Position numbers and translations under genes: made by a program. Below are positions 1-64,000 of a stretch of DNA of 64,000 nt, one piece after another. The notes under the pieces are model-generated. The model was given only the letters and a program-made list of their open reading frames with translations. It ran no database searches and was not told the origin of the DNA. This DNA is from Streptomyces sp. MMBL 11-1. GTDB lineage: Bacteria > Actinomycetota > Actinomycetes > Streptomycetales > Streptomycetaceae. Positions within the stretch are counted from its first letter, which is position 1. Every line of letters starts with the position of its first letter. Location: positions 3,909,001-3,973,000 of the forward strand of contig NZ_CP117709.1 of NCBI RefSeq assembly GCF_028622875.1, read 5' to 3'.

Positions 1-738
1 GTGCACATGGCGCGCATGTCGGGTCTGCCGCCGACGGCGGCCCGCGAGCGCACGGCCGACACCCTGCGCCACGTCGGCCTCTACGAGGAGCGCTATCGCC
101 CCATCGGCGGCTACTCGACCGGCATGAAGCAACGGGTGAAGCTGGCCCAGGCCCTCGTCCACGACCCCCGACTGGTCCTCCTCGACGAGCCGACCAACGG
201 CCTGGACCCGGTCGGCCGTGACGAGATGCTCGGCCTGATCCGCCGGATCCACACCGACTTCGGCATCTCCGTGCTGGTGACCTCGCACCTCCTGGGCGAG
301 CTGGAACGCACCTGCGACCACGTCGTCGTCATCGACGGCGGAACCCTTCTGCGCTCCAGCTCCACCAGCGACTTCACCCAGACCACCGCGACCCTCGCGG
401 TCGAGGTGACCGACAGCGACACCCACCCCGACGGCACCGGCGCGCTGCGCAAGGTGCTCACCGACGCAGGGGTCACCCTCGTCGGCCACGACGGGATCGA
501 CACCGAGGGGCTGCCGGGCGCGGGCCACATCCTGCTGATCGAGGCGGCCGACGAGGACACGTACGACCTGGTCCGCGACAGCGTCGCCGGGCTCGGACTC
601 GGCCTGGTCCGCATGGAACAGCGCCGCCACCACATCGCCGAGGTCTTCCGTACCGAACAGGGCGGGGCGCACGGCACCGCCGTCCCGGCCGCCACCGGGG
701 CCGTACAGCAGAAGGGAAGCGGTCGCGATGAGCACTGA
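1..738 (+). CDS. ABC transporter ATP-binding protein (5' end outside window)
   Basis: C-terminal part of an ABC ATPase. The frame is open from the first base, and the Walker A region expected about 100 residues before the signature is missing, so the gene begins upstream of the window. Visible are the ABC signature YSTGMKQR (about residues 39-46), Walker B LVLLDEPTNGLDP (about 58-70) and the switch histidine in VTSHLL. The ~120 residues after the nucleotide-binding fold have no motif I recognise and are usual in ABC-2 exporters of this type. It overlaps the next permease by 11 bp, so the two should be co-translated. It energises export by the membrane permease encoded at 728-1636; the substrate cannot be told from sequence. 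Confidence 0.9.
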   Translation: MHMARMSGLPPTAARERTADTLRHVGLYEERYRPIGGYSTGMKQRVKLAQALVHDPRLVLLDEPTNGLDPVGRDEMLGLIRRIHTDFGISVLVTSHLLGELERTCDHVVVIDGGTLLRSSSTSDFTQTTATLAVEVTDSDTHPDGTGALRKVLTDAGVTLVGHDGIDTEGLPGAGHILLIEAADEDTYDLVRDSVAGLGLGLVRMEQRRHHIAEVFRTEQGGAHGTAVPAATGAVQQKGSGRDEH

Positions 739-1636
739 GACCGGGACCGCGGCCGGGCGCGACGCCTCCCGGATCCACAACATCGGCTACCGCTCCTACG
801 ACGGACCCCGGCTCGGCCGGGCCTACGCCCGCCGCTCCCTGTTCTCGCAGACGCTGCGGGGCTCCTTCGGACTGGGCCGCTCCGCCAAGTCCAAGGTGCT
901 GCCCATGCTGCTGTTCGGCGTGATGGCGCTGGTCGCGGCGATCCTGGTGGCGGTCTCCATGGCCGCCCCGGACGCCAGCAAACTGGTGGTCGAGTACACC
1001 TCGTACGCGCTCTACCTCCAGGCCGTCATCGGCCTGTTCATCGCCGCCCAGGCACCGCAGGCGGTATCCAGGGACCTCCGTTTCAAGAGCGTCCCCCTGT
1101 ACTTCTCGAGGCCGATCGAACGCGCCGACTACGTGACGGCGAAGTTCGCCGCCACCGCCACCGCGCTCTTCATCCTCACCGGCGCACCGCTGCTCATCCT
1201 CTATGTGGGCTCTCTGCTCGCGAAGTTCGACTTCGCCGATCAGACCATGTGGTTCGGCCAGGGACTGGTGTCGGTGGCGCTGCTGTCCGTGCTGTTCGCC
1301 GGTCTCGGCCTCGTGATGGCCGCCCTGACCCCGCGGCGCGGCTTCGGCGTCGCCGCGGTGATCGCCCTCCTGACCATCACCTACGGCGCCGTCTCCACGC
1401 TCCAGGCCATCGCCTGGGAGACCGGTTCGGAAGGGGCCGTGCAGTGGCTCGGCCTCTTCTCGCCGATCACGCTGATCGACGGGGTCCAGACCGCGTACCT
1501 CGGCGCGACCTCCGCCTTCCCCGGAGGGGAAGGCCCGGGGGCCGGGGCCGGTGTGGTCTACCTGATCGTTGTTCTCGCGCTCGTCGCCGGCTCGTACGCC
1601 GTCCTGATGCGCCGCTACCGGAGGGTCGGGCTGTGA
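728..1636 (+). CDS. ABC-2 type transporter permease
   Basis: 302-residue integral membrane protein. After a basic, soluble N-terminus of about 55 residues (GYRSYDGPRLGR) there are roughly six hydrophobic segments, including a helix near residues 58-78, a helix ending in LFIAAQAPQAVSRDL, and a C-terminal helix near 278-296. The phrase RDLRFKSVPLYFSRPIER, between early helices, is typical of ABC-2 exporter permeases. Start ATG overlaps the preceding ATPase by 11 bp and the stop overlaps the next GTG start by 4 bp, so it lies in the middle of a coupled operon. It probably forms the membrane pore with one of the two ATPases in this operon; the exported substrate is unknown. Confidence 0.87.
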   Translation: MSTETGTAAGRDASRIHNIGYRSYDGPRLGRAYARRSLFSQTLRGSFGLGRSAKSKVLPMLLFGVMALVAAILVAVSMAAPDASKLVVEYTSYALYLQAVIGLFIAAQAPQAVSRDLRFKSVPLYFSRPIERADYVTAKFAATATALFILTGAPLLILYVGSLLAKFDFADQTMWFGQGLVSVALLSVLFAGLGLVMAALTPRRGFGVAAVIALLTITYGAVSTLQAIAWETGSEGAVQWLGLFSPITLIDGVQTAYLGATSAFPGGEGPGAGAGVVYLIVVLALVAGSYAVLMRRYRRVGL

Positions 1637-2544
1637 CCACCATCGAGATCGACCACACCTCCCGCTGGTTCGGCAACGTGGTCGCCGTCAACGACGTCTC
1701 CATGACCGTGGAGCCCGGCGTCACCGGACTCCTCGGCCCGAACGGCGCCGGAAAGTCCACCCTCATCAACATGATGGGCGGATTCCTCGCCCCGTCGACC
1801 GGGAAGGTCACGCTCGACGGCCGGCCGATCTGGCGCAACGAGGCCGTCTACAAGGAGATCGGCATCGTCCCGGAGCGGGAGGGGATGTACGACTTCCTCA
1901 CCGGCAAGGAGTTCGTCGTCGCCAACGCCGAACTCCAGGGTCTGGGAGGCGCCGAAGCGCAGAAGGCGCTCGCCACGGTCCAGATGGAGTACGCGCAGGA
2001 CCGCAAGATCTCCACGTACAGCAAAGGCATGCGCCAGCGCGTGAAGATGGCGTCCGCGCTGGTCCACGAGCCCTCGGTGCTGCTCCTGGACGAGCCGTTC
2101 AACGGGATGGACCCGCGCCAGCGGATGCAGCTGATGGAACTGCTGCGGCGGATGGGGGACGAGGGGCGCACGGTCCTGTTCTCCTCCCACATCCTCGAAG
2201 AGGTCGAGCAGCTGGCCTCGCACATCGAGGTGATCGTGGCGGGCCGTCACGCCGCGTCCGGTGACTTCCGGAAGATCCGCCGGCTGATGACGGACCGGCC
2301 GCACCGTTACCTGGTGCGCTCCAGTGACGACCGGGCCCTCGCCGCCGCACTCATCGCCGACCCGTCCACGGCGGGCATCGAGGTCGACGTGACCGAGAAG
2401 GCGTTGCGCATCCAGGCCGTCGACTTCGGGCGGTTCACCGAACTGCTGCCGAGGGTGGCCCGTGAGCAGGGCATTCGGCTGCTCACCGTCTCACCGTCCG
2501 ACGAGTCCCTCGAATCGGTCTTTTCCTACCTCGTAGCGGCCTGA
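1633..2544 (+). CDS. ABC transporter ATP-binding protein
   Basis: Complete ABC ATPase of 303 residues. The GTG start overlaps the permease stop (GTGA), so translation is coupled. Walker A is GPNGAGKST (about residues 36-44), the signature is YSKGMRQR (about 133-140), Walker B is VLLLDEPFNGMDP and the H-loop is SSHIL. The last ~85 residues are a C-terminal extension usual in ABC-2 exporters. A second ATPase-permease pair follows the first in the same operon; the two sets may form one heteromeric exporter or two related ones. In-frame reading extends far upstream inside the permease gene in another frame, which I reject because the GTGA junction and the start of the ABC fold fit position 1633. 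Confidence 0.92.
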   Translation: MTTIEIDHTSRWFGNVVAVNDVSMTVEPGVTGLLGPNGAGKSTLINMMGGFLAPSTGKVTLDGRPIWRNEAVYKEIGIVPEREGMYDFLTGKEFVVANAELQGLGGAEAQKALATVQMEYAQDRKISTYSKGMRQRVKMASALVHEPSVLLLDEPFNGMDPRQRMQLMELLRRMGDEGRTVLFSSHILEEVEQLASHIEVIVAGRHAASGDFRKIRRLMTDRPHRYLVRSSDDRALAAALIADPSTAGIEVDVTEKALRIQAVDFGRFTELLPRVAREQGIRLLTVSPSDESLESVFSYLVAA

Positions 2545-2574
2545 GTAGTGGCCTGAAAGGAGCTGTGCACCGTC

Positions 2575-3294
2575 ATGTACGACCCCACAGTCGCCCGGCT
2601 CACCTACCGGGCCCTGCTCGGCCGGCGCCGGGCCGCCATCCTGTTCGTCCTGCCCGCACTGCTGCTGCTGATCGCCGCGGCCGTGCGCATGTTCGCCGGA
2701 ACCGACGACCAGGTCGCCTCGGACGTCCTCGGCGGTTTCGCCATCGCCACGATGGTGCCGTTGATCGGCGTGATCGCGGGCACCGGCGCGATCGGCCCCG
2801 AGATCGACGACGGCTCGATCGTCTACCTGCTCGCCAAGCCGGTGAAACGACCCACGATCATCTTCACCAAGCTGATCGTGGCCATCGCGGTGACCATGGT
2901 GTTCTCGGCCCTGCCGACGCTTCTCGCGGGTCTGATCCTCAACGGCAACGGGCAGCAGGTCGCCGTCGCCTACACGATCGCGGCCCTGGTCGCCTCGATC
3001 GCGTACAGCGCCCTGTTCCTGCTGCTCGGCACGGTCAGCCGGCACGCGGTCGTCCTCGGCCTGGTCTACGCGCTGGTCTGGGAGGCGCTGTTCGGCAGCC
3101 TGGTGCCCGGCGCGCGGACGCTCAGCGTCCAGCAGTGGTCCCTGGCGGTCGCCCAGAAGGTCGCGGGCGACGGTGCGGTGACCTCGGATGTCGGCCTGCC
3201 GCTCGCCACGGTCCTGCTGGCCGCGGTCACGGTCGCCGCCACCTGGTACGCGGGCCAGAAGCTGCGGGCGCTGAAGCTGGCGGGCGAGGAGTGA
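2575..3294 (+). CDS. ABC-2 type transporter permease
   Basis: 239-residue membrane protein beginning MYDPTVARLTYRALLG. Six hydrophobic stretches can be seen, the first near residues 22-40 and the last near 207-224, with the short polar loop AKPVKRPTIIFTKL between early helices, as in ABC-2 permeases. A ribosome binding site (gaaaggagctg) sits before the ATG. It follows the second ATPase by 30 bp and ends the operon just before a strong hairpin. It is probably the partner of the ATPase at 1633-2544. Substrate unknown. Confidence 0.85.
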   Translation: MYDPTVARLTYRALLGRRRAAILFVLPALLLLIAAAVRMFAGTDDQVASDVLGGFAIATMVPLIGVIAGTGAIGPEIDDGSIVYLLAKPVKRPTIIFTKLIVAIAVTMVFSALPTLLAGLILNGNGQQVAVAYTIAALVASIAYSALFLLLGTVSRHAVVLGLVYALVWEALFGSLVPGARTLSVQQWSLAVAQKVAGDGAVTSDVGLPLATVLLAAVTVAATWYAGQKLRALKLAGEE

Positions 3295-3336
3295 GCCTTC
3301 CGGCCTGAGCCTTTCGGCCTGAGCCTTCGCGCGCGT

Positions 3337-3376
3337 CGACGGCCCCCGCCCTTTCGGACATGGGCGGGGGCCGTCG
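3337..3376 (+). terminator. Rho-independent-like terminator after the ABC operon
   Basis: Perfect 15-bp inverted repeat, 3337-3351 and 3362-3376, with a 10-nt loop. It lies 43 bp after the last permease stop. There is no U-tract, as is common in Streptomyces. Confidence 0.8.
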
Positions 3377-3611
3377 TATGAGCGGACAGATGTGCGCGTA
3401 ACCGTACGTTTATCGGGTCGTTGGGCAGGCTGCGTGGAGGCAACTGGAATCCGTGGCGTCGTAGCGATCGTGAAATCGGGGAATGCCGGCACCGGGTGAG
3501 GCCCAGCCCACCGGACCGGTCATCGAGTGAGTGGCAACCGTGAGCGTCCTCCACCCCTGAAGCCCGGGGTGTGGGCCGTCCTCGTCATTCCCTCGTACGA
3601 AAGGCACACCC

Positions 3612-4304
3612 ATGCCCACGGAAGTCGCCCTGCTCGAATCGCGCGCGCTGCGCGGGGAGCAGATGGGGCGCGTCGATGTCCTCGACAAGGTGAAGAGTCT
3701 GGTCATGCTCCCGGACGGAATTCACGTTCGCACAGAGGACGTGGCTCGCTACTTCGAAGTATCCACAGAGGTCGTGAAGAAGGTGACGCAGCGACATCGG
3801 GCGGAGGTCGAAGAGAACGGTCTCATCCTGCTGCGCGGCGCTGAGCTGCAGATCTTCCATAGGGACATGTTGTCCCTATGGAAGGAAGGGCGGGAAAGTT
3901 ATCCACAGGCTGCCACGCGGCTGACCCTCTACACCCGCCGCACCGTCCTCAACATCGCCATGCTTCTTCGCGACAGCGACATCGCCCGATGTGTGCGTAC
4001 GTACCTCCTCGACGCCGAGGAGTCGCTGCGCACGCAGTACGCCTCCCTCGACCGGCGCGTCACGCGCATCGAGAGCTGCCTCACCGGCGTCGGCAGTGCG
4101 CTGCAGGAGCTGGGGCCGGTGCTGGTGCGCATGTCGGAGCGGCTCGACAGTCTGGACCGCAAGGTGGAGCTGACGCACCAGGTGGTCGGGGCGATGAGCC
4201 TGCGGCTCACGGATGTGCGGCAGGACGTCGTGCGCCTGGACGGACGGCTGGACTCCTTCGCCCGGCAGCTGAAGGATCTGCGCCGCCGTAGCGGGCAGCG
4301 CTGA
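3612..4304 (+). CDS. Hypothetical protein, predicted N-terminal DNA-binding region and C-terminal coiled coil
   Basis: 230 residues, no family name I can give with certainty. Residues about 20-80 read like a helix-turn-helix module (RTEDVARYFEVSTEVVKKV) followed by a short beta part (GLILLRGAELQIF). The middle section (YTRRTVLNIAMLLRDSDIAR) resembles the segment found after KilA-N/ORF6-type phage regulators. The last ~80 residues form a long heptad-rich helix (LDSLDRKVELTHQVVGAMSL), likely a coiled coil for oligomerisation. Start ATG at 3612 has a usable upstream sequence (tacgaaaggcacaccc). It stands alone between the ABC operon and the converging HAD/serS pair. A perfect 14-bp inverted repeat lies inside the gene (see 3854-3884). 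Confidence 0.75.
   Translation: MPTEVALLESRALRGEQMGRVDVLDKVKSLVMLPDGIHVRTEDVARYFEVSTEVVKKVTQRHRAEVEENGLILLRGAELQIFHRDMLSLWKEGRESYPQAATRLTLYTRRTVLNIAMLLRDSDIARCVRTYLLDAEESLRTQYASLDRRVTRIESCLTGVGSALQELGPVLVRMSERLDSLDRKVELTHQVVGAMSLRLTDVRQDVVRLDGRLDSFARQLKDLRRRSGQR
3854..3884. repeat. Perfect 14-bp inverted repeat inside a coding region
   Basis: 3854-3867 and 3871-3884 are exact reverse complements with a 3-nt loop (tgt). The repeat sits within the codons for FHRDMLSLWK of the 3612-4304 gene. Such a long perfect hairpin is unexpected in coding sequence. Confidence 0.9.
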
Positions 4305-4367
4305 GACCGGCGGCCCGGGACCGTGGGAAACGGTGCCGGGCCGCTGTCGCGCTGTCAGATGGGCGGC

Positions 4368-5183
4368 CTACCGCACGGGCGCCGGGCGGAGCAGTTCCTC
4401 CAGCACCACCGCGATGCCGTCGTCCTCGTTGGACGCCGTGATCTCGTGGGCGACGGCCTTGAGGTCGTCGTGGGCGTTGGCCATGGCCACGCCGTGGTGG
4501 GCCCAGCCGAACATGGGGATGTCGTTCGGCATGTCGCCGAAGGCGATCGTGTCGGCCGCCTTCACGCCGAGCCGGCGGGCGGCCAGCGAGAGGCCGGTCG
4601 CCTTGCTCAGGCCCAGCGGCAGGATCTCGACCACACCGGCCCCGGCCATGACCACGTCGACCAGGCTGCCGACCGCCGCCCGCGCGGCGAAGGCCAGCGC
4701 GTCGTCGTCCAGCTCCGGGTGCTGTATGTAGACCTTGTTGAGGGGGGCGGTCCACATCTCGGTGGCGTCGTCCACGAAGAGGTACGGGAGCGGCCCCTCC
4801 TGCACCCGGTAGCCGGGGCCCACCAGCACCTCGCCGTCGAGTCCGTCGCGGCTAGCCGCCAGGTGCAGCGGGCCGACCTCCGCCTCGATCTTGGACAGCG
4901 CGAGTCCGGCGAGCTGCCTGTCCAGGGTCAGCGAGGTCAGCAGCTTGTGCTCGCCCGCGTGGTAGACCTGCGCGCCCTGACCGCAGACCGCGAGCCCCTC
5001 GTAACCGAGGTCGTCCAGGATGTGCCGGGTCCAGGGGACCGCACGTCCGGTGACGATGATGTGCGCGGCGCCGGCCGCCGTGGCGGCGGCCAGAGCCTCG
5101 CGGGTCCGCTCGGAGACCGTGTCGTCCCCGCGCAGCAGTGTGCCGTCGAGGTCGGTCGCGACGAGCTTGTAGGGGAAGGTCAC
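4368..5183 (-). CDS. Cof-type HAD-IIB family phosphatase
   Basis: 271-residue haloacid-dehalogenase phosphatase. Motif I is [11 protein letters not shown] near the N-terminus (residues about 10-20), with the catalytic aspartates in DLDGT. Motif II is IIVTGRAV and motif IV is [19 protein letters not shown] near residue 220. The large inserted cap between motifs II and III is of the C2 (Cof) type. Family members hydrolyse sugar phosphates, FMN or similar small phosphates; the substrate is unknown here. The GTG start at 5183 overlaps the serS stop by 4 bp (GTGA), so it is translated with serS. A longer reading frame upstream is only serS in another frame. Confidence 0.9.
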
Positions 5184-6457
5184 TTGGCGACCGGTTCCAG
5201 GACCTCGCGCCCGCCCAGGTACGGGCGGAGCATCTCGGGCACCCGGACCGAACCGTCGGGGAGCTGGTGGTTCTCCAGGATCGCCACGATCGTGCGCGGT
5301 ACGGCGCAGAGCGTGCCGTTCAGCGTGGCCAGCGGCTGGACCTTCTTGCCCTCGCGCATCCGGACGGACAGGCGGCGGGCCTGGAAGCCGTCGCAGTTCG
5401 ACGCGGAGGTGAGCTCGCGGTACTTGCCCTGGGTCGGGATCCACGCCTCGCAGTCGAACTTCCGCGAGGCGGAGGAGCCGAGGTCACCGGTGGCGACGTC
5501 GATCACCTGGAAGGGCAGTTCGAGGGCGGTGAGCCACTGCTTCTCCCAGTCGAGGAGCCTGCGGTGCTCGGCCTCGGCGTCGGCCGGGTCGACGTACGAG
5601 AACATCTCGACCTTGTCGAACTGGTGGACGCGGAAGATGCCGCGGGTGTCCTTGCCGTACGTGCCGGCCTCGCGGCGGAAGCACGGGGAGAACCCGGCGT
5701 ACCGCAGGGGCAGCTTGTCGGCGTCGATGATCTCGTCCATGTGGTACGCGGCGAGGGGGACCTCGGAGGTGCCGACCAGGTAGTAGTCGTCCTTCTCCAG
5801 GTGGTACACGTTCTCCGAGGCCTGGCCGAGGAAGCCGGTGCCCTCCATGGCGCGGGGGCGGACCAGCGCCGGGGTGAGCATCGGGATGAAGCCGGCCTCG
5901 GTGGCCTGGGCGATCGCCGCGTTGACGAGGGCGAGCTCCAGGAGCGCGCCGATGCCCGTGAGGTAGTAGAACCGCGAGCCGGAGACCTTGGCCCCGCGCT
6001 CCATGTCGATGGCGCCCAGCGCCTCGCCGATCTCCAGGTGGTCCTTGGGCTCGAAGCCCTCCGCGCCGAAGTCCCGGATGGTGCCGTGGGTCTCCAGGAC
6101 GACGAAGTCCTCCTCGCCGCCGACCGGCACGTCCTCGTGGACGATGTTGCCGAGCTGGAGCAGGAGCCGCTTGGCGTCCGCGTCGGCCTCGTCCTGGGCG
6201 GCGTCGGCCGCCTTGACGTCGGCCTTGAGCTGTTCGGCCTTCTTGAGGAGCTCGGTGCGCTCCTCGGGGGTGGCCTTGGGGATCAGCTTGCCGAGGGACT
6301 TCTGTTCGGCGCGGAGTTCGTCGAAGCGGACGCCGGACGACCTGCGCAGCTCGTCGGCGGAGAGCAGGGCGTCGACGAGGTCGACGTCCTCTCCACGGGC
6401 GCGCTGGGAGGCGCGAACACGGTCGGGGTCCTCACGGAGCAGGCGAAGGTCAATCAC
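5180..6457 (-). CDS. serS: Serine--tRNA ligase
   Basis: 425-residue class II aminoacyl-tRNA synthetase that charges tRNA-Ser (and tRNA-Sec where present) with serine. The N-terminal ~110 residues form the long antiparallel coiled-coil arm that grips the tRNA-Ser variable arm ([19 protein letters not shown]). The catalytic part contains [10 protein letters not shown], the [11 protein letters not shown] segment, motif 2 [18 protein letters not shown] and motif 3 [19 protein letters not shown]. Length is normal. GTG start at 6457 follows a gagg-type ribosome binding site very closely. The downstream HAD gene is translationally coupled. Near-universal single-copy housekeeping gene, so identification is secure. 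Confidence 0.98.
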
Positions 6458-7158
6458 CCCTCCAGGCTACCGGTGCGGTTCTCGCACTCGAACCGATATC
6501 ACCGAGCGTGTCACTTTGACCGAATTGCCGGAATTGATATTCCTGAGGGGGGAATCGCTGACGGTGTGGAAGCCGGCGTCGACGCCTTGCCGGGGCGGGG
6601 CGGGGTGGGGCCGGGTGGGGCGAGGGGTCAATAACGGTGGTTAATTCCCCTGAACAGGGCAGAAGGTTCAGTCTTCCTTGACGTACCCGCCTTGGGTGGG
6701 GCGGGAGTTGGGGGCGCGTCGGGCGCCGTTGTCCACAGGGGTTTCGGGTCGGAATAGTTATCCACAGGCTGTGTGGAAGTTCTGTGGATGCTGGAGGGTG
6801 TAGTTCCGGAACTCGGGCGAAGCCCCGTGGAATCCCCGCCCAAACCCGTTCCACGTGCTCGTTCGGGTGGGAATTCCTCGCTTTAAAGTGTTGATCAAGG
6901 GAATGGGGGTGACTCGGGCGCCTCGTGCCGCCTGGTGCCTCTGTGGAAGGCTCTGAGGTGACTGGGTCGATTTGTCGACGATGTCGCATGAGGGTGTCGA
7001 CTTGTCCCCAGGTCGAGAACCCTCCTGTGGATAACTCCCCGGAGTGCGTGACTATCTGTAGATCGCACCGCCGCGGAGCGCGCAAGGACACCACCCAGGG
7101 GCCTTCGCGCAAGGGCGCCGCCAGGGGCCTTCGCGCCGGGGCTTCTCCGGCCCTTCTG
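6458..7158. other. 700-bp intergenic region between serS and pheA with DnaA-box-like 9-mers
   Basis: No convincing gene on either strand; the open frames lack coding character. It contains TTGTCCACA at 6729-6737, TTATCCACA at 6758-6766, a degenerate inverse copy TGTGGATGC at 6783-6791, and the inverse copy TGTGGATAA at 7026-7034. These match the Streptomyces DnaA-box pattern. The serS promoter should lie in the right-hand neighbourhood of 6458 on the minus strand, but I cannot place it firmly. Confidence 0.6.
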
Positions 7159-8094
7159 TCAGATCCGGCCGTCCTGGCTGCGCGCCAGCCAGTCGGCGGC
7201 TTCGATGAACGCCGCGTCCGACGTGCCCGCCCGCAGCGGCCGCACCTCGTCCGGGGAGACGCCCGCCCGCGGGTACGAGCCGAGGAACCGCACGTTCGGG
7301 CTGATCCGCTTCAGCCCCATCAGGGCCTCCCCGACCCGCCGGTCCGCGATGTGTCCCTCGGCGTCCACGGCGAAACAGTAGTTGCCGATGCCCTCGCCTG
7401 TCGGGCGGGACTGGATCAGCATCAGGTTGACGCCGCGCACCGCGAACTCCTGGAGCAGCTCCAGGAGGGCGCCGGGGTGGTCGTCGCCCAGCCGGATCAC
7501 CACGGAGGTCTTGTCCGCGCCGGTCGGTGCGGAGGGCCGGGCGGGCCGGCCCACCAGGACGAAGCGCGTCTGGGCGTTCTCCGCGTCGTGGATCTCCGTC
7601 ACCAGCGGTTCCAGGCCGTAGGTGGCGGCGGCGAACTCCCCGGCGAACGCGGCGTCGTACCGCCCCTCCTGGACCAGCCGGGCCCCGTCCGCGTTGGACG
7701 CCGCCGACTCCCAGAGGGCCCCCGGGAGGTGGGCCGCCATCCAGTTGCGGACCTGCGGCTGGGCGGCCGGGTGCGCGGTGACCGTCTTGACGTCCGACAG
7801 CTTGGTCCCGGGCCGTACCAGCAGCGCGAAGGTGATGGAGAGCAGCACCTCGCGGTAGATCATCAGCGGTTCCCCGCCGGCCAGCTCGTCCAGCGTCGCG
7901 GTGATGCCGCCCTCGACGGAGTTCTCGATCGGCACGAGCGCCGCCGCCGCCTCACCGCCGCGTACGGCGTCCAGGGCGGCCGGCACGGACACCATCGGGA
8001 CGAGTTCCCGGGTGGCGGCCTCCGGGAGTGTGCGTAGAGCGACCTCGGTGAAGGTGCCTTCGGGACCGAGATAGGCGTACCGCGTGGCTGACAT
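7159..8094 (-). CDS. pheA: Prephenate dehydratase
   Basis: 311 residues; converts prephenate to phenylpyruvate in phenylalanine synthesis. The N-terminal catalytic domain opens YAYLGPEGTFTEVAL and carries PIENSVEGG and the conserved TRF motif in NAQTRFVLVGR (about residue 180). An ACT regulatory domain follows (HPGALLELLQEFAVRGVNL, then IQSRPTGEG, about residues 205-280), which in the family binds phenylalanine for feedback inhibition. It is monofunctional, with no chorismate mutase part, as is usual in actinomycetes. ATG start at 8094. It stands alone, 106 bp upstream (in its reading direction) of nothing else on its strand except the DyP gene behind it. Confidence 0.97.
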   Translation of the reverse strand: MSATRYAYLGPEGTFTEVALRTLPEAATRELVPMVSVPAALDAVRGGEAAAALVPIENSVEGGITATLDELAGGEPLMIYREVLLSITFALLVRPGTKLSDVKTVTAHPAAQPQVRNWMAAHLPGALWESAASNADGARLVQEGRYDAAFAGEFAAATYGLEPLVTEIHDAENAQTRFVLVGRPARPSAPTGADKTSVVIRLGDDHPGALLELLQEFAVRGVNLMLIQSRPTGEGIGNYCFAVDAEGHIADRRVGEALMGLKRISPNVRFLGSYPRAGVSPDEVRPLRAGTSDAAFIEAADWLARSQDGRI

Positions 8095-8200
8095 ACGGTC
8101 ACCCTAATGCGCCCCGCGACGCCTGCCGCGCTGTCTCAGAATACGGTCGGGCGGCTCCGGCGGCCTGTGCCCCGGGCATGCTCGCCGACCGCTCGGCCCC

Positions 8201-9571
8201 CTACGACTCCAGCAGCCGCTGTCCCACGTACTCGCCCTCCGCCGCCCCGCCCGGGACCGCGAACACCCCGCTCGCCTCGTGCCGGAGGAACGGCGACAGC
8301 GCGTCGCCCCGGTCGAGCTTGCGCTGCACCGGCACGAAACCGCGGAACGGGTCCGCCTGCCAGCAGATGAAGAGGAGCCCGGCGTCCGGAGTGCCGTCCT
8401 CCGCGATGCCGTCGTGGTACGAGAACGGGCGGCGCAGCATGGCGGCCCCGCCGTTCTTCTCGGGCGAGGAGATCCGGGCGTGGGCGTTGTCGGGGATCAC
8501 GAGCCTGCCGTCCGGGCCTGCCTTGTCGAGGTCCATCTCCGTGGTCTCGGTCCCTCCGCTCAGCGGCGCCCCGTCCGCCTTGCGCCGCCCGATGACCCGC
8601 TCCTGGCGTTCCACCGGAAGCTTCTCCCAGTCGTCCAGGAGCATCCTGATCCGGCGGACGACGGCGTACGAACCGCCCTCCATCCACTCCTGCGGCTTCC
8701 CGGGGGAGGCGGGGACGAAGACGCGCCGGTCGAAGTCCTCGTCGTCCTGCTTCGGGTTTCCGGTCCCGTCGATCTGGCCCATCAGATTGCGGGCGGTCAT
8801 CGGCCGGGCGGTCGCGCCGGGGGAGCGGTTGAAGCCGTTCATCTGCCACCGCACCCGTGCCGTGCCCGCGGCTTCCTTCTGGAGGGCCCGCAGCGCGTGG
8901 AAGGCGACCAGCGCGTCGTCCGCGCCGATCTGGACCCATAGATCGCCGTTCGACCGCTCGGCGTCGAGGGCGTCGGCGGAGAACGCGGGCAGCGGGTCGA
9001 GCGCCGCGGGCAGGCGGGCGGTGAGACCGGTGCGCGCGAAGAACGTACGACCGAAGCCGAAGGTGACGGTCAGAGACGACGGCCCGGCGTCCAGGGCGAT
9101 CCCGGTGTCGTGCCCGGGGCCGTCCGGCCCGCCCGCCGCGGGGCGGCCCGCCATCAGCTCCTTCGCCACCGCGGACCAGCGCCGCAGCAGCGCGGCCGCC
9201 TCCTTGCGCCCGGCGCCCGCTGCCAGGTCGAAGGCGACGAGGTGGCCCCGGGCCTGAAGCGGAGTGGTGATCCCCGGTTGATGTTTCCCGTGAAACATCG
9301 CCTCGGTCGCCCCGACGGTCGTCAGCGCGGCCGTCTCCTCGGGGCGGGTGGCGGCGTACCCGGCGGCCCCGGCCCCGGCTCCCAGCACCAGCCCCGTGGC
9401 GCCCGCCGCACCCGCCGTGCCCAGCAGCCGCCGCCGCGATACGCCGGTACCGCCGGAGCGGTCGCGGCCCGCGGAGCCGGTGCGGTCGCGGCCCGCGGAG
9501 CCGGTGCGGTCGCCGCCCGGAGCGCCGGTGGGGGCGGTCGTGCCGGGGGTCTGCTTCTCGGTCTTGCTCAC
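8201..9571 (-). CDS. dtpA: Tat-exported DyP-type (dye-decolorising) heme peroxidase, DtpA-like
   Basis: 456 residues. The N-terminus holds a twin-arginine signal (SRRRLLGTAGAAGATG) preceded by a ~45-residue tail that contains a 24-bp tandem repeat. The mature part has the DyP heme signature GQIDGTGNPK with the distal aspartate (about residue 260), the proximal histidine region NAHARISSP and the distal arginine region LRRPFSYHDG. It reduces peroxide at heme outside the cell. In S. lividans the homologue DtpA is encoded with sco and ecuC and acts in copper-dependent maturation of GlxA and aerial development; the same order is seen here. GTG start at 9571 is chosen because the upstream frame is only the copCD gene read out of frame. 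It follows copCD by 5 bp. Confidence 0.9.
   Translation of the reverse strand: MSKTEKQTPGTTAPTGAPGGDRTGSAGRDRTGSAGRDRSGGTGVSRRRLLGTAGAAGATGLVLGAGAGAAGYAATRPEETAALTTVGATEAMFHGKHQPGITTPLQARGHLVAFDLAAGAGRKEAAALLRRWSAVAKELMAGRPAAGGPDGPGHDTGIALDAGPSSLTVTFGFGRTFFARTGLTARLPAALDPLPAFSADALDAERSNGDLWVQIGADDALVAFHALRALQKEAAGTARVRWQMNGFNRSPGATARPMTARNLMGQIDGTGNPKQDDEDFDRRVFVPASPGKPQEWMEGGSYAVVRRIRMLLDDWEKLPVERQERVIGRRKADGAPLSGGTETTEMDLDKAGPDGRLVIPDNAHARISSPEKNGGAAMLRRPFSYHDGIAEDGTPDAGLLFICWQADPFRGFVPVQRKLDRGDALSPFLRHEASGVFAVPGGAAEGEYVGQRLLES
9458..9505. repeat. 24-bp tandem repeat, two full copies
   Basis: 9458-9481 and 9482-9505 are identical, and a diverged third copy begins at 9506. It encodes the repeated octapeptide (GRDRTGSA) just before the Tat motif of the DyP peroxidase. 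Confidence 0.85.
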
Positions 9572-9576
9572 CGTGC

Positions 9577-11523
9577 TCAGCCGATCTTCGCGTTGTCGTC
9601 GATGGTGACCTGGTCGATGTCCGACGTCCGTACGGTCACGTCGACCTTCCAGTCCCCGGCCATCGGGATCTGTACGCCGCTCGCCGTCCAGTGCCCCTCG
9701 GCCAGCCGGTCCGGGACGACCGGCAGCGGGCCGATGTCCTTCGCTTTCAGGGTGAGGGCCAGCTTCAGCTCGGGGACGTCCATCGGCTCGCCGTCGCTGC
9801 CGTCGATCCACACATGCAGATCGTTGGATCCGGTGCGGCCGGGGTCGATGTCGATGCGGACGGTGCCCTTGCCGTTCTCGCCGCCGGTGTCGAACGGCAT
9901 GCTCAGGTTGACCGGGACGCCGGCGGCGGGGGCGGTGGCCGCGGTGGCGCCGCCCGCGGCCTCCTCCTCGGTACGGCCCGGCTCGGTGGAGGTCAGCATG
10001 GTGGTGACGGCCAGCAGGACGACGGCGACGGCGGCTTCGGCCAGGACCGAGCGGCGCAGCCCGGAGCGCTCCGGGTCGGCGTCCCGTATCCGCTTCTTCT
10101 TGGTCGCGGTCAGGACGGCCCGCTGACGGGCCAGTTGTGCGGCGCGCTCGGGGGCGACCTCGTCGGAAGCCTCCGCCGACGCGGCCGGGGCGGTGCTCTC
10201 CGGCTCGGGCGCGGCGGCCTCCTCTTCCTCCTCGGCTCCGGAGGAGGCGACGGCGGTGTCCGTCAGCCGCCCCGTCCAGCGCCGGGAGAACCACGCGACG
10301 GCCAGCAGGACGGCGATCAGCGCCACCTTGAGGATCAGCAGCTGGCCGTAGCGCGTCCCGGTCAGCGCCGACCAGGAGCCGACCTGCCGCCAGGACTGGT
10401 AGATCCCGGTCGCGGCCAGGACCACGACACTGCCGAACGCGACCGCGGAGAAGCGCCGGACCGCGGCGCTCCCGATGTCCGGCGTCCGGTACAGCGCCAC
10501 CAGGAGCGAGGCGAGCCCGCCGAGCCAGGCGGCGACGGCCAGCAGGTGAAGGACGTCCACCGGCATGGCGATGCTCGTCTGGATGCCGGTCGAGGCGTGT
10601 TCGGACATCGCCCAGGTGGCGGCGATGCCCGCCGCGACCACCCCGCCCCCGACGGCGAGGCCGAAGGTGAGGTCCTTCTTCTCCTGTTCGTCCTCGCGCC
10701 GGGCGTACGTGCCGAAGAGCACGGCGATGAACAGGGCGGCGGCCCCGAGCAGCAGCAGCCGGGAGACGAGGGCGGCGCCGGGCTTGGTGTCCAGGACGGA
10801 CTGGAGGCCGGCGAGGTCGAAGGCGTCGGCGAACTTCCCGCTTCCGGTGTACGGGTTGCGCAGCAGCAGCATGACCAGGGTCGCCGCGGTCAGCGTGAGC
10901 CAGCCCCGCACCACGAGCCGCTGCATCGGCAGGGCGGTCGCGCCGCGCCGCCAGCAGACCAGGACGAACGCGCTGCCGCCGACGAGCAGGACGAATCCGC
11001 CGTACGCGGCGTAGCGCGCGATGTCGTAGACGACGCCGACCGGGCCGCCGCCCGCCTCCTGGGAGGGCAGGGCCACCGTGGTCTCGGACGGGGCGCCGAT
11101 GGAGAACGTGAACGCGCCGGAGATCGGGTGGCTGTCGGCGGAGATCGCCTGCCAGGCCACCGTGTAGGTGCCGTCCGGCAGGCCGGAGTGGAGCGCGACG
11201 CCGTAGCGGACGGTGGAGCCCTCGGAGAGATCGCGCGGTTCGGCTTCGGTGTCGGCGCGCTTGCCGCTGGGGTCGAGGACCCGGATGGAGTCGTCGCCCA
11301 CGGCGATGGCCTCGGAGAAGCTGAGGGTGACCTCCTTGGGCGCGGTGTCCACCACCGCCCCGTCCCGCGGGTCGCTCCCGGTGAGGGCGGCGTGCGCGGA
11401 CGCCGGGCCCGCGCCGGCCAGCAGCAGCCCGAAGACCAGGCTGATCAGCGCGGCGAGAAGCGCGGCGACGGCGACGGGCCGTCGTATCGGGGACGGTCCG
11501 GTGTACGGGGCGGTGGCAGACAT
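9577..11523 (-). CDS. CopC-CopD (YcnJ-like) fusion: periplasmic copper-binding domain plus copper-transport membrane domain
   Basis: 648 residues. An N-terminal signal sequence ends at about residue 44, after which the mature protein starts AHAALTGSDP, the CopC N-terminal histidine used for Cu(II). The second CopC site is in ADSHPISGAF (about residue 125). From about residue 158 a series of eight or so transmembrane helices forms the CopD domain, with MSEHASTG and LHLLAVAAWLGGL as typical CopD phrases. A charged cytoplasmic linker (EEEEEAAAPEPES) and a further helix precede a C-terminal extracellular domain of about 130 residues (YtkA-like in appearance). It likely takes up copper for the Sco/ECuC/DtpA pathway coded on both sides. 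ATG start at 11523; 12 bp after the ecuC stop. Confidence 0.9.
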   Translation of the reverse strand: MSATAPYTGPSPIRRPVAVAALLAALISLVFGLLLAGAGPASAHAALTGSDPRDGAVVDTAPKEVTLSFSEAIAVGDDSIRVLDPSGKRADTEAEPRDLSEGSTVRYGVALHSGLPDGTYTVAWQAISADSHPISGAFTFSIGAPSETTVALPSQEAGGGPVGVVYDIARYAAYGGFVLLVGGSAFVLVCWRRGATALPMQRLVVRGWLTLTAATLVMLLLRNPYTGSGKFADAFDLAGLQSVLDTKPGAALVSRLLLLGAAALFIAVLFGTYARREDEQEKKDLTFGLAVGGGVVAAGIAATWAMSEHASTGIQTSIAMPVDVLHLLAVAAWLGGLASLLVALYRTPDIGSAAVRRFSAVAFGSVVVLAATGIYQSWRQVGSWSALTGTRYGQLLILKVALIAVLLAVAWFSRRWTGRLTDTAVASSGAEEEEEAAAPEPESTAPAASAEASDEVAPERAAQLARQRAVLTATKKKRIRDADPERSGLRRSVLAEAAVAVVLLAVTTMLTSTEPGRTEEEAAGGATAATAPAAGVPVNLSMPFDTGGENGKGTVRIDIDPGRTGSNDLHVWIDGSDGEPMDVPELKLALTLKAKDIGPLPVVPDRLAEGHWTASGVQIPMAGDWKVDVTVRTSDIDQVTIDDNAKIG

Positions 11524-11535
11524 GGGTTCAGTCCC

Positions 11536-11985
11536 TCACTGCTTCTTCGGGTTGTGGGTGGTTTCCTTCACCGGCAGGTCGACCGTGATGGGGCCGGCCT
11601 TCTCGAAGTGCAGCTCGACGGGGACCTTCTCGCCCTGCTGGGGCTTCTGTTTGAGCTTCATGAACATGATGTGGTTGCCACCGCGTTCGAGATCGAGCTC
11701 GCCGTTCGCGGGCACCTCGAACGAGGAGACCTCGCGCATCTTCTGGTTCTTCGTCCTGTGGATCGTGACGTCGTCGGAGAGCGGACTGGTCACCGAGGTG
11801 AGCCGGTCCCCGGCGCCGCCGCTGTTCCGGACGACGAGGAACCCGGCGGCCATGTCGCTGACGGGCTGCGGCAGATACGCCCCGACGACCTTCAGGTCGG
11901 GCTTCGCGCTGTCCGACGAGCACCCGGCCAGCGTCAGCCCCGTGGTGAGGGCCAGGGCGCCGGCGAGGGCTGCGCGACGGTTCAC
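11536..11985 (-). CDS. ecuC: PCuAC-family extracellular copper chaperone lipoprotein (ECuC-like)
   Basis: 149 residues with a lipoprotein signal (LTLAGCSSD, lipobox cysteine about residue 22). The copper site of the PCuAC family is recognisable: TIHRTKNQKM followed by GGNHIMFMKLK, with the His/Met ligands in the usual spacing. The protein would be anchored outside the membrane and pass Cu(I) to Sco. The GTG start overlaps the sco stop by 4 bp (GTGA), so the two are coupled. The S. lividans counterpart is called ECuC. Confidence 0.9.
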   Translation of the reverse strand: MNRRAALAGALALTTGLTLAGCSSDSAKPDLKVVGAYLPQPVSDMAAGFLVVRNSGGAGDRLTSVTSPLSDDVTIHRTKNQKMREVSSFEVPANGELDLERGGNHIMFMKLKQKPQQGEKVPVELHFEKAGPITVDLPVKETTHNPKKQ

Positions 11986-12641
11986 GGAGCCTCCCCCTTG
12001 AGCAGCTTGGGGAGGTCCTTCGTGTACTCATCGGCGGTGGTGTCCTCGCCGTAGAGGACATACCCCTTGTCCGTCTTCGGGGAGAAGGCGATGACCTGGG
12101 CGCCGTGCATCGAGACGACGGTTCCGTCCTTCTCCTTCTTCGGCGCGTCGATACCGATGCCGATCTGCCGCGCCCCGGCCTGGATGGCCGGGAAGTCGCC
12201 GGTGAGGCCGGTGAAGGAGGGGTCCTGGGCGGAGAGCCACTTGCCGAGCGAGGCGGGGGTGTCGCGCTCGGGGTCGGTGGTGATGAAGACGACCTGGAGC
12301 TTCTCCTGGTCGGCCTTGGGCAGCTCCCGCTTGGCGAGGGAGATGTTGCTCATGGTCAGCGGGCAGACGTCGGGGCAGTTGGTGTAGCCGAAGTAGATGA
12401 GCGTCGGCTTGCCCTTGGTCGCCTCGCGGAGGTCGTACTCCTTGCCGTGGGTGTCGGTGAGGACGAGGTCCGGCTTGGTGAACGGCTGGTCGAGGACGGT
12501 CGCGGCCTTGTTCTTCGGCGCGGCGCTGACGTCGGCGATGGACGAGGACTCCGCCTTGTCGTCAGCGGTGCCGCAGGCGGAGAGGGCCAGTGCGGCCGCG
12601 GCGGCGAACGCCACGGCCGTCACTGCTTTTGTGTTGCGCAT
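11982..12641 (-). CDS. sco: Sco/SenC copper chaperone, thioredoxin fold lipoprotein
   Basis: 219 residues. Lipobox ALSACGTAD (cysteine about residue 23) predicts a membrane-anchored extracellular protein. The Sco signature is present: YTNCPDVCPL (about residues 91-100) provides the CxxxC copper cysteines, FITTDPERDTPASL is the conserved middle motif, and the third ligand histidine is in VSMHGAQV. Sco proteins deliver copper to cytochrome c oxidase; in S. lividans Sco also feeds the DtpA/GlxA pathway. First in the tight ecuC-copCD-dtpA string on the minus strand, 45 bp after the ycnI-like gene. Confidence 0.93.
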   Translation of the reverse strand: MRNTKAVTAVAFAAAAALALSACGTADDKAESSSIADVSAAPKNKAATVLDQPFTKPDLVLTDTHGKEYDLREATKGKPTLIYFGYTNCPDVCPLTMSNISLAKRELPKADQEKLQVVFITTDPERDTPASLGKWLSAQDPSFTGLTGDFPAIQAGARQIGIGIDAPKKEKDGTVVSMHGAQVIAFSPKTDKGYVLYGEDTTADEYTKDLPKLLKGEAP

Positions 12642-12686
12642 GGGGTGAGGTGTCCTGAACGTGGTGCGGGTGAGGGAACCGGCAGG

Positions 12687-13433
12687 TCAGGCCGAGCGGC
12701 GGCGTCCGGCGAGCACGCCGAACGCGATGCCACCGATGCCGATGACGATGCCGATGATGCCCAGGGTGCGGGCGGTGGTGTCGCTGGAGGAGGAGGACGC
12801 GGCGGTGCTGCTCCCCTTGGACGACGCGTCGGCGCCGGCGGCCTTCTGGCCGTCGGACTCCTTGGCGTCGTCGGCCGCGCCGCCGTGGTGGCCCTCGGCG
12901 GCGGCGGTCAGCTTCAGGACCGGGGCCGGGCTGGCGGGCTCCTCGCCGCCGGCCGTGGGCTCCTCGATCCAGCGGACGACTTCCTTGTTGTCGTACGTCT
13001 GGATCGCCTTGAAGACGAGCTGGTCGGCGTCCTCGGGGAGCGCGCCGACGGAGACCGGGAACTGCTGGAAGTAGCCGGGGGCGATCTCGCCCTCGTCCGC
13101 GGTCCAGGTCACCTTGGAGACGGCCTCGGTGATCTTCTTGCCGTGCACCTCAAGAGGCTTGTCGAGCTTGCTCTTGGCGATGTCGATCTTCCAGCCGGGG
13201 ACGGCCTGCGGGGTGACGGACGACAGCGGGTGGTCGGCCGGGAAGTTGACTTCGAGCTTCACGGTCGAGGCCTGGTCGCGCTCGTTGGGGACCTTGAAGT
13301 TGAGCGTGGCGTATCCGCCCTTGGCGGCCTCGCCGACCGGCTGGACGCTGACGTGGGCGGCGGCCGGGCCGGCGATCAGCAGGACGGTGGACGCGGCGAC
13401 GCCGCCGGCGAGGGCGATACGGGAAAGCTTCAT
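12687..13433 (-). CDS. YcnI-like (DUF1775) copper-associated protein with C-terminal membrane anchor
   Basis: 248 residues. A signal sequence precedes the mature N-terminus AHVSVQPVGEA, whose histidine is the Cu(II) ligand known for the family. The DUF1775 beta domain spans about residues 28-165 (FKVPNERDQASTVKLEVNFP, WKIDIAKSKLDK). A serine/alanine-rich linker and a C-terminal helix with a basic tail (GIIGIVIGIGGIAFGVLAG, RRR) anchor it. ATG start at 13433 has ggaga 8 nt upstream; an upstream in-frame extension has no signal-like start and is rejected. It heads the copper operon, directly before sco. Confidence 0.9.
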   Translation of the reverse strand: MKLSRIALAGGVAASTVLLIAGPAAAHVSVQPVGEAAKGGYATLNFKVPNERDQASTVKLEVNFPADHPLSSVTPQAVPGWKIDIAKSKLDKPLEVHGKKITEAVSKVTWTADEGEIAPGYFQQFPVSVGALPEDADQLVFKAIQTYDNKEVVRWIEEPTAGGEEPASPAPVLKLTAAAEGHHGGAADDAKESDGQKAAGADASSKGSSTAASSSSSDTTARTLGIIGIVIGIGGIAFGVLAGRRRSA

Positions 13434-13584
13434 GGCAGGAATCTCCACAGGGGAAACGGAACACGGTGGTCCGGCGCGCGGGTGCGCGGCGGCGTCACGA
13501 CACCTCGTGGTCCGGTTCCGTGGGCGTGCGTGCACAGGGTCGACGTGCACGGACGGGCCCCGCGGGGGCGGTGGAGGCGTCGCG

Positions 13585-14445
13585 TCAGGCTGCGAGGGCG
13601 TACGGGGCCGGAGGCCCGCGCCTGATCACCAAGTGCTGCAGAGGGTCGCCGTCGGCCGGCACCGGCACCTCGTCGAAGTGACGCGGAACGCGCGGTCCGG
13701 CGGTGAGCTGCCCGCGCGCCCCGGCCCGCAGCGCGCGGACGAGGGCGAGCGCGGCCCGCAGGGACCGCAGCCGGGCCCCGGCCGCCAGGGCCTGGGCGCT
13801 GTGGGCGGAGAGCCGGGCCAGCCCGAAGAGGGCGATCTCGCCGCGCCGCAGCAGCCAGCCGGTGGCGAGCGCGACGAGGACGTGCGCCAGGAACATCGGC
13901 AGGCTCGGCAGCAGCGCGAACACCGCGGCGCAGACCTGCGCGATACCGGAGGCGCCGTCCGGGGACGCCGAAGCGACGGCCCCGGCCGTTCCGGCCCCGC
14001 CGTCCGCGAGATGACCGTGGGCGCCCGCGAGCGTCGACGGGTCGATGCCGGCGGAGGAGACGATGCGGTGGGCGTCGGACGCGTTCAGCTGCTCCGGTCC
14101 CGCACCGCAGACGAGACCGGCGGCGAACCGGATGAGCGGGTTGTCGCCGCCGGTCGGCGCGGCGGCCGGCGCACTGGCGTGGCTGCCGTACGCGAAGAGC
14201 ACGTGCAGGAGGATCTGCCCGCCGGCCAGCGCGCCCACGATCGACGGAAGGGAACGTTCCCGTCCGGCGAGGACCGTGGCGACGGCGAGGACGGCGAGGA
14301 ATCCGGCGAGCAGGGTCCACGCGGGGACGGCCGACCCGGCGGCGAACGTGTGTCCGGCCGCGGACAGCACGACGCAGGCCGCGGTGAACACCGCGGCCCT
14401 CATGAGCCGCAGACCGGCTCCGGCGTGTGCGAGAGGCGTGGACAT
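13585..14445 (-). CDS. Hypothetical polytopic membrane protein
   Basis: 286 residues from the ATG at 14445 (a GTG at 14469 is also possible). About four to five hydrophobic segments are seen: near residues 18-38, 41-60, 72-90 and, after a glycine/alanine-rich stretch, ALLPSLPMFLAHVLVALATG. The C-terminal third is arginine-rich and soluble. No family motif recognised. It lies immediately upstream of the YcnI-like gene on the same strand with a 151-bp gap, so it may be part of the copper locus or only a neighbour. Histidines occur in the loop before the fourth helix (DAHRIVS, GAHGHLAD), which would suit a metal role but proves nothing. Confidence 0.7.
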   Translation of the reverse strand: MSTPLAHAGAGLRLMRAAVFTAACVVLSAAGHTFAAGSAVPAWTLLAGFLAVLAVATVLAGRERSLPSIVGALAGGQILLHVLFAYGSHASAPAAAPTGGDNPLIRFAAGLVCGAGPEQLNASDAHRIVSSAGIDPSTLAGAHGHLADGGAGTAGAVASASPDGASGIAQVCAAVFALLPSLPMFLAHVLVALATGWLLRRGEIALFGLARLSAHSAQALAAGARLRSLRAALALVRALRAGARGQLTAGPRVPRHFDEVPVPADGDPLQHLVIRRGPPAPYALAA

Positions 14446-14698
14446 GGCCGGGACATCATCGCACTGCACCCCCCTCCGCCGTACGGCAGGTCCGGAAGAT
14501 CAGACTCCGTCCCCAACCGTGCTTGTTGCGTCTGTTCGCGGGGGATGTACGGACCGGGGGCCGCACCCCGGGCCACCGGACGGACGCCCGGTGACCTGGT
14601 GCCGGGCGGATCCATACACCGGGCGGTCGAACATCCGCATCCGCCGAATGAGGGCTCCTTCACCCGATCCGTGCTTACGAGGTGTCGAGTGCGGCAAT

Positions 14699-14712
14699 AC
14701 GTATCGATACGT
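14699..14712. promoter_or_regulatory. 14-bp perfect palindrome, candidate operator
   Basis: acgtatcgatacgt is its own reverse complement. It lies 26 bp before the ATG of the anti-sigma kinase gene and 12 bp before its ribosome binding site (AGGAGG at 14725-14730), in the expected promoter or leader position. Confidence 0.5.
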
Positions 14713-14737
14713 CGAGCCGCAGCCAGGAGGCTGAAAG

Positions 14738-15256
14738 ATGAGCATCTGGTGGTCTCTCCATTTGCGGCGCGAAGCTGCGAGCGTCCCGCTCGCCCGTCGT
14801 TTTCTGCTCGGCACCATGGAAACCGCAGGGGTGGATCCGGACATCTCGTTCGACCTGTCGCTCGCGCTCAGCGAGGCCTGTGCGAACGCCGTCGAACACG
14901 GCGGCGACCGCACGGCTCTCGGGGAGCCGGGGGATTCCGGGTACGGACGCCCCGCCGCGGACTCCGGGCAGTACCGGGTCACGGCCTATCTCGACGGCGA
15001 GAAATGCCGTATCGAGGTCAGCGACTCGGGGCCGGGCTTTCCCGCCCGGCGCGCGCTTCGCCCAGCCGCGCAATCCGAACAGCACCCGCAGCACCCGCTC
15101 CCCCCGGGGGACGCCGAAGCCGAGAGCGGCAGAGGCCTCGACCTCATCCAGCAGCTCTCGGACCACGTCCAGTTCGGCAACCGGCCGGGCCACGGCGCGG
15201 TGGTGCGCTTCGACAAGGTCCTGAAATGGCGCGAGGGCGCGCTGCTCACGGTCTAG
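14738..15256 (+). CDS. RsbW-type serine/threonine kinase / anti-sigma regulatory factor (ATP-binding protein)
   Basis: 172 residues with a single HATPase_c fold. The N box is ALSEACANAVEHGG (about residues 43-56), the G1 box is VSDSGPGFPARR and the G2 region is SGRGLDLIQQLSD near residue 132. No sensor or dimerisation domain is present, as in Streptomyces RsbW/SpoIIAB-like proteins, which bind a sigma factor or phosphorylate an anti-anti-sigma factor. The partner is not adjacent. A strong AGGAGG lies 7 nt before the ATG. It converges on the aminopeptidase gene 36 bp away. Confidence 0.88.
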   Translation: MSIWWSLHLRREAASVPLARRFLLGTMETAGVDPDISFDLSLALSEACANAVEHGGDRTALGEPGDSGYGRPAADSGQYRVTAYLDGEKCRIEVSDSGPGFPARRALRPAAQSEQHPQHPLPPGDAEAESGRGLDLIQQLSDHVQFGNRPGHGAVVRFDKVLKWREGALLTV

Positions 15257-15292
15257 TGAGCGGCGCGCCCTCCCGGGAGGTACGGCGGTGGG

Positions 15293-16771
15293 TCAGCCCT
15301 TCAGCCGCGCCATCCAGGCCTCGACCTCGTCCGCCTGGCGGGGCAGCGTGGCGGAGAGGTTCCGGTTGCCGTCCTCGGTGACGAGGATGTCGTCCTCGAT
15401 CCGGACGCCGATGCCGCGGTACTCCTCCGGCACGGTCAGGTCGTCGGCCTGGAAGTACAGACCCGGCTCCACGGTCAGGCAGACACCCGGCTCCAGGACG
15501 CCGTCGACGTACGCCTCGGTGCGTGCGACGGCGCAGTCGTGGACGTCCATGCCGAGCATGTGGCCCGTGCCGTGGAGGGTCCAGCGGCGCTGGAGGCCGA
15601 GCTCCAGGACCTTGTCCACGTCCAGGTCGCCGAGCAGGCCCCACGCGATGAGCTTCTCGGCGAGCACGCGCTGCGAGGCGTCGTGGAAGTCGCGGAAGGT
15701 GGCGCCGGGCTTCACGGCGGCGATGCCCGCCTCCTGTGCCTCGTACACCGCGTCGTAGATCTTGCGCTGGAGCGGCGAGAACGTGCCGTTGATCGGCAGG
15801 GTGCGCGTCACGTCGGCGGTGTAGAGGTCATGGGTCTCCACGCCGGCGTCCAGGAGCAGCAGCTCGCCGGCGCGCACGTCGCCGTCGTTGCGGACCCAGT
15901 GCAGGGTGGTGGCGTGCGGACCGGCGGCGCAGATCGAGGCGTAGCCGATGTCGTTGCCCTCGATGCGGGCGCGCAGGAAGAACGTGCCCTCGATGAAGCG
16001 CTCGCTGGTCGCCTCGGCCTTGTCCAGGCTCCTCACGACGTCCTCGAAGCCGCGCGCGGTGGCGTCGCACGCCTTCTGCAGCTCGGCGATCTCGAAGGCG
16101 TCCTTCACCAGGCGGGCCTCGGAGAGGTAGACGCGCAGTTCCTCGTCGCGCTCGGCGGTCACCTTGTCGGTGAGGGCGGCCTCGATGCCGGCGTCGTGGC
16201 CGCGCACGTTACGGACCGGGCCGGTGGCCTCGGCCAGCGCGGCGGGCAGCTCGCGGACGTCCTTCGCGGGGATGTTCAGCAGCTGCTCGGCCTCGGAGAG
16301 GGAGTTGCGCCGGCCGACCCACAGCTCGCCCTGGCCGTCGAGCCAGAACTCGCCGTTCTCCCGGTTGGAGCGCGGCAGCAGGTACAGGGTCGCCTCGTGG
16401 CCGCCGCCCTTCGGCTCCAGGACGAGCACGCCGTCCTGGGTCCGGTCACCGGTGAGGTACGCGTACTCGGTGGAGGCGCGGAAGGCGTACTCGGTGTCGT
16501 TGGAGCGGGTCTTCAGGTGGCCCGCGGGGATGACCAGGCGCTCACCGGGGAAGCGGGCGGAGAGCGCGGCGCGCCGGGCGGCGGTGTGCTCGGCCTGGGC
16601 GATCGGCTGGAGATCGTGCAGCTCCGTGTCGGCCCAGCCCGACTTCATGTTCGCAGCGAGCTCGTCGGAGACGGCCGGGTAGAGGCCGTTCTTCCGCTGC
16701 TTGATCGCCTCCGCTGCTTCGTTCTCTTCGGTCTCCTGCTCCGGGGTCTCCGGGATGAGCTCCTCAGACAC
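15293..16771 (-). CDS. pepP: Xaa-Pro aminopeptidase (M24B)
   Basis: 492 residues. The C-terminal pita-bread domain carries all five metal ligands: two aspartates in LLLDAGVETHDLYTADVTR, a histidine in HGTGHMLGMDVHD, a glutamate in LTVEPGLYF and a glutamate in VRIEDDILVTEDG. The N-terminal ~170 residues form the aminopeptidase P N-terminal domain. It removes an N-terminal residue before proline, with a dinuclear metal centre, in the cytoplasm (no signal peptide). The GTG start at 16771 has aaggagag upstream and replaces a longer frame whose extra 12 residues lack a ribosome binding site. An acidic N-terminal leader (PETPEQETEENEAAEA) is unusual but common in Streptomyces homologues. Confidence 0.93.
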   Translation of the reverse strand: MSEELIPETPEQETEENEAAEAIKQRKNGLYPAVSDELAANMKSGWADTELHDLQPIAQAEHTAARRAALSARFPGERLVIPAGHLKTRSNDTEYAFRASTEYAYLTGDRTQDGVLVLEPKGGGHEATLYLLPRSNRENGEFWLDGQGELWVGRRNSLSEAEQLLNIPAKDVRELPAALAEATGPVRNVRGHDAGIEAALTDKVTAERDEELRVYLSEARLVKDAFEIAELQKACDATARGFEDVVRSLDKAEATSERFIEGTFFLRARIEGNDIGYASICAAGPHATTLHWVRNDGDVRAGELLLLDAGVETHDLYTADVTRTLPINGTFSPLQRKIYDAVYEAQEAGIAAVKPGATFRDFHDASQRVLAEKLIAWGLLGDLDVDKVLELGLQRRWTLHGTGHMLGMDVHDCAVARTEAYVDGVLEPGVCLTVEPGLYFQADDLTVPEEYRGIGVRIEDDILVTEDGNRNLSATLPRQADEVEAWMARLKG

Positions 16772-16866
16772 GATTTGTCTCTCCTTGTTACGACACTGAA
16801 CCATCACCCATCGTACGGGCGTACGGAAGGGGGCCCAGGGCCGAAAGGCCTGTTACCGGGGTCGTC

Positions 16867-16964
16867 CGACGTGGGCGTTCACCACGCAGCGGGCGGTCGC
16901 CCGACGTGGGTGGCCGCTCGACGTGGGCGGTCAGTCGAAGTGGGCGGTCAGTCGAAGTGGGCGG
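16867..16964. repeat. Degenerate ~17-bp tandem repeat across the stop codon of the phosphatase gene
   Basis: Core cgaNgtgggcgg recurs at 16867, 16902, 16919, 16936 and 16953. The units 16919-16935 and 16936-16952 differ by one base. The phosphatase stop codon (16948-16950) lies inside the repeat. Confidence 0.8.
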
Positions 16965-18318
16965 CGAGGATCACGACGTCCTCGGAGGAGTCGCTCCGGT
17001 CGAGACCGTCGGGAAGCACCGTGCGCAGGACGTGGTCGGCGACGGCCGCCGGATCGTGCCGGTCCGACCTCGGTACGGAGGAGGCGGCGGAGTGCAGCCG
17101 GGCGAAGGCGCGGTCCATCGTGTCCCCGGTGCGGCGCAGCAGCCCGTCCGTGTAGAGCAGCACCGTTTCGCCTGGCGCCGGGCTGAACTCCACGCTCGGC
17201 GCCTCCCAGCAGGCGAGCATCCCCAGCGGCGCGGAGAGCGTGGTCTCGACGAACTCGCAGCGCCGCTCGCCGATCACCAGGGGCGGGGTGTGCCCGGCCC
17301 CGGCCAGCACGACCTTGCGGGCGGCGGGCTCGCAGTAGGCGAAGAGGGCTGTCGCGGTCCGCGCGGGTTCGGTGAGCCGCAGCAGCAGTTCCAGGTCGGA
17401 GAGGACGGCGACGGGGTCCTCGCCCTCCATCACGGCGTACGCCCGCAGGCTGGCGCGCAGCCGGCCCATGGCGGCCATGGCGCTCGGCCCGGACCCGCCC
17501 ACGGAGCCGACGGCGAGGCCGAGCGTGCGGTCGGGCAGTGGCAGCGCGTCGTACCAGTCGCCGCCGCCCCGGGGGCCGGTGCGGTGCCGCGCGGCGAGCT
17601 GGACGCCGGGGATCCGGGGCAGCCGGCTGGGGAGCAGCTCCTCGGCGACGGCGGCGACGTCCGCGCGGGCGCGCTCCAGCTCGATCAGGCGGGCCAGGTG
17701 CTCGGTGGCGTAGCGCGCGTAGAGGCCGGCGAGGTGACGCTGCTTCTGCGCGGGCTCGGCCGGTTCGTCGTAGAGCCAGACGGCCGCGCCGAGGCGGCCG
17801 GCCGCCTCGGAGGCGAGCGGGAGGGCGTAGTCGGCGGCGTAGCCGAGCCGGGCGGCGACCTCGCGGTGCCGGGGGTCCAGGTCCTTCTCGGCGAGCAGAT
17901 CGGGGCTGACGACCCCGCCGGCGGTGTCCGGCAGCCCGTCGAGGACGCGGCCGAGCGCGGTGGCCGAGCGCGGCACGGTCGCGATGTGGCCGAGCTCGGC
18001 GTGGCTGAGCCCGAGGCCGAGGGTGGCGAAGGGGCCTTCGCCGTTCGCCGGTTCCAGAACGAGAAGCCCGCGGCGGGCTCCGACGAGGGCGGCTCCGGCG
18101 TGCAGCAGCTCGTTCAGGGCATCGTCGAGCGTGTTCGTACCGGCCAGCCGTTCGGTGAGTTCGTGCAGCGTCGTGAGGTCCGAGACCCAGCCCGCGAGCC
18201 GGTCCTGGATGAAGGCTCCGGGCGGCCCCGGGATCTCCGTCAGGGGAGCGGAAGTGTGCGTTGAAACCGGAACTTCTGGATCGATTCCAGCCACTTTCGG
18301 CAGGTGTGGGGCGCTCAT
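16948..18318 (-). CDS. GAF-domain PP2C/SpoIIE-type protein phosphatase
   Basis: 456 residues. A GAF-like sensor domain covers about residues 40-190 (LHELTERLAGTNTLDDALNE, then LLVLEPANGEG). The SpoIIE/PP2C domain follows from about 225: GDWYDALPLPDRTLGLAVG gives the first metal-binding aspartate, AGHTPPLVIG the middle motif, LLYTDGLLRR the second aspartate, and DVVILAAHFD the end. Such phosphatases dephosphorylate anti-anti-sigma proteins in partner-switching, so it could work opposite the RsbW-like kinases at 14738 and 21361. ATG at 18318 chosen for its upstream ggaaag; in-frame starts exist up to 18435. The C-terminus and stop lie in a tandem repeat. A classical PP2C DGxxD pair is not fully conserved (GSVGGSGPSA replaces the usual DVxGxGxxA), which raises doubt about catalysis. 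Confidence 0.85.
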   Translation of the reverse strand: MSAPHLPKVAGIDPEVPVSTHTSAPLTEIPGPPGAFIQDRLAGWVSDLTTLHELTERLAGTNTLDDALNELLHAGAALVGARRGLLVLEPANGEGPFATLGLGLSHAELGHIATVPRSATALGRVLDGLPDTAGGVVSPDLLAEKDLDPRHREVAARLGYAADYALPLASEAAGRLGAAVWLYDEPAEPAQKQRHLAGLYARYATEHLARLIELERARADVAAVAEELLPSRLPRIPGVQLAARHRTGPRGGGDWYDALPLPDRTLGLAVGSVGGSGPSAMAAMGRLRASLRAYAVMEGEDPVAVLSDLELLLRLTEPARTATALFAYCEPAARKVVLAGAGHTPPLVIGERRCEFVETTLSAPLGMLACWEAPSVEFSPAPGETVLLYTDGLLRRTGDTMDRAFARLHSAASSVPRSDRHDPAAVADHVLRTVLPDGLDRSDSSEDVVILAAHFD

Positions 18319-19056
18319 GGCAGCCAGCTTTCCGACCGGTGTGATTCGTCGAATAGCATCGCAAACCCCCATGTGATTCTGCGCCACTATCAATGCATCC
18401 ACATGTACACGCACAAGTAACCCGATGTCCAGCATTGTCCCTTCGGGGGCCGGGCGATTCGTGCTCTCCCAGTGTCGGTTAACTTGGCCGAAATTTGCAC
18501 CCTATGGATGCTATTTACGATCGACTGGGGCTGCTCAACAGGGGTACCTCCGGGGTCAAGTCGCCGGAGGAGCGTCATTCCGGGCATGCTGGGTACGTAG
18601 ACGGTGATGCGCGGGTGCGGTGGTGATCGCTCAGGAACCCGGCAGCGGGTTCGGGCGTCCTTACCCGTGAACGTGACGCCCCGCCCCGGACGGCGGGGTT
18701 CGCACCAGGGACGGCAGGCGAGGCGCGGGCCGCCCTCGACCAGCGATCGCCGACCCGGCTCGACCCGCTCGGTTCGACACGTACGACTCTGCCAAGGCAG
18801 CACGACTCCGCTCCGTCAGTTCGGCCCGGTCCGGTTCGACTCCGCTCGACTCTGCTCGGTTCGGCTCTGTTCCACCCCAGATCGGTTCTATTCGGACCGG
18901 TTCCACTCGGCTCGGCTCGGCTCACGCTCGGTATCGACGGCACGCCCGTACCGCAGAACTGATGAGCACGTACGCACAGCGAAGAGATACGCACGTGGTG
19001 TCACACACGCGTGGTGTCATGTGGACTCGGCGTTCAACGGAAAGGAACGAGCGCTC
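18319..19056. other. 738-bp intergenic region with a degenerate 5-bp repeat
   Basis: Between the divergent phosphatase and prim-pol-like genes. The part 18319-18500 should hold the phosphatase promoter. About 18806-18935 reads as a run of near 5-base units of the type cggtt, cggct, cgact on the plus strand. Open frames through it are low-complexity Arg/Ser strings and are not believable genes. Confidence 0.6.
18806..18935. repeat. Degenerate pentanucleotide tandem repeat
   Basis: Roughly 5-bp periodicity with unit cggtt/cggct/cgact, clearest at 18831-18880 and 18895-18925 (cggctcggctcggct). Pyrimidine bias on the plus strand. Lies ~120 bp before the gene at 19057. Confidence 0.6.
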
Positions 19057-19800
19057 ATGCGCGAGATCCTCGGAAGGCGACGCAGGCTCCGGCTCCGGCG
19101 CAAGGAGGGGGCCGCCCGGCTCGACGCGGCCCTGACCTGCGCCACCGTATGGCAATGGCCCGTGCTCCCCGGCGTGGGGACGGCGCAGGCCACCCCGGAC
19201 GGCGAGAGCGGCGGCCTCGGCTGCGCCTGCCCCGAACCCGACTGCGCCGTACCGGGCGCACACCCCTTCGACCCCGGCCTGCTGGCGGCCACCACGGACG
19301 AGCGCATGGTGCGCTGGTGGTGGACCCACCGCCCGACCGCCCCCGTGATGCTGGCGACCGGTGGCCACGCGCCCTGCGCGGTGAGCCTGCCCGCCGTGGC
19401 AGGCGCCAGAGCGCTGAGTGCCCTCGACGTCCTCGGCATGCGGCTCGGCCCCGTCGTGGCGACGCCCACCCGGTGGTCGCTGCTGGTGGCCCCGTACACG
19501 CTGGAACGGCTGGGCGAACTGCTGTACGCGAAGGACTGGGTGCCCAGCTCGCTCCGGTTCCACGGCGAGGGCGGCTACCTCGTCCTTCCGCCGTCCCGGA
19601 CCGGTGTGGGCCAGGTCCGCTGGGAGCGGCCCCCTGCGCCGGTCAGGGCCTCCACCGCCGCCCCGGTGTCCGCCGGGCGGGCGGAGGGCGGGGCTCCCGC
19701 GGCAGCGGCGCCCTGGCTCCCGGACGTCGAAGCGGTCCTGGACGCCCTGGTCGAGGCGAGCACCGGCGCCCCGGGCGGCGGAAGCCGGCTCGCCCACTGA
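19057..19800 (+). CDS. Prim-pol-like protein, probably catalytically inactive
   Basis: 247 residues. It resembles the N-terminal bifunctional primase/polymerase domain found in many Streptomyces proteins: ALTCATVWQWPVLPG at the start, a cysteine-rich piece CACPEPDCAVPGAHP, then RWWWTHRPTAPVMLATG and a nucleotide-binding-like GGYLVLPPS. The catalytic acidic pair normally found in the IDVD-type strand is not seen; the aligned stretch reads APCAVSLPAVAG. I infer a degenerate member with a non-catalytic role. ATG at 19057 is preceded by aaagga; the longer upstream frame is repeat-derived. Unrelated in sequence detail to the active-looking homologue at 32959-33912. Confidence 0.75.
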   Translation: MREILGRRRRLRLRRKEGAARLDAALTCATVWQWPVLPGVGTAQATPDGESGGLGCACPEPDCAVPGAHPFDPGLLAATTDERMVRWWWTHRPTAPVMLATGGHAPCAVSLPAVAGARALSALDVLGMRLGPVVATPTRWSLLVAPYTLERLGELLYAKDWVPSSLRFHGEGGYLVLPPSRTGVGQVRWERPPAPVRASTAAPVSAGRAEGGAPAAAAPWLPDVEAVLDALVEASTGAPGGGSRLAH

Positions 19801-20103
19801 CCCGGTCGCGGGAGATGCCGTCTTGGGTGGGCGGTCCGGTAGCCAGGACGAAATCGCCTGGCGGGCCGCCAGAAGGCCTGTGGATGACGCCTGTTGATGG
19901 GCTGTCCGGAGACGCATCCGCCCCTGCGGCTCCGCGCCGGGTCCGGAAGGGCGCTGCAAGTCAGGGGCCGACCGGACCGGCCGAAGGGGCGGCGCCCGGG
20001 ATTCCGATGCGACGGACTCCGAAGCGGCGGGCGGGGTTTCAGGAGCGGTGCGGTCTCCGCGCCCGGGAGCGTCACAGGGCAGGCCACAGCCGTGAACGAG
20101 GAC

Positions 20104-20143
20104 GCCCGGTCGCTGGCGACGGGGGATGCACCAGCGACCGGGC
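20104..20143. terminator. Bidirectional terminator hairpin between convergent genes
   Basis: 13-bp perfect inverted repeat, 20104-20116 and 20131-20143, with a 14-nt loop, between the stops of the rightward gene at 19057 and the leftward gene at 20268. Nothing else that I would call a gene lies in 19801-20267. Confidence 0.75.
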
Positions 20144-20267
20144 TTCTAGAACCGTAACAAGAGATCTGCCGTTCGCAAATTCGATCTCGCCTGTAGGGAC
20201 GCCGATTTACTTACGAGTACGGCGAGTTGTGACGTGGGTCACCGGCTGCGGCCCTCGGTCGTCACTG

Positions 20268-21233
20268 TCAGCTGAGGGTCACCTGGCGGTTGGTGAGACC
20301 GCCCCGGGCGCGGCGTTCCTCGGCGGTGAGCGGGGCGTCGGACGCGAGCGCCGCCGCAAGTCGCTCGGCGAACTCGACGGCGGGCTTCTCGCACGCCTCG
20401 GCCCCCATCGAGCTGGGCAGGTCCCAGACGGGGACCACGAGCCCGTGCGCCCGGAACGATCCGACCAGGCGGGTCTCGTCGCCGAGCGAGGAGGTGCCGG
20501 CGGCGTGCAGCCGGGCGAGCGCGTCGAGGAGCTGCTCCTCGGGGTGCGGCATGACCCAGCGCAGGTGGTTCTTCTCCGGTGTCTCGCACCAGTACGCGGC
20601 GTCGACGCCGGACAGCAGCGTCGTCGGGATCGCGGCGGCGTTCGCGCGCTCCAGGGAGGCGGACACCTCCGGCGTGGCGTTCTCCGCGTCCGGCACCCAG
20701 AATTCGAACCCGGAGTGCACGTTCGGCTCGAAAGCGGCGTCCGGGGCGAGGAGATCCTGCAGGCGCGGACCGTCTGCCGGCACGCGGCGTGCGGTGACCG
20801 GGGAGCCGGGCTCGGCCTCCAGGGCGTGCTGGAGGGTGTCCGCGAGGTCGCGGCTGAGGTCGCCGGAGGAAGTGTCGTTCTGCAGGGCGAGCAGGACGGA
20901 ACCGTCGTCGCGGCGCAGTGCCGGCCAGGCCATCGGCAGGACCGTCGCGAGCGTCACCGACGGAACTCCCTCGGGCAGCCCGTCCTTGAGGGTCAGTTCG
21001 ACCGTGGCGGCGGGCACCAGCTCGCGCAGCGCGACCCAGTCGCACTCGCCCGCGAGTCCCTCGAAGGGGCGGTGCACGAGCTCGGTCACGGCCTGGGCGG
21101 CGGCGCGTCCGTGACACGCCTTGTAACGGCGGCCCGATCCGCACGGGCAGGGCTCACGGGCCCCGACGACCGGGATCTCACCGTCCTTGAGCTGCTGCTT
21201 CCCGGCCTTGGACTGAGGGCGCTTCTTGGCCAT
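20268..21233 (-). CDS. DUF5926-type protein with SEC-C zinc motif
   Basis: 321 residues. The lysine-rich N-terminus (AKKRPQSKAGKQQ) is followed by the SEC-C zinc-binding motif REPCPCGSGRRYKACHG (residues about 26-42; C-x-C and C-H ligands). The remaining ~270 residues are the actinomycete-specific DUF5926 domain, with no known reaction. SEC-C motifs in SecA bind zinc and ribosome or SecB; here the function is unknown. ATG at 21233 has gggaga nine bases upstream, better than the in-frame ATG at 21242, which is adjacent to it. Single gene, facing the terminator at 20104. Confidence 0.88.
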   Translation of the reverse strand: MAKKRPQSKAGKQQLKDGEIPVVGAREPCPCGSGRRYKACHGRAAAQAVTELVHRPFEGLAGECDWVALRELVPAATVELTLKDGLPEGVPSVTLATVLPMAWPALRRDDGSVLLALQNDTSSGDLSRDLADTLQHALEAEPGSPVTARRVPADGPRLQDLLAPDAAFEPNVHSGFEFWVPDAENATPEVSASLERANAAAIPTTLLSGVDAAYWCETPEKNHLRWVMPHPEEQLLDALARLHAAGTSSLGDETRLVGSFRAHGLVVPVWDLPSSMGAEACEKPAVEFAERLAAALASDAPLTAEERRARGGLTNRQVTLS

Positions 21234-21360
21234 GGTGGGCATTCTCCCGATTGCGACAGTGCGGACTCGGCGCGAGCCTAGCCGCCCGGGGAGCCTCGCT
21301 CGTCCCCCGTACGGGCTCGGCCCGCCTCGTCCGCGCGCCGGGCCGAGGCCGTTCGTGCGC

Positions 21361-22128
21361 TCAGCCCACGTCGTCGAAGGCCTCGGAGAGATCCAGGCCC
21401 TCGAAACCGGTCAGCCCGCCGGTGCGGTGCGCGCTGATGCCGTGCGCATCGGTGCCGTTCGCACCGATGCCATGCGCTCTGGAGTCATTCGCGCTGATGC
21501 CGTGCGCGCCGGAGCCGTTCGCACTGATGCCGCGCGCGCCGGTGCCGCTCACGTCGGAGCCGTTGCCGCCGATGCCGGAAGGCTTCTTCGAGGAGACCAG
21601 GGCCCAGACGGTGACCTCGCCGGACGAGTCGTCCCGTACGCCCCATTCCTGGGCCAGGGCGCTGATGATGTTGAGGCCCCGGCCGCCGCGCGCCGTCACC
21701 GAGGGGGTGGCCGGAACCGGGCGGGTCGGGCCGCCGCCGTCCGTGACCTCCACGGTGAGCGCGCCGCCGGTGTCCACCCGCCAGGCGGCGCGGATGTCCC
21801 CGTCGCCGACGTCGGGGCGCCCCAGGGGTCTGCCGTGCCGACAGGCGTTGCTGAGGAGTTCGGAAAGGATCAGGACAGCGTCGTCGACGACCGCGTCGGA
21901 CACCCCGTTGCCGCGCAACTGCTCACGCATCCGCCGCCGTGCCTGCCCCACGCCGGCAGGGCCATGAGGAATGGCCATGCTCGACGACGCGGGCACCTCT
22001 TGTGCCACCACCAACGCCACCCCCGAGACCTCCTTTGCCCCACGCCACGGGTTGGATGCCCCACTGAGCTGCACCGGAAACCGGCCAATGCGCTGCCAGT
22101 GACGCACTCGTAACGATCGAACGCGCAC
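21361..22128 (-). CDS. RsbW-type anti-sigma kinase with a minisatellite-encoded C-terminal tail
   Basis: 255 residues. The HATPase_c core is clear: N box AVLILSELLSNACRHGRPLG (about residues 86-105), G1 VEVTDGGGPTRP and G2 ARGGRGLNIISALAQEWG (about 147-164). The N-terminal leader RIGRFPVQLSGASNPWRGAK is typical of a Streptomyces subgroup of these proteins. From about residue 182 the protein ends in a glycine/alanine/histidine-rich tail with repeats of the form AHGISANGS, coded by four 30-bp units. GTG at 22128 used; an in-frame GTG at 22107 is possible. Predicted to bind a sigma factor or phosphorylate an antagonist; partner unknown. Confidence 0.87.
   Translation of the reverse strand: MRVRSLRVRHWQRIGRFPVQLSGASNPWRGAKEVSGVALVVAQEVPASSSMAIPHGPAGVGQARRRMREQLRGNGVSDAVVDDAVLILSELLSNACRHGRPLGRPDVGDGDIRAAWRVDTGGALTVEVTDGGGPTRPVPATPSVTARGGRGLNIISALAQEWGVRDDSSGEVTVWALVSSKKPSGIGGNGSDVSGTGARGISANGSGAHGISANDSRAHGIGANGTDAHGISAHRTGGLTGFEGLDLSEAFDDVG
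21436..21555. repeat. 30-bp coding minisatellite, four units
   Basis: Units 21436-21465, 21466-21495, 21496-21525 and 21526-21555 each begin gatgcc and agree at most positions; a half unit (ggagccgttgccgcc) follows. Read on the minus strand each encodes a decapeptide near AHGISANGSR. Confidence 0.9.
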
Positions 22129-22191
22129 CGAGTGCGCCGGTGCACACCCCGTAACGGCCGAGGTCGGAGCCTTGGTGGACCCTCATACGTG

Positions 22192-23028
22192 CTAAATGCG
22201 GCCCAGTTGGGACAGAACCTGCTTCGGGCGGTTGGTGATGATCGCCTCGACGCCGAGTTCGGCGCACAGCGCGACGTCAGCAGGGTCGTTCACGGTCCAC
22301 ACGTGCACCCGGTGCCCCGCACGGTGCAGGCGATCGATGTATCCCGGATGGCTGCGCACGATCCGCATGCCCGGCCCCGCGATCCGGGCCCCGGCGGGCA
22401 GCCGCCCGTCGCGCGCCCGGGGCGAGACGAACTGCATCAGGTAGACCGTCGGCAGCGTGGGTGCGGCGGCCTGGACGCGATGGAGGGAGCGCGCGGAGAA
22501 GCTCATCACGCGGATGGGCGAGGGCCCGTCCGCGGGCGGGGCGGCCAGCCCGAAGCGCTTCAGGAGATGCAGCAGCCGCTCCTCGACCTGCCCGGCCCAG
22601 CGGGTGGGGTGCTTCGTCTCGATGGCCAGCTGCAGCGGCCGCCCGGTGGCCCGGACCTCGGTGAAGAGCTCCAGGAGCCGTTCCAGGGTGAGTACGGAGG
22701 TGAGCTCGCCCGGCACCGGATCCCAGTCGGGCGACTCCTCGCGGTCCTTCCAGGAGCCGAAGTCGAGAGCGGCGAGGTCGGCGAGCTCCAGCGCCGACAC
22801 GGCGCCGCGCCCGTTGGACGTACGGTTCACCCGCCGGTCGTGGACGCAGACGAGGTGGCCGTCGGCGGTGAGCCGGACATCGCATTCCAGGCCGTCGGCA
22901 CCGTCCTCGATCGCCTTGCGGTAGGCGGCGAGGGTGTGCTCGGGGGCGTCGTCGGAGGCCCCGCGGTGGGCGATGACCTGGATGGAGGTGTGCGCGCTGC
23001 GCTGCCGTGCGTGGGTCATCCGCGCCAT
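22192..23028 (-). CDS. Glycerophosphodiester phosphodiesterase
   Basis: 278 residues, GDPD TIM barrel. The catalytic N-terminal region is intact: VIAHRGASDDAPEHTLAAY (His and Arg of HRG, Glu of the PEHT motif), GLECDVRLTADG (metal-binding Glu-x-Asp) and VCVHDRRVNRT (second catalytic His), all within residues ~17-80. VWTVNDPADVALCAELGVEAI near the C-terminus is the usual GDPD ending. It hydrolyses glycerophosphodiesters to sn-glycerol 3-phosphate and an alcohol. No signal peptide, so cytoplasmic. ATG at 23028 is preferred over the in-frame ATG at 23058. Confidence 0.93.
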   Translation of the reverse strand: MARMTHARQRSAHTSIQVIAHRGASDDAPEHTLAAYRKAIEDGADGLECDVRLTADGHLVCVHDRRVNRTSNGRGAVSALELADLAALDFGSWKDREESPDWDPVPGELTSVLTLERLLELFTEVRATGRPLQLAIETKHPTRWAGQVEERLLHLLKRFGLAAPPADGPSPIRVMSFSARSLHRVQAAAPTLPTVYLMQFVSPRARDGRLPAGARIAGPGMRIVRSHPGYIDRLHRAGHRVHVWTVNDPADVALCAELGVEAIITNRPKQVLSQLGRI

Positions 23029-23229
23029 GGTGTCACCGCCGCGGGGATGGCTGAGCACATGTCACCCTGGAGGTCCGTTTTGTCAGATGTAAAGATTGGT
23101 ACGCGGATGCACAGGTCCTGCTTACAGTGGCCCGACGTGTTGTGGGAAAAGCTGACCGCAGACACGTGCACAGCGGATTTCTTGCCGAACGCCGACTGGA
23201 TGCCGAGTGGAACCGAGGAGTAGAGAGCT

Positions 23230-24948
23230 GTGAGCACCGAGAACGAGGGCAACGAGGGCAACGCGGTACCGGCCGTGCCGTCCGCACCTCCCGGGCCGGC
23301 CGCCACTCCCGACCCGGCGACCGACGGCGCGACGCCGCCGGCCCCGGCGCAGGACGCCCCAGCGCGCGAGGCGGCGCACGAGCCCGCGCACGACACCGCG
23401 CGCCTGCCCGTGCACGACACCGGCGCAGCGGAGGCCGCCCCGCACTCCCCCGGAGCGGGGGGCCCGGCACCGGGCGCACCGGGAGCGCCGGCGCATGCCG
23501 AAGCTCCGCGCCACGACCCCACGCACCAGGGCGCCCCGTCCTCCTCGGGCGCTCCGGCCACGCCCGCGTACGCCCAGGCCCCCCACCCGGCGCCGTCCCA
23601 GCCGCCGCAGCACCCTCCGTACGGAACGGCGCCCGGATACGGAGCGGAGCCCGGGCTCCCCGCGGGCGCCGCGTCCTGGCCGCCGCCTCCGCCCGCCGTC
23701 CCGTCGTACGCCGACGGGGGCGCCGGTCACGCGTCCGGCGGCATCGGCAACGGCAGCGGTCACGGCCCGGTCTGGGGCGCTCCGGTCCCGCCCGGCTCCG
23801 AGTCCCCCGGCCGGAGGAGCGGCAAGGGCCGCGGCAGCGGCCTGGTGGCGGCCGTGGCCGTGGCGGCCCTCGTCGCGGGCGGCATCGGCGGAGCCCTCGG
23901 GTTCTGGGCGGCCGACCGGAACGACGAAGGCAACGGCGGCGGCTCGACCACCATCTCGGCGTCGGACACCCCGAGGGACCTGAAGCGCCCGGCGGGCACG
24001 GTGGCCGGGGTAGCGGCGAAGGCGCTCCCCAGCGTGGTCACCATCGACGCGCAGGGCGGCGGGGGCGAGGGCGGCACGGGCACGGGCTTCGTGTACGACA
24101 AGGAAGGCCACATCCTCACCAACAACCACGTGGTGGCGTCCGCCGCGGAGTCGTCCGGCGAACTGTCGGCGACCTTCTCCGACGGCAAGAAGTACGCAGC
24201 CGAGGTGGTCGGCCGCGCCCAGGGCTACGACGTGGCGGTGCTGAAGCTCAAGAACCCGCCCGCGGGCCTCGCCCCGTTGCCGCTGGGCAACTCGGAGGGT
24301 GTCGCGGTCGGCGACTCGACGATCGCGATCGGCGCGCCCTTCGGCCTCTCCAACACGGTCACCACGGGCATCATCAGCGCGAAGAACCGCCCGGTGGCGT
24401 CCGGGGACGGCTCCAGCAACAAGAACTCGTACATGAGCGCCCTCCAGACCGACGCGTCGATCAACCCGGGCAACTCCGGGGGCCCGCTGCTGGACGCGAC
24501 GGGCGCGGTCATCGGCATCAACTCCGCGATCCAGTCGACCGGCGGGGGCCTCGGCCAGTCCCAGGCCGGCTCCATCGGGCTCGGCTTCGCGATCCCGATC
24601 AACCAGGCCAAGAACGTCGCCGTGCAGCTGATCAAGACCGGCAAGCCGGTCTACCCGGTGATCGGCGCGACGGTCACGATGGAGGAGAAGACGGGCGGCG
24701 CGGCCATCTCCGCCGAGGGCGCGGGCGGCACCCCCGCCGTCACCCCGAACGGCCCGGCGGCCGAGGCGGGCCTGAAGGCGGGCGACGTGATCACGAAGTT
24801 CGACGACACCGTGATCGACAGCGGCCCGACCCTGATCGGCGAGATCTGGACCCGCAAGCCGGGTGAGAAGGTGACCCTGACGTACGAGCGCGACGGCAAG
24901 ACGGCCACGGCCGAAGTCACCCTGGGCCAGCGCGAGGGCGACAGCTGA
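23230..24948 (+). CDS. HtrA/DegP-like membrane-anchored serine protease with PDZ domain
   Basis: 572 residues. The first ~190 are a proline/alanine-rich, disordered cytoplasmic tail. A transmembrane helix lies at about 206-226 (VAAVAVAALVAGGIGGALGF). The trypsin-like domain has the full triad: His in LTNNHVVASA, Asp in GYDVAVLKLK and Ser in NPGNSGGPLL. A PDZ domain ends the protein (GPAAEAGLKAGDVITKFDD, about 515-533). The family degrades or processes misfolded proteins outside the membrane. GTG start at 23230 with gaggag upstream. It is the last gene before tRNA-Ser. Confidence 0.94.
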   Translation: MSTENEGNEGNAVPAVPSAPPGPAATPDPATDGATPPAPAQDAPAREAAHEPAHDTARLPVHDTGAAEAAPHSPGAGGPAPGAPGAPAHAEAPRHDPTHQGAPSSSGAPATPAYAQAPHPAPSQPPQHPPYGTAPGYGAEPGLPAGAASWPPPPPAVPSYADGGAGHASGGIGNGSGHGPVWGAPVPPGSESPGRRSGKGRGSGLVAAVAVAALVAGGIGGALGFWAADRNDEGNGGGSTTISASDTPRDLKRPAGTVAGVAAKALPSVVTIDAQGGGGEGGTGTGFVYDKEGHILTNNHVVASAAESSGELSATFSDGKKYAAEVVGRAQGYDVAVLKLKNPPAGLAPLPLGNSEGVAVGDSTIAIGAPFGLSNTVTTGIISAKNRPVASGDGSSNKNSYMSALQTDASINPGNSGGPLLDATGAVIGINSAIQSTGGGLGQSQAGSIGLGFAIPINQAKNVAVQLIKTGKPVYPVIGATVTMEEKTGGAAISAEGAGGTPAVTPNGPAAEAGLKAGDVITKFDDTVIDSGPTLIGEIWTRKPGEKVTLTYERDGKTATAEVTLGQREGDS

Positions 24949-25034
24949 CCGGCTAGGCTGTCCCACGCGTCGAACCGGCCCCCCGTGGGCCTGACGGCCC
25001 ATCGGCTTGCACAGCGACCGGACCGCAGACGCGG

Positions 25035-25124
25035 GGTGGGTTGCCCGAGCGGCCTAAGGGAACGGTCTTGAAAACCGTCGTGGCAGCGATGTCACCGTGG
25101 GTTCAAATCCCACACCCACCGCCA
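25035..25124 (+). tRNA. tRNA-Ser (anticodon UGA)
   Basis: Acceptor arms GGTGGGT (25035-25041) and ACCCACC (25114-25120) pair over 7 bp; discriminator G, and CCA is encoded at 25122-25124. The anticodon loop cttgaaa between ggt and acc gives anticodon TGA. A long variable arm (tggcagcgatgtca) marks a class II tRNA, as expected for serine. T-arm gtgggttcaaatcccac is perfect. The 3' 60 bp are duplicated at 31140-31199 by an integrated element. Confidence 0.97.
25063..25122 (+). mobile_element. attL of the tRNA-Ser element (60-bp direct repeat, left copy)
   Basis: Identical to 31140-31199. It covers the anticodon arm through the discriminator base and first C of CCA of tRNA-Ser, the usual target of tyrosine integrases. 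The tRNA gene stays complete on this side. Confidence 0.93.
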
Positions 25125-25143
25125 GGTGAGAGAAGTAGCAGGT

Positions 25144-25180
25144 CAGAGGGCGGGTCTCCGAAGTGGAGACCCGCCCTCTG
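25144..25180 (+). terminator. Terminator carried by the element just after tRNA-Ser
   Basis: Perfect 16-bp inverted repeat, 25144-25159 and 25165-25180, loop 5 nt (gaagt). It lies inside the element, 20 bp after the tRNA, where it ends tRNA transcription and, on the other strand, the int transcript. Confidence 0.85.
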
Positions 25181-25234
25181 CGCTCACTTTGTCTCACCCC
25201 ACGCCCCTGATTCCCGGTGCCGACCAGGGCGTGT

Positions 25235-25253
25235 GGGCCATACGCGGGCCAGG
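25235..25253 (+). promoter_or_regulatory. Candidate integrase arm-type site, left
   Basis: gggccatacgcgggccagg, 16 of 19 bases the same as 31054-31072 in the same orientation near attR. Each copy itself contains a gggcca direct repeat. Confidence 0.5.
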
Positions 25254-25260
25254 ATCGGCC

Positions 25261-26517
25261 CTAGTCCTCGGCGCGAAGCCCCAGCTCAACGAGCCGGTTG
25301 GCCGCAGCCGACCCGCCCTTGAGGAGCTTGGCGTAGAACCGGTAGAGCACCGCGAGGCTGTGGCCGGCGCGGTAGGCAGCCTCCACCGGGTCCATACCGG
25401 ACTTGATCCACAGCGAGATCGCCGCATGCCGCAGGGAGTACGGGACCTCGGCCAACGCGGTCCGAAGCTCCTGCTCGCTGAGCACCGCCTTCCGCGCTTC
25501 GCTCCAGACCTCGGAGTACTCGTTCGACGTCAGACGACCGCCACGCACCGCCCGAAACAGCCGACCGTCCGGTGCAACGCCGAAGCGCGCGATGTGGGCG
25601 CGAACCATGCGCACGTAAATCGGCGGGACGGGAACGGCCCGTACAGCCTTACGCGCCCGGTGCTTCAGGCCGCGCTCGTCGTGGGACTTCCCGCTGTCGG
25701 TCCAACCGCCCCCGACCTCCGGGTGGCTCTCCGACACCAGCACTTCGCCCCACGCATCCGGCTCGCTCTCCGAAGGCAGGATGAAGTCCGACTCCTTGAG
25801 GGCCGCGGCTTCGCCGGGACGCGTCGCCACGTAGTACACAGCTCCGTAGAACGCCTCAAGTTCCTCACCACGTTCTCCCTGCGCGGCCACGGCGGCGAGC
25901 AGAGCGCGAGCGAGTCGAGGGCCGGGCACCCACCGGAAATCGACCTCGTCCGAGGTCTGCGGAGCGGCCCAGTCCACCGACAAGAACGGGTGACGGGTGA
26001 GCAGGGCCCGTTCCTCAACCGCATAGCGGAAGGCGTTGCTCAGCACCATGCGCTTCCGGTTGGCGGTGTTCTCCGCCGCAGGCTTGCCGCTCAGGAGCCG
26101 GGAAAGCGCTGTGAGCGCCGCGCGTACGTTCTCCGGCTTCGCGGCTTCGTCCACCCGCATCGAATGCTGTCCAAGCCACTCCAGTGCCTTTCGGACGTCG
26201 TCGGGAGGCTCTTGGGCGTCGGCGCGCGAGACGAGCTGATTCTTCTGCCCGTCCACGGCTCGGAAGGCCCACTGATACAGAGCGGCGCGGAGCACACGGG
26301 CATCGGGTCGGGTGCCGCTGCCCCTTGTGAAGACGGGCGTTACGACCGCGAGGGATTCCGCGATGCTCGCCCGATGCTTCGCCGCCGCCCCGGGCCACTT
26401 CATCAGTGCGTACGCCTTGGCGTGTTCGAACCAATGCGCCCACCGACGCGGCAACGGCTCCTCAAGCAGCTTCTCCGCAAGAGGATAGGCCCAAGCGGTC
26501 AATCCCGTGGCCGTCAC
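25261..26517 (-). CDS. Tyrosine recombinase/integrase of the tRNA-Ser element
   Basis: 418 residues. The catalytic domain fills the C-terminal half: first arginine in YYVATRPGEAAALKESDF, the H-x-x-R box in YSLRHAAISLWIKSG (as RHAA), the second histidine in YRAGHSLAVLY and the nucleophile tyrosine in RFYAKLLKG close to the end. The N-terminal ~180 residues are the SAM-like core-binding region. It should catalyse site-specific recombination between attP and the tRNA-Ser 3' end; the gene lies right beside attL, as is typical. GTG start overlaps the regulator stop by 4 bp. Base composition is nearer the host than the NACHT gene in the same element. Confidence 0.93.
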   Translation of the reverse strand: MTATGLTAWAYPLAEKLLEEPLPRRWAHWFEHAKAYALMKWPGAAAKHRASIAESLAVVTPVFTRGSGTRPDARVLRAALYQWAFRAVDGQKNQLVSRADAQEPPDDVRKALEWLGQHSMRVDEAAKPENVRAALTALSRLLSGKPAAENTANRKRMVLSNAFRYAVEERALLTRHPFLSVDWAAPQTSDEVDFRWVPGPRLARALLAAVAAQGERGEELEAFYGAVYYVATRPGEAAALKESDFILPSESEPDAWGEVLVSESHPEVGGGWTDSGKSHDERGLKHRARKAVRAVPVPPIYVRMVRAHIARFGVAPDGRLFRAVRGGRLTSNEYSEVWSEARKAVLSEQELRTALAEVPYSLRHAAISLWIKSGMDPVEAAYRAGHSLAVLYRFYAKLLKGGSAAANRLVELGLRAED

Positions 26518-26984
26518 GATCTCGAAGACTCCGTTCGCTCTGGCAGCGCCCGCACAGTGCGCTGCTTGCCTTGCCGGGCCTCGGACAAGAAGCCGGCGGA
26601 TTCCAGCTTGGCCAGAGCCTTGCTCACGGTTGGGCGAGAGACCCCGAACCGGGAGCTGAGCTCTGTGGTGCTCGGGAAGGCTGCCCGTAGGGCAAGATCA
26701 TCATCCAAAATCACGTCCGCCATACGCTCAGCCAAGGGGCGAGGATCGACGTCCTGCCCGGGCCGCACCACTCGCCACCGACCGCCAGGTACGGGCTTCG
26801 CGACCCCCTCCTTCCGAAGGACGCTGAAGGCTCGAAGTGCGACCCCGCGAGACACGCCATGGTTGCGCATCAACTCCGCGACTGACGGCAGTTCGGTCAT
26901 CTCATGGTCAGCATCGATCTGCGCTCTCACAGCTGCGGCCACCTTCAGAAAGGTCCCCCGTGGGCTGGCTTGCTGGGACACCAC
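26514..26984 (-). CDS. GntR-like regulator with two winged-helix modules
   Basis: 156 residues from the GTG at 26984, which has a strong ggggag five bases upstream (a second GTG follows directly). Two helix-turn-helix units are visible: ELPSVAELMRNHGVSRGVAL (about residues 28-47) and FPSTTELSSRFGVSRPTVSK (about 110-129), each followed by a wing. Both look like GntR N-terminal DNA-binding domains, without an effector domain. It is co-translated with the integrase (GTGA overlap), so it probably regulates int or its own promoter and may also control the divergent NACHT gene through the shared 216-bp spacer. It could double as an excisionase; that is a guess. Confidence 0.82.
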   Translation of the reverse strand: MVSQQASPRGTFLKVAAAVRAQIDADHEMTELPSVAELMRNHGVSRGVALRAFSVLRKEGVAKPVPGGRWRVVRPGQDVDPRPLAERMADVILDDDLALRAAFPSTTELSSRFGVSRPTVSKALAKLESAGFLSEARQGKQRTVRALPERTESSRS

Positions 26985-27200
26985 CTGCACTCCCCCCTCG
27001 TGCTCACCGGTCACCTCAAGCCTCCCACGAACGTCTGCGCCGGGGCCTAGGCCACAAGCACAACCCGTAGGTGCAGGCCGCACACCACTGACACACGGGG
27101 TGCCCTACCTTCCGCTTGCCCTGGCTCCGCCACCGGTAACGCTCGGGCCGATTTGGCCAAACCAGCGCCTCAACGCCGTCTCTTGCGAGACTATCGTTGT
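26985..27200. promoter_or_regulatory. Divergent promoter region between regulator/int and the Mrr-NACHT gene
   Basis: 216 bp with no gene. Contains the perfect 10-bp palindrome tttggccaaa at 27152-27161, about 40 bp before the NACHT start, a plausible operator. I cannot fix -10/-35 boxes. Confidence 0.5.
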
Positions 27201-30200
27201 GTGAATCGCTATGACCTGACCCGGATGGGCCCACACGAGTTCCAGCGTCTTGCCCAAGCACTGCTCCTCGCAGAGTTCGGCTCTCACATTCGGATCCATG
27301 GCATGGGGCCGGATGGCGGTCGGGATGCGAGCACGCGAAGCGATTTGCATGTTTCACCCACCAATCCGCCATGGTCCGGGTTCACGGTATTTCAGGTAAA
27401 ACACAAGGAAGAGCTCACTCGGCGGACCGCAGATGCCCGGTGGCTGCTTAATGAACTCAAAACGGAAGTTGCCGCCTGGCTAAAGCGAGAAGAAAAACCT
27501 CGGCAGCTACTGATCATAACAAACGTGGCACTAACACCGGCCCCAGGGGGCGGCGAGGAGTTGATTAATCAATATCTTGAATCAATCACTCCAATCCTAA
27601 ATCTTGAGGACTCGGACGTCTGGCACGCCGAAAAGATTTGCCGACTCCTAGATTCGCACACTGCGGTTAGGCAGCGGTTTCTAGGATCAGTAATGGGCGA
27701 CCTTTTGACTACTTTGACAGAGTCAATTTCTGAGACCGAGACCGATATTAGCGATGCCGTGTCGGGGCACCTAGCAAAGGTCTTCAAGGCCGAAAGATAC
27801 GCAGAACTCGATCAGGGTGGCGGGGTAGACGACCGAAGAGTCCCCCTAGCACGCGTATTCGTAGACGTGCCCTACACAGGAGATTCTACAGAAGACATAT
27901 TTTCCTTCGAAGAGGAAACGGGAGAGGAAGAAGCTAGCGCAGCCACGATAGTCGACCTATTGAATCTCCATGCCACTCCGATCGATAGAGCCCAAGCCGC
28001 CTCACGAGGCCGAATTCTCGTTATTGGCGGCCCCGGGCAAGGTAAAAGCACACTTGGTCGCTTTATATGTCAAATTTACCGCTGCGAACTATTGGCTCGG
28101 CATAAATTCCTTGGAGTTCAAGAAGAAATTTCACTAGAGGTAAATCGCACCAGGCTAATTTGCGAGGAGGAAGGCATCCCATTGCCCACTTCTCTGAGAT
28201 TCCCCATATTTGTTTCGCTACCCAAGTTCGCGAACTATCTGGCCGAAAACCCGGAAAGATCGCTGATGTCTTTCATTGCAGAAAGAGTGGGGGAGGGGGC
28301 AACAGTCGGAACAATGCGACGCTGGATGCGAAAGTATCCTTGGTTGCTCGTCCTTGACGGATTGGATGAGGTGCCCAGCACGGCAAATCGCGGCCCAGTG
28401 ATGGACGCCATCAGTGCCTTCAATGATGCGGCAGATGCTTGCGGAGCCGACCTGGCGATAATCGGGACGAGTAGACCGCAAGGTTACAAGGATGAATTCA
28501 CTTCATTCAAAACCATGTTTCTATCTCAGTTGCGCAATGAACAAGTGATCCGCTATTCACGTAGGCTAACAGCCATCCGCCACGGCGATGGGAGCGACAA
28601 AGCGAACGAGATTATGGAGCGCGTGGAGCGCGCTGCCGGCCAGGCAGAGACTGCACGTCTGATGACAACCCCGCTCCAAGTGACAATTCTTGTCCTTCTC
28701 CTGTCGCGTTCGAGTGTCGCACCCAGCCAGCGATACGTGCTGTTCTCTAACTACTATCAAGTGATCTACTCCCGTGAGCTGGAAAAAGATACGCCCCATG
28801 TTGTAACGCTAGACCGGTACAGAACTTTCATCGATCTCCTGCATTGGCGAATTGGCTTTCGCCTGCAATGCGAAGCCGCAATAGCCTCGCATACAGAGTC
28901 CTCACTCACTAGGGAGGACATGAAGATAGAGCTAGAGATAATTCTTGGAGGGGAGGGATACGAGGCGGAAGAAAAAACTCAGCTCGTTTCTCAAATAATG
29001 AATGCCGCCACAGATCGGCTAGTCTTTCTCGTGGCGAATACAGCAGAGCGTATGGGCTTCGAATTGCGCAGCCTTCAGGAATTTTGCGCCGCAAACGGCG
29101 TTCTAGAGGGGAACGACGAAGAGGTTTACGAAAGGCTTGCCTCGATCGTTTGCAGCGATCATTGGAGAAATACCTTTCTGCTTGCGAGTGGAGCAATATT
29201 TTCCAGGAATAACGCTCGTCGTGACATGATTACGTCCATTTGTCACGAGCTCAACTCTGGCGATGTCCCAGAATACCCTGGATCTGGCGGATCTCTCATG
29301 GGATCGCGTCTTGCAATTGACATTCTGGCCGATAGGGTCGCTGACACGGCGCCTCGTCATCAGAGAATGTTGACCGAAACTGCAATATTCATCATCGGAA
29401 TGTGCGGCGGGGAATCTCTTTCGAAACTTTCGGAAGTAGATTTTACCGATGCGGCATCGCGGAAAAAGTTTTCAGAGGCGGTTGCTCGCGCGTCCTCTTC
29501 GGACAATTTTTTCGACCGTTTGGGGGCCCTACTAGTTGCGTCGTTCGAGGCCGATGCGGACGGCTCAGGAGCGTACGAGCGACTGCGCGATCTGCTAGAT
29601 GGAAAAGTAGGTGCCGAAAGAAATCGGTTGATGAGCACAGGGCTCGGCATCAACCGTGGGCGCTATTCCATGACGCGCGTACTACTAGAATACCTGCCGT
29701 CATTGACGCCTGCTGAGGCAAAGCCACTACTGACACGGGCTCACCAAGCAAGTTGGATGGCACCTGATGAATGGCATAAGGACGCTACACTCCTTACCCG
29801 CTTGATAATGGGACTTACGCACTTTATGCGCAATCGGGCGACGCGAGTGGGCACGGCTGGCACTTACCGACCAGCGCTGTTCCAGATCAAGACGCCAACC
29901 CTGCAATCCGAATGGCTAGTGAGTGTCGGCAAAATTGCTAATTCTCTAGGTTTTTCCGGAGCGTGGGAGTTCCTTCGGCGTGCGGTTCTGTTCGCTCACG
30001 CACCTAGCCGTGAAAGTTGGGACCTTGCTCTGATCGCGCTGAGAACCGCAGATGCAAAAGACGTAAATGCCTGGTGGCAGGCACTGCCATGGCCTCTTGC
30101 TCTTTGGTGGGAGCAGGGGCAGCCAGCTTTGGGCGTTACCCCCGAGGCCGTCGGACAGTGGCAAGAGGTACAGGACCGATGGCTTAACGGCGTCGAACCC

Positions 30201-31019
30201 GAAGAACTTCTATGCGTACACCCTCAACTTATTCCTGAGGTCATCGGTGTACCCGCATATCGCTTGATGGTGTCCCCTCAAGAGTGTCAGTTCGAGCAAC
30301 TGATGTCTATCTTCACCTCTCTCGCTGCCCTTCCACAGAGTCGTTTCAAAGAAGCGCGAATATCCTGGTTCTGGTCAATGCTGGAGAGCAGCACTCAGGG
30401 CTACGCGCTTCTAAGCTCTCTGCCCTTCGAATCCATCGAGCGAATTTCCGCATCATCGGTACCAGTGAGTCTCATAATGAAACTGGTTATGACCGGGGAT
30501 GATGATCACATTGAGCTAGCGAACACGCTAGGCAAGAACGCCAAGATTTTGACTGTGAAGGCAGCCGCAAAGGCATCTCCGCGAGTCACTAGGTATATCT
30601 ACGAGATATGGCGCAGGAAGCCGTCACGTTGGGGGCTGGCGAGGATGCTCCTGCGGCTTCCTCATATTGAAACAGGTGAATCATGGATCGAAGTGCGAGA
30701 CCTTGAAGAGAATATGGAGAACAACTTTAGAAAACTGATTATTGCATGGGGTGGAAGTTGGGATGCAGATGATTGGTACACCATTTCCGAATGCCTATCT
30801 GACCTGACGATAGGGCACGACACGGCACCAATTGGATTTTTCAGGAAGTTTACCCAAGGCGGAGGAGGAGCGACTCTCGCAAAAATGCTTAAGAACCTCG
30901 AAGACGCACGGTATCTTTCTGTAGTTAATCACCTTCACCACCACTACTCCACGAAGACGATTCCCATAAAGGGAGCAGGGGGAGTCTCTTATGGGACCGA
31001 GTGGGGGGTTTCGCCGTAG
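27201..31019 (+). CDS. Mrr-like nuclease - NACHT (STAND) NTPase fusion, predicted anti-phage defence protein
   Basis: 1272 residues from the GTG at 27201 (VNRYDLTRMG), which opens the first domain; a TTG at 27153 would add 16 residues. Residues ~5-85 match an Mrr-type PD-(D/E)xK nuclease: EFQRLAQALL helix, then GPDGGRDA (acidic residue about 38/42) and FQVKHK (about 64-69, Q-x-K core). Residues ~270-440 are a NACHT NTPase: Walker A GGPGQGKST (276-284), Walker B LVLDGLDEVP (383-392), sensor-like IIGTSRPQGY. RMGFELRSLQEFCAA (about residue 620) is the typical post-NACHT motif. The last ~650 residues are helical-looking with no repeat I recognise and would be the sensor. In family knowledge, Avs and bNACHT proteins of this plan detect phage proteins and trigger nuclease activity. 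Composition is near 50% G+C by eye, far below the ~70% around it, showing recent transfer. Specific subfamily unresolved. Confidence 0.88.
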   Translation: MNRYDLTRMGPHEFQRLAQALLLAEFGSHIRIHGMGPDGGRDASTRSDLHVSPTNPPWSGFTVFQVKHKEELTRRTADARWLLNELKTEVAAWLKREEKPRQLLIITNVALTPAPGGGEELINQYLESITPILNLEDSDVWHAEKICRLLDSHTAVRQRFLGSVMGDLLTTLTESISETETDISDAVSGHLAKVFKAERYAELDQGGGVDDRRVPLARVFVDVPYTGDSTEDIFSFEEETGEEEASAATIVDLLNLHATPIDRAQAASRGRILVIGGPGQGKSTLGRFICQIYRCELLARHKFLGVQEEISLEVNRTRLICEEEGIPLPTSLRFPIFVSLPKFANYLAENPERSLMSFIAERVGEGATVGTMRRWMRKYPWLLVLDGLDEVPSTANRGPVMDAISAFNDAADACGADLAIIGTSRPQGYKDEFTSFKTMFLSQLRNEQVIRYSRRLTAIRHGDGSDKANEIMERVERAAGQAETARLMTTPLQVTILVLLLSRSSVAPSQRYVLFSNYYQVIYSRELEKDTPHVVTLDRYRTFIDLLHWRIGFRLQCEAAIASHTESSLTREDMKIELEIILGGEGYEAEEKTQLVSQIMNAATDRLVFLVANTAERMGFELRSLQEFCAANGVLEGNDEEVYERLASIVCSDHWRNTFLLASGAIFSRNNARRDMITSICHELNSGDVPEYPGSGGSLMGSRLAIDILADRVADTAPRHQRMLTETAIFIIGMCGGESLSKLSEVDFTDAASRKKFSEAVARASSSDNFFDRLGALLVASFEADADGSGAYERLRDLLDGKVGAERNRLMSTGLGINRGRYSMTRVLLEYLPSLTPAEAKPLLTRAHQASWMAPDEWHKDATLLTRLIMGLTHFMRNRATRVGTAGTYRPALFQIKTPTLQSEWLVSVGKIANSLGFSGAWEFLRRAVLFAHAPSRESWDLALIALRTADAKDVNAWWQALPWPLALWWEQGQPALGVTPEAVGQWQEVQDRWLNGVEPEELLCVHPQLIPEVIGVPAYRLMVSPQECQFEQLMSIFTSLAALPQSRFKEARISWFWSMLESSTQGYALLSSLPFESIERISASSVPVSLIMKLVMTGDDDHIELANTLGKNAKILTVKAAAKASPRVTRYIYEIWRRKPSRWGLARMLLRLPHIETGESWIEVRDLEENMENNFRKLIIAWGGSWDADDWYTISECLSDLTIGHDTAPIGFFRKFTQGGGGATLAKMLKNLEDARYLSVVNHLHHHYSTKTIPIKGAGGVSYGTEWGVSP

Positions 31020-31053
31020 AATAGGCCCGAGGACCAGCCGCGTCGCCAGGCAT

Positions 31054-31072
31054 GGGCCATGTACGGGCCAGG
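31054..31072 (+). promoter_or_regulatory. Candidate integrase arm-type site, right
   Basis: gggccatgtacgggccagg, 16/19 match in direct orientation to 25235-25253, 67 bp inside attR. Confidence 0.5.
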
Positions 31073-31139
31073 CCGTAAGTCTGGAGAGCCGCATCGGGGA
31101 TAAGTGCAGGTCGGCGCGTTGGCAGTTGACTGGGCTGCC

Positions 31140-31199
31140 CGGTCTTGAAAACCGTCGTGGCAGCGATGTCACCGTGGGTTCAAATCCCACACCCACCGC
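31140..31199 (+). mobile_element. attR of the tRNA-Ser element (60-bp direct repeat, right copy)
   Basis: Exact copy of 25063-25122; only the 3' part of tRNA-Ser, so not a functional tRNA. The next base differs (one C of CCA missing), marking the limit of identity. Confidence 0.93.
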
Positions 31200-31210
31200 A
31201 GGCGAGAGGT

Positions 31211-31249
31211 GTAAGGCCCCCGACCAGGGGATTCGGTCGGGGGCCTTAC
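31211..31249 (+). terminator. Original tRNA-Ser terminator, displaced by the element
   Basis: Perfect 15-bp inverted repeat, 31211-31225 and 31235-31249, loop 9 nt, 11 bp after attR. Its spacing from the tRNA remnant shows it was the native terminator before insertion. Confidence 0.8.
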
Positions 31250-31318
31250 GCATGCGCGCTTCTCGCCGGGGCGCCGGAGGAGGCGGTCTCCCCGGGTGTT
31301 TCGCCGTAGCGTGGCCGG

Positions 31319-31705
31319 ATGTTCGATCATCTGGAGGTCGGTGTGCTGCCGCGAGGGCGCCGGTACTCGGCCCGTCTGCGGATCCTGGTCAATGGCGAGG
31401 ACGTGGTGGCCGGCGCGGTCGGTGAAGGGGGGCGGGGGCCGCTCGTCGCCGACGCGCTGCCGGCCGGTGGCCCCGGTTTGCTGTGGGCCACCGGTGAGGC
31501 TCGGCGGGTCATGCTGGGGGAGCCGGAATGCGGGGGAGGCTGCTGCGGGTTTCTGTCGGTGGTCGTTCAGCGTCTCGGGGGCATCGTGCAGTGGTCCGGC
31601 TGGAAGGTTCCGTACGGGGAGGACGCCCCGTTGGAGTTCCACTTCGACGCCGAGCGGTACGACGCGGAGCTGGGCCGGTGGGGCGGCGGTCCGGTGAACG
31701 CGTAG
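31319..31705 (+). CDS. Hypothetical protein
   Basis: 128 residues, acidic, no signal peptide or membrane segment. A glycine/cysteine stretch ECGGGCCGFLSVVVQRLGG lies near residues 70-88 and the end is PLEFHFDAERYDAELGRWGG. I do not recognise a family with known function; similar small proteins are common in Streptomyces. First host gene after the element; its own promoter should lie between the displaced tRNA terminator and 31319. Converges on the membrane protein gene at 31729 with a 23-bp gap. Confidence 0.7.
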   Translation: MFDHLEVGVLPRGRRYSARLRILVNGEDVVAGAVGEGGRGPLVADALPAGGPGLLWATGEARRVMLGEPECGGGCCGFLSVVVQRLGGIVQWSGWKVPYGEDAPLEFHFDAERYDAELGRWGGGPVNA

Positions 31706-31728
31706 GGGCGGGGGGAGCGGGCACGGGT

Positions 31729-32847
31729 CTACTCCGGCGCCGTCCTCGGCTCTAGCGCGCCGAGCACGGCGGGTACGTCCTTCTTCCGCGTGACGACGAG
31801 GACCGGTACGCCGTTGTCCTCGCACTCCACGACCACCGCCCGGCCGTCGTAGTCGGGGCGGCCCGCGGGGTCTGTCAGGTAGGGCGGGCGGACACGGAGC
31901 GGGGTCAGGGTGCGTGGGGCCGCTTTGCGGTGGAAGGCGCCCGTGGGGTCGGGGGTCGTGACCAGGGCGCCGGGGCCCGCGACCAGGTAGCCGGCGTTGC
32001 CCGCGTACGGGACCTCGCCCATGATCAGGCCGGGGAAGCATGTCTCCTCGGTCAGCACGGACGACTTCAGCACGATCGTGTCGTCGCCGCGATGGCGCCG
32101 GTGCAGGAACACGGCGGCCAGGACGCATGCCCCCAGGACCACCGCACCGGCCAGGCCCGTCAGTTCCAGCGCGTCGCCGATGTTGTCGCTGTTCCAGGCA
32201 GCCATCGCGCCGAACAGGGTCAGGAACGTGCCGCCGGTGACCGTGAGGCCGACCTGCCAGGGGAACGCCCGGGGCGAGCGCCTGCTGCTCCAGGCCGTCG
32301 CGGCCGCGGCGGTCAGGAACATGGCCCCGAGGATGCCGAGGAGCAGGCCGACGGCGAGGGGTATGCGGAAGGCCTCGCGCGGGTCCGCGTTCGTGTAGCG
32401 GCGGTCCGCTCCGAAGTCGACGTACCGGATCTGGTCCTGCCAGTACGTGACCTCGATGGTCGCTCCCGGACGGGTGGCCGGAAGCCGTTCCAGGTCGCCA
32501 TCGATCCGGGTGCGCGTGGACGTTCCGTCGGCCTGGTTGAGGTACAGCCAGTACGACGGCGTCTTGCGCATCGTCTCCTCCTCGGCGCGGTCGATCACCG
32601 CCGTGACCGTCCGCAGACAGTCGGAATCGCCTTCGCCGGGGGCGGTGCACGCGGTCGCCGCGGTGAAGGCGCGCTCGTCGTCGCGGGCTTGCGGCGTGGT
32701 GAGCAGCAGCAGCCAGGCCGCCACGAGGGATAACAGGACGCCCGCTGCCAGGTGGGCGCGTACCGGCCCACGGCGTGCAGGGGCTGCCTCACGGTTCGGT
32801 TTCGGTGTCACCTGTGCATTCTGTGCCGGTGGGAACGGAAGCGACAT
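31729..32847 (-). CDS. Hypothetical membrane protein
   Basis: 372 residues. A basic N-terminus leads into a helix at about 32-50 (AAGVLLSLVAAWLLLL), then an extracellular-looking domain with two cysteines (TACTAPGEGDSDCLRT, possible disulfide). Three more helices follow near residues 163-183, 193-213 and 225-245. The last ~120 residues are soluble (VVVECEDNGVPVLVVTRKKD) and cytoplasmic if the topology holds. No family name recognised; function unknown. Upstream, the 111-bp spacer holds a 7-bp tandem repeat (32888-32915). Confidence 0.75.
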   Translation of the reverse strand: MSLPFPPAQNAQVTPKPNREAAPARRGPVRAHLAAGVLLSLVAAWLLLLTTPQARDDERAFTAATACTAPGEGDSDCLRTVTAVIDRAEEETMRKTPSYWLYLNQADGTSTRTRIDGDLERLPATRPGATIEVTYWQDQIRYVDFGADRRYTNADPREAFRIPLAVGLLLGILGAMFLTAAAATAWSSRRSPRAFPWQVGLTVTGGTFLTLFGAMAAWNSDNIGDALELTGLAGAVVLGACVLAAVFLHRRHRGDDTIVLKSSVLTEETCFPGLIMGEVPYAGNAGYLVAGPGALVTTPDPTGAFHRKAAPRTLTPLRVRPPYLTDPAGRPDYDGRAVVVECEDNGVPVLVVTRKKDVPAVLGALEPRTAPE

Positions 32848-32887
32848 GGGCGATGTCTGCAGGTCCTCAAGGCTGTTCCCTGCCAGG

Positions 32888-32915
32888 AGTCGGCAGTCGG
32901 CAGTCGGCAGTCGCC
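32888..32915. repeat. 7-bp tandem repeat, four units
   Basis: agtcggc three times followed by agtcgcc, in the gap between two leftward genes. Confidence 0.85.
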
Positions 32916-32958
32916 GGGCGGGAGCAGGAGCAGCCGGCTCTGCACCGTGAGAGCCCCG

Positions 32959-33912
32959 TCAAGCCGCGCCGTCCTTCTTCCCGCCCTGCCCCGAGGTCAG
33001 CCGTGCCGCTGAGGCGATCGCCGCGCGGGCCTCGTGTTCCGGGAGCCCGGTGCGGACGGCGGCGGCGGTGAGCGCGTCCGCCAGGGCGTCGCCGAAACCG
33101 TGTTCGTAGGCGCGGCAGGCCGCCCAGAACAGGCGGGTGTTGCGCTGGCCCTCGTGGGCGGCCAGGACGAACTGCACCAGGCCCTCCCCGCGACGGGCCG
33201 CGGTGGCCGGTGCGCCGGAGCCCGAACCGGTGGCCGGTCCGGACGCGGTGCCCGAGCCCGACCCCCTGCCCGTGCCGGGGGTGCGGGCCGGCGGCGGGGC
33301 CAGGAGGCGGAGCAGGGCGCGGGGGCAGGGGGCCGGGGTGAGGTGGGCGGTGCCGGGGGCCAGGCGGTAGCGGCCGCGGGCGGTGACCGAGCCGGGGCCG
33401 ACCAGGTAACCGCCGCTGCCACGGATGTCGATGCCGGGGGCCAGGCGGCCGGCGGAGTTGGGGACCGTCGCGTCCGCAGGTCCGGTCAGCCAGAGGTGGC
33501 GGCCGCCGCTCGGGGTGAGCACCGTGACCGTCGGCGGGATGGTGAACAGGTGCTGCAGGGCCAGCTGCCGCAGCGCGCCCGCCGCGTCGCTGCCGTACGC
33601 GGGGTCGACGTCCAGATCGATGCCGATGAGGCGGTGCGGGGCCCGTCCGCAGGCTATGCCGTAGCCGGTGGCCCGGGGCGCGGCGGCGAAGAGGGCGCGG
33701 ACGGCCGCGGGGTCGGTCGTGGCGTCGTGCACCCCGTGTCCCGGCAGGCCGCACTCTCCCCGGCAGTGCGGCGGCGCCTGCTCACCCCGGTGCGGCGAGC
33801 GCAGCGCGGGGAGCTTGGTGGCGGAGAGCGGGAAGACGGGGAGGCCGCGCCCGGCGGCGGCGAGGGCGTGGGCGAGGGCCAGGGTGGGGGTCTGCCGGTC
33901 GATGGTGGCCAT
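32959..33912 (-). CDS. Bifunctional DNA primase/polymerase (prim-pol) protein
   Basis: 317 residues. N-terminal prim-pol domain: LPVFPLSATKLPAL (about residues 25-38), the cysteine pair CRGECGLPGHG, the catalytic acidic strand LIGIDLDVDPAYG (about 96-108), TPSGGRHLWLTG and the IDIRGSGGYLVGPGS motif (about 168-182). A Gly/Ser-rich linker separates a small C-terminal helical region (FVLAAHEGQRNTRLFWAACR) like those that follow prim-pol in mobile elements. It could synthesise primers in replication of an integrated element, but no helicase or replication gene is next to it. ATG at 33912; frames extending upstream are non-coding. Confidence 0.86.
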   Translation of the reverse strand: MATIDRQTPTLALAHALAAAGRGLPVFPLSATKLPALRSPHRGEQAPPHCRGECGLPGHGVHDATTDPAAVRALFAAAPRATGYGIACGRAPHRLIGIDLDVDPAYGSDAAGALRQLALQHLFTIPPTVTVLTPSGGRHLWLTGPADATVPNSAGRLAPGIDIRGSGGYLVGPGSVTARGRYRLAPGTAHLTPAPCPRALLRLLAPPPARTPGTGRGSGSGTASGPATGSGSGAPATAARRGEGLVQFVLAAHEGQRNTRLFWAACRAYEHGFGDALADALTAAAVRTGLPEHEARAAIASAARLTSGQGGKKDGAA

Positions 33913-34246
33913 GCCATCATTTTCGTACACGAGTTCGAATAAAGGAAGAGGGGGAGGCGAGAGGCGGGGCGGAGGCGTCCGGGAGGGCCGGTGGCGGAAC
34001 GCTTCTTCCCGGGCGTGTCGACGGGTCGCTGAGGTCACCTCGCTGACCTGGACTTTCGCGCGGCTCAGGAGGTTTATCCGCTCTTCGTCATACGTGAGGG
34101 GGAATCGGGGGGTGGTGAGGGGTTCGCCGGGGAGGTGCTGGGCAACTCTGGTCTCGCGACGTTGTGAACAGCACCGGGGTGGTCGGCCAACTCCCCCGGG
34201 AACAGTCGAATATGAAGCCGCAATTCCGTTCCCTGGAGGACATGAC

Positions 34247-34561
34247 ATGGCACGTATCCGTACCGCTCGCGCTCTCGCCGCTGTCGCTGCTCTGCCCCTG
34301 GCCGTCGCCCTCTGCGGAGGGGTCGCCGTGGCGGACAACGGCTCCTTCGCGAACGACGGATCGAACGCGGCTGTGGCGACGGTGGGCGGCAGCGGCGTCG
34401 GCGGCAACAACGCCGGAAACTCGTCCACGACCCAGCAGCAGGCGGTCGGGGCGGGAGCGTCGAACCAGAACACGTCCGCCCAGGTGAGCGACTCGGCCTT
34501 CGTGCCGATCGACCAGTCGGACCACAGTGTCGCGGTGAACTTCACGCCCTTCTTCTGGTGA
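34247..34561 (+). CDS. Small secreted protein of unknown function
   Basis: 104 residues. A signal peptide (ALAAVAALPLAVALCGG, predicted cut near residue 29 after VAVA) is followed by a ~75-residue mature part rich in Gly, Asn, Ser and Gln (GVGGNNAGNSS, GAGASNQNTS) and ending in the aromatic FTPFFW. ggagg lies 7 nt before the ATG. Low-complexity secreted proteins of this kind are often surface or hyphal-associated in Streptomyces, but it lacks the chaplin or rodlin signature. The upstream 334 bp (33913-34246) are divergent promoter space with nothing else seen. Confidence 0.78.
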   Translation: MARIRTARALAAVAALPLAVALCGGVAVADNGSFANDGSNAAVATVGGSGVGGNNAGNSSTTQQQAVGAGASNQNTSAQVSDSAFVPIDQSDHSVAVNFTPFFW

Positions 34562-34647
34562 TCCTCCTCGGGGGGCACGGGCGACGCGGATGACACGGTC
34601 GCGGTCGCGGACGTCGGGGCCTCCCGGGGGGCCCCGGCAGACCGAAC

Positions 34648-34692
34648 GGCAGCCCGCGCGAAGGCACTTCGGAGCCTTTGTGCGGGCTGCCG
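34648..34692. terminator. Hairpin after the small secreted protein gene
   Basis: Stem 34648-34658 with 34682-34692 (11 bp) plus an inner stem aaggc/gcctt. 86 bp after the stop at 34561. Confidence 0.7.
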
Positions 34693-34696
34693 CCGT

Positions 34697-34988
34697 CTGG
34701 ACATCCTCTACGACCACTTCACGCCGTTCGTCCTGATGCACCTGGAGGAGTACGGTTTCTGCGGTCCCGGCGGGGCCGGGGAGTTCGCCGCGGCCGGACG
34801 CCCTGTCCCTGAACACCCACGGGGGCCAGCTGGGCCAGGCGTGCCTCCACGGGACGAACGGCATCGCGGAGGCCGTCCGGCAGGCCCCGGGGAGTGCGGT
34901 GAACCAGGTGGCGGGGGCGGCGAGGGCGCCGGTCACGGCCGGTACGGGCGTCCCGACGTCGGGCCTGGTCATCGGCGCGGACGGCTGA
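34697..34988 (+). pseudogene. Remnant of a thiolase / lipid-transfer protein, C-terminal ~95 codons
   Basis: Frame 1 from 34697 reads LDILYDHFTPFVLMHLEEYG and CGPGGAGEFAAAG, then the match continues one frame over as LSLNTHGGQLGQACLHGTNG, AVRQAPGSAVNQVAGA, VTAGTGVPTSGLVIGADG and stops at 34986-34988. This is the C-terminus of actinobacterial thiolase-like lipid-transfer proteins. The frameshift near 34800, the lack of a start and the missing ~280 N-terminal residues show a dead fragment. Immediately upstream sits a hairpin. Confidence 0.8.
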
Positions 34989-35157
34989 ACGGCGACGCCC
35001 GGCCCCGGGGGCTCTCGGGGGTGGACCCTTACGGCCGGGCGGCGGCCCGTCCACCTTCAGGAGGTGCGGGGCGCACACCCCCTACAACCTGAGGCGGACG
35101 AGGCTTCGGGACCTGGGGGCGATCCCCTCGGCGGTGCTCGCTCCTAGCGTTGGGTAC

Positions 35158-35721
35158 ATGACCACGCCAGTCTGCACGGGCGCCTCCAGGGCGGCCTCTG
35201 CCACCGCCGCCGGCCACCCCCACGCGCCCTACGCGTCGTTCTCCTCGTACGTACGGGCCCGTGGGCCGGTCCTGCTGCGTACCGCGCGCTCGCTCACCGC
35301 GAACCCGTGCGACGCGGAGGACCTGCTGCAGACCGCGCTCGCCAAGACGTACGTCGCGTGGGAGCGGATCGAGGACCACCGTGCGCTCGACGGCTACGTG
35401 CGGCGGGCGCTGCTCAACACCCGCACCTCGCAGTGGCGCAAGCGCAAGGTCGACGAGTTCGCCTGCGAGGAACTGCCCGAGCGGGAGGCCCTTCCGGCGC
35501 CCGACCCGGCCGAGCAGCAGTCGTTGCACGACGCGATGTGGCGCGCGGTGCTCAAGCTCCCGGACCGTCAGCGCGCGATGGTCGTCCTGCGCTATTACGA
35601 GGACCTGAGCGAGGCCCAGACGGCGGAGGTGCTCGGCGTGTCGATCGGTACGGTCAAGAGCGCCGTCTCCCGTGCCCTCGGCAAGCTCCGCGAGGACCCG
35701 GAGCTGACGCCGGTCCGCTGA
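35158..35721 (+). CDS. SigE-family ECF RNA polymerase sigma factor
   Basis: 187 residues. Region 2 is FSSYVRARGPVLLRTARSLT then DAEDLLQTALAKTYVAWERI (about residues 28-80). Region 4 is PDRQRAMVVLRYYEDLSEAQ and EVLGVSIGTVKSAVSRALGK (about 128-175), with the helix-turn-helix at the end. It belongs to the short actinobacterial SigE-like (ECF) group. No anti-sigma gene is adjacent; the next gene is acyl-CoA synthetase. ATG at 35158 rather than the in-frame ATG at 35134, because homologues begin shortly before the variable N-terminus. Confidence 0.9.
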   Translation: MTTPVCTGASRAASATAAGHPHAPYASFSSYVRARGPVLLRTARSLTANPCDAEDLLQTALAKTYVAWERIEDHRALDGYVRRALLNTRTSQWRKRKVDEFACEELPEREALPAPDPAEQQSLHDAMWRAVLKLPDRQRAMVVLRYYEDLSEAQTAEVLGVSIGTVKSAVSRALGKLREDPELTPVR

Positions 35722-35877
35722 CCGGCACCACCACCGGGGGCATCCGCACGGCCCCCGGGCCGGGTGCCCCCCAAGGCCCCGGTCAGGAATTTCTCCCGCG
35801 AGTAGTGACATACCGCGTGGTATGTGCGCAGAATCAGCGGAACCTTACTGCCGCGTAGCGCCCACCGGGAGGACGCC

Positions 35878-36705
35878 GTGCTGAGCACCATGCAGGACGT
35901 ACCGCTGACTGTCACCCGCATCCTGCACCACGGGATGACGATTCACGGGAAGTCGCAGGTCACGACCTGGACCGGCGAACCCGAGCCGCACCGCCGTACC
36001 TTCGCCGAGATCGGCGCCCGCGCCACCCGGCTGGCCAACGCGCTCCGCGACGAGCTGGGCGTCGACGGCGACCAGCGGATCGCCACGCTCATGTGGAACA
36101 ACGCGGAACATGTCGAGGCCTACCTCGCCATCCCCTCCATGGGCGCCGTGCTCCACACCCTCAACCTCCGGCTGCCGCCCGAGCAGCTCGCCTGGATCGT
36201 CAACCACGCGGACGACAAGGCGGTGATCGTCAACGGTTCGCTGCTGCCGCTCCTCGTGCCGCTGCTGCCCCACCTGCCGAGCATCGAGCACATCGTCGTG
36301 GCCGGCCCCGGCGACCGCTCCGCCCTCGCCGGGGTGACGCCCCGCGTGCACGAGTACGAGGAGCTGATCGCGGGCCGGCCCACCACGTTCGACTGGCCCG
36401 AGCTGGACGAACGCCAGGCCGCCGCCATGTGTTACACCTCCGGCACGACGGGCGACCCCAAGGGCGTCGTCTACTCGCACCGTTCGATCTACCTGCACTC
36501 GATGCAGGTCAACATGACCGAGTCGATGGGGCTGACCGACAAGGACACCACCCTCGTCGTCGTGCCTCAGTTCCACAACTGTGAGCCTAAAGGGGCATCC
36601 CCACCCTTGGGCGGCGACGACCTCGCCGAGCAGGACGCGGCCCCGGTACCTCGCGGAAGGTACCGGGGCCGTTCCTTATGGCCCACCGCGCCGCACGGGG
36701 GATGA
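35878..36705 (+). pseudogene. Acyl-CoA synthetase (AMP-binding), truncated by prophage insertion
   Basis: GTG at 35878 with gggagga upstream. The first 233 codons are a normal fatty-acid/acyl-CoA ligase N-terminus: MWNNAEHVEAYLAIPSMGAV, and the AMP-binding P-loop YTSGTTGDPKGVVYSH (about residues 197-212). The match ends at VVVPQFH; the family continues with a VNAWG-like segment, but the next bases read into unrelated sequence and stop at 36705 after 42 odd residues. Two thirds of the enzyme (adenylation core, C-terminal lid) are missing, so it cannot be active. The 3' part should be on the far side of the prophage. Confidence 0.88.
36638..36671. terminator. Strong terminator hairpin near the prophage left end
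   Basis: 14-bp perfect inverted repeat, 36638-36651 and 36658-36671, loop 6 nt, followed by ttcctt. It would insulate phage from host transcription. Confidence 0.8.
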
Positions 36706-36800
36706 CGGCAGCGGTGGGCCCTTCCCCCCCCCTACCGGGTGTCGCGGCGGGGGAGGGCGGCGAGGGCGCACGCGTCGGCGCGGGCGCGCACCCCTGTGGT

Positions 36801-37118
36801 TTACAACAGGCGGGCGACCTCGGGCGGCATGAACAGGTCCCGCGTTCGGTGCTCCGCCCACACCCTGGCCGGGTCGTCGGCATCGTGGCGAGCGTACGAC
36901 GGGCACAGCTCGCAGTCGGCAGGGTGCGGCGGGGGCACCTCTTCCGGATGCACCTCGGCTATGTGCCGGGCGACCTGTAGTTGTTCCCAGAGACACCCCT
37001 CGGGGGCGGCCCACATTTCGGCGAGCCGCCGCAGTCGCATCGTGCAGTCGGAGCATGCCCACATGAACGGTGGGGGGATAGGGCGGTCGCCGACCTCGCC
37101 CGGATCGCGGACCGTCAT
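36801..37118 (-). CDS. Small Cys/His-containing hypothetical protein
   Basis: 105 residues. MWACSDCTMRLRRLAEM (C-x2-C) and HIAEVHPEEVPP with ADCELCPSY (C-x2-C) suggest a zinc-binding fold. The pattern is common in Streptomyces proteins coded with XRE regulators, without known function. The ATG overlaps the preceding stop (ATGA), making it third in a coupled operon with 37597 and 37115. Confidence 0.7.
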   Translation of the reverse strand: MTVRDPGEVGDRPIPPPFMWACSDCTMRLRRLAEMWAAPEGCLWEQLQVARHIAEVHPEEVPPPHPADCELCPSYARHDADDPARVWAEHRTRDLFMPPEVARLL

Positions 37119-37600
37119 CGGACCCGGCGCGTTGTCGCGCCCATGTACGCGCGGCCTGTGGCGGCGACGCGGCTGAGGTAGGCATCGACGGCATCGGGCC
37201 CCGCGCCGGGCGGCAAGGGGTCAAGGCCGATGGTCACGCAGACCGGGCCGCCGGCGACGACGTGTCGACGCCAGTCGTCGCCAGTGGCGGGGAGCCGCAG
37301 AACAAACGTGGGATGCCCGTAGTCCAGGGCGGCGAAGCGGTCGCGCAAGAGCAGCCGAGGGCCGACGATCGGCACGCGTTCGGCGGCCGGGCGTAAGCGC
37401 ATCGAGTCGACCATGCCCATGAGGCCAGCCTCGACCGACTCGGCCGATTCCCCAGGGCGACGCGGGGGCGCGTGGCCAATCAGGATGTAAGCGACTGGCG
37501 TCGAGAGGCCGCCGACATCGACCCACGTCGACACGGTGCAGCCAGCGGCGAAGCCAGGGCCGGGCACGGCCCGGAAGGACAAGGCGGGTTCGGTCGTCAT
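37115..37600 (-). CDS. Hypothetical protein, DUF5949-like
   Basis: 161 residues from the ATG at 37600 (aggtg five bases upstream, ATGA overlap with the anti-sigma gene). The middle part VAYILIGHAPPRRPG and the end SRVAATGRAYMGATTRR are like the small DUF5949 proteins of Streptomyces. No catalytic motif. Function unknown. Confidence 0.6.
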   Translation of the reverse strand: MTTEPALSFRAVPGPGFAAGCTVSTWVDVGGLSTPVAYILIGHAPPRRPGESAESVEAGLMGMVDSMRLRPAAERVPIVGPRLLLRDRFAALDYGHPTFVLRLPATGDDWRRHVVAGGPVCVTIGLDPLPPGAGPDAVDAYLSRVAATGRAYMGATTRRVR

Positions 37601-38031
37601 CGCTTCACCTCTGCCCACACGGCCTTACCGAGTGGGCGGTCGTTGGTTCCCCATCGTGCCGCGAGTTCGTCAACGATGTGCAGGCCGCGCCCGCGGGCGC
37701 GTTCGTCCGACTCGTTCCGCATGCAGGGGCGCGTGCGGCTCGGGTCGTGCACCTCTACGCGCACAAGCTCACGCGTTGTCAGGACGGTAACGAGTACCGA
37801 GTCTCCTGGCTCGGTGCCGTACCTGTACGCGTTCGTCACCAGCTCCGAGACGATCAGTAAGACATCGTCGAGGCGGTCGGCGTCGAGCTGGTCGTCGTCG
37901 AACGCCAGGAGGTCACGCACGTACACGCGAGCCTGTGCGGGTGCCTCCTTGCTCTTGGGGAACACGGCCTGTGCGGGGGGCCCGGGTGGCGGCGCGCAGC
38001 AGGGCGCCGGGGCCTGCCGTCTTTCGTTCAT
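37597..38031 (-). CDS. Anti-sigma factor-like ATP-binding protein (HATPase_c)
   Basis: 144 residues. N box DDVLLIVSELVTNAYRYGTE (about residues 54-73), G1 VEVHDPSRTRP (the usual DxSxxxP form), G2 RGRGLHIVDELAARWG (about 117-132). ATG at 38031 with agagggg upstream; longer frame is the divergent promoter. First gene of a leftward operon, divergent from the XRE/TPR gene, an arrangement known from many Streptomyces developmental loci (abaA/whiJ-like). Here it lies inside the prophage end, as cargo. Confidence 0.84.
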   Translation of the reverse strand: MNERRQAPAPCCAPPPGPPAQAVFPKSKEAPAQARVYVRDLLAFDDDQLDADRLDDVLLIVSELVTNAYRYGTEPGDSVLVTVLTTRELVRVEVHDPSRTRPCMRNESDERARGRGLHIVDELAARWGTNDRPLGKAVWAEVKR

Positions 38032-38068
38032 GCCAACCCCTCTGGAGCTGCGGTCACGAGCGGATGAG

Positions 38069-38144
38069 TTTCGTTGACCAGGCAACACCCGTAACGAAAG
38101 TGCGGGTACCGTCGAGAGGGGTGTCGAAGGGTGTCGCTTTCGTT
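38069..38144. promoter_or_regulatory. Operator-like TTTCGTT repeats in the divergent spacer
   Basis: TTTCGTT at 38069-38075 and 38138-38144, and the inverse AACGAAA at 38093-38099, in the 137 bp between the anti-sigma operon and the XRE/TPR gene. Likely binding sites of the XRE regulator, controlling both directions. Confidence 0.5.
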
Positions 38145-38168
38145 GCCCACAGTCGCGGAGGGTGCGGG

Positions 38169-39521
38169 ATGAAGTCACCGAATGAGCAGCTTGGCTACTG
38201 GTTGGGGCGGTCCGGGTTCAGCCGTAAGGAACTCGCCCGGCGCGTGCAATCGAAGGCGCAGGAGTGGGGACAACCGAACGTTGCGCCCAACGCGACGCGC
38301 GTTCGGTGCTGGTTGGAAGGTGAGACGCCCCGCGCGCCGATTCCCGACGTGTTGGCTGGCGTCTTCTCCGATCACTTCGGGTGGCGCGTCACAACGTACG
38401 ACCTCGGCCTCGGAGAGGGCAGTTCGGCCGACGCTGCGCTCATGTACGACCCCTCTTTCGCGGCTACGGTGGAAGTCGTCGCCGACCTGGGGAGAGCTGA
38501 CGTGGATCGTCGTAAGTTCCTTGCAGCCGCGCCGTTCGCGGCCGTTGCCGGGGTCGGTCCTTCGCGGGACTGGCTGTTGGCCACCCTCGACCAGCAGCCA
38601 GAGCCGGGCCCTCGGGTGCACATCGAGGACGTACTCGCCGTGAAGAACATGTTCGCCACGTTTCAGAAGATGGACGTGTTGCAGGGCGGCGGGTCCGGGC
38701 GCCTGGTCCTCGCCGAGTACATGAACCACCACGTCTATCCCCTGCTTCGGCGGTCACACGACGACCGCGTACGGCGCGCTCTGTGCGAGGCCGCCGCAGA
38801 ACAGACGTACCTGCTGGGGTGGATGGCCTACGACAACGGCGAACACAGCACCGCTCAGCGGTACTTGATTCAGTCGCTACGCCTCGCCGAGGAATCGCAG
38901 AACGCTCCGCTGGGTGCGCATGTCCTTGCGGGCATGGCGGACCAGGCGACGCTACTCGGCAACCCTGCCGAGGGGCGGCGCCTCGCACAGGCAGGGCGAC
39001 AGGGGCTGTCGAGGGCGGAGTCGCCGGCGTGCCTCGCCGACCTGTGGTGCCTGGAAGCTCGGGCGCTCGCCCTGCTTGATGACAAGGTCGGTGCGGCCCG
39101 CGCGGTCGTTCAGTCGGAACGGGCGTACGAGCGGGTCGACCTCGCGACCGAACCAGACTGGGCGGCGTTTATCGACCCTGCTTACCTGCACGGCGAGCAC
39201 GCGAACACCATGCGAGACATGGGCGACGCCAAGTCGGCCGAGCAGCACGCGCGCCGGTCCATCGAGCACGCGAAGAAGCAGAAGCGGGCCCGCCGGGGTG
39301 CCATGTCACAAGCGGCGCTTGCGGTGTCCCACCTGCAACGGCGCGATCTCGACGGAGCGTACGCGGCCGGTCTGCGGACGCTCAGCCTGTCGGGTCAGGT
39401 GAAGTCCTCGCGCGCGGTCGAGGCGGTACAGGACTTGCAGCGGCGCATGCAGACGTTCGGCAGTGACCGTCTGATCGCTGACTTCAACGAACGGGCGCGT
39501 GCGCTGGTCGCCGCAGCATAG
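38169..39521 (+). CDS. XRE-family regulator with TPR-like C-terminal domain
   Basis: 450 residues. The N-terminal helix-turn-helix region is LGYWLGRSGFSRKELARRVQ (about residues 8-27) followed by RCWLEGETPRAPIPDVLAGV. A hydrophobic segment near 118-135 (FLAAAPFAAVAGVG) is often seen in this family. From about 195 on the protein is helical and repeat-like (LLGWMAYDNGEHSTAQRYLI, then HAKKQKRARRGAMSQ), resembling TPR units of Streptomyces AbaA/WhiJ-associated regulators. It ends 12 bp before a strong terminator. Cargo regulator of the prophage or its immunity switch; which one is not decided by sequence. Confidence 0.83.
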   Translation: MKSPNEQLGYWLGRSGFSRKELARRVQSKAQEWGQPNVAPNATRVRCWLEGETPRAPIPDVLAGVFSDHFGWRVTTYDLGLGEGSSADAALMYDPSFAATVEVVADLGRADVDRRKFLAAAPFAAVAGVGPSRDWLLATLDQQPEPGPRVHIEDVLAVKNMFATFQKMDVLQGGGSGRLVLAEYMNHHVYPLLRRSHDDRVRRALCEAAAEQTYLLGWMAYDNGEHSTAQRYLIQSLRLAEESQNAPLGAHVLAGMADQATLLGNPAEGRRLAQAGRQGLSRAESPACLADLWCLEARALALLDDKVGAARAVVQSERAYERVDLATEPDWAAFIDPAYLHGEHANTMRDMGDAKSAEQHARRSIEHAKKQKRARRGAMSQAALAVSHLQRRDLDGAYAAGLRTLSLSGQVKSSRAVEAVQDLQRRMQTFGSDRLIADFNERARALVAAA

Positions 39522-39533
39522 GCGCAACGACAG

Positions 39534-39575
39534 AACGCCCCCCGTACGGCCATACGCGGCCGTACGGGGGGCGTT
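39534..39575. terminator. 18-bp perfect hairpin between convergent transcripts
   Basis: 39534-39551 and 39558-39575, loop 6 nt (atacgc). It separates the XRE gene from the end of the phage late operon. Confidence 0.9.
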
Positions 39576-39577
39576 GC

Positions 39578-39922
39578 TCATGTGCGGGTGGCGATCTGCC
39601 ACAGGGTGAGTGCGAGGCCGACCAGGGCGACCAGGGCGGCCACAGATGGCAGGGGCCACCGGGACCGTTCGAGGTCTGCGAGGCGGGTGTCGTTGCGCTT
39701 CTGGCGCTCGGTCTCGCCGCGTTCGAGGGTGTCGAGGCGGGCGTCGTGGTCGTCGAGGCGGCGCGCGTGTTCCTTGATCGCTTCGTCGGTCTGGTCGTGG
39801 CGTTGTACGAGCAGGGCGAGGGCGCCGTCGGTGCGCGTGAACCCGACCTCGATCGTCCGCCTGATCCGCTCCAGTTCAAGGGCGACTGCGGCCGGGTCGG
39901 ACGGCGAGGGCTGGGTCGTCAC
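39578..39922 (-). CDS. Phage coiled-coil membrane protein, lysis region
   Basis: 114 residues. A long charged helix (EEAIKEHARRLDDHDARLDT-like heptads, about residues 20-80) precedes one C-terminal transmembrane segment (VAALVALVGLALTLW). It is the last late gene, overlapping the holin by 4 bp (GTGA). Probably a second holin, antiholin or spanin-like accessory of lysis. Confidence 0.7.
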   Translation of the reverse strand: MTTQPSPSDPAAVALELERIRRTIEVGFTRTDGALALLVQRHDQTDEAIKEHARRLDDHDARLDTLERGETERQKRNDTRLADLERSRWPLPSVAALVALVGLALTLWQIATRT

Positions 39923-40158
39923 GGCGCGGTGTGCTCCTTGTCGTCGTCGACCAGGCCGAGGCCGAACCGGTCGAGCAGGGCCTCGACGCTCGGCAGGGCC
40001 ATGACGCGCGCGAGGCCGCCGGCTGCGGCGAGACCGGCGGCGACCCACGGCAGGGACTCGGGCACGCCGGACGCGTCCACGATGGCGGGCAGGGCGACGG
40101 CGAACCCGACGATGCCCTGTATGACGGTCCGCGCGGTGCGCTTGTTGGCGTCGGTCAT
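39919..40158 (-). CDS. Putative holin
   Basis: 79 residues with two hydrophobic helices (VIQGIVGFAVALPAIV and LPWVAAGLAAAGGLARVM), a lysine-containing N-terminus and an acidic tail (GLVDDDKEHTAP). Size, topology and position next to the endolysin gene fit a holin. It would permeabilise the membrane to release the amidase. Confidence 0.72.
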   Translation of the reverse strand: MTDANKRTARTVIQGIVGFAVALPAIVDASGVPESLPWVAAGLAAAGGLARVMALPSVEALLDRFGLGLVDDDKEHTAP

Positions 40159-40222
40159 GTGGTGGTGCTCCTGTTCCGGGTGGGCCCGCCCCGGTCGGGG
40201 CGGGCCGGGTGGGGGGGCGAGG

Positions 40223-41305
40223 TCACGCGGTGACGGTGAACCCGTGGTGCTTCGCGAGGATGTCGAGCGAGGCGCGGCCGGGCAGTCCGTCGGCGTCGGC
40301 GCCGTGGTACCCGCAACGGCGCTGCCACGCGGCGTACGCGGCCTTGGTCTGGGTGCCGAAATGGCCGTCTGCGTACTTCTTGGCGAGCAGTCCCTCGGCG
40401 GCGAGGGCGTCCTCGACGATCCGGGCGCCCGCGTACGAGACCGGCGTACCGGACTTGGCGGGGTCGGTCCGGGCGGCGGCGAGTAGCTTGGACAGGTCGA
40501 CGACCTTCGCCGCCGGCTTCGGCTTGCTGGGCAGGGTGCCGAGCAGCTTCCGGAGAGTTGTTTCCCCCGGCACGCCGTCGGCGTCCGCTCCGGAGTAGCC
40601 GAGGCTGCGCTGATAGTCGGCGTAGTTCTCGGTGTCGGCGTCCGACCAAGTCGGGCCGGGGCCCTCGGCGTAGTGCTTGCCGAACCCCTTCGCGACCAGG
40701 GCGCGGCCGACCTTGGTCACGTGGTCGCCCTTGGCGCCGTAGCCGTAGGACAGGCCGCCGATCGTGACCCGGTAGCGGGCGACGGTCGGCTCGCTCGGCG
40801 AGGTGCTGCCGGTGAGCTTCTTCGCCCGGCGGACGATCTCGGGCAGCTGGGCGACGATCCGGGAGCCGGGGCACGACGTGTGCCCGCCCCACGCGCTACC
40901 GCCGAGGCCGTGGTACGCGAGGCCGCGGTCGCTGGTCGACGTGGCGACCTTGAGCGGCACGCCGTAGGTCACGTGGGCCCACGCCAGTACCTCGGCGTTG
41001 CGGTCGAGCTGGTCGTCGGTGAGGGTGTCGCCGCCTTCGCCCTCGTTCTCGACGGACAGCCACGACGTGTTGCCCGCGGCCTGAGCCCACGCGCGGTCGG
41101 ACGTGTCGACCCACTGGTACAGGGCGCCGCCCTTGCCGGTGCCGAAGTGGCTCGACGCGCGGGCCTTGCTGTTGCGGAACCACGAATCGGTCCCGGCGAG
41201 GGTTCCGGCCATGATGTGCACGACGACGCCGCGCACTTCGGCCTGTCCGTTGTTGGTGAAGTTGACGGCGATCGGGCGCCACTGGGCGCCGGGCAGACGT
41301 GCCAC
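40223..41305 (-). CDS. Endolysin: N-acetylmuramoyl-L-alanine amidase with two peptidoglycan-binding domains
   Basis: 360 residues. Amidase_2 domain at about 1-165: VVVHIMAGTLAGTDSWF gives the first zinc histidine, GLAYHGLGGSAWGGHTSCPG supplies the next ligands. Two C-terminal PG-binding repeats are clear (GYSGADADGVPGETTL and GYHGADADGLPGRASL). It cleaves the bond between muramic acid and L-alanine. GTG at 41305 has ggagac 8 bases upstream. No signal peptide, so release needs the adjacent holin. Confidence 0.92.
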   Translation of the reverse strand: MARLPGAQWRPIAVNFTNNGQAEVRGVVVHIMAGTLAGTDSWFRNSKARASSHFGTGKGGALYQWVDTSDRAWAQAAGNTSWLSVENEGEGGDTLTDDQLDRNAEVLAWAHVTYGVPLKVATSTSDRGLAYHGLGGSAWGGHTSCPGSRIVAQLPEIVRRAKKLTGSTSPSEPTVARYRVTIGGLSYGYGAKGDHVTKVGRALVAKGFGKHYAEGPGPTWSDADTENYADYQRSLGYSGADADGVPGETTLRKLLGTLPSKPKPAAKVVDLSKLLAAARTDPAKSGTPVSYAGARIVEDALAAEGLLAKKYADGHFGTQTKAAYAAWQRRCGYHGADADGLPGRASLDILAKHHGFTVTA

Positions 41306-41382
41306 GGTTGGTGTCTCCAGACATGAAGAAACGCCCGGCGCGGTGCGCTCGGGCGTGCGGTGTGGGGCGTGGTGCGGGGGCG

Positions 41383-42987
41383 TCAGACCATGGCGAGGGC
41401 CATAATCGCGGGGTCGAGGCCGACCTCGCCGGTCGCCTGGTTGACGGTCGTCGGTAGCGAGGTCTGTCCGCTCGGAATGCACCAATGGCGCTGAAAGGCG
41501 GTCGCGCCGAGGAAGAAGTTTCCAGGGTTGGACGGCGACTCGTTCTGAATGTGCATGTAGTAGAAATCCGTCGCGCCCCCGGCGGACATCAGGAAGGCCG
41601 CCCAGTACCGGCCCGGTTGCAGGGTCGCTGTCGCGGTGAGCGGGACGGGGACGGCGCCGATGTGGTTGTTCTTGGCGCCCGGCGCGGTGCCGGTGATCTG
41701 GCCGGCCTCGGGGAGGTTGGACACCTGGCCCGACGTGGCGACGCGCGTCCCGGACTCGTTGTAGATACCGGCGTAGAACCGCGCGGCCGGAACGAGCGTC
41801 GAGCCTCCCCACCCACGTGCGTGGATCACCACCCGGTTGACCGGCGTCGGCTCCGTGATGTTGATCCCGGACAGGTAGATGCGGCCCACGACCGCGGCTT
41901 TCAGAGCCGGGTTCGCGACGCTGGCGGGGTCGACCGACCATGCCTGAAAGCCGAGACTCTGCGGGGTCCATACGTTCTTGGCGACGGCCGTCGGCATCTG
42001 CGCAATGGGGAGCCTGGTCGAGGCGTCGAGGGACGCGACGCCGTTCGCTGCTGCTCGCGCGGTTGTGGCGAGGGCACCGACCTGGGCGGCGGTGTGCGTG
42101 TGACTGGCGGTCGCCGCGCCCACGTCGCCGGCCGCGAGGACGACGACGCCTGTTTGCCCGTTGACCGAGTCGACGGCGCCCCCGCCGGTCCCCTCGGGCA
42201 GCTGCTCGGCGGGGACCTTCCCGGACGCGTCCAGCTGGGCGACACCCCCCGCCGCGCCCGGCGCGGTGGCCGGGACGGCTCCCACGTCGGCGGCATCGAG
42301 GACGACCTCGGCGACGGACTGCCCGTTGACGGACTGCACGACGCCCGGCGCTCCGGGTGCGCCGTCCGCTCCGTTGGTGCCGGGCGTGCCAGGTACGCCC
42401 TGGTCGCCCTTGACGCCCTGGGGGCCGACCAGGGACGCGAGCCACTGGGCGCGGGTGCCGGTGAACCCGGCGGCGACGGCGACCTCGTACGCGTCGTCGC
42501 CCGCGATGCCGGTCGCGCCGGTGTCGCCCTTGACGCCTTGGGGGCCGACCAGGGACGCGAGCCACTGGGCGACGGTGCCCGCGAACCCGTTCTCGACGGC
42601 GACCTCGTACGCCGAGTCACCCCGTACGGCGACGTAGTTCGGCGTCGTCGGGTCGGTCGGCGCGATGTCGGCGAGGTCGACCTCGGGTGTCTCGGCCGGT
42701 AGCCACACCTGGTAGACGCGGTTCATGGTGACGCCCGCGAGCTGTTCGGCGACCGAGTACGACCAGTCGCTCGGGTTCATGCCGGGTGCGTCGTTGGCCG
42801 GTAGGACGACCTCGAACCGGCCTGTGGCGTCGAGCGGCGCGGTTACGGGCCCGCCGAGGATCACGTCGAACTCGCCGAAGGTGACCATGCCGGGGGCGCG
42901 GAAGATGACTTGCCCGGTCAGGGGCTTGCCCTCGGGCGTGAGGAACCGGCCGGACAGCCGGACAACGGGGATTCCCTCGGGCAGCAT
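41383..42987 (-). CDS. Phage tail fibre / minor tail protein with collagen-like repeats
   Basis: 534 residues. N-terminal baseplate-attachment-like domain (GRFLTPEGKPLTGQVIFRAP, residues ~9-28). Then two ~40-residue repeats of AYEVAVENGFAGTVAQWLAS followed by LVGPQGVKGDTG, and a short collagen-like Gly-x-y run (GVPGTPGTNGADGAPGAPG). A middle part with VNGQTGVVVLAAGDVGA leads into a C-terminal receptor-binding-type domain (~residues 345-534, ending PAIMALAMV). ATG at 42987, 1-nt overlap with the stop before (TGATG). Probable host-recognition fibre. Confidence 0.85.
   Translation of the reverse strand: MLPEGIPVVRLSGRFLTPEGKPLTGQVIFRAPGMVTFGEFDVILGGPVTAPLDATGRFEVVLPANDAPGMNPSDWSYSVAEQLAGVTMNRVYQVWLPAETPEVDLADIAPTDPTTPNYVAVRGDSAYEVAVENGFAGTVAQWLASLVGPQGVKGDTGATGIAGDDAYEVAVAAGFTGTRAQWLASLVGPQGVKGDQGVPGTPGTNGADGAPGAPGVVQSVNGQSVAEVVLDAADVGAVPATAPGAAGGVAQLDASGKVPAEQLPEGTGGGAVDSVNGQTGVVVLAAGDVGAATASHTHTAAQVGALATTARAAANGVASLDASTRLPIAQMPTAVAKNVWTPQSLGFQAWSVDPASVANPALKAAVVGRIYLSGINITEPTPVNRVVIHARGWGGSTLVPAARFYAGIYNESGTRVATSGQVSNLPEAGQITGTAPGAKNNHIGAVPVPLTATATLQPGRYWAAFLMSAGGATDFYYMHIQNESPSNPGNFFLGATAFQRHWCIPSGQTSLPTTVNQATGEVGLDPAIMALAMV
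42403..42571. repeat. 120-bp-spaced direct repeat in the tail fibre gene
   Basis: 42403-42451 and 42523-42571 are 49-bp copies with a single mismatch, encoding the repeated QWLASLVGPQGVKGD block. Confidence 0.9.
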
Positions 42988-43811
42988 CACGCCTCCTGGT
43001 CGTTGTTGGGGTCGCCAGGAATGGCGCGGGCCTCGGCGGTCGCCGAGGCGGTGAGGCTTGCGGGCGGGTCGGGGACTTCGGACGCGCTGAACGTGTTTCG
43101 CGTGTAGCTCGCGAATACGCGCGTCTCGATCGCGCCCCCGGAAGCGCTGTTGCGGTGCTCGATCTGAATCGTGACTTCCTCGCCCCAGTCGGCGCCGTCG
43201 AGCGGCTGTGTGATCGTCCGGTTGACCCACGTTGAGCCGCTGGGGATCGTCCACGTGCCGAGGGTCTGTGAGTCGCTGCCGCGTACGTAGTTCACGCGGA
43301 CCTGCCCGCCGTTCGAGCTGATCGTCGAGAAGGTGAGAACTAGTACGGCGTTCTGTGCGGGGCCCCGGCCGACCCACGCGAACCCCCACGCCGTGCCGCC
43401 CTCGTAGCCCTGTATCGCGGTGGGGTACATGGGGAACGGCATCCAGGGGCGGCCGAGCATCCAGTCGCACCAGGCGTCGTCCATCATGATCACTTTGCCG
43501 GACCGCGACCATGTCCGGATCATCTGACCGGCTCCGCTGCCGTTGTACTCGTCGCCGACGGTGAGCGCGGCCGTGCCCGACACCGACCTCGCCATGCCGA
43601 CGGCCCAATCGCCTTCGGCATCCTGGCCGGTCATGAACACGCGGTTTCCGTTCGCGGCCTCGGCGATCAGTCGGCCCCCCTCGCCGATCCGCACGTCGCC
43701 GTTGAGGATTTGGTTAAGGGCGGGGCGCATCTGCGCGCGCCCGCGCAGCTGCCGTACCTCGCGCTCAAGGGCGGCGATGCGGTCGAGTACGTCCTGTGGG
43801 ACGAACGGCAT
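42987..43811 (-). CDS. Phage minor tail protein
   Basis: 274 residues. It opens with a short coiled coil (VLDRIAALEREVRQLRGRAQ), then a carbohydrate-binding-like beta-sandwich (RPWMPFPMYPTAIQGYEGGT, WTIPSGSTWVNRTITQPLDG). Similar short tail-tip or fibre proteins follow Tal in actinophages. Start and stop overlap neighbours by 1 nt (TAATG, TGATG). Specific role unknown. Confidence 0.75.
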   Translation of the reverse strand: MPFVPQDVLDRIAALEREVRQLRGRAQMRPALNQILNGDVRIGEGGRLIAEAANGNRVFMTGQDAEGDWAVGMARSVSGTAALTVGDEYNGSGAGQMIRTWSRSGKVIMMDDAWCDWMLGRPWMPFPMYPTAIQGYEGGTAWGFAWVGRGPAQNAVLVLTFSTISSNGGQVRVNYVRGSDSQTLGTWTIPSGSTWVNRTITQPLDGADWGEEVTIQIEHRNSASGGAIETRVFASYTRNTFSASEVPDPPASLTASATAEARAIPGDPNNDQEA

Positions 43812-44926
43812 TACGGGGCCTCCAAGTACAACTGCGCGGTTTCGGGGCGTCCGCGCTCGGGCGGGCTCACGTTGATGCCGACTACGCGGTATCGGGCGTC
43901 GAGCGCGGTCGGGTGCCACAGGTCGCGGATGCGTAGGCGGATGGTCGAGCCGACCAGGCCGGGCGTGATCGCGCCGCCGAGCCGGACCGTGATTTCGGGG
44001 ATGGTCACCGGGTCGCGGGCGGCGGTGTGGTCGGCGCGGGCGTAGGCGTCGAGGGTGTCCTGTCGCTCAACCGTGGTGTAGTCGCTCGATCCGTCGAGGC
44101 GCGGCCACCCGGCGGCGAGGTCGTCGTCGGCGACCAGGACCGGCGAGGTAAGCGGGTAGCTGTCGGCGGCCTGGTTGTCGTTGATGGACGCGCCGCGCGT
44201 CTGCCACGTGTTCGCCTTCTTGGTGGCGTCGACCGGCCACGTGTAGGACAGGACCGGCCCCGGGTGGTCGAGGACGACCTCGGACGCGCCCGTACGGATC
44301 GTCGGGTGTCCCAGCTGCAACCGCTTGATCCGGCGGCCGTCGCTGTCGCGGAAGCTCGCGATGCGCCACTCGAACCCGTTCTCGACGGCGGCGAGGTCGT
44401 CGAGCAGGTCGCCGATGCTCGGGAGGTCGTACCGCAGGAAGGTGCGGTCACGCGGGACGCCGGACGGGTCGGCGTCGTACGTGATGCCGATGTCGCCGCC
44501 GGTCGTGCTCTGCGCGTAGTCGACCAGGCCGCGCGCGATGTCGAATTGGTCGACCTGCTGCGCGATCTGCGTGTCGTACAGCAGGCGGCGGTACAGGTAG
44601 CTTTCCCACCCGCCGGCCTGAATCTGGGCGCCGAGGAAGCCGCGGGCATCCGAGGCGAGGGCGAGCGTCCACAGGACGCCGCCCCACCACAGGTCGCGTC
44701 CGCGCTCGACCCATATCCCCGTACGGCCGGGCAGGATCGCCCGGCGGGCCCGCTCGGCCACGGCGCGGTTGGGGATCGGCACGGTGCCGGTGAACCGGCC
44801 GGTTTTGCCGATGTAGTCGTCGAGGGCGACGCCCTGAACGGGCAGGGCGTCGAGCAGCTGGTCGGATCGCAGATCACAGAACAGGACCCGGTACGGGGGC
44901 GCGGCGCGCACGGCACCCCCCGTCAC
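43811..44926 (-). CDS. Phage tail-associated (Tal/gp29-like) protein
   Basis: 371 residues. Begins [20 protein letters not shown], and continues through [11 protein letters not shown], a pattern typical of actinophage minor tail proteins of the siphovirus ReqiPepy6 Gp37-like kind (tail hub). GTG start overlaps the upstream stop (GTGA). Likely part of the distal tail tip below Dit. Confidence 0.78.
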
Positions 44927-45924
44927 GGCAGCAGGAACGTGCACGACGCCCTGATGTTCCGGTCGTTGCGCAGCGCGCCACCCCCGGACCAGGTGCGCAG
45001 CGTGAGCACACCGGACGTGGACAGGCGGGCGGACCCCTCGCCGTACCCGTCGGACACGGATATGTCGGCGTCGATGTTCGGGCGCCACCCGCTCGGCAGG
45101 GTGCCGATTGTCTCGTCGTTGATGTTGCCCCCTGCGGGCACGTTGAGTTGTGCGCCCTTGCGGCTGACCTCGACGACGAACGAGCACACGCCCGCGTCGG
45201 GGTTGCGGCGCGCGGCGAAGGTGTTCAGCGTGTAGTTGGAGGAGACGGCGAACCCGGTCGCGGTCGACTCGGTCCGGCGCGGGGCCCGGTAGGTCTGCCA
45301 TTCACCGGCCGTCGCGTTCCACCGTTCCAGCACGCTGCCGTTGTCGCGGTACTGGCCGTCGTACGAGCCGTTGAAGCCGAGGCCCCACCCGCGCGGGATG
45401 ATGCCCCCGGCGGCGGTGGTGTAGCGCCGCCGGTCGGCGAGGGCGGACGCCCAGTTGATGCCGCCCACACCCGCCGAGGTGCCCGCGGGTACGGTCACGT
45501 CCCACAGGCGCAGACTCGCCGGCTCCAGGGTCGGCGCGGTTGGGGTCGCGTCGGGCTCGCCCTCGACGATCTCGATACGGGCGAGGTTCTGCCCTTCCCT
45601 GTCGAACAGGGCGTCGAGCACGCGCACGGCCACGGTGTCGATGCGGCCGAACTGCGCGTCGCCGTCGGTGAATGTGAGGGTGACCGGCCCGTCGTTGGCG
45701 ATCGGGTACGCGCCCTGGGCGTCGGTCCCCTGTACGTACGCGCGCCCGGCGCCTATCTGGAGTTGCATTGCGGCGGCGCCGGTCGCGGCGAAGGGGTCGC
45801 CGCCCGGCAAGACGCCGTCGCGGACCCTGATCGGGGACTCGTGCGCGACGGGCGACACGGGGGCGAGGCGGGTGTCTTCACGGGTCTGCGCCTTGGGCAG
45901 CAGCCATGCGGAACGCACGGTCAC
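44923..45924 (-). CDS. Phage minor tail protein (baseplate/fibre)
   Basis: 333 residues. [20 protein letters not shown] and [20 protein letters not shown] are characteristic of actinophage minor tail proteins in this position. The C-terminal ~100 residues form a beta-rich domain. GTG start; 13 bp after the Dit-like gene stop. Function beyond tail structure not known. Confidence 0.78.
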
Positions 45925-45937
45925 GGGGGGTGTCTCC

Positions 45938-47248
45938 TTACCAGTAGGCCGGGCGGTACCGCACGGTCGCGGTCGCGGCGGGGTCGCCGGACGCTGCGCG
46001 GAATTGCAGCTGCGAGGGGCCCGGCGGAAGAGTCCATGTCTGCTCGGGGACCGAGCGCGCGGTCGCGGTGTAGATCCGCGAGGCAGTCGTGTTGAGCGTG
46101 ACCGTGCCCGCCGCGGTGTCGACGGCGAGCACGTCCTCGGCGGCGAGCGGTAGGTCGTATTCGAGTACGTCGCCCGTGTCCACGTTGGTGATCGAGGGCC
46201 GTTCCACCGGGCCCCGGAACTCGATCAGTGGATGGGTCGCGGCGTCCCCGGCGTTGACGACCGACAACGTGCCGGTGCTGCCGGGGGTGCCGAAGTCGAG
46301 CGGCCACGACAGGCCGCCGGACGGCGAGCCGATCAGCAGCGACGACGTGCCGATCGGGACCGGCGCGGGGAGAGCGGCGGGCAGCAGTACGACCGGCTGC
46401 ACCCACGCGGCCCCGGCGGGCGCCGTCGCGGCGAACGTGCCGTCGCCCTGGTCGCCGGTCGAGTCGGCGAGGTACGCGCCGGACGCGTCCCACCACCGGA
46501 GGACGATCGTCGCCCCCTGGGCGGCGGCGAGCGCCGACGTGAACGCGACCTCGGCCCCGACGGACACCGGCCACCCGTAGTCGCTCGACTCGGCCGACCA
46601 GACCAGTTCACCGCCATCTGTCTGGGGGTGAACGCTCACCGTGCCGACGCCGTCGCCGGCGAGGGCGGGGTCGCCGTCCGTCCACCAGCGCCAGAGTTCG
46701 CCGACGCCGGCGGCCTGCTCGCCGTCGAGAACCTGCTCGGGGTCGGTGTCCCACATCAGGCCGCTTTCCGGCGCGGGCAGGGTCGCGGGGGCGACCTGCT
46801 CGACCAGGCCGTACCGCCGTGGGTCGGTCGCGACGAACTCGACCGCGCCGCCCACGATGGTGCCGAGCCGGTAGCCGAGGCTCGCGGGTATCGCCCGGCG
46901 GGTCGCGCGGGCCCACACGAGCAGGGGCCCGCGTTCGTCGATCCACACGACGAGCGGTAGTTCGTCCTCGACCGGCACCGTGCCCCGGTTGAGGGCCGCC
47001 ACGACCGCGCCGACGGACGCGCGCGGGGCCCGGATGACCAACCCGTCGAGGCCGATCGTCCGGGCCTGTGCGAGCAGGCCGCCGGGGAACGCGCCGTGCG
47101 CGTCGCTGCGCGGGACGGTTCCGGAGTCGAGCCCGGGGAGGTCTTCCCACCCCGTGAGCGTCCGCCACCCGTAGGGGGTGCCGGGGCCGAGCAACAGGTC
47201 GCCGTACTGGACGTGTCCGGGCCGGGTGACCTGGTCGCCGACAGCCAT
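45938..47248 (-). CDS. Phage distal tail protein (Dit-like)
   Basis: 436 residues. The N-terminal part (LLLGPGTPYGWRTLTGWEDL, then SGTVPRSDAHGAFPGGLLAQ) matches the actinophage family that follows the tape measure gene and forms the tail hub. The rest contains beta-rich insertions. The ATG at 47248 has a good gaggggg; a GTG at 47254 that overlaps the tape measure stop is equally possible. Confidence 0.8.
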   Translation of the reverse strand: MAVGDQVTRPGHVQYGDLLLGPGTPYGWRTLTGWEDLPGLDSGTVPRSDAHGAFPGGLLAQARTIGLDGLVIRAPRASVGAVVAALNRGTVPVEDELPLVVWIDERGPLLVWARATRRAIPASLGYRLGTIVGGAVEFVATDPRRYGLVEQVAPATLPAPESGLMWDTDPEQVLDGEQAAGVGELWRWWTDGDPALAGDGVGTVSVHPQTDGGELVWSAESSDYGWPVSVGAEVAFTSALAAAQGATIVLRWWDASGAYLADSTGDQGDGTFAATAPAGAAWVQPVVLLPAALPAPVPIGTSSLLIGSPSGGLSWPLDFGTPGSTGTLSVVNAGDAATHPLIEFRGPVERPSITNVDTGDVLEYDLPLAAEDVLAVDTAAGTVTLNTTASRIYTATARSVPEQTWTLPPGPSQLQFRAASGDPAATATVRYRPAYW

Positions 47249-47250
47249 CG

Positions 47251-49659
47251 TCACCCCCTCGCCTTGGCAAGCCAGTTGAGGGCCCGCGCGTTGTCGTCCG
47301 GACTGCCGTTCTCAGCGGCGTGCCAGTGCTCGACGTGTACGGTCGGGCCGGACGACGGCGCGGCGGCGAACGGCGAGCCGTAGCCGGGCACGACCGCGCC
47401 CGCGAGGGCGGGCACGGCGGGGGGCTCGACCAGGTTTTGCATGGTGCGGGCGACCGCGCCCGCGCCGCTCTGGATTCCCTTGACCAGACCGGCGGGAATC
47501 CACCGGCCGACCTGCTTTGCCATGACCCGCGACGGCGAGTGAATTCCCAGAGCCTTTGCGATCGGTCCGGGAATCATGTTTTTCGCAAAGGAAATCAGCT
47601 GGTTTTTCAGCCAACTGCCCATCGAGCGAACGCCGTTGTAGAGGCCGCGAATCAAGTCGCGCCCCTTGTCCGACAACAGATCCTTGAGACTGCCGACGGC
47701 GGAAACGATCCTGCCGGGCAGGCCGCGCACCCAGTTGACGAGTTCCGTCGCCTTGCGAACGCTTCCATCCTTGATGGACTGCCAATGCTTGATGATCAGG
47801 CCGGGCAGCGTCCAGTTAAGAAAGAAGTTGATCAGCTTTTGCGGCAGGCCCTTGACCCAATCCACAATTCCGTTCCAAACCCGAACGGTTCCCGACTTGA
47901 TCGAATCCCAATGCTTGATGATGATCCCGACAAGCGTGAAATTCAGGAACAGGTCGAGGAGGAACTGACCCACGGACTTGATCTTGTCCCAGATCCAGTC
48001 CCACGCCGCAGCAGTGGCGCTCACGATGGTGTCCCAGTTGGCGACGATGAGCGCGACCAGGGCGACCACGGCCGCGATGATGAGCCCCACGGGGCCCATC
48101 GAGAGAACCCACGCCGCAGCCATCCGCGCGGCCTGAATCATCGACTGTGTGCCCATGAGGACCCACGCCCCCACCACGCGGGCGGCGGCGGCGACGGCCC
48201 CCGCACCCTGGGCGATCCAGCCGGCGAGCATCGACGCGTTCGCGACCAGGAACGCGCCGACCGCGCCCGCCGAGGCGGCGCCCTGGGCGATCCACCCGGC
48301 GACGACCGCCGTCGAGGTGGCCCACGCCTGTGCGGCGAGGGCGACCAGCGTCGGGAGCAGAAAGGCCGTGATCAGCCCGGCGGCGACGGTAAAGGCCGTC
48401 GAGTGGTCGGAGACGAACCCGGCCGCCGTGGCTACGCCCTTGCCGAACTTGAGCGCGTACTCGGCTCCGGTGACCAGGGCCGGTACGACGTAGTCGCCCA
48501 TGACGCCGACGAGTGCTTGCATGGCGCCGCGCTTGAATGCCTCGAATTTGGTCGCGGCATTGTCCCGCATCGCGTTTCCGGCCTTGTCGGTCGCGCCCTT
48601 GACATCGCCGAGTGCCTTTACTGCGGTGGACGGGTCGAGCTTGAAAAGCGCGCCTTGAAGGTCTTCCGCCTTGGTGCCGAAAAGCGCGACAGCGGTTGCG
48701 TTCCTCTTGGCCGGGTCCTCAATGGCCTTGATGCGCTGGAGGACATCGCCGAGCGCCTTACTGGCCTCGGGCCCGCCCTTAGTGAACGTCTTGGCCATGA
48801 CATCGGCGTTAAGGCCAATATCCTTGAAAGCCGCAACACTTCCCGCAGACATGTCCTTACTGCGGATCGCGAATTCTTTCAGCGCGTCCGCGACGGTGTC
48901 CGCATCGCGTGCGCCACCCTGCAACCCCTGTTGCATAAGGCCCATCGCGGTTTGGGCGTCGAGGCCGAGGTCGCGGAACTGCGTCGGATATTCGGTGAAA
49001 GTGTCGAGCAAATCCTCGGCGGAATTGACGCCCTTCTGCGTTCCCTTTACGAGAACGTCCATTGCCTCATCCGCAGACGACGCAACGCCGGTCTTGAGCA
49101 TCGTCCCGACGGCGCGGGACACCTTCCCCACGTCCTCGCCCATCACGGCCGCGGTGTCCGCGACCCGCTTGGACATGGTCTGTATCTGGGCCTGTGTCGC
49201 CTCGGGCGGCAGCAGGCCGTTTTGGGCAATGCCCTTGATGACCTCGGCGCCGTCCTCGACCGAGTCGACGATCGCGCCCGCGTACAGGTCGCCGGCGACC
49301 TTGCCGTACTTCGCGGCCACCGGCCCCGTGGTGCCGAGTTGGGCCTGTAGCTTGCCCTGCACCTTGCCCTGTTCGAGGGCTTGGCCGACTCCAGCCATGA
49401 GGGCCGCGCCGATCGTCGCGCCGACGGCGGCCCAACCGAACGCCGCGAGGGCGCTCGATCCCTGGTCGGCGGCGCTGTCTGCGCCGTCGGCCATGCCGTC
49501 GCCGATCGCGTTCCCGGCCTGCTGACCGGCGCGGTTGGCGTCGGCGATCATCGTGTCGCCGGTTGCACGCATACCGGCCTCGGCGCGCCGCATTCCGGCG
49601 GCGGCGGGGCCGTCATCGACAACGATCGTGGCGAGGAGTTCGCCGACGGTCAGGGACAC
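47251..49659 (-). CDS. Tail tape measure protein
   Basis: 802 residues, the longest tail gene. N-terminal helical region with the TP901-type core (VEDGAEVIKGIAQNGLLPPE to VKGTQKGVNSAEDLLDTFTE, about residues 110-215). A hydrophobic middle with several membrane-like helices is followed by repeated blocks of LINFFLNWTLPGLIIKHWQSI type (three copies between about 560 and 650) and a C-terminal PGPIAKALGIHSPSRVMAKQ. Length sets the tail at roughly 120 nm if ~1.5 Å per residue applies. Patches near 47.55-48.0 and 48.5-49.1 kb are visibly less G+C-rich than neighbours. GTG start with ggaggtga. Confidence 0.92.
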   Translation of the reverse strand: MSLTVGELLATIVVDDGPAAAGMRRAEAGMRATGDTMIADANRAGQQAGNAIGDGMADGADSAADQGSSALAAFGWAAVGATIGAALMAGVGQALEQGKVQGKLQAQLGTTGPVAAKYGKVAGDLYAGAIVDSVEDGAEVIKGIAQNGLLPPEATQAQIQTMSKRVADTAAVMGEDVGKVSRAVGTMLKTGVASSADEAMDVLVKGTQKGVNSAEDLLDTFTEYPTQFRDLGLDAQTAMGLMQQGLQGGARDADTVADALKEFAIRSKDMSAGSVAAFKDIGLNADVMAKTFTKGGPEASKALGDVLQRIKAIEDPAKRNATAVALFGTKAEDLQGALFKLDPSTAVKALGDVKGATDKAGNAMRDNAATKFEAFKRGAMQALVGVMGDYVVPALVTGAEYALKFGKGVATAAGFVSDHSTAFTVAAGLITAFLLPTLVALAAQAWATSTAVVAGWIAQGAASAGAVGAFLVANASMLAGWIAQGAGAVAAAARVVGAWVLMGTQSMIQAARMAAAWVLSMGPVGLIIAAVVALVALIVANWDTIVSATAAAWDWIWDKIKSVGQFLLDLFLNFTLVGIIIKHWDSIKSGTVRVWNGIVDWVKGLPQKLINFFLNWTLPGLIIKHWQSIKDGSVRKATELVNWVRGLPGRIVSAVGSLKDLLSDKGRDLIRGLYNGVRSMGSWLKNQLISFAKNMIPGPIAKALGIHSPSRVMAKQVGRWIPAGLVKGIQSGAGAVARTMQNLVEPPAVPALAGAVVPGYGSPFAAAPSSGPTVHVEHWHAAENGSPDDNARALNWLAKARG

Positions 49660-49709
49660 GCCGGATCACCTCCTGTCGGGGGTCATCCGGCGCGGTGCCG
49701 GTGGTGCGG

Positions 49710-50395
49710 TTACGCGGCGGGTATGCCGGTGATAGCTGCGATCTCTGCGGGGTCGGTCACCTTGCGGGGGGTGCGCGACCAGGCGCGGGCGAACCGCGCG
49801 TCGCCGGACAGGCCAGAGATCAGGGCCAGGAACCGGCGGGTGGACAGGGCGGCGAGGTCATGGGCGGCGAGGCCGTACTCGCGGGCGAGGTCAGCCTCGA
49901 CGGCGGTCCAGTTGATCAGGACCGAGCGCCAGAACTCCGCCCCTTCTTCCCCTTCTTCTTCGCGGTCGTCCGGCGCGCCGCCCTGTTCGGCGCGGCGGCT
50001 TTTCCCGCTTCCTGCTGCTCGTACAGCTCGGCGGCGCGCGCCATGGTGCAGCTGCCGGGCTTGCGGATGTTGGCGGCCGAGTAGATGAGCACGACGCCGA
50101 GTTGCCGGTCGGTCATGCCCGCTTCCGCCCACGTGTCGAGGACATCGGCCCCGTACAGGGTGGCGAGCATCCGCCGCACGTCGTTGGGGTCGCTGGACTC
50201 CTGCACGCGCTCCATCTGGAGTGTGAACATCAGGGGCAGGGACTCGGGCAGGGTGTACGTGCTCCCGAACAGGGTCAGCCGCTCGCGCGGCCGGGTGGCG
50301 GACTCCTCGGCGAAGAACGCGTCAAAGTCGGCCAGACCGGCGGCGTCGAGGTGCTGCTCGTCGTCCTGGTCGAGGGCGAGGTCGAGGTCGGTCAC
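49710..50395 (-). CDS. Tail assembly chaperone, -1 frameshift product (gpGT-like)
   Basis: Same start as 49916-50395, but with a -1 shift at the GGGG at 49940-49943 (coding strand AAG-GGG-CGG). The glycine tRNA can re-pair on GGG, after which reading continues GCG GAG TTC TGG and adds ~75 residues (EFWRSVLINWTAVEADLARE to ITGIPAA). The total is 228 residues, and 686 bases plus the one re-read give an exact number of codons. Frameshifting at this gene is a known conserved feature of long-tailed phages; the downstream frame has no ribosome binding site of its own. Confidence 0.75.
49916..50395 (-). CDS. Tail assembly chaperone, unshifted product (gpG-like)
   Basis: 159 residues. DLDLALDQDDEQHLDAAGLA at the start, LTLFGSTYTLPESLPLMFTL (about residues 39-58), and a lysine-rich end (TTAKKKGKKGRSSGARS). 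It lies between the major tail and tape measure genes, the standard place of these chaperones that bind the tape measure during tail assembly. GTG start overlaps the major tail stop (GTGA). Confidence 0.82.
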   Translation of the reverse strand: MTDLDLALDQDDEQHLDAAGLADFDAFFAEESATRPRERLTLFGSTYTLPESLPLMFTLQMERVQESSDPNDVRRMLATLYGADVLDTWAEAGMTDRQLGVVLIYSAANIRKPGSCTMARAAELYEQQEAGKAAAPNRAARRTTAKKKGKKGRSSGARS

Positions 50396-50865
50396 GGGCT
50401 CACCACCGAGGCGGTGGTCGGCGTCCCGCATCGCGTGATCGTGGCTGACCAACTGGTCTTGTCGTTGTTGCCCCCGCCCTGCTCGCCGGGCGTGACGGTG
50501 GACTCCCACACGACCCACTGAGTCTGTGACTCGTGACGCCACCGGACGCGCCCGCGCGACTCGAATCCGAGGCGGTTCGTCCACACGGTGTCGATGTACG
50601 CCTGTCCGGGGTCCTGGGCCTTGGTCGTCTTGTCGATGCGGTACTGACCCTCGATCGAGAGGGACGCGCCGCGCTGCATAACGTCCTGTTCAAACATGCC
50701 CTCGGACTCGAACACGGTCGTTTCGGTCGTCTCTTCGTTCTCGCCCGGATTGTGAGTAAACGTGTTGATACCGGCGATCGGGAGCCATGTTTCCGTACCG
50801 GCCTCGGCGTCCTCGACCTCGAAAATCCAGCCGCGGGCGTCGATGGGGCGCGAGTTGCCTGCCAT
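50392..50865 (-). CDS. Major tail protein
   Basis: 157 residues. GWIFEVEDAEAGTETWLPIA and GINTFTHNPGENEETTETTV, with WTNRLGFESRGRVRWRHESQ and the end VTPGEQGGGNNDKTSWSATI, are typical of actinophage major tail tube proteins (about residues 13-150). The ATG at 50865 has aaggaga upstream. Position between the tail terminator-like gene and the assembly chaperone supports this. Confidence 0.88.
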   Translation of the reverse strand: MAGNSRPIDARGWIFEVEDAEAGTETWLPIAGINTFTHNPGENEETTETTVFESEGMFEQDVMQRGASLSIEGQYRIDKTTKAQDPGQAYIDTVWTNRLGFESRGRVRWRHESQTQWVVWESTVTPGEQGGGNNDKTSWSATITRCGTPTTASVVSP

Positions 50866-50878
50866 CGGGGTGTTCTCC

Positions 50879-51292
50879 TTATGTGAGTGCGGGGCCGGAC
50901 ACGTCAAGATCGAAATTGACGACGTGCTCGTGTCGGCCGGTGGAATCGGGCCCCATCGGGCCGGGGGTGCCGCGCGCGGCGGCGAGGGTGAGCCACAGGC
51001 CACCGGGCAACTCCACACCCGCGAGGCCGTGTACGGCGCGGTACAGGGCCTCACACCGGGCGCGGGACAGACGCGGGTCGGGCCCGCCCCGTACGCGCAC
51101 CTGTAGGCGCCGCTGTTCGGCGTCGTCGCGCGCCTCGGGCGCGGGCCCGTCGTACAGGGCGAGCGACACGGCGGCATCGGGCGCGGGCGGCATCGCCTCG
51201 ACGAACAGGTCACCCGTGCGGCCGGTGGGGTCGTAGGTGACCAGGCCGAGGCCGTCGAGGTAGCGGGCGAGGCCGTCGAGCAGGTCAGCCAC
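50879..51292 (-). CDS. Phage tail completion / minor capsid protein (tail terminator-like)
   Basis: 137 residues. LARYLDGLGLVTYDPTGRTG at the start and SLALYDGPAPEARDDAEQRR resemble the family called minor capsid protein 11-like or tail terminator in actinophages; RCEALYRAVHGLAGVELPGG follows. Overlaps the previous gene by 8 bp. It likely joins tail tube and head. Confidence 0.75.
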   Translation of the reverse strand: MADLLDGLARYLDGLGLVTYDPTGRTGDLFVEAMPPAPDAAVSLALYDGPAPEARDDAEQRRLQVRVRGGPDPRLSRARCEALYRAVHGLAGVELPGGLWLTLAAARGTPGPMGPDSTGRHEHVVNFDLDVSGPALT

Positions 51293-51638
51293 GGAGCGAC
51301 CTCCGCACCTGCGCGGCGATGATCGCGGCGACGGCGCCGGCTTCCTCCGTGAGGGGGCCTTCGAGGTACTTCGCGGTCCGGCCCCCGTCGTGCCGGTAGT
51401 GCAGGTTCTCGTGTTGCCTGACCGCGTAAGGGGTGTCGTAGGACACGCCGGCGGTGAGCGCGCTCTCGTCGACCGAGGCGACCCCGCTCCGTTCGAGGGT
51501 TGCCTCTTCGATCGGCACACGGCGGCGGGAGCGTTCGAGGACGTGCTCGGCGGCGAGCCGTAGGCCGCGTACGGCCCCGGTGCGGGTGCCGCGCAGTGCG
51601 GCGGTGCCGTTCCATGTGAGGCGGGCACGGGCGGTCAC
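51285..51638 (-). CDS. HK97 gp10-like tail/neck component
   Basis: 117 residues. GLRLAAEHVLERSRRRVPIE (about residues 21-40), GVSYDTPYAVRQHENLHYRH (about 63-82) and GRTAKYLEGPLTEEAG fit the gp10-like neck/tail completion family. GTG start overlaps the gene before (GTGA). Confidence 0.8.
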   Translation of the reverse strand: MTARARLTWNGTAALRGTRTGAVRGLRLAAEHVLERSRRRVPIEEATLERSGVASVDESALTAGVSYDTPYAVRQHENLHYRHDGGRTAKYLEGPLTEEAGAVAAIIAAQVRRSLRG

Positions 51639-51955
51639 TCGCAACTCACCTCCGTGCACGCGGGAACGGGGAGCCCCGGCGCGGTGTGCTGGGCGGTCGT
51701 GATCGCCGTGGTGGTCCGGCCGTCGGGGAGCGTGATCCGGGAGCCGGGCGGGCTGTCGAGGCCGGGCTCGGCGATCACCTGCGTGGTGCTGACGACCTCG
51801 CGGCCGTCGGTGGCCCGGCGTACCTGCCGGACGGCGGCCGAGACCAGGGCGGGCACGTCCTCGACGGCCGGGCCGTACTGCGGTCCGTACGCGCTGTCGC
51901 CGAGGTAGGGCTCGACCGTGATCCGGTGGCGCAGCAGGAAGCGGGGGACGTTCAC
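51635..51955 (-). CDS. Head-tail connector (stopper-like) protein
   Basis: 106 residues. RHRITVEPYLGDSAYGPQYG and RRATDGREVVSTTQVIAEPG, then the RITLPDGRTTTAITTAQHTA pattern, are usual for short siphovirus head-closure proteins. Coupled on both sides by 4-bp overlaps. Confidence 0.75.
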   Translation of the reverse strand: MNVPRFLLRHRITVEPYLGDSAYGPQYGPAVEDVPALVSAAVRQVRRATDGREVVSTTQVIAEPGLDSPPGSRITLPDGRTTTAITTAQHTAPGLPVPACTEVSCE

Positions 51956-52341
51956 CAGATCACCCCCGGCAGCAGTCCGGCGCGCGTCAGGGCGCGGTGC
52001 GCGCGGGGCGCGAGGTCCACGTCGCCCGCCGTGGCGGGCCCGCCCTTGCGCCCGGACAGGGACACGGGGCCGATGCTCACGGCGTCCCACCGGCCCGCCG
52101 CGCCCGTGCCGTCGTCGCCCGTGGCGAGCTGGTACTCGCACTGAGCGCAGACGGCGTCGGCGAGGGCCGACACGATGGCGGGGTCGGTCGGCATGCCGAG
52201 GTCGTCCGTCCCGTACACGGCGGTGAGTAGGGCGTCGTCGATGTCCTCGGACGCCCGCGCGAGCAGCCGCTCGGCACTCGGCGGGGCCGGGGTGCCGGTC
52301 CACGCGGCCAGTTGCTCGGGGGTGGCGTAGACGCGGCCCAC
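51952..52341 (-). CDS. Head-tail adaptor (gp6-like) protein
   Basis: 129 residues. YATPEQLAAWTGTPAPPSAE and RLLARASEDIDDALLTAVYG (residues ~5-45) are the typical start of adaptor proteins; DAVCAQCEYQLATGDDGTGA and SIGPVSLSGRKGG follow. GTG start, 4 bp from the next gene's stop region, with an overlap at its own stop. Confidence 0.8.
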   Translation of the reverse strand: MGRVYATPEQLAAWTGTPAPPSAERLLARASEDIDDALLTAVYGTDDLGMPTDPAIVSALADAVCAQCEYQLATGDDGTGAAGRWDAVSIGPVSLSGRKGGPATAGDVDLAPRAHRALTRAGLLPGVIW

Positions 52342-52344
52342 CGG

Positions 52345-52746
52345 TCACCCCCCGTCGGTCGTGCCCTGCTCCGTCTTGCGGCGGGCGGCCGGGCGCGGCT
52401 TGCGCTTGGGGGCGTCGACCGGCTCGGTCGCGATGCCCGGGGCGACGGACTCGGGCCCGTGCGGGTTGGCCTCGCCGGCCCCGGACGGTGCGCCCGTGTC
52501 GCTCGGGCGCGGGTCGACCGCTGCATCGCGCAGCGCGGTGCCGACCTGCTCGACCTCGACCTCGCGCGGGTCGACCGGCTCGACCGGCTCGGGCGGGGGC
52601 GGCGCCGTCTTGTCGACGCCGTACCCCCGGCGGCGCGCGTACGCGATAACCGCCGGGTCGTCCGTGGTGGCCTTGCCGTTGCGGAACCGGAGACCGGCCG
52701 GGCCGTCGCCCGTGAACCCCTCAACGGGGCTGTGAAGCGTCGCCAT
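52345..52746 (-). CDS. Phage hypothetical protein after the major capsid gene
   Basis: 133 residues. The N-terminal ~50 residues (RFRNGKATTDDPAVIAYARR, then RGYGVDK) look like a small folded module; the rest is proline- and charge-rich and likely disordered (APPPPEPVEPVDPREVEVE, KRKPRPAARRKTEQ). Small proteins of this type follow the capsid gene in many actinophages; role unknown. ATG at 52746, or GTG at 52752 overlapping the capsid stop. Confidence 0.7.
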   Translation of the reverse strand: MATLHSPVEGFTGDGPAGLRFRNGKATTDDPAVIAYARRRGYGVDKTAPPPPEPVEPVDPREVEVEQVGTALRDAAVDPRPSDTGAPSGAGEANPHGPESVAPGIATEPVDAPKRKPRPAARRKTEQGTTDGG

Positions 52747-52748
52747 GA

Positions 52749-53711
52749 TCACGCCACCTTCACGCCACGGAGAACGGCGGCGGCCTTGGTCGCCTTGAGC
52801 GCGACGCCCACCGGCCCCATCTCGACCTCGCCCGTCTTGACGGCGCCCGCGCTGGTGAAGTCCGGGAGCCACTGACGGACCAGGGCGCCGCCCGTGGTGC
52901 TGATGCCGTGGAAACCGTCGAGGCCGAGGCGCACGGCGTAGATGTCCGTGGTGCCCGCCTCGGCGTCGGTCGGGATCACGGGGTCGTTGCTGCCCGCCTT
53001 CGCGCCGAGGTCGACCAGCGGCACGCCGCGCCACGTGGTGATCGTGCGGCCGAACGCGTCGAGGGTGCCCAGCTGCGACACGAAGTCGCCGATGGTCTCC
53101 AGCGCCGCGAGGGCGTCGGCGTTCATCAGGAGCGCGGTCGGCGCGCCGTCCAGCTTGGCGTACAGCCGGCGCAGGTGCTTGAGCGCGGCAATGCCGGTCA
53201 CCTGGGAGTTGACGGCCGACCAGTCGTAGCCGGTCGCAGTGCCGAGGTTGAGTTCGGTACTCGACCCGGCGAGGGCCTTGTCGAGGCCGTCGAAGCTGTC
53301 GGCGTCGACCGCCGAATCGCCGTTGATCACGGCGTCGGAAAACGTCGCGTTCGCCGCCTTGATCTTCTGCGACATCTGGAGGCTGACTTCACCGGACGCG
53401 GCCGGGCCCATGTTGGCGAGGACGCGGTCGATCTGGAACGCGCCGCCCAGAACCTTGAGATCCGTGGTGTACCGCTGGCGCGTGACCTCGGTCTTCTCGT
53501 ACTCGCTGTTGATCGCACGGAACGCGGCGGTGGGCTGCGTGATCAGCCGGGTGTACCCGTACGTGAGCGTCGCCCCGCCCCCCGCCGGATTGACCACGTC
53601 GTCGAACGTCAGGTTGTCGAGCAGCCACGACGACTTGCGGAATTCGTCGATGACCATCAGGTCGATGTCATCCTGTGTGTTGAGCTTCGCCTGAGCGAGG
53701 GTCACGGCCAT
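52749..53711 (-). CDS. Major capsid protein (HK97 fold)
   Basis: 320 residues. AQAKLNTQDDIDLMVIDEFR at the N-terminus, LGGAFQIDRVLANMGPAASG (about 88-107), the ALLMNADALAALETIGDF strand, and DIYAVRLGLDGFHGISTTGG near the end form the usual pattern of HK97-type actinophage capsids. There is no long cleavable delta domain; a separate scaffold gene precedes it. Confidence 0.9.
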   Translation of the reverse strand: MAVTLAQAKLNTQDDIDLMVIDEFRKSSWLLDNLTFDDVVNPAGGGATLTYGYTRLITQPTAAFRAINSEYEKTEVTRQRYTTDLKVLGGAFQIDRVLANMGPAASGEVSLQMSQKIKAANATFSDAVINGDSAVDADSFDGLDKALAGSSTELNLGTATGYDWSAVNSQVTGIAALKHLRRLYAKLDGAPTALLMNADALAALETIGDFVSQLGTLDAFGRTITTWRGVPLVDLGAKAGSNDPVIPTDAEAGTTDIYAVRLGLDGFHGISTTGGALVRQWLPDFTSAGAVKTGEVEMGPVGVALKATKAAAVLRGVKVA

Positions 53712-53731
53712 GTGCGGTTACTCCTGGGGTG

Positions 53732-54481
53732 TCAGCCGCCCAGACGGGCGGCGATTGCGTCGGTGAGGGTGGCGGGCTTCCGGTCGCCGGTCGGTGCGCC
53801 CTGGAACTCGGCGCCGCCGCGCGGGGGCCCGGCGGGCGCGGCGCGGTACAGGTCGGGGTCGGTGGCGACCTCGTCCGTGATCGCCTTCTTCAGCTGCTCG
53901 GCGAACCCCTCGGCCGTCGGGTCGAGGGCGGCGAGCTTGTCCACGAAGGAACGGGAGTTGAGCAGGCGCGCGGCGTTGGCGCCCTCGGCCCCGGCGGCGC
54001 GGTACGCGGCGAGTTCGGAGCGGGCGGCGCGCAGCTGTCCGGAGAGGTCGGCGACCTGCTCGGTCAGCTTCGCCGGGTCCGGCGGGCCGTCGTCCTGGAC
54101 CAGGCCGAGGGCCTTCCCGATCTGCTGCGCGATCTCGGTCCGGGCGTCGTCGGCGGCCTTCTGCTTCGCCGTGATCCGGCCCTTACCGGCCTCGGCGCGC
54201 GCGTCGCTGAGGGCCTTCTGTGCCCACGCGGGGAGGGTCTTTTCGTCACCCTCGGCCGGCTGCTGCTGCGGCGGCTCGGCGGGCTTCTGCTGGGTCGGGT
54301 CCTGCCCGCCCGGCTGGCCGTTCGGGTCGCCCTGCTGGCCGGTGCCCTGTCCGCCGTCGCCGCCCTCGCCGGTGCCCTGCCCGCCGTCGGCGTACAGGAT
54401 CGGAGAGAACGGGTTCACCGCGTAGGGGTGGGCCCAACCGGCGCCGTCGAGGCGGCGGCGGGCGAGGGTGCGCGTGTTCAT
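53732..54481 (-). CDS. Capsid scaffold protein
   Basis: 249 residues. A glutamine/glycine/proline-rich N-terminal region (GGQGTGEGGDGGQGTGQQGD) is followed by a long charged helix (LSDARAEAGKGRITAKQKAA to LSGQLRAARSELAAYRAAGA, about 95-170) and a C-terminal capsid-binding end (TLTDAIAARLGG). Located directly before the major capsid gene. ATG at 54481 has ccaggag upstream. Confidence 0.83.
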   Translation of the reverse strand: MNTRTLARRRLDGAGWAHPYAVNPFSPILYADGGQGTGEGGDGGQGTGQQGDPNGQPGGQDPTQQKPAEPPQQQPAEGDEKTLPAWAQKALSDARAEAGKGRITAKQKAADDARTEIAQQIGKALGLVQDDGPPDPAKLTEQVADLSGQLRAARSELAAYRAAGAEGANAARLLNSRSFVDKLAALDPTAEGFAEQLKKAITDEVATDPDLYRAAPAGPPRGGAEFQGAPTGDRKPATLTDAIAARLGG

Positions 54482-54539
54482 GGGGTGCACTCCTGGTGCG
54501 TCGGGCCCGCTCCTGGCGGGCGCGTTCGGGCATGCAAAA

Positions 54540-54562
54540 GGGGCCCGCTCCTGGCGGGCCCC
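54540..54562 (-). terminator. Hairpin between the small CrpP-like gene and the scaffold gene
   Basis: 9-bp stem 54540-54548 / 54554-54562, loop tcctg. A second copy of gcccgctcctggcgggc lies at 54509-54525. It may separate or attenuate transcription into the capsid genes. Confidence 0.6.
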
Positions 54563-54586
54563 TGGGGGTGTCGGTACTTGCTCGGG

Positions 54587-54748
54587 CTACTCCTGGTCGG
54601 CCACCGGCCGGGCGCGGGCGTAACCCTTGATCCACGCGGTGCGGAGCAGGGAATCGGACGGATGCGGGCACGTCCTCACGTCGTCGCCTCGGCGCCCGGC
54701 CTCGGCTCCCTGGATGACTGCCCGCGTGATGTCCTCGCGTGTGCCCAC
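54587..54748 (-). CDS. RMF/CrpP-like small protein
   Basis: 53 residues, GTG at 54748, stop TAG at 54587-54589. The sequence AVIQGAEAGRRGDDVRTCPH followed by SLLRTAWIKGYARARP matches the RMF/CrpP pattern G-x2-A-x3-G then C-P, R-x2-W-x2-G-x3-A-R. Family members dimerise ribosomes (RMF) or were reported to modify ciprofloxacin (CrpP); what it does in a phage is unknown. It lies between the minor capsid and scaffold genes, 10 bp from the first, in the same direction, so it is part of the late operon. gaaggggg upstream is a usable ribosome binding site. Confidence 0.72.
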   Translation of the reverse strand: MGTREDITRAVIQGAEAGRRGDDVRTCPHPSDSLLRTAWIKGYARARPVADQE

Positions 54749-54758
54749 GCGTCCCCCT

Positions 54759-56987
54759 TCACCGCTTGTTCTGGTGGTCCGTCTCGTTCTTGCGGGCCCC
54801 GGACGCCCAGCGCTGTTCGCGGCCGGTGACCTGCTCGACGAACTCGGCTTGAGTCAGCCGGCCATGGGCGGCCCACCACTCCTTGAGTTCGTCCGAGGCG
54901 CGGGCGTACGCGATGCGCGCGGGCCCGCTGAACAAGGATGCCGGGTTGATTCCCGCCGCGGCTGCCTTCTTGTTGAGCAGGTAGCCGTTACAGGCGTCCT
55001 CGGCGGCGAGGTACTGCCGGTACACGTACTCGTCGTACAGCTGCCGGGCCTCGCGGCGGGTGATGAGGTGCCGCTCGTCGTCGACCTCTGCGACCTTGCC
55101 GTACAGCTTCTCGGCGGCCTCCCGGATGCCTGCCCAGAACCTGTCCTCGCCGTCCTCGGCGTGCGCCCCCCACGTGTCCGGGGGCGGTGCGGGGTCCATC
55201 ACTTCGGCGAGGGCGTCGCCGTCGGCGAGCAGGTCGTCGACCGCGTTCCCGGTGACGGCCGGGGGCGGTAGGGCGACGGCGTCGCGGCGGTCCATCTCGG
55301 CGGCGATCCTGAGCAGTTCCTCGCTGTCGGCGTATTGCATGCACCAGGCGAGGGCGTCGTCGCCCACGTCCGCGAGGTCTGCGGCGAGGTTCCCGCCGGG
55401 GAAGTACCGGCCGAGCAGGTCGCGCCGGTCGGCCTCGGCGGCGAGGGCGGCGAGGTCGTCGCCCTGGGCGACGCGCGCGCGTGCGGCGAGGTCGTGGTCG
55501 GACAGGCCGACCAGGTCGGAGCGCACGCCCGGTAGCCGGCTGGCGAGGTCGCGCCGGTTCATCTCCGCCATGACGCGCAGCGTGTCGCCGTCGTCGAGGT
55601 GGGGGTATGCCCGCGCGAGGTCGGTGTCGCTGAACGCGAGCAGGTCGTCGGCGAGGCGCCCGCCGGGCCGTACGCGGCCGAGCAGGTCGTCGAGGTCGCG
55701 CCGGTCGGCCTCGGCGGCGATCCTCGCGCGGGCGCGGTCGTCGAGCAGGCGTGAGCCTTCGGCGGCGGCGAGCTGGTCGTCGCTCATCTCCCGTACCGAC
55801 CGGTCGTCGCCCGACCAGACTCGCGCGGCGTCGACCTGCTGCGGGGTCGCTTCGGTGCGCGGTGCGGGGAGGTTCGAGGCTCCCGGCTGCTCGCGGTGCC
55901 GCAACCGGCGTAGGTCGGGGTGGGCGGCGAGGTGGTCGCGCATGGCCCCTTGCCACTGGCGGGTTTTCGCGCGGGCGGCGCGCTGCGCCTCGGGGGTGAC
56001 GGCGGCGGCCTCGCGGTTCTTCCACTTCCTGATGTTCCGCTCGATCGCCCGCTGTCTCTGGCCCGCTTCGTACCCGGCGGGGTCGCTGGTGGCCCGCTCG
56101 GCCACTGTCAGACCTGGGGTGTATGCCGACACGCTGTGCCTACAGTTCGGGTGTTGCAGCCCTGCCCGGCGGGCCTGGTCGAGCGATCCGGCGACGTTCA
56201 CGCGGACCATGCGGCCGTCCTCGACGGCGTGCTCGACCTCGACCGTGCGCTCGCCGTCGGGCCCGCCCACGGTCAGTACCCGGCCTTCCCAGTCCCGGCA
56301 GAGCGGGCACTCGCGCGGGGCGTTGGACACGATGACCAGGTCGACGCCGGCCTCGGCGAGGGTGCGCGTGTGCGCCTCGGTCGCGGCGCGGCCGACGGAT
56401 GTCCGGACGGCCATTTCCGCGTAAGAGGTGAGCTGCCAACGGCGCCCGGAGCGGTCGCGGAACGACGTAACGCCCTGGTCGGCGAACCGGCGCATGGCGT
56501 CCTGTGTCGCCTGCCGTCGGGTGCCGGTGCCCAGTAGCGGCGTAGCGGTGACCTCGGCGACGACGCCGCGGTACCCGTCCTCGACGGTCCGCAGAATCGA
56601 GCGGTGCCGCTCGGTGAGCAGGTCGACCGTTTCCTGTGCGAGCCGGTCGACGGCCTGTGCGTTCGGTGTCACGTCGTCGACCAGGCGGCGCGCGTCGTCG
56701 GACAGGGCGCCCAACTCGGCGACGGCGGCGCGGTGCCCCGTGTTGTACGCGTCGGCGACGGCGTCGAACACGTCGAGGGAAACGGCCTTGCCCAACTCGT
56801 CGACCACAGCCTGTGAGGCGCGGCGTACGGCCTGGACGGCGGCGAGCTTCCGCTCGACCCACCCCGGCGCGTCGAGGCCGTCGGCGAGCTGCCGGGCGAT
56901 GATGCCCAACAGCCGCGCCTCGGCGTCCGCGTACAGGTCGCGCGTACCGGCGGCGAGGTCTTCGACCATGCCCGGATGGATCGGCAC
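54759..56987 (-). CDS. Phage minor capsid protein (Mu gpF / SPP1 gp7-like) with long repeat-bearing extension
   Basis: 742 residues, about twice the usual size. Residues ~1-330 are the minor capsid protein 2 type: GRAATEAHTRTLAEAGVDLV, VSNAPRECPLCRDWEGRVLT (C-x2-C), LDQARRAGLQHPNCRHSVSA. After a basic linker (~330-395) come four ~45-residue repeats, each with an AAEADRRDL-type motif (at ~426, 477, 519 and 564) and DLLAFSDTDLARAYP-like helices. The last ~150 residues are another helical region (EARQLYDEYVYRQYLAAEDA) with a basic tail. Extension function unknown; an ejected internal head protein or an enzyme carrier is possible. 17 bp after the portal gene. Confidence 0.83.
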   Translation of the reverse strand: MPIHPGMVEDLAAGTRDLYADAEARLLGIIARQLADGLDAPGWVERKLAAVQAVRRASQAVVDELGKAVSLDVFDAVADAYNTGHRAAVAELGALSDDARRLVDDVTPNAQAVDRLAQETVDLLTERHRSILRTVEDGYRGVVAEVTATPLLGTGTRRQATQDAMRRFADQGVTSFRDRSGRRWQLTSYAEMAVRTSVGRAATEAHTRTLAEAGVDLVIVSNAPRECPLCRDWEGRVLTVGGPDGERTVEVEHAVEDGRMVRVNVAGSLDQARRAGLQHPNCRHSVSAYTPGLTVAERATSDPAGYEAGQRQRAIERNIRKWKNREAAAVTPEAQRAARAKTRQWQGAMRDHLAAHPDLRRLRHREQPGASNLPAPRTEATPQQVDAARVWSGDDRSVREMSDDQLAAAEGSRLLDDRARARIAAEADRRDLDDLLGRVRPGGRLADDLLAFSDTDLARAYPHLDDGDTLRVMAEMNRRDLASRLPGVRSDLVGLSDHDLAARARVAQGDDLAALAAEADRRDLLGRYFPGGNLAADLADVGDDALAWCMQYADSEELLRIAAEMDRRDAVALPPPAVTGNAVDDLLADGDALAEVMDPAPPPDTWGAHAEDGEDRFWAGIREAAEKLYGKVAEVDDERHLITRREARQLYDEYVYRQYLAAEDACNGYLLNKKAAAAGINPASLFSGPARIAYARASDELKEWWAAHGRLTQAEFVEQVTGREQRWASGARKNETDHQNKR

Positions 56988-57004
56988 GGCTCACCCCCCG
57001 TCGG

Positions 57005-58492
57005 TCACGCGGCCATGGGGAAGTTCCCGACGGGGTCGGGCGCGGCTGCTCCGGTCTCGGCGAGGATCGCGTCGACCTCGGCCCGTACCGCCGTGTCGTC
57101 CCAATCGGGGTGCAGGATCTTGACCTTGGTCGAGGTCGACACGGCCCCGGCGCGGTTGAGCAGGTCGAGCGTGGTCGCGGTCGACTGCTCGCTCTCGGCG
57201 ACCCCGTCGCCGAACTCCACGCGCGGGCGCGCGGGCGTGATGCGGCTCCCGAACAGGGCCGCGTCGAGCTGCAAGAGCACGTGACACATGTCGGCGACAC
57301 CGTGTCGCCAGTACCCGGCCTTCTTGCGCCGGGTGACCATGCTCCGCTGGTCGCGGCTGTCGACCTCGGTCGCGGTGACCGGCTGTCCCTCGCCGTCCAG
57401 TCCGAACGACTGGGGCGAGTAGCCGGCGGCCTGGGCGGCCTGCCTCATGATGGCCTCGGCGCTGCTGCGGTGCTCCTCGACCCGGATATCGAACTGAGCG
57501 AGGGTGATCCCCACGCCCTCGTTCGGCGGCATCTTCAAGCTGTGCCAGACCTCGCGGTCGTCGTCGAACGACGCCCCGCGCCCCGGCCCGTCGTTGCGCA
57601 TGTAGCCATCGGGGATGATCAGCCGCGCGCGGGCGAGCCGGATATCGCGCATCCACGATGTCCACACCTCGTCGAGGCTGTCGAACATGTCGTAGATCGG
57701 CGCGGCGTAGTCCGAGCGGCCGAGCGGGGAACCGCGGTGCAGCCGGTTGGGCAGCATGTTGGGGACGTACGCGGCGGTCAGGTCACGGATGCCGGTCGCG
57801 ATGCTGTCGCCCTCGCCGTCGGCGTCGAGCGAGCCGACCAGGTCGGCCGTGTCGGGGTGCTCGGTGAGCGGCACCCGGCGGCCCACGTTGTCGCCGCTCC
57901 CCTGGTACAGGGCGTGGATGATCCGGCCCGACTCGTGCCGCTCGAAATGCCGCCATACGGTCGCCTCGGTCGAGCCGTCCAGCTCGCGCCAGAACGACAC
58001 GGCGCGCAGCATGCCGAACCGGAACTCGGGGATCGCGCCGTCGGGCTGCATGACGGTCAACAGCGGCCGGTCGGTCAACTCGCGGTCCCACGTCACCCGG
58101 AGAAACACCCCGGACAAGGCGGCGGCCTGCTCGGCCGCGCCGAGGAACACCTGTTGCGCGCGGCCCTCGTCGAGCAGCAGGTCGAGGCGGTCCTGTGTCG
58201 CCATGTCCTCGACCTTGATCGTCGGCATGTCCGCGAACAACAGGTCGGCGCTGGTGCTCGCGATGTCGCCGGGCAGGGGGACGTGTAGGCGGTTGTCGCG
58301 CCGGTCGAGGCGGTGCTCGAACGACTTCCGTCCCCACAGCCGGCGGCGCTCGGTCGGCCGCTTGTGGTTCGTGTAGACGCGCGCGAGGCGCTGCCGGTCG
58401 CCGCTGTACCACGCGTCGTCGATGCGCATCGCGTCGTACAGCGGGGCCCACGCCGGGGGCGGCCACGCTGCGCCCTGGTCAGGGAGTGCCAT
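57005..58492 (-). CDS. Portal protein (SPP1 gp6-like)
   Basis: 495 residues. YDAMRIDDAWYSGDRQRLAR at the start, RLDRRDNRLHVPLPGDIAST (about 60-79), LPNRLHRGSPLGRSDYAAPI (about 250) and TATEVDSRDQRSMVTRRKKA (about 375) are standard portal motifs of this family. It forms the dodecameric DNA gate at a capsid vertex. Its ATG overlaps the preceding small gene by 14 bp. Confidence 0.92.
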   Translation of the reverse strand: MALPDQGAAWPPPAWAPLYDAMRIDDAWYSGDRQRLARVYTNHKRPTERRRLWGRKSFEHRLDRRDNRLHVPLPGDIASTSADLLFADMPTIKVEDMATQDRLDLLLDEGRAQQVFLGAAEQAAALSGVFLRVTWDRELTDRPLLTVMQPDGAIPEFRFGMLRAVSFWRELDGSTEATVWRHFERHESGRIIHALYQGSGDNVGRRVPLTEHPDTADLVGSLDADGEGDSIATGIRDLTAAYVPNMLPNRLHRGSPLGRSDYAAPIYDMFDSLDEVWTSWMRDIRLARARLIIPDGYMRNDGPGRGASFDDDREVWHSLKMPPNEGVGITLAQFDIRVEEHRSSAEAIMRQAAQAAGYSPQSFGLDGEGQPVTATEVDSRDQRSMVTRRKKAGYWRHGVADMCHVLLQLDAALFGSRITPARPRVEFGDGVAESEQSTATTLDLLNRAGAVSTSTKVKILHPDWDDTAVRAEVDAILAETGAAAPDPVGNFPMAA

Positions 58493-58658
58493 CGTCGCCC
58501 CCTTCGTCGGTGCCGTTCTCGATCGCGTCGGCGGCCTCGCGGAACATCGCGGCGAGGGCGGGGCGCAGCTGCTCGCCGGGGGCGAGGGTGAGTTCGCCTA
58601 CCTCGACGGTGTGCTCGCCGACGGAGAACCGAACGGGCAGGGTGAACGATGCGGTCAC
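58479..58658 (-). CDS. Small phage protein between terminase and portal
   Basis: 59 residues: FTLPVRFSVGEHTVEVGELT then a short helix and an acidic end (ENGTDEGGDDGTP). GTG at 58658 overlaps the large terminase stop (GTGA). No family name recognised; conserved position suggests a head or packaging accessory. Confidence 0.7.
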   Translation of the reverse strand: MTASFTLPVRFSVGEHTVEVGELTLAPGEQLRPALAAMFREAADAIENGTDEGGDDGTP

Positions 58659-59905
58659 GGGGCGGCCTCCCTGGGCGCGGTGAGCAGGTGCCGCCACTCG
58701 TGCGCCGTGCTGTGGACGGCGTAGCGCAGTGCGTCGGCTGAGTGGTCGTCCACCTTGAGGGGCGCGTCTTCTCCGCGCTCGGTGGCCTTGGGGTTCCAGC
58801 TGTAGCCGGGCAGTTCGTCGAGCAGTCCCTCGCACGACTCGTGTACGAGCAGCCGGTCGGCGGCGAGCAGGCTCGACACGCTGCGGATGCCGTCGGCGAC
58901 CTCGTTCGAGGCGCGGGCGAGGCCGGGGTGTCCGTCCTGCCACATCTGGGTTGAGAAAGAGGCGGCGCTCGGGTCGATGAACGTCCACTCGGGGACGATG
59001 TCGAGGCCGTCGAGCCATGCCCGAATCGCGGTGCTGTACTGCGCGTCGGTCATGCTGCGGTGGGTGGCGCGGGAGTCGTGCCGCCACTCGGCGGCGACGT
59101 ACAGCCGGTTGTCGACGCCCTCGCCGAGCAGGATCGCGCTTGTGGGGTTCGTGGTGCCGTAGTCGATGCCGCACCAGTACCGGCGCATGTCCGGCAGCTG
59201 GGTGACGACGTGGCGCGCCTCGTCCCACATGTCGTAGATGGCGCCCTCGGCGACGACCCACGCGCCGTCGATCATCCGGCGGCGCCACAGTCCGACGTAC
59301 TCGGCGGCGAGGCTCGCGACGTACTCGGCACTTAGTGAGGGGTTGTCGGACAGCTTGAAGTGCCACGACGCGAGGTCGAGGTCGGCGGCGCGGTCGAGAT
59401 AGCCGGTCTTGAGCCAGTGCCGGGGCGAGTCGGGGTTCGTGGTCAGGTACAGGCGCGCGCCCGGTACGGACAAGCGGGCGAGCAGCTGCACGAAAAAGCC
59501 CTCGGGCAAGAGGGTTCCCTCGTCCACGTACGCCAGTTGTGCCGTCAAGCCACGTAGGCGGCCCTCGGCGCGGGCGTCGGCGGCGCCGATCAGGTGGACG
59601 GTGCGGCCGAGGATCGTCGCCGTGGTCGCCCCGCGGGTGTGCACGATGTGCCGGGCGAGGGGACCGAACAAGGCGCGGTCCTGTAGGGGTTCGAGGCAGT
59701 TCCGTTCGATGGTCTGGAGCGACCGGCCACAGATGATGATCAGGCCGGACGGGCCCGCCCCGGCGACGGCGATCACGAACGCGAGCAGGCTCGCGATGGT
59801 CTTCCCGCTCCGAACGCTGCCGTGCCACACGTTGATACGGCGTGTGGCCTGTCCGATGCTGCGCAGCTGCTTACGGGAGAGGGGCAGACGGTCGAGGTCG
59901 AGCAC
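58655..59905 (-). CDS. Terminase large subunit
   Basis: 416 residues. ATPase: Walker A HGSVRSGKTIAS (about residues 28-39), Walker B LAYVDEGTLLPEG (about 124-136), coupling motif YLTTNPDSPRHW. Nuclease: IDYGTTNPTSAIL (about 246-258), IDPSAASFSTQ and KVDDHSADALRYAV near the end with the third aspartate. PBSX-like family; cuts and packages concatemeric DNA. GTG start, 4 bp after the small terminase stop. Confidence 0.94.
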   Translation of the reverse strand: MLDLDRLPLSRKQLRSIGQATRRINVWHGSVRSGKTIASLLAFVIAVAGAGPSGLIIICGRSLQTIERNCLEPLQDRALFGPLARHIVHTRGATTATILGRTVHLIGAADARAEGRLRGLTAQLAYVDEGTLLPEGFFVQLLARLSVPGARLYLTTNPDSPRHWLKTGYLDRAADLDLASWHFKLSDNPSLSAEYVASLAAEYVGLWRRRMIDGAWVVAEGAIYDMWDEARHVVTQLPDMRRYWCGIDYGTTNPTSAILLGEGVDNRLYVAAEWRHDSRATHRSMTDAQYSTAIRAWLDGLDIVPEWTFIDPSAASFSTQMWQDGHPGLARASNEVADGIRSVSSLLAADRLLVHESCEGLLDELPGYSWNPKATERGEDAPLKVDDHSADALRYAVHSTAHEWRHLLTAPREAAP

Positions 59906-59909
59906 CGGC

Positions 59910-60440
59910 TCACCCCCCGTCGGCGCCCCCGTCCTCGTCGGCGTCGTCGTCGCCGGCTGCGCGCGTCAAGGCGTCGCCGAGGGCTCCCAACATGCTTTTG
60001 ACCTGCTCGACGCCCTCGCCGCCCTCGACCGGCGCGAGCTTGAGCGACTTCTCAATCGCCGTGCCGGTCGCCGCGAGGATGGCGCGTTGGTCCTGGAAGG
60101 TGGGCCGGTCGAGCCTGGTGTCGTTCCAGACGTTGTCCTTACCGCCGAACGCCCCGATGGTGCACGGCTCCCACAGCTGCGCGCGCAGCTGCTCGGCGTC
60201 GGATTGCAGGGTGAGGGCGAGGGCGGTCCGGCGCGACGCGAGGTCGGCCCGGCGTACCTCGGTGGCGACGGCGACCTCGCCCGCGCGGTCGAAGGTGAGC
60301 GGGGGCTCGAACCCGGCGGCGATCTTGGACACGGTCGAGGGCGACCGGCGGATCGCCTTCGCGATGTGGTTCCGGCCCTTGCCCTGGGCGTGAAGGGTGC
60401 GCACCTGCTCGCGGTCGTCGTCGTCGATGGGTCGAGCCAC
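59910..60440 (-). CDS. Terminase small subunit
   Basis: 176 residues. N-terminal helix-turn-helix (VRTLHAQGKGRNHIAKAIRR, then SPSTVSKIA, about residues 13-41) for binding the packaging site; the rest is helical (LQSDAEQLRAQLWEPCTIGA) with an acidic tail (DDDADEDGGADGG) that would contact the large subunit. GTG start. First late gene; a strong hairpin precedes it. Confidence 0.87.
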   Translation of the reverse strand: MARPIDDDDREQVRTLHAQGKGRNHIAKAIRRSPSTVSKIAAGFEPPLTFDRAGEVAVATEVRRADLASRRTALALTLQSDAEQLRAQLWEPCTIGAFGGKDNVWNDTRLDRPTFQDQRAILAATGTAIEKSLKLAPVEGGEGVEQVKSMLGALGDALTRAAGDDDADEDGGADGG

Positions 60441-60467
60441 GCGCGGCCACCTCCTCGCCCGGACATG

Positions 60468-60508
60468 CGAACGCCCCGCCGCTGGGGTGGGGAGCGGCGG
60501 GGCGTTCG
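60468..60508. terminator. Terminator between early and late genes
   Basis: Perfect 16-bp inverted repeat, 60468-60483 and 60493-60508, loop 9 nt, between the last early gene (stop at 60589) and the small terminase. Confidence 0.85.
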
Positions 60509-60588
60509 GGTGGGGCGTCCGTTTCCGGGCACGCCGAGGTCGGTCCCGACTTTAGGTCACGAACCGATAACGGCGCAACCTGGAACGG

Positions 60589-60993
60589 TCACGTGCGCGC
60601 GGGGCGCTGCGCGTCCGGACGCGCGGGCGGCGGCGTACCGCCGAGCAGCGTCTCGGAGAACACGGGGCGCAGCTGCTCGCTGGGCGGCGGCGGGGGCATC
60701 CGCCGGGCGACCGGCGGTGTCCGACGCAGTGTCGCCGGGTTGGTCAGCTGGTAGGCGAGCAGTACCGGCGCGGTGTCCGACGGGCACACGTTGTTCGCCC
60801 ATGCCGTGCGGTACTGCGTGGCGAGCTGTCCGACGGCCCGTCGGACGGCGTCGGCGAACGTGGGGTGCACGCGCATGATCTCGGCGAGGTCGGCGGCGAG
60901 TTCGTCGTCGATGCGCAGTGACGGCCGGTCGCCGGCTGCGGGCGGGCCCGACTTCTTGGCCGGTCGGCGGTCGGTAGAGTTGTTGTTGCCCAT
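60589..60993 (-). CDS. Phage protein with RHH/antitoxin-like N-terminal half
   Basis: 134 residues. The N-terminus is basic (NSTDRRPAKKSG), followed by SLRIDDELAADLAEIMRVHP and TFADAVRRAVGQLATQYRTA, which read as a ribbon-helix-helix or similar small DNA-binding unit. The C-terminal half is proline-rich and disordered. Regulator of early or late genes is likely, not proven. ATG at 60993. Confidence 0.65.
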   Translation of the reverse strand: MGNNNSTDRRPAKKSGPPAAGDRPSLRIDDELAADLAEIMRVHPTFADAVRRAVGQLATQYRTAWANNVCPSDTAPVLLAYQLTNPATLRRTPPVARRMPPPPPSEQLRPVFSETLLGGTPPPARPDAQRPART

Positions 60994-61023
60994 GGTGGGG
61001 GTCGCTCCCATCGTGTCGGTAGT

Positions 61024-61059
61024 CGGGCCCGTTCGGCGTGTGAGGCGCCGGCGGGCCCG
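61024..61059. terminator. Intergenic hairpin, early region
   Basis: Stem 61024-61030 / 61053-61059 with inner cggcg/cgccg pairing. Confidence 0.55.
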
Positions 61060-61068
61060 CGTGGGTTC

Positions 61069-61713
61069 TTACTGGTCTTCGTCGTCCGGGTCCGGCTCGA
61101 CGCCGTGCGCCTCGGCGGTCCGGCGGCGGGCGGCCCTGGTCTCGCGCTCGTGCTCCTCGAACGTGCCGAGCATGTCGGCGAGGAACCGCTCAACCGCGGT
61201 TGTCGTCCCGTCGGGCTCCTTGCGCAACATGGCGTAGACGTGCGAGTCGGACACCTTGAGCAGCCGCGCGATGTCCGCCGGTTTCATGCCCTCGGCCTTG
61301 GCCCGACGGATCATGACCGGCGTCGACTCGATCGCCTTCTCGCCCGCGCTGCGGGTCTCGGCGAGCTGGGCGAGGGCGTGCGCCATGGGGCCCAACTCGG
61401 CGGGGAACTCCCGCTCGATCATGGCGGCGCGCTCGGCGAGCATCTGCGACCGGCGGCCCCGGCGGAGCGTGCTCACGATGTCGAGCGAGGACAGGGGGCG
61501 GCTGTCGGTGACGACCGCTCCCGACTCGACGGCGGCGGTCAGCAGGTTGAGGGCGAGGGCGGCGAGCTGCGGGCGGCCGTCGAGCAGCCGGTCGAGCAGT
61601 TCGCGGGCGTCGGGCGCGGGCCGGGCCTCGATGCCGCGCTCGGCGGCGTAGCGGCGCAGTGCGGCGGCCTGCTGCTCGACGGACGCCTCGGGCTCGGGGT
61701 CGTTGGTGCTCAT
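61069..61713 (-). CDS. Phage helix-turn-helix protein
   Basis: 214 residues. Long helical front (QAAALRRYAAERGIEARPAP to MLAERAAMIEREFPAEL), then a clear helix-turn-helix at about 145-166 (MKPADIARLLKVSDSHVYAM). Charged acidic C-terminus (HGVEPDPDDEDQ). Presumably binds DNA in early regulation or replication. ATG at 61713; 56 bp from the next gene. Confidence 0.72.
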   Translation of the reverse strand: MSTNDPEPEASVEQQAAALRRYAAERGIEARPAPDARELLDRLLDGRPQLAALALNLLTAAVESGAVVTDSRPLSSLDIVSTLRRGRRSQMLAERAAMIEREFPAELGPMAHALAQLAETRSAGEKAIESTPVMIRRAKAEGMKPADIARLLKVSDSHVYAMLRKEPDGTTTAVERFLADMLGTFEEHERETRAARRRTAEAHGVEPDPDDEDQ

Positions 61714-61739
61714 GTGGTGGTGCTCCTGTCGGTGGTCGG

Positions 61740-61763
61740 GCCCGCCCTCGGGCGAGGGCGGGC
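61740..61763. terminator. Intergenic hairpin, early region
   Basis: 9-bp stem 61740-61748 / 61755-61763 with 6-nt loop. Confidence 0.6.
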
Positions 61764-61770
61764 GAGGCGG

Positions 61771-62097
61771 TCAGGCGGCGAACAGGGCGACCTGTTCGGG
61801 CTTGTGGGGCAGTCCGTCGAGGGCGAGCTGTACGGGCCGCACGGGGGCCGTGAGGGGCGCGGGGCGCGGCTCGGGCTGCGGGGCCTCGGTGCGCCACTGG
61901 GCGGCGACGGCGGCGGCCTCGGCGCGGTCGCGGGCCTCGGCCCGTACGCACCGCTTGCACAGGCGCCACCCGCGCACCACGGCGAAGATCCCGTTACGCC
62001 CGCCCGCGAGGCGACCGCAGAACAGGTCTCGGGTTCCGGGGCGGCGGTAGTGGCCCGTGGTCTTGAGGGCGGCGCCGCGCACTGCGTAGGTCTCCAC
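61771..62097 (-). CDS. Small phage protein with cysteine motif
   Basis: 108 residues. RRPGTRDLFCGRLAGGRNGI and RGWRLCKRCVRAEARDRAEA place three cysteines in a zinc-ribbon-like arrangement (residues ~26-55). The remainder is Pro/Ala-rich, ending LPHKPEQVALFAA. Function unknown. Confidence 0.65.
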   Translation of the reverse strand: METYAVRGAALKTTGHYRRPGTRDLFCGRLAGGRNGIFAVVRGWRLCKRCVRAEARDRAEAAAVAAQWRTEAPQPEPRPAPLTAPVRPVQLALDGLPHKPEQVALFAA

Positions 62098-62116
62098 TGG
62101 GGGTGTCTCCCTTGGC

Positions 62117-62143
62117 GGGGCCCGCCCTCGGTGGGCGGGCCCC
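62117..62143. terminator. Intergenic hairpin, early region
   Basis: 11-bp perfect stem 62117-62127 / 62133-62143, loop tcggt. Confidence 0.7.
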
Positions 62144-62153
62144 TTCGGCGGTG

Positions 62154-62507
62154 TCAGGCGGCGGGGACGATCAGGACCAGGTCGGCGGCGGGCCACGGGT
62201 CGCACACGTCCCACGGGTTGTCGTCGCCGAGGTCGACGACGGGCCCCTCGTGGTCGGTCATGGTGGCGCACGACCCACACCCGCACGTCGGGTCGTACGG
62301 CTTGGGGCGGGCGGTGTACTGGTCGTTGAAGTAGTCGGCGGCGGGCATCCGCTCGCCGTACGCCACGAACGACGCGAGGACGGTGTCGCCCTCGACAACC
62401 TGCTCGGCGCGCACGATGCGGGCGGCGGCGGGGTCGACCAGCAGGGGGGCGTGATCCTCGTCGGCGGGGAGCGCCGTCACGACCACGGGGAAGAACTCGA
62501 CGAACAT
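62154..62507 (-). CDS. Hypothetical phage protein
   Basis: 117 residues, acidic. FVEFFPVVVTALPADEDHAP at the start, then YDPTCGCGSCATMTDHEGPV (C-x-C-x2-C) near residue 75 and a hydrophobic end (AADLVLIVPAA). No known family. ATG at 62507. Confidence 0.65.
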   Translation of the reverse strand: MFVEFFPVVVTALPADEDHAPLLVDPAAARIVRAEQVVEGDTVLASFVAYGERMPAADYFNDQYTARPKPYDPTCGCGSCATMTDHEGPVVDLGDDNPWDVCDPWPAADLVLIVPAA

Positions 62508-62526
62508 CGTGTGTCCCTTCGGGGGT

Positions 62527-62551
62527 GGGGGCGCCCACGCGGGGCGCCCCC
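62527..62551. terminator. Intergenic hairpin, early region
   Basis: 9-bp stem 62527-62535 / 62543-62551. Confidence 0.6.
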
Positions 62552-62562
62552 TCGGTGGTCGG

Positions 62563-63426
62563 TCAGGCGCGGTTGTCGATGACGTGGGCACGGACGGCGG
62601 CGGCGGCCTGCTCCCAGAACTTCCACTCGCCGTCGAACTCGGTCCAGCGGCCGTCCTCACCCGTGATGTGCGCCTCGATGGGGCGTCCGGGCCACACGAT
62701 GCCGCGCTCGGTGCCGTCCTCGAACACGACGACGTATCCGGCGGTCGACCACGCGCAGTACCAGCCATCGCGCTGCACGTGGTCGGGGTACTCGGTCACG
62801 TCCTGGTCTTCCTGCGACATGCACACGTCGCGGTAACGCTGCGGCAGGAAGGTGAGGACGCCGTACGGGCGCAGCTTCTCGACGGCGCGCTCGAACGCGC
62901 CCTCGCGGGTCTGCTGGCCAACGAACACGTAGTCGCGGCTCGGCAGCTGCGAGCCGTCGGCGGCGACGCGCTCGACGGTCCAGTACCCGTCAAGGGGCTT
63001 GCCCGCCGTGTTGAAAACTCGGTACTCGGTGCCGTGCATCTGGAAGGCGGAACGGCCCTGCTCGTCGGGCTCGCCGAGGGCGGGCTCGGGCGCGGCCTCG
63101 CGGCTGTGGGTGCCGTTGCACTCGTCGGCGCGGCCCGTCTCGGCGCAGTCGCACGGGCAACCGCAGTCCTCGACGGCGCGCACCCAGAACACGTACGCGT
63201 CACAGGTCCACTCGCCGACGATCTCGGCGTCGGGCAGCTGGGCGAGCTTGTCGAGCAGGGCGTCGAACTCGGTGTCGTCCTCGGCGTCCTCGGCCGTGTT
63301 CGCGATGTCGGCCTCAAGCCATGCGCGGGCGCCGTCGAGGTCCGGCAGGCACTCGATGCGGTACTCGGGGTCGAGGCCGATCTCGTTCATGCCGACGTGG
63401 TATCGGGTCCGGCTGCTGGTGTTCAT
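62563..63426 (-). CDS. Hypothetical phage early protein
   Basis: 287 residues. A cysteine cluster (EDCGCPCDCAETGRADECNG) lies near residues 86-106; otherwise acidic, mixed alpha/beta (YRVFNTAGKPLDGYWTVERV, YVVVFEDGTERGIVWPGRPI). No motif assigned. It is the first gene after the promoter at 63488-63517, so it should be strongly expressed when the promoter is free. ATG at 63426 with ggag upstream. Confidence 0.65.
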   Translation of the reverse strand: MNTSSRTRYHVGMNEIGLDPEYRIECLPDLDGARAWLEADIANTAEDAEDDTEFDALLDKLAQLPDAEIVGEWTCDAYVFWVRAVEDCGCPCDCAETGRADECNGTHSREAAPEPALGEPDEQGRSAFQMHGTEYRVFNTAGKPLDGYWTVERVAADGSQLPSRDYVFVGQQTREGAFERAVEKLRPYGVLTFLPQRYRDVCMSQEDQDVTEYPDHVQRDGWYCAWSTAGYVVVFEDGTERGIVWPGRPIEAHITGEDGRWTEFDGEWKFWEQAAAAVRAHVIDNRA

Positions 63427-63487
63427 CGGGGGTCGCTCCCTTGGTCGGTGTGGCGGGTGAGGGCCGCCGTTGTGTTGTTGTGGGAGC

Positions 63488-63517
63488 ACTGTAACCACTT
63501 CTGAAGTCACTTCACAA
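63488..63517 (-). promoter_or_regulatory. Predicted sigma70-type promoter for the phage leftward early genes
   Basis: On the minus strand: -35 TTGTGA (63512-63517), 18-bp spacer, -10 TACAGT (63488-63493). It is one of the few A+T-rich spots in the prophage and reads toward the gene at 63426. Confidence 0.55.
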
Positions 63518-63535
63518 GTCTGTTCAGAAGTTGGT
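63493..63535. promoter_or_regulatory. Inverted-repeat operator array over the early promoter
   Basis: Half sites acttc/gaagt recur: acttctgaagt, gaagtcacttc and acttcacaagt overlap one another, and an outer repeat pairs aaccacttctgaa with ttcagaagttggtt. They cover the -35/-10 spacer and upstream edge, as expected for a repressor binding site. Confidence 0.55.
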
Positions 63536-63543
63536 TCACGAAA

Positions 63544-63573
63544 GGGGGTGCCGAGCAACTGCCCGGCACCCCC
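63544..63573. terminator. Hairpin downstream of the 63594 gene
   Basis: 10-bp stem 63544-63553 / 63564-63573; stands between the gene at 63594 and the early promoter, ending its transcript. Confidence 0.65.
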
Positions 63574-63593
63574 GGCGACTTGGGGCCCGGCCC

Positions 63594-64000
63594 CTACGCG
63601 GCGGGTTGCTGCCGGGCCTCGGCGAGGGCGACCCACAGGGCGACCAGGTCGGCCCCCCGCCACTCCCCGGCCTGGCGGCCGTCGGCGGGCGCGGTGCACG
63701 CTGCGCCGGTCGAGCAGACGACGACCGGCTCGCCCCCCGGACGGGTCCGGCCGGTCAGGCACCCGGCGCACCACGGGCACGGCTCGGCGAGCGTCGTCGA
63801 CCGGCCGTCGCGGCCGAGGGCCCGCTCGACCGTGCGGCGTGCCCGGCTCGCGGTCGCGGCGACGTGGTCGAGCAGGCGGACCGGCATCGGCTCGAACAGG
63901 TCGCCCGCCGGTTCGTCGAGGGCTCGGCCCTCAAGCCACACGGCGGCCCAGTGCAGACCGAACGCGCGGGAGCCGGGCGAGGTCTGCGCCTGGTAGTGCC
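63594..64000 (-). CDS. Phage hypothetical protein (5' end outside window)
   Basis: The frame stays open to the right edge, so the start lies beyond 64000; a GTG at 63941 inside is less likely the true start because the reading before it (TSPGSRAFGLHWAA) looks coding. Visible ~135 residues contain CPWCAGCLTG (zinc-like CxxC pair), then VVVCSTGAACTAP and a helical end. Function unknown. Confidence 0.6.
   Translation of the reverse strand, partial: HYQAQTSPGSRAFGLHWAAVWLEGRALDEPAGDLFEPMPVRLLDHVAATASRARRTVERALGRDGRSTTLAEPCPWCAGCLTGRTRPGGEPVVVCSTGAACTAPADGRQAGEWRGADLVALWVALAEARQQPAA

Follow-up and report, generated by a model that had tools for sequence, protein, structure and literature searches.

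A tRNA-Ser island carrying an Mrr-NACHT gene

The window analysed here, a 64,000-nucleotide stretch of Streptomyces sp. MMBL 11-1 DNA, contains at 27201-31019 (+) an open reading frame of 1272 aa with a GTG start and no internal stop on translation, referred to as the Mrr-NACHT gene, whose GC content is 0.53 versus 0.73 in the flanks. Translation might also begin further upstream, at a TTG at 27153, but 27201 is favoured because several relatives have their start immediately ahead of the shared YDL motif. Two adjoining frames were dismissed: an upstream ORF (25126-27204, +) with a 4-nt overlap, considered as an operon partner, has no family match and is antisense to the integrase and GntR genes, and a downstream ORF (30991-31425) has no family match in Pfam or PADLOC.

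The Mrr-NACHT gene is cargo of a decayed AICE-like element inserted in a tRNA-Ser gene, a setting overlooked in the first-pass annotation. The island spans 6077 bp between identical 60-nt tRNA-Ser repeats. The left att core (25063-25122) belongs to the tRNA-Ser (UGA) gene that is the integration site (25035-25124, +; ARAGORN and repeat search), and the right att core (31140-31199, +), identical to it at 60/60 positions, coincides with a second tRNA-Ser predicted by ARAGORN at 31113-31199. Integration at a tRNA gene with direct repeats is the arrangement looked for in an AICE, and an empty site is present in the close relative G066 (92.4% over 1349 bp spanning the joined flanks). Genome G158 has, in the same tRNA gene, an AICE-like element of 18.7 kb that the ends of the island match. 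Relative to that element, 16.6 kb of interior has been deleted; at the deletion junction (26433-26435), sequence to the left corresponds to the left end of the G158 element and sequence to the right to its right end. Comparison with G158 also showed that the integrase-like ORF of the island (418 aa; 25261-26517, -) is chimeric: residues 29-416 correspond to the G158 integrase from residue 78 of the latter onwards (58%), and residues 1-28 to the GntR-adjacent gene of G158 (79%). It lacks ~75 residues found at the N-terminus of the relatives' integrase. Because the integrase is truncated and chimeric, and neither intact int, rep or traB nor any rep- or tra-like gene was recognised in 25261-31139, the island is interpreted as an AICE remnant. 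In the full-length G158 element, int is accompanied by a Prim-Pol gene (E 1.5e-45) and by a gene for a Walker-A protein of 729 aa, which is related (33%, E 2e-66) to a frame in G170 with a weak FtsK match. The AICE transfer signature FtsK_SpoIIIE was sought in G158, G170 and G155 and gave no match inside the G158 element, which is termed AICE-like because its 729-aa Walker-A protein has no FtsK Pfam match.

A GntR regulator gene is located at 26514-26984 (-). The listed ORF extends to 27083, and the start is probably ~26984 because similarity to other loci stops at 26980-26984 in 24/32 matching loci. The divergent intergenic stretch that follows (26985-27200) marks the start of the cargo in the locus comparison and is the presumed promoter region. 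GntR could conceivably control the NACHT promoter, an idea of common control that is weakened by the gene nearest GntR being divergent in just 25 of 60 surveyed loci.

Domain architecture of the protein

The protein contains the motifs GPDGGRDA (residues 36-43), QVKHK (65-69), GGPGQGKST (276-284), VLDGLDE (384-390) and LQEFCAA (625-631). The nuclease motif, intact Walker A and B and post-NACHT motif reported in the first-pass annotation are thus all present, with residues conserved across 82 sequences (the window protein, P0001, and 81 relatives, the set used for all conservation counts).

Residues 1-180 (27201-27740, +) form an Mrr-like PD-(D/E)XK nuclease domain, as judged from profiles, conservation and a structural model. 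Its D...(E/Q)xK motif is present, and D38 (27312-27314), Q65 and K67 (Q65-K67, 27393-27401) are each conserved in 81/82 sequences, which points to catalysis. The exceptions are L024, without D38 and K67, and L055, without Q65; given the losses in L024, DNA cutting is probably not universal in the family. Residues 1-200 score 14.5 bits against a Pfam Mrr_cat cut-off of 21, and just 8/42 N-domains scanned match Mrr_cat at E≤1. However, hhalign comparison of an N-domain alignment (42 sequences, taking in 41/71 relatives) with 17 of the fetched Mrr_cat domains gave 86.7% and an E of 4.4e-6 for that single comparison. The domain is therefore named Mrr-like and not a member of Mrr_cat, and the proposed similarity of residues 1-130 to PD-(D/E)xK folds is borne out by hhalign and by the conserved catalytic motif. 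The PADLOC REase-pAgo model matches residues 3-172 (E 1.1e-5), and when the N-domain profile was searched against PDB sequences, one chance-level match (E 1.2) came back.

The NACHT NTPase occupies residues 268-430 (28002-28490, +; Pfam, conservation and fold), with Walker A at 28026-28052 and Walker B at 28344-28370, and is followed by a post-NACHT helical part with LQEFCAA at residues 431-650 (28491-29150, +; conservation, model and fold). K282, T284, D386, D389, E390 and E627 are conserved in 82/82 sequences. The window protein scores 19.8 bits versus a Pfam NACHT cut-off of 26.7, and the relatives L025, L011 and L014 score above it. A predicted structure of the core (pLDDT 87.8), built from an alignment of 65/71 relatives, had NOD2, NLRC4 and NLRP3 as its closest PDB folds (best NOD2 5irm, E 3.7e-9, TM 0.39), with TM-scores to NLRs of ~0.4 over the entire core. 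These folds and the invariant Walker residues agree with the STAND NTPase assignment made for residues 270-440.

The C-terminal region (residues 651-1272; 29151-31016, +) was assigned from a model and fold search. The model is all-alpha with modest confidence (pLDDT 73.8), and its best fold matches are HEAT/ARM solenoids, which are weak (best E 7.5e-4, TM ~0.2); the region is presumed to be a helical solenoid and the sensor. It is variable, with occupancy common to relatives dropping past ~residue 800, and the C-termini of 40/92 relatives were linked to that of the window protein by an unconverged iterative search. The earlier description of ~650 residues without a recognisable repeat holds at the sequence level and gives way in the model to the solenoid resemblance; with its weak HEAT/ARM matches, the sensor may differ from the TPR type of Avs. 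The effector-NACHT-sensor order is found in the one protein, the sensing role of the C-terminus being the putative part, and conservation, fold and genomic position support the reading of one gene built on the plan of bNACHT and Avs proteins.

Relatives and a possible slot beside GntR

Family members occur in Streptomyces, Rhodococcus, Pseudomonas, Methylomonas, Paenibacillus and E. coli, some of them on plasmids. A Streptantibioticus relative (L040) forms a tRNA-Tyr mini-element with the order int-xis-Mrr-NACHT. In E. coli H2, the relative (WP_096949132.1; 26% over 697 residues) is flanked within a P2-like prophage by a partial portal gene and the replication endonuclease gene; this position is the P2 defence hotspot of E. 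coli described in PMC9122126. tRNA duplication around the gene (tRNAs within 4 kb) was seen in the window and in 3/83 loci (L028, L040, L057). Family-wide travel with integrases was unsupported, Phage_integrase occurring in 3/145 nearest neighbours in a scan that took the nearest gene per side, leaving the L040 integrase (second neighbour) uncounted and 3 of 148 listed neighbours omitted. No relatives were found in phage records, nor in viral contigs searched at a sensitivity for close relatives, and a phage or viral origin was dismissed on these grounds. For the eight proteins scanned with PADLOC, that of the window and seven relatives, matches were weak or partial throughout (best E 1.1e-5), so current defence annotation may miss the family.

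The DNA outside the same GntR gene was surveyed in 60 other loci, taken from 105 matching genomes and selected by similarity, with proximity to an integrase shown for only some of them. This DNA is low in GC (mean 0.58-0.61 in the first 2 kb outside GntR, 59 loci) and holds many defence-type genes. At E≤1e-5, 111 slot proteins match 199 PADLOC models and 79 control proteins match 11. These totals cannot be read as a frequency, since PADLOC contains redundant models (those for PD-T4-6 match kinases widely), matches are not resolved by protein in the alignment mode used, and the controls, drawn just from loci read far enough, also include real defence matches (type IV restriction model, E 0). 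When PADLOC was run per protein, 8/10 slot proteins matched, these 10 of the 111 having been hand-picked as low-GC and near GntR. By Pfam the 111 also include ordinary genes (Ku, sigma factors, AMP-binding, radical SAM), and the survey ORFs come from a greedy caller, spurious ones included. The chances appear about even that a Streptomyces AICE-like family carries, between GntR and the att end, a fast-swapped defence slot with one to a few low-GC immune genes (Shedu, Lamassu, TIR, Schlafen-like, caspase-like, Mrr-NACHT); that the slot outlasts loss of the conjugation part as a minimal unit inserted in a tRNA gene, made up of what is left of the integrase, the regulator and a single STAND gene; and that the L040 element is a still movable, one-gene mobile immune element. 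The protein is of a known kind, and it is the mobile slot holding it that may be new. If real, the slot would give a simple rule for finding actinomycete immune genes, namely to read the low-GC genes just outside GntR. The decayed island illustrates how an immune gene can outlast the mobile element that carried it.

Proposed function and comparison with known systems

The gene product is probably a STAND (NLR-like) protein that by itself combines phage sensing with a DNase effector, and the gene arrived as cargo of an AICE-like element. Seen here are the domains with their conserved catalytic residues, the NLR-type fold of the core, the variable C-terminus and a place in a cargo slot that at other loci contains many defence-type genes, and, for relatives, the tRNA-Tyr mini-element and the P2 hotspot; by analogy with bNACHT and Avs proteins, a trigger, oligomerisation, DNA cleavage and an abortive outcome would be expected. 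At rest, the N-terminal Mrr-like nuclease would be held inactive by the NACHT core. On sensing of a phage component or an infection-disturbed host protein by the C-terminal solenoid, NACHT would exchange nucleotide and oligomerise, and the nuclease domains so brought together would cleave DNA, which would halt the phage and probably kill or arrest the cell as well. The gene would have arrived beside its GntR regulator; after the internal deletion of ~16.6 kb, the att repeats would have enclosed what remained of the integrase together with GntR and the NACHT gene.

It is unlikely, but the strongest of the alternatives, that the protein serves the mobile element, either by excluding rival elements or plasmids or by killing cells that lose the island (addiction). 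In favour, the gene is carried by the remnant of an element, and its tRNA site is one that different elements use, as indicated by a second att copy of at least 44 nt in 18/77 loci, and the GntR-family KorSA restrains pSAM2 replication and transfer according to PMC3218068. However, no partner gene of at least 80 aa was recognised in the island besides the integrase and GntR, and plasmids and a prophage defence hotspot are among the places where relatives occur. The two roles, keeping out competing elements and defending against phages, are mutually compatible. A decaying, non-functional relic is improbable: although the element itself has decayed, with part of the integrase and 16.6 kb lost, and AICE cargo is described as frequently pseudogenised in PMC9513070, the 1272-codon frame and its conserved motifs are intact. 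Least credible is that the protein is a STAND regulator in which the Mrr-like domain binds DNA but does not cleave it. STAND regulators are common in Streptomyces, and at E≤0.001 NACHT is matched 10 times in the host genome, the Mrr-NACHT gene among them, but the conservation of D38, Q65 and K67 points to catalysis and the context is of defence type.

The phage sensor proposed here resembles Avs3/Avs4 (AVAST), which have an Mrr-type effector and a TPR-type sensor, in combining an Mrr-type nuclease, STAND core and helical sensor, and the Avs4 structure 8dgf ranks 16th among fold matches of the core model (E 1.2e-5, TM 0.23). Membership of Avs was rejected, as at E≤1 PADLOC matched two REase/TIR-pAgo models and PDC-S73 only, with no Avs model, and PDB sequence searches returned no Avs chain. 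The window protein has no NCH1 match at E≤1 in Pfam, which presumably holds a model of that domain. In PMC12169576, bNACHT25 and bNACHT32 (clade 6) are described as PD-(D/E)XK-NACHT proteins that defend, with D48A abolishing defence; they share with the window protein an N-terminal PD-(D/E)XK DNase, central NACHT and C-terminal sensor in a single protein, but carry, by description, an NCH1 C-terminal domain, which may set them apart. STAND proteins with an Mrr_cat effector occur in the E. coli P4 hotspot (PMC9122126) and are alike by description in their STAND NTPase, C-terminal repeats, Mrr_cat effector and location at a mobile-element hotspot, whereas the E. coli relative found here is at the P2 hotspot. 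With the decayed AICEs described in PMC9513070, the island shares a truncated integrase and cargo between direct repeats; unlike them, it has kept one large intact immune-type gene, and its integrase is a chimera of two genes.

Domain architecture and predicted fold of the Mrr-NACHT protein

Translation of positions 27201-31019 on the forward strand gave an unbroken frame of 1272 aa, bearing out the first-pass annotation, which had placed a single-gene, 1272-residue protein here. Pfam models matched this protein below their cut-offs, both for NACHT (19.8 bits against 26.7) and for Mrr_cat on residues 1-200 (14.5 bits against 21), and a Pfam scan matched Mrr_cat at E<=1 in 8 of 42 N-domains. 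The resemblance to Mrr nucleases that had been read from the sequence was recovered when the N-domain profile was compared with that of 17 Mrr_cat domains from the same genus (86.7%, E 4.4e-6), in an alignment spanning the D...QxK motif. Among the PADLOC models, a REase-type pAgo model matched residues 3-172 (E 1.1e-5), PDC-S73 also matched (E 1.2e-4), and no Avs model did so at E<=1.

The conserved core (residues 1-760, 66 sequences) was modelled with a pLDDT of 87.8 and a pTM of 0.82. Because its top PDB fold matches were NOD2 (E 3.7e-9), NLRC4 and NLRP3, with TM ~0.4 over the whole query, the predicted NTPase is nearest to the NACHT of animal NLRs, in agreement with the earlier NACHT assignment. 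Avs4 ranked sixteenth (E 1.2e-5, TM 0.23). The C-terminal model (residues 600-1272, 33 sequences, pLDDT 73.8) was entirely helical and weakly matched HEAT/ARM solenoids in the PDB (best E 7.5e-4, TM ~0.2), which hints at a HEAT-like sensor but does not prove one.

The protein is best read as a one-protein sensor-effector, in which the C-terminus would recognise a trigger, NACHT would then switch and oligomerise, and the Mrr-like domain would then cleave DNA. These steps, which go beyond domain assignment, are modelled on Avs and on bNACHT25/32 (PMC12169576).

Conservation and genomic contexts of relatives

Relatives were present at E<=1e-10 in 14 of 246 genomes of a Streptomyces sample, the window's own counted, and in 28 plasmid records; none was found in the phage records searched, or in viral contigs at a sensitivity reaching close relatives only. 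A wider genome collection held at least 280 relatives, of which the best 80 came mainly from Actinomycetota and also from Gamma- and Alphaproteobacteria, Chloroflexota, Acidobacteriota, Riflebacteria, Paenibacillus and others. When the window protein was aligned with 81 core-bearing relatives (n=82), F14, K282, T284, D386, D389, E390 and E627 were invariant, and D38, Q65 and K67 were each conserved in 81 of 82; L024 departs at D38 and K67, and L055 at Q65. The former is a Nonomuraea relative (L024:7989-11669) that aligns over nearly its full length with D38 and K67 substituted.

Alignment occupancy exceeded 0.8 up to about residue 800 and then fell to 0.26-0.55, in part because many relatives are only ~950 aa long (others ~1300). 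An iterative search tied 40 of 92 C-termini to that of the window protein; it began from three matches in round one and had not converged after four rebuilds of the profile, which may therefore have drifted. Three relatives of ~1600 aa (L101:9887-14683, L103:9896-14743 and L105:3611-8452) share the NACHT and C-terminus and have no N-terminal nuclease match; their effector seems to have been swapped. The same N-terminal domain matched proteins with a different core at L016:1-2100 and L017:1-2106, the former with Pfam matches to NB-ARC, AAA_16 and, weakly, TPR. Two relatives (L028:9902-13796 and L090:9926-13970) occupy two successive frames with a break close to where the conserved core ends, and are either broken genes or natural two-gene forms.

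In Streptantibioticus silvisoli, a ~5 kb mini-element (L040:8006-13114) lies between tRNA-Tyr and its partial copy (88.6% over 44 nt, equalled in 0 of 200 shuffles) and carries a 947-aa Mrr-NACHT gene, an integrase of 459 aa (44% identical over 387) that has its N-terminal part, and a 94-aa HTH protein that by eye looks like an excisionase. The E. coli H2 relative (WP_096949132.1, L335:8001-11993; 26% over 697 residues) is flanked by a partial portal gene and a replication endonuclease of a partly broken P2-like prophage, at the gpA-gpQ hotspot described in PMC9122126. It came to light in a DNA search with the Klebsiella variicola relative, which matched 3 of 5426 E. coli genomes over 60% of the query. 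The H2 protein would offer a tractable laboratory model.

A decayed AICE-like element in tRNA-Ser(UGA)

The 3' 60 nt of the tRNA-Ser(UGA) gene (25035-25124) recur unchanged at 31140-31199, and GC content is 0.53 in the Mrr-NACHT gene against 0.73 in the flanks. In genome G066 the right-flank gene lies 112 nt past the same tRNA, and the window's two flanks, once joined, match that locus along 1349 bp with 92.4% identity. The island is accordingly an insertion of 6077 bp, and the Mrr-NACHT gene is cargo. ARAGORN also predicted a second tRNA-Ser(UGA), differing in its 5' half, over the right att copy (31113-31199). Second att copies of at least 44 nt were found within the 1-18 kb read at 18 of 77 genus tRNA-Ser loci, longer islands being missed (16 of 60 picked for similar flanks, 2 of 17 picked for the integrase, with genome G032 in both sets).

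Integrases 89% identical to the window's occur at the same tRNA in three genomes, followed by a Prim-Pol gene in G170 and G155 (the G116 sequence read is too short to judge). In genome G158 the same tRNA holds an element spanning 18,742 bp between its att cores, whose left end corresponds to window 24319-26433 (73%) and whose right end, with GntR, corresponds to 26435-26981 (70%); the intervening 16.6 kb are absent from the window, and the island is thus a decayed AICE-like element. The G158 element encodes an integrase, Prim-Pol (E 1.5e-45) and a 729-aa Walker-A protein. The last is itself not matched by FtsK in Pfam, but has a related frame in G170 that matches FtsK weakly, hence the qualified name AICE-like. 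Beyond its right att, likeness to window 25060-25330 resumes (85%), and a further remnant may follow there.

Judged by sequence, the window 'integrase' is chimeric: its first 28 residues match the gene next to GntR in G158 (79%, E 2.6e-11), and residues 29-416 match the integrase of G158, starting at residue 78 of the latter (58%, E 1e-154). The N-terminal part lost from the window copy is the part with which tyrosine integrases bind arm sites, and self-mobility has therefore probably been lost. Decay of AICEs with truncated integrases is on record in PMC9513070. A Prim-Pol gene lies just beyond the right att (32959-34704); as such genes occur also within AICE-like elements, this site may already have received an older element.

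The GntR-side slot and known AICE cargo

GntR relatives (E<=1e-12) were found in 105 of 392 genomes, and in at least 15, among the matches listed, a GntR relative and an integrase belonging to the window's family were 5-29 kb apart. Sixty GntR loci were fetched (L270-L329), 59 of them with six full 500-bp bins, and mean GC outside GntR was 0.59, 0.58, 0.59, 0.60, 0.64 and 0.65 per successive bin. Similarity to the window stopped at the GntR start (26980-26984) in 24 of the 32 loci matching there, and the gene nearest GntR was divergent, as in the window, in 25 of 60; the window's occupant is the Mrr-NACHT gene, and in G158 GntR and the att core are ~210 bp apart.

At E<=1e-5, 199 PADLOC models matched the 111 slot proteins, with SduA (3.7e-94), LmuB (4.4e-93) and NsnA (2.4e-69) at the top, against 11 models, a type IV restriction model included, for 79 proteins farther from GntR; submitted singly to PADLOC, 8 of 10 hand-picked slot proteins were matched. 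Pfam identified TIR, GmrSD, Schlafen AlbA_2, PIN and HEPN domains as well as ordinary genes. Across L270-L329, the low-GC DNA outside GntR was seen to carry Shedu, Lamassu, TIR, caspase-like, Schlafen-like and other conflict genes. This stretch of AICE-like elements is possibly a defence slot, and defence genes of actinomycetes might be sought there. The open-licence papers searched gave no account of such a slot on the GntR side; restriction-modification and AIPR genes are already known as AICE cargo, according to PMC9513070, and a figure legend in PMC3218068 names a NACHT NTPase among the genes carried by AICEs of Frankia and by related elements.
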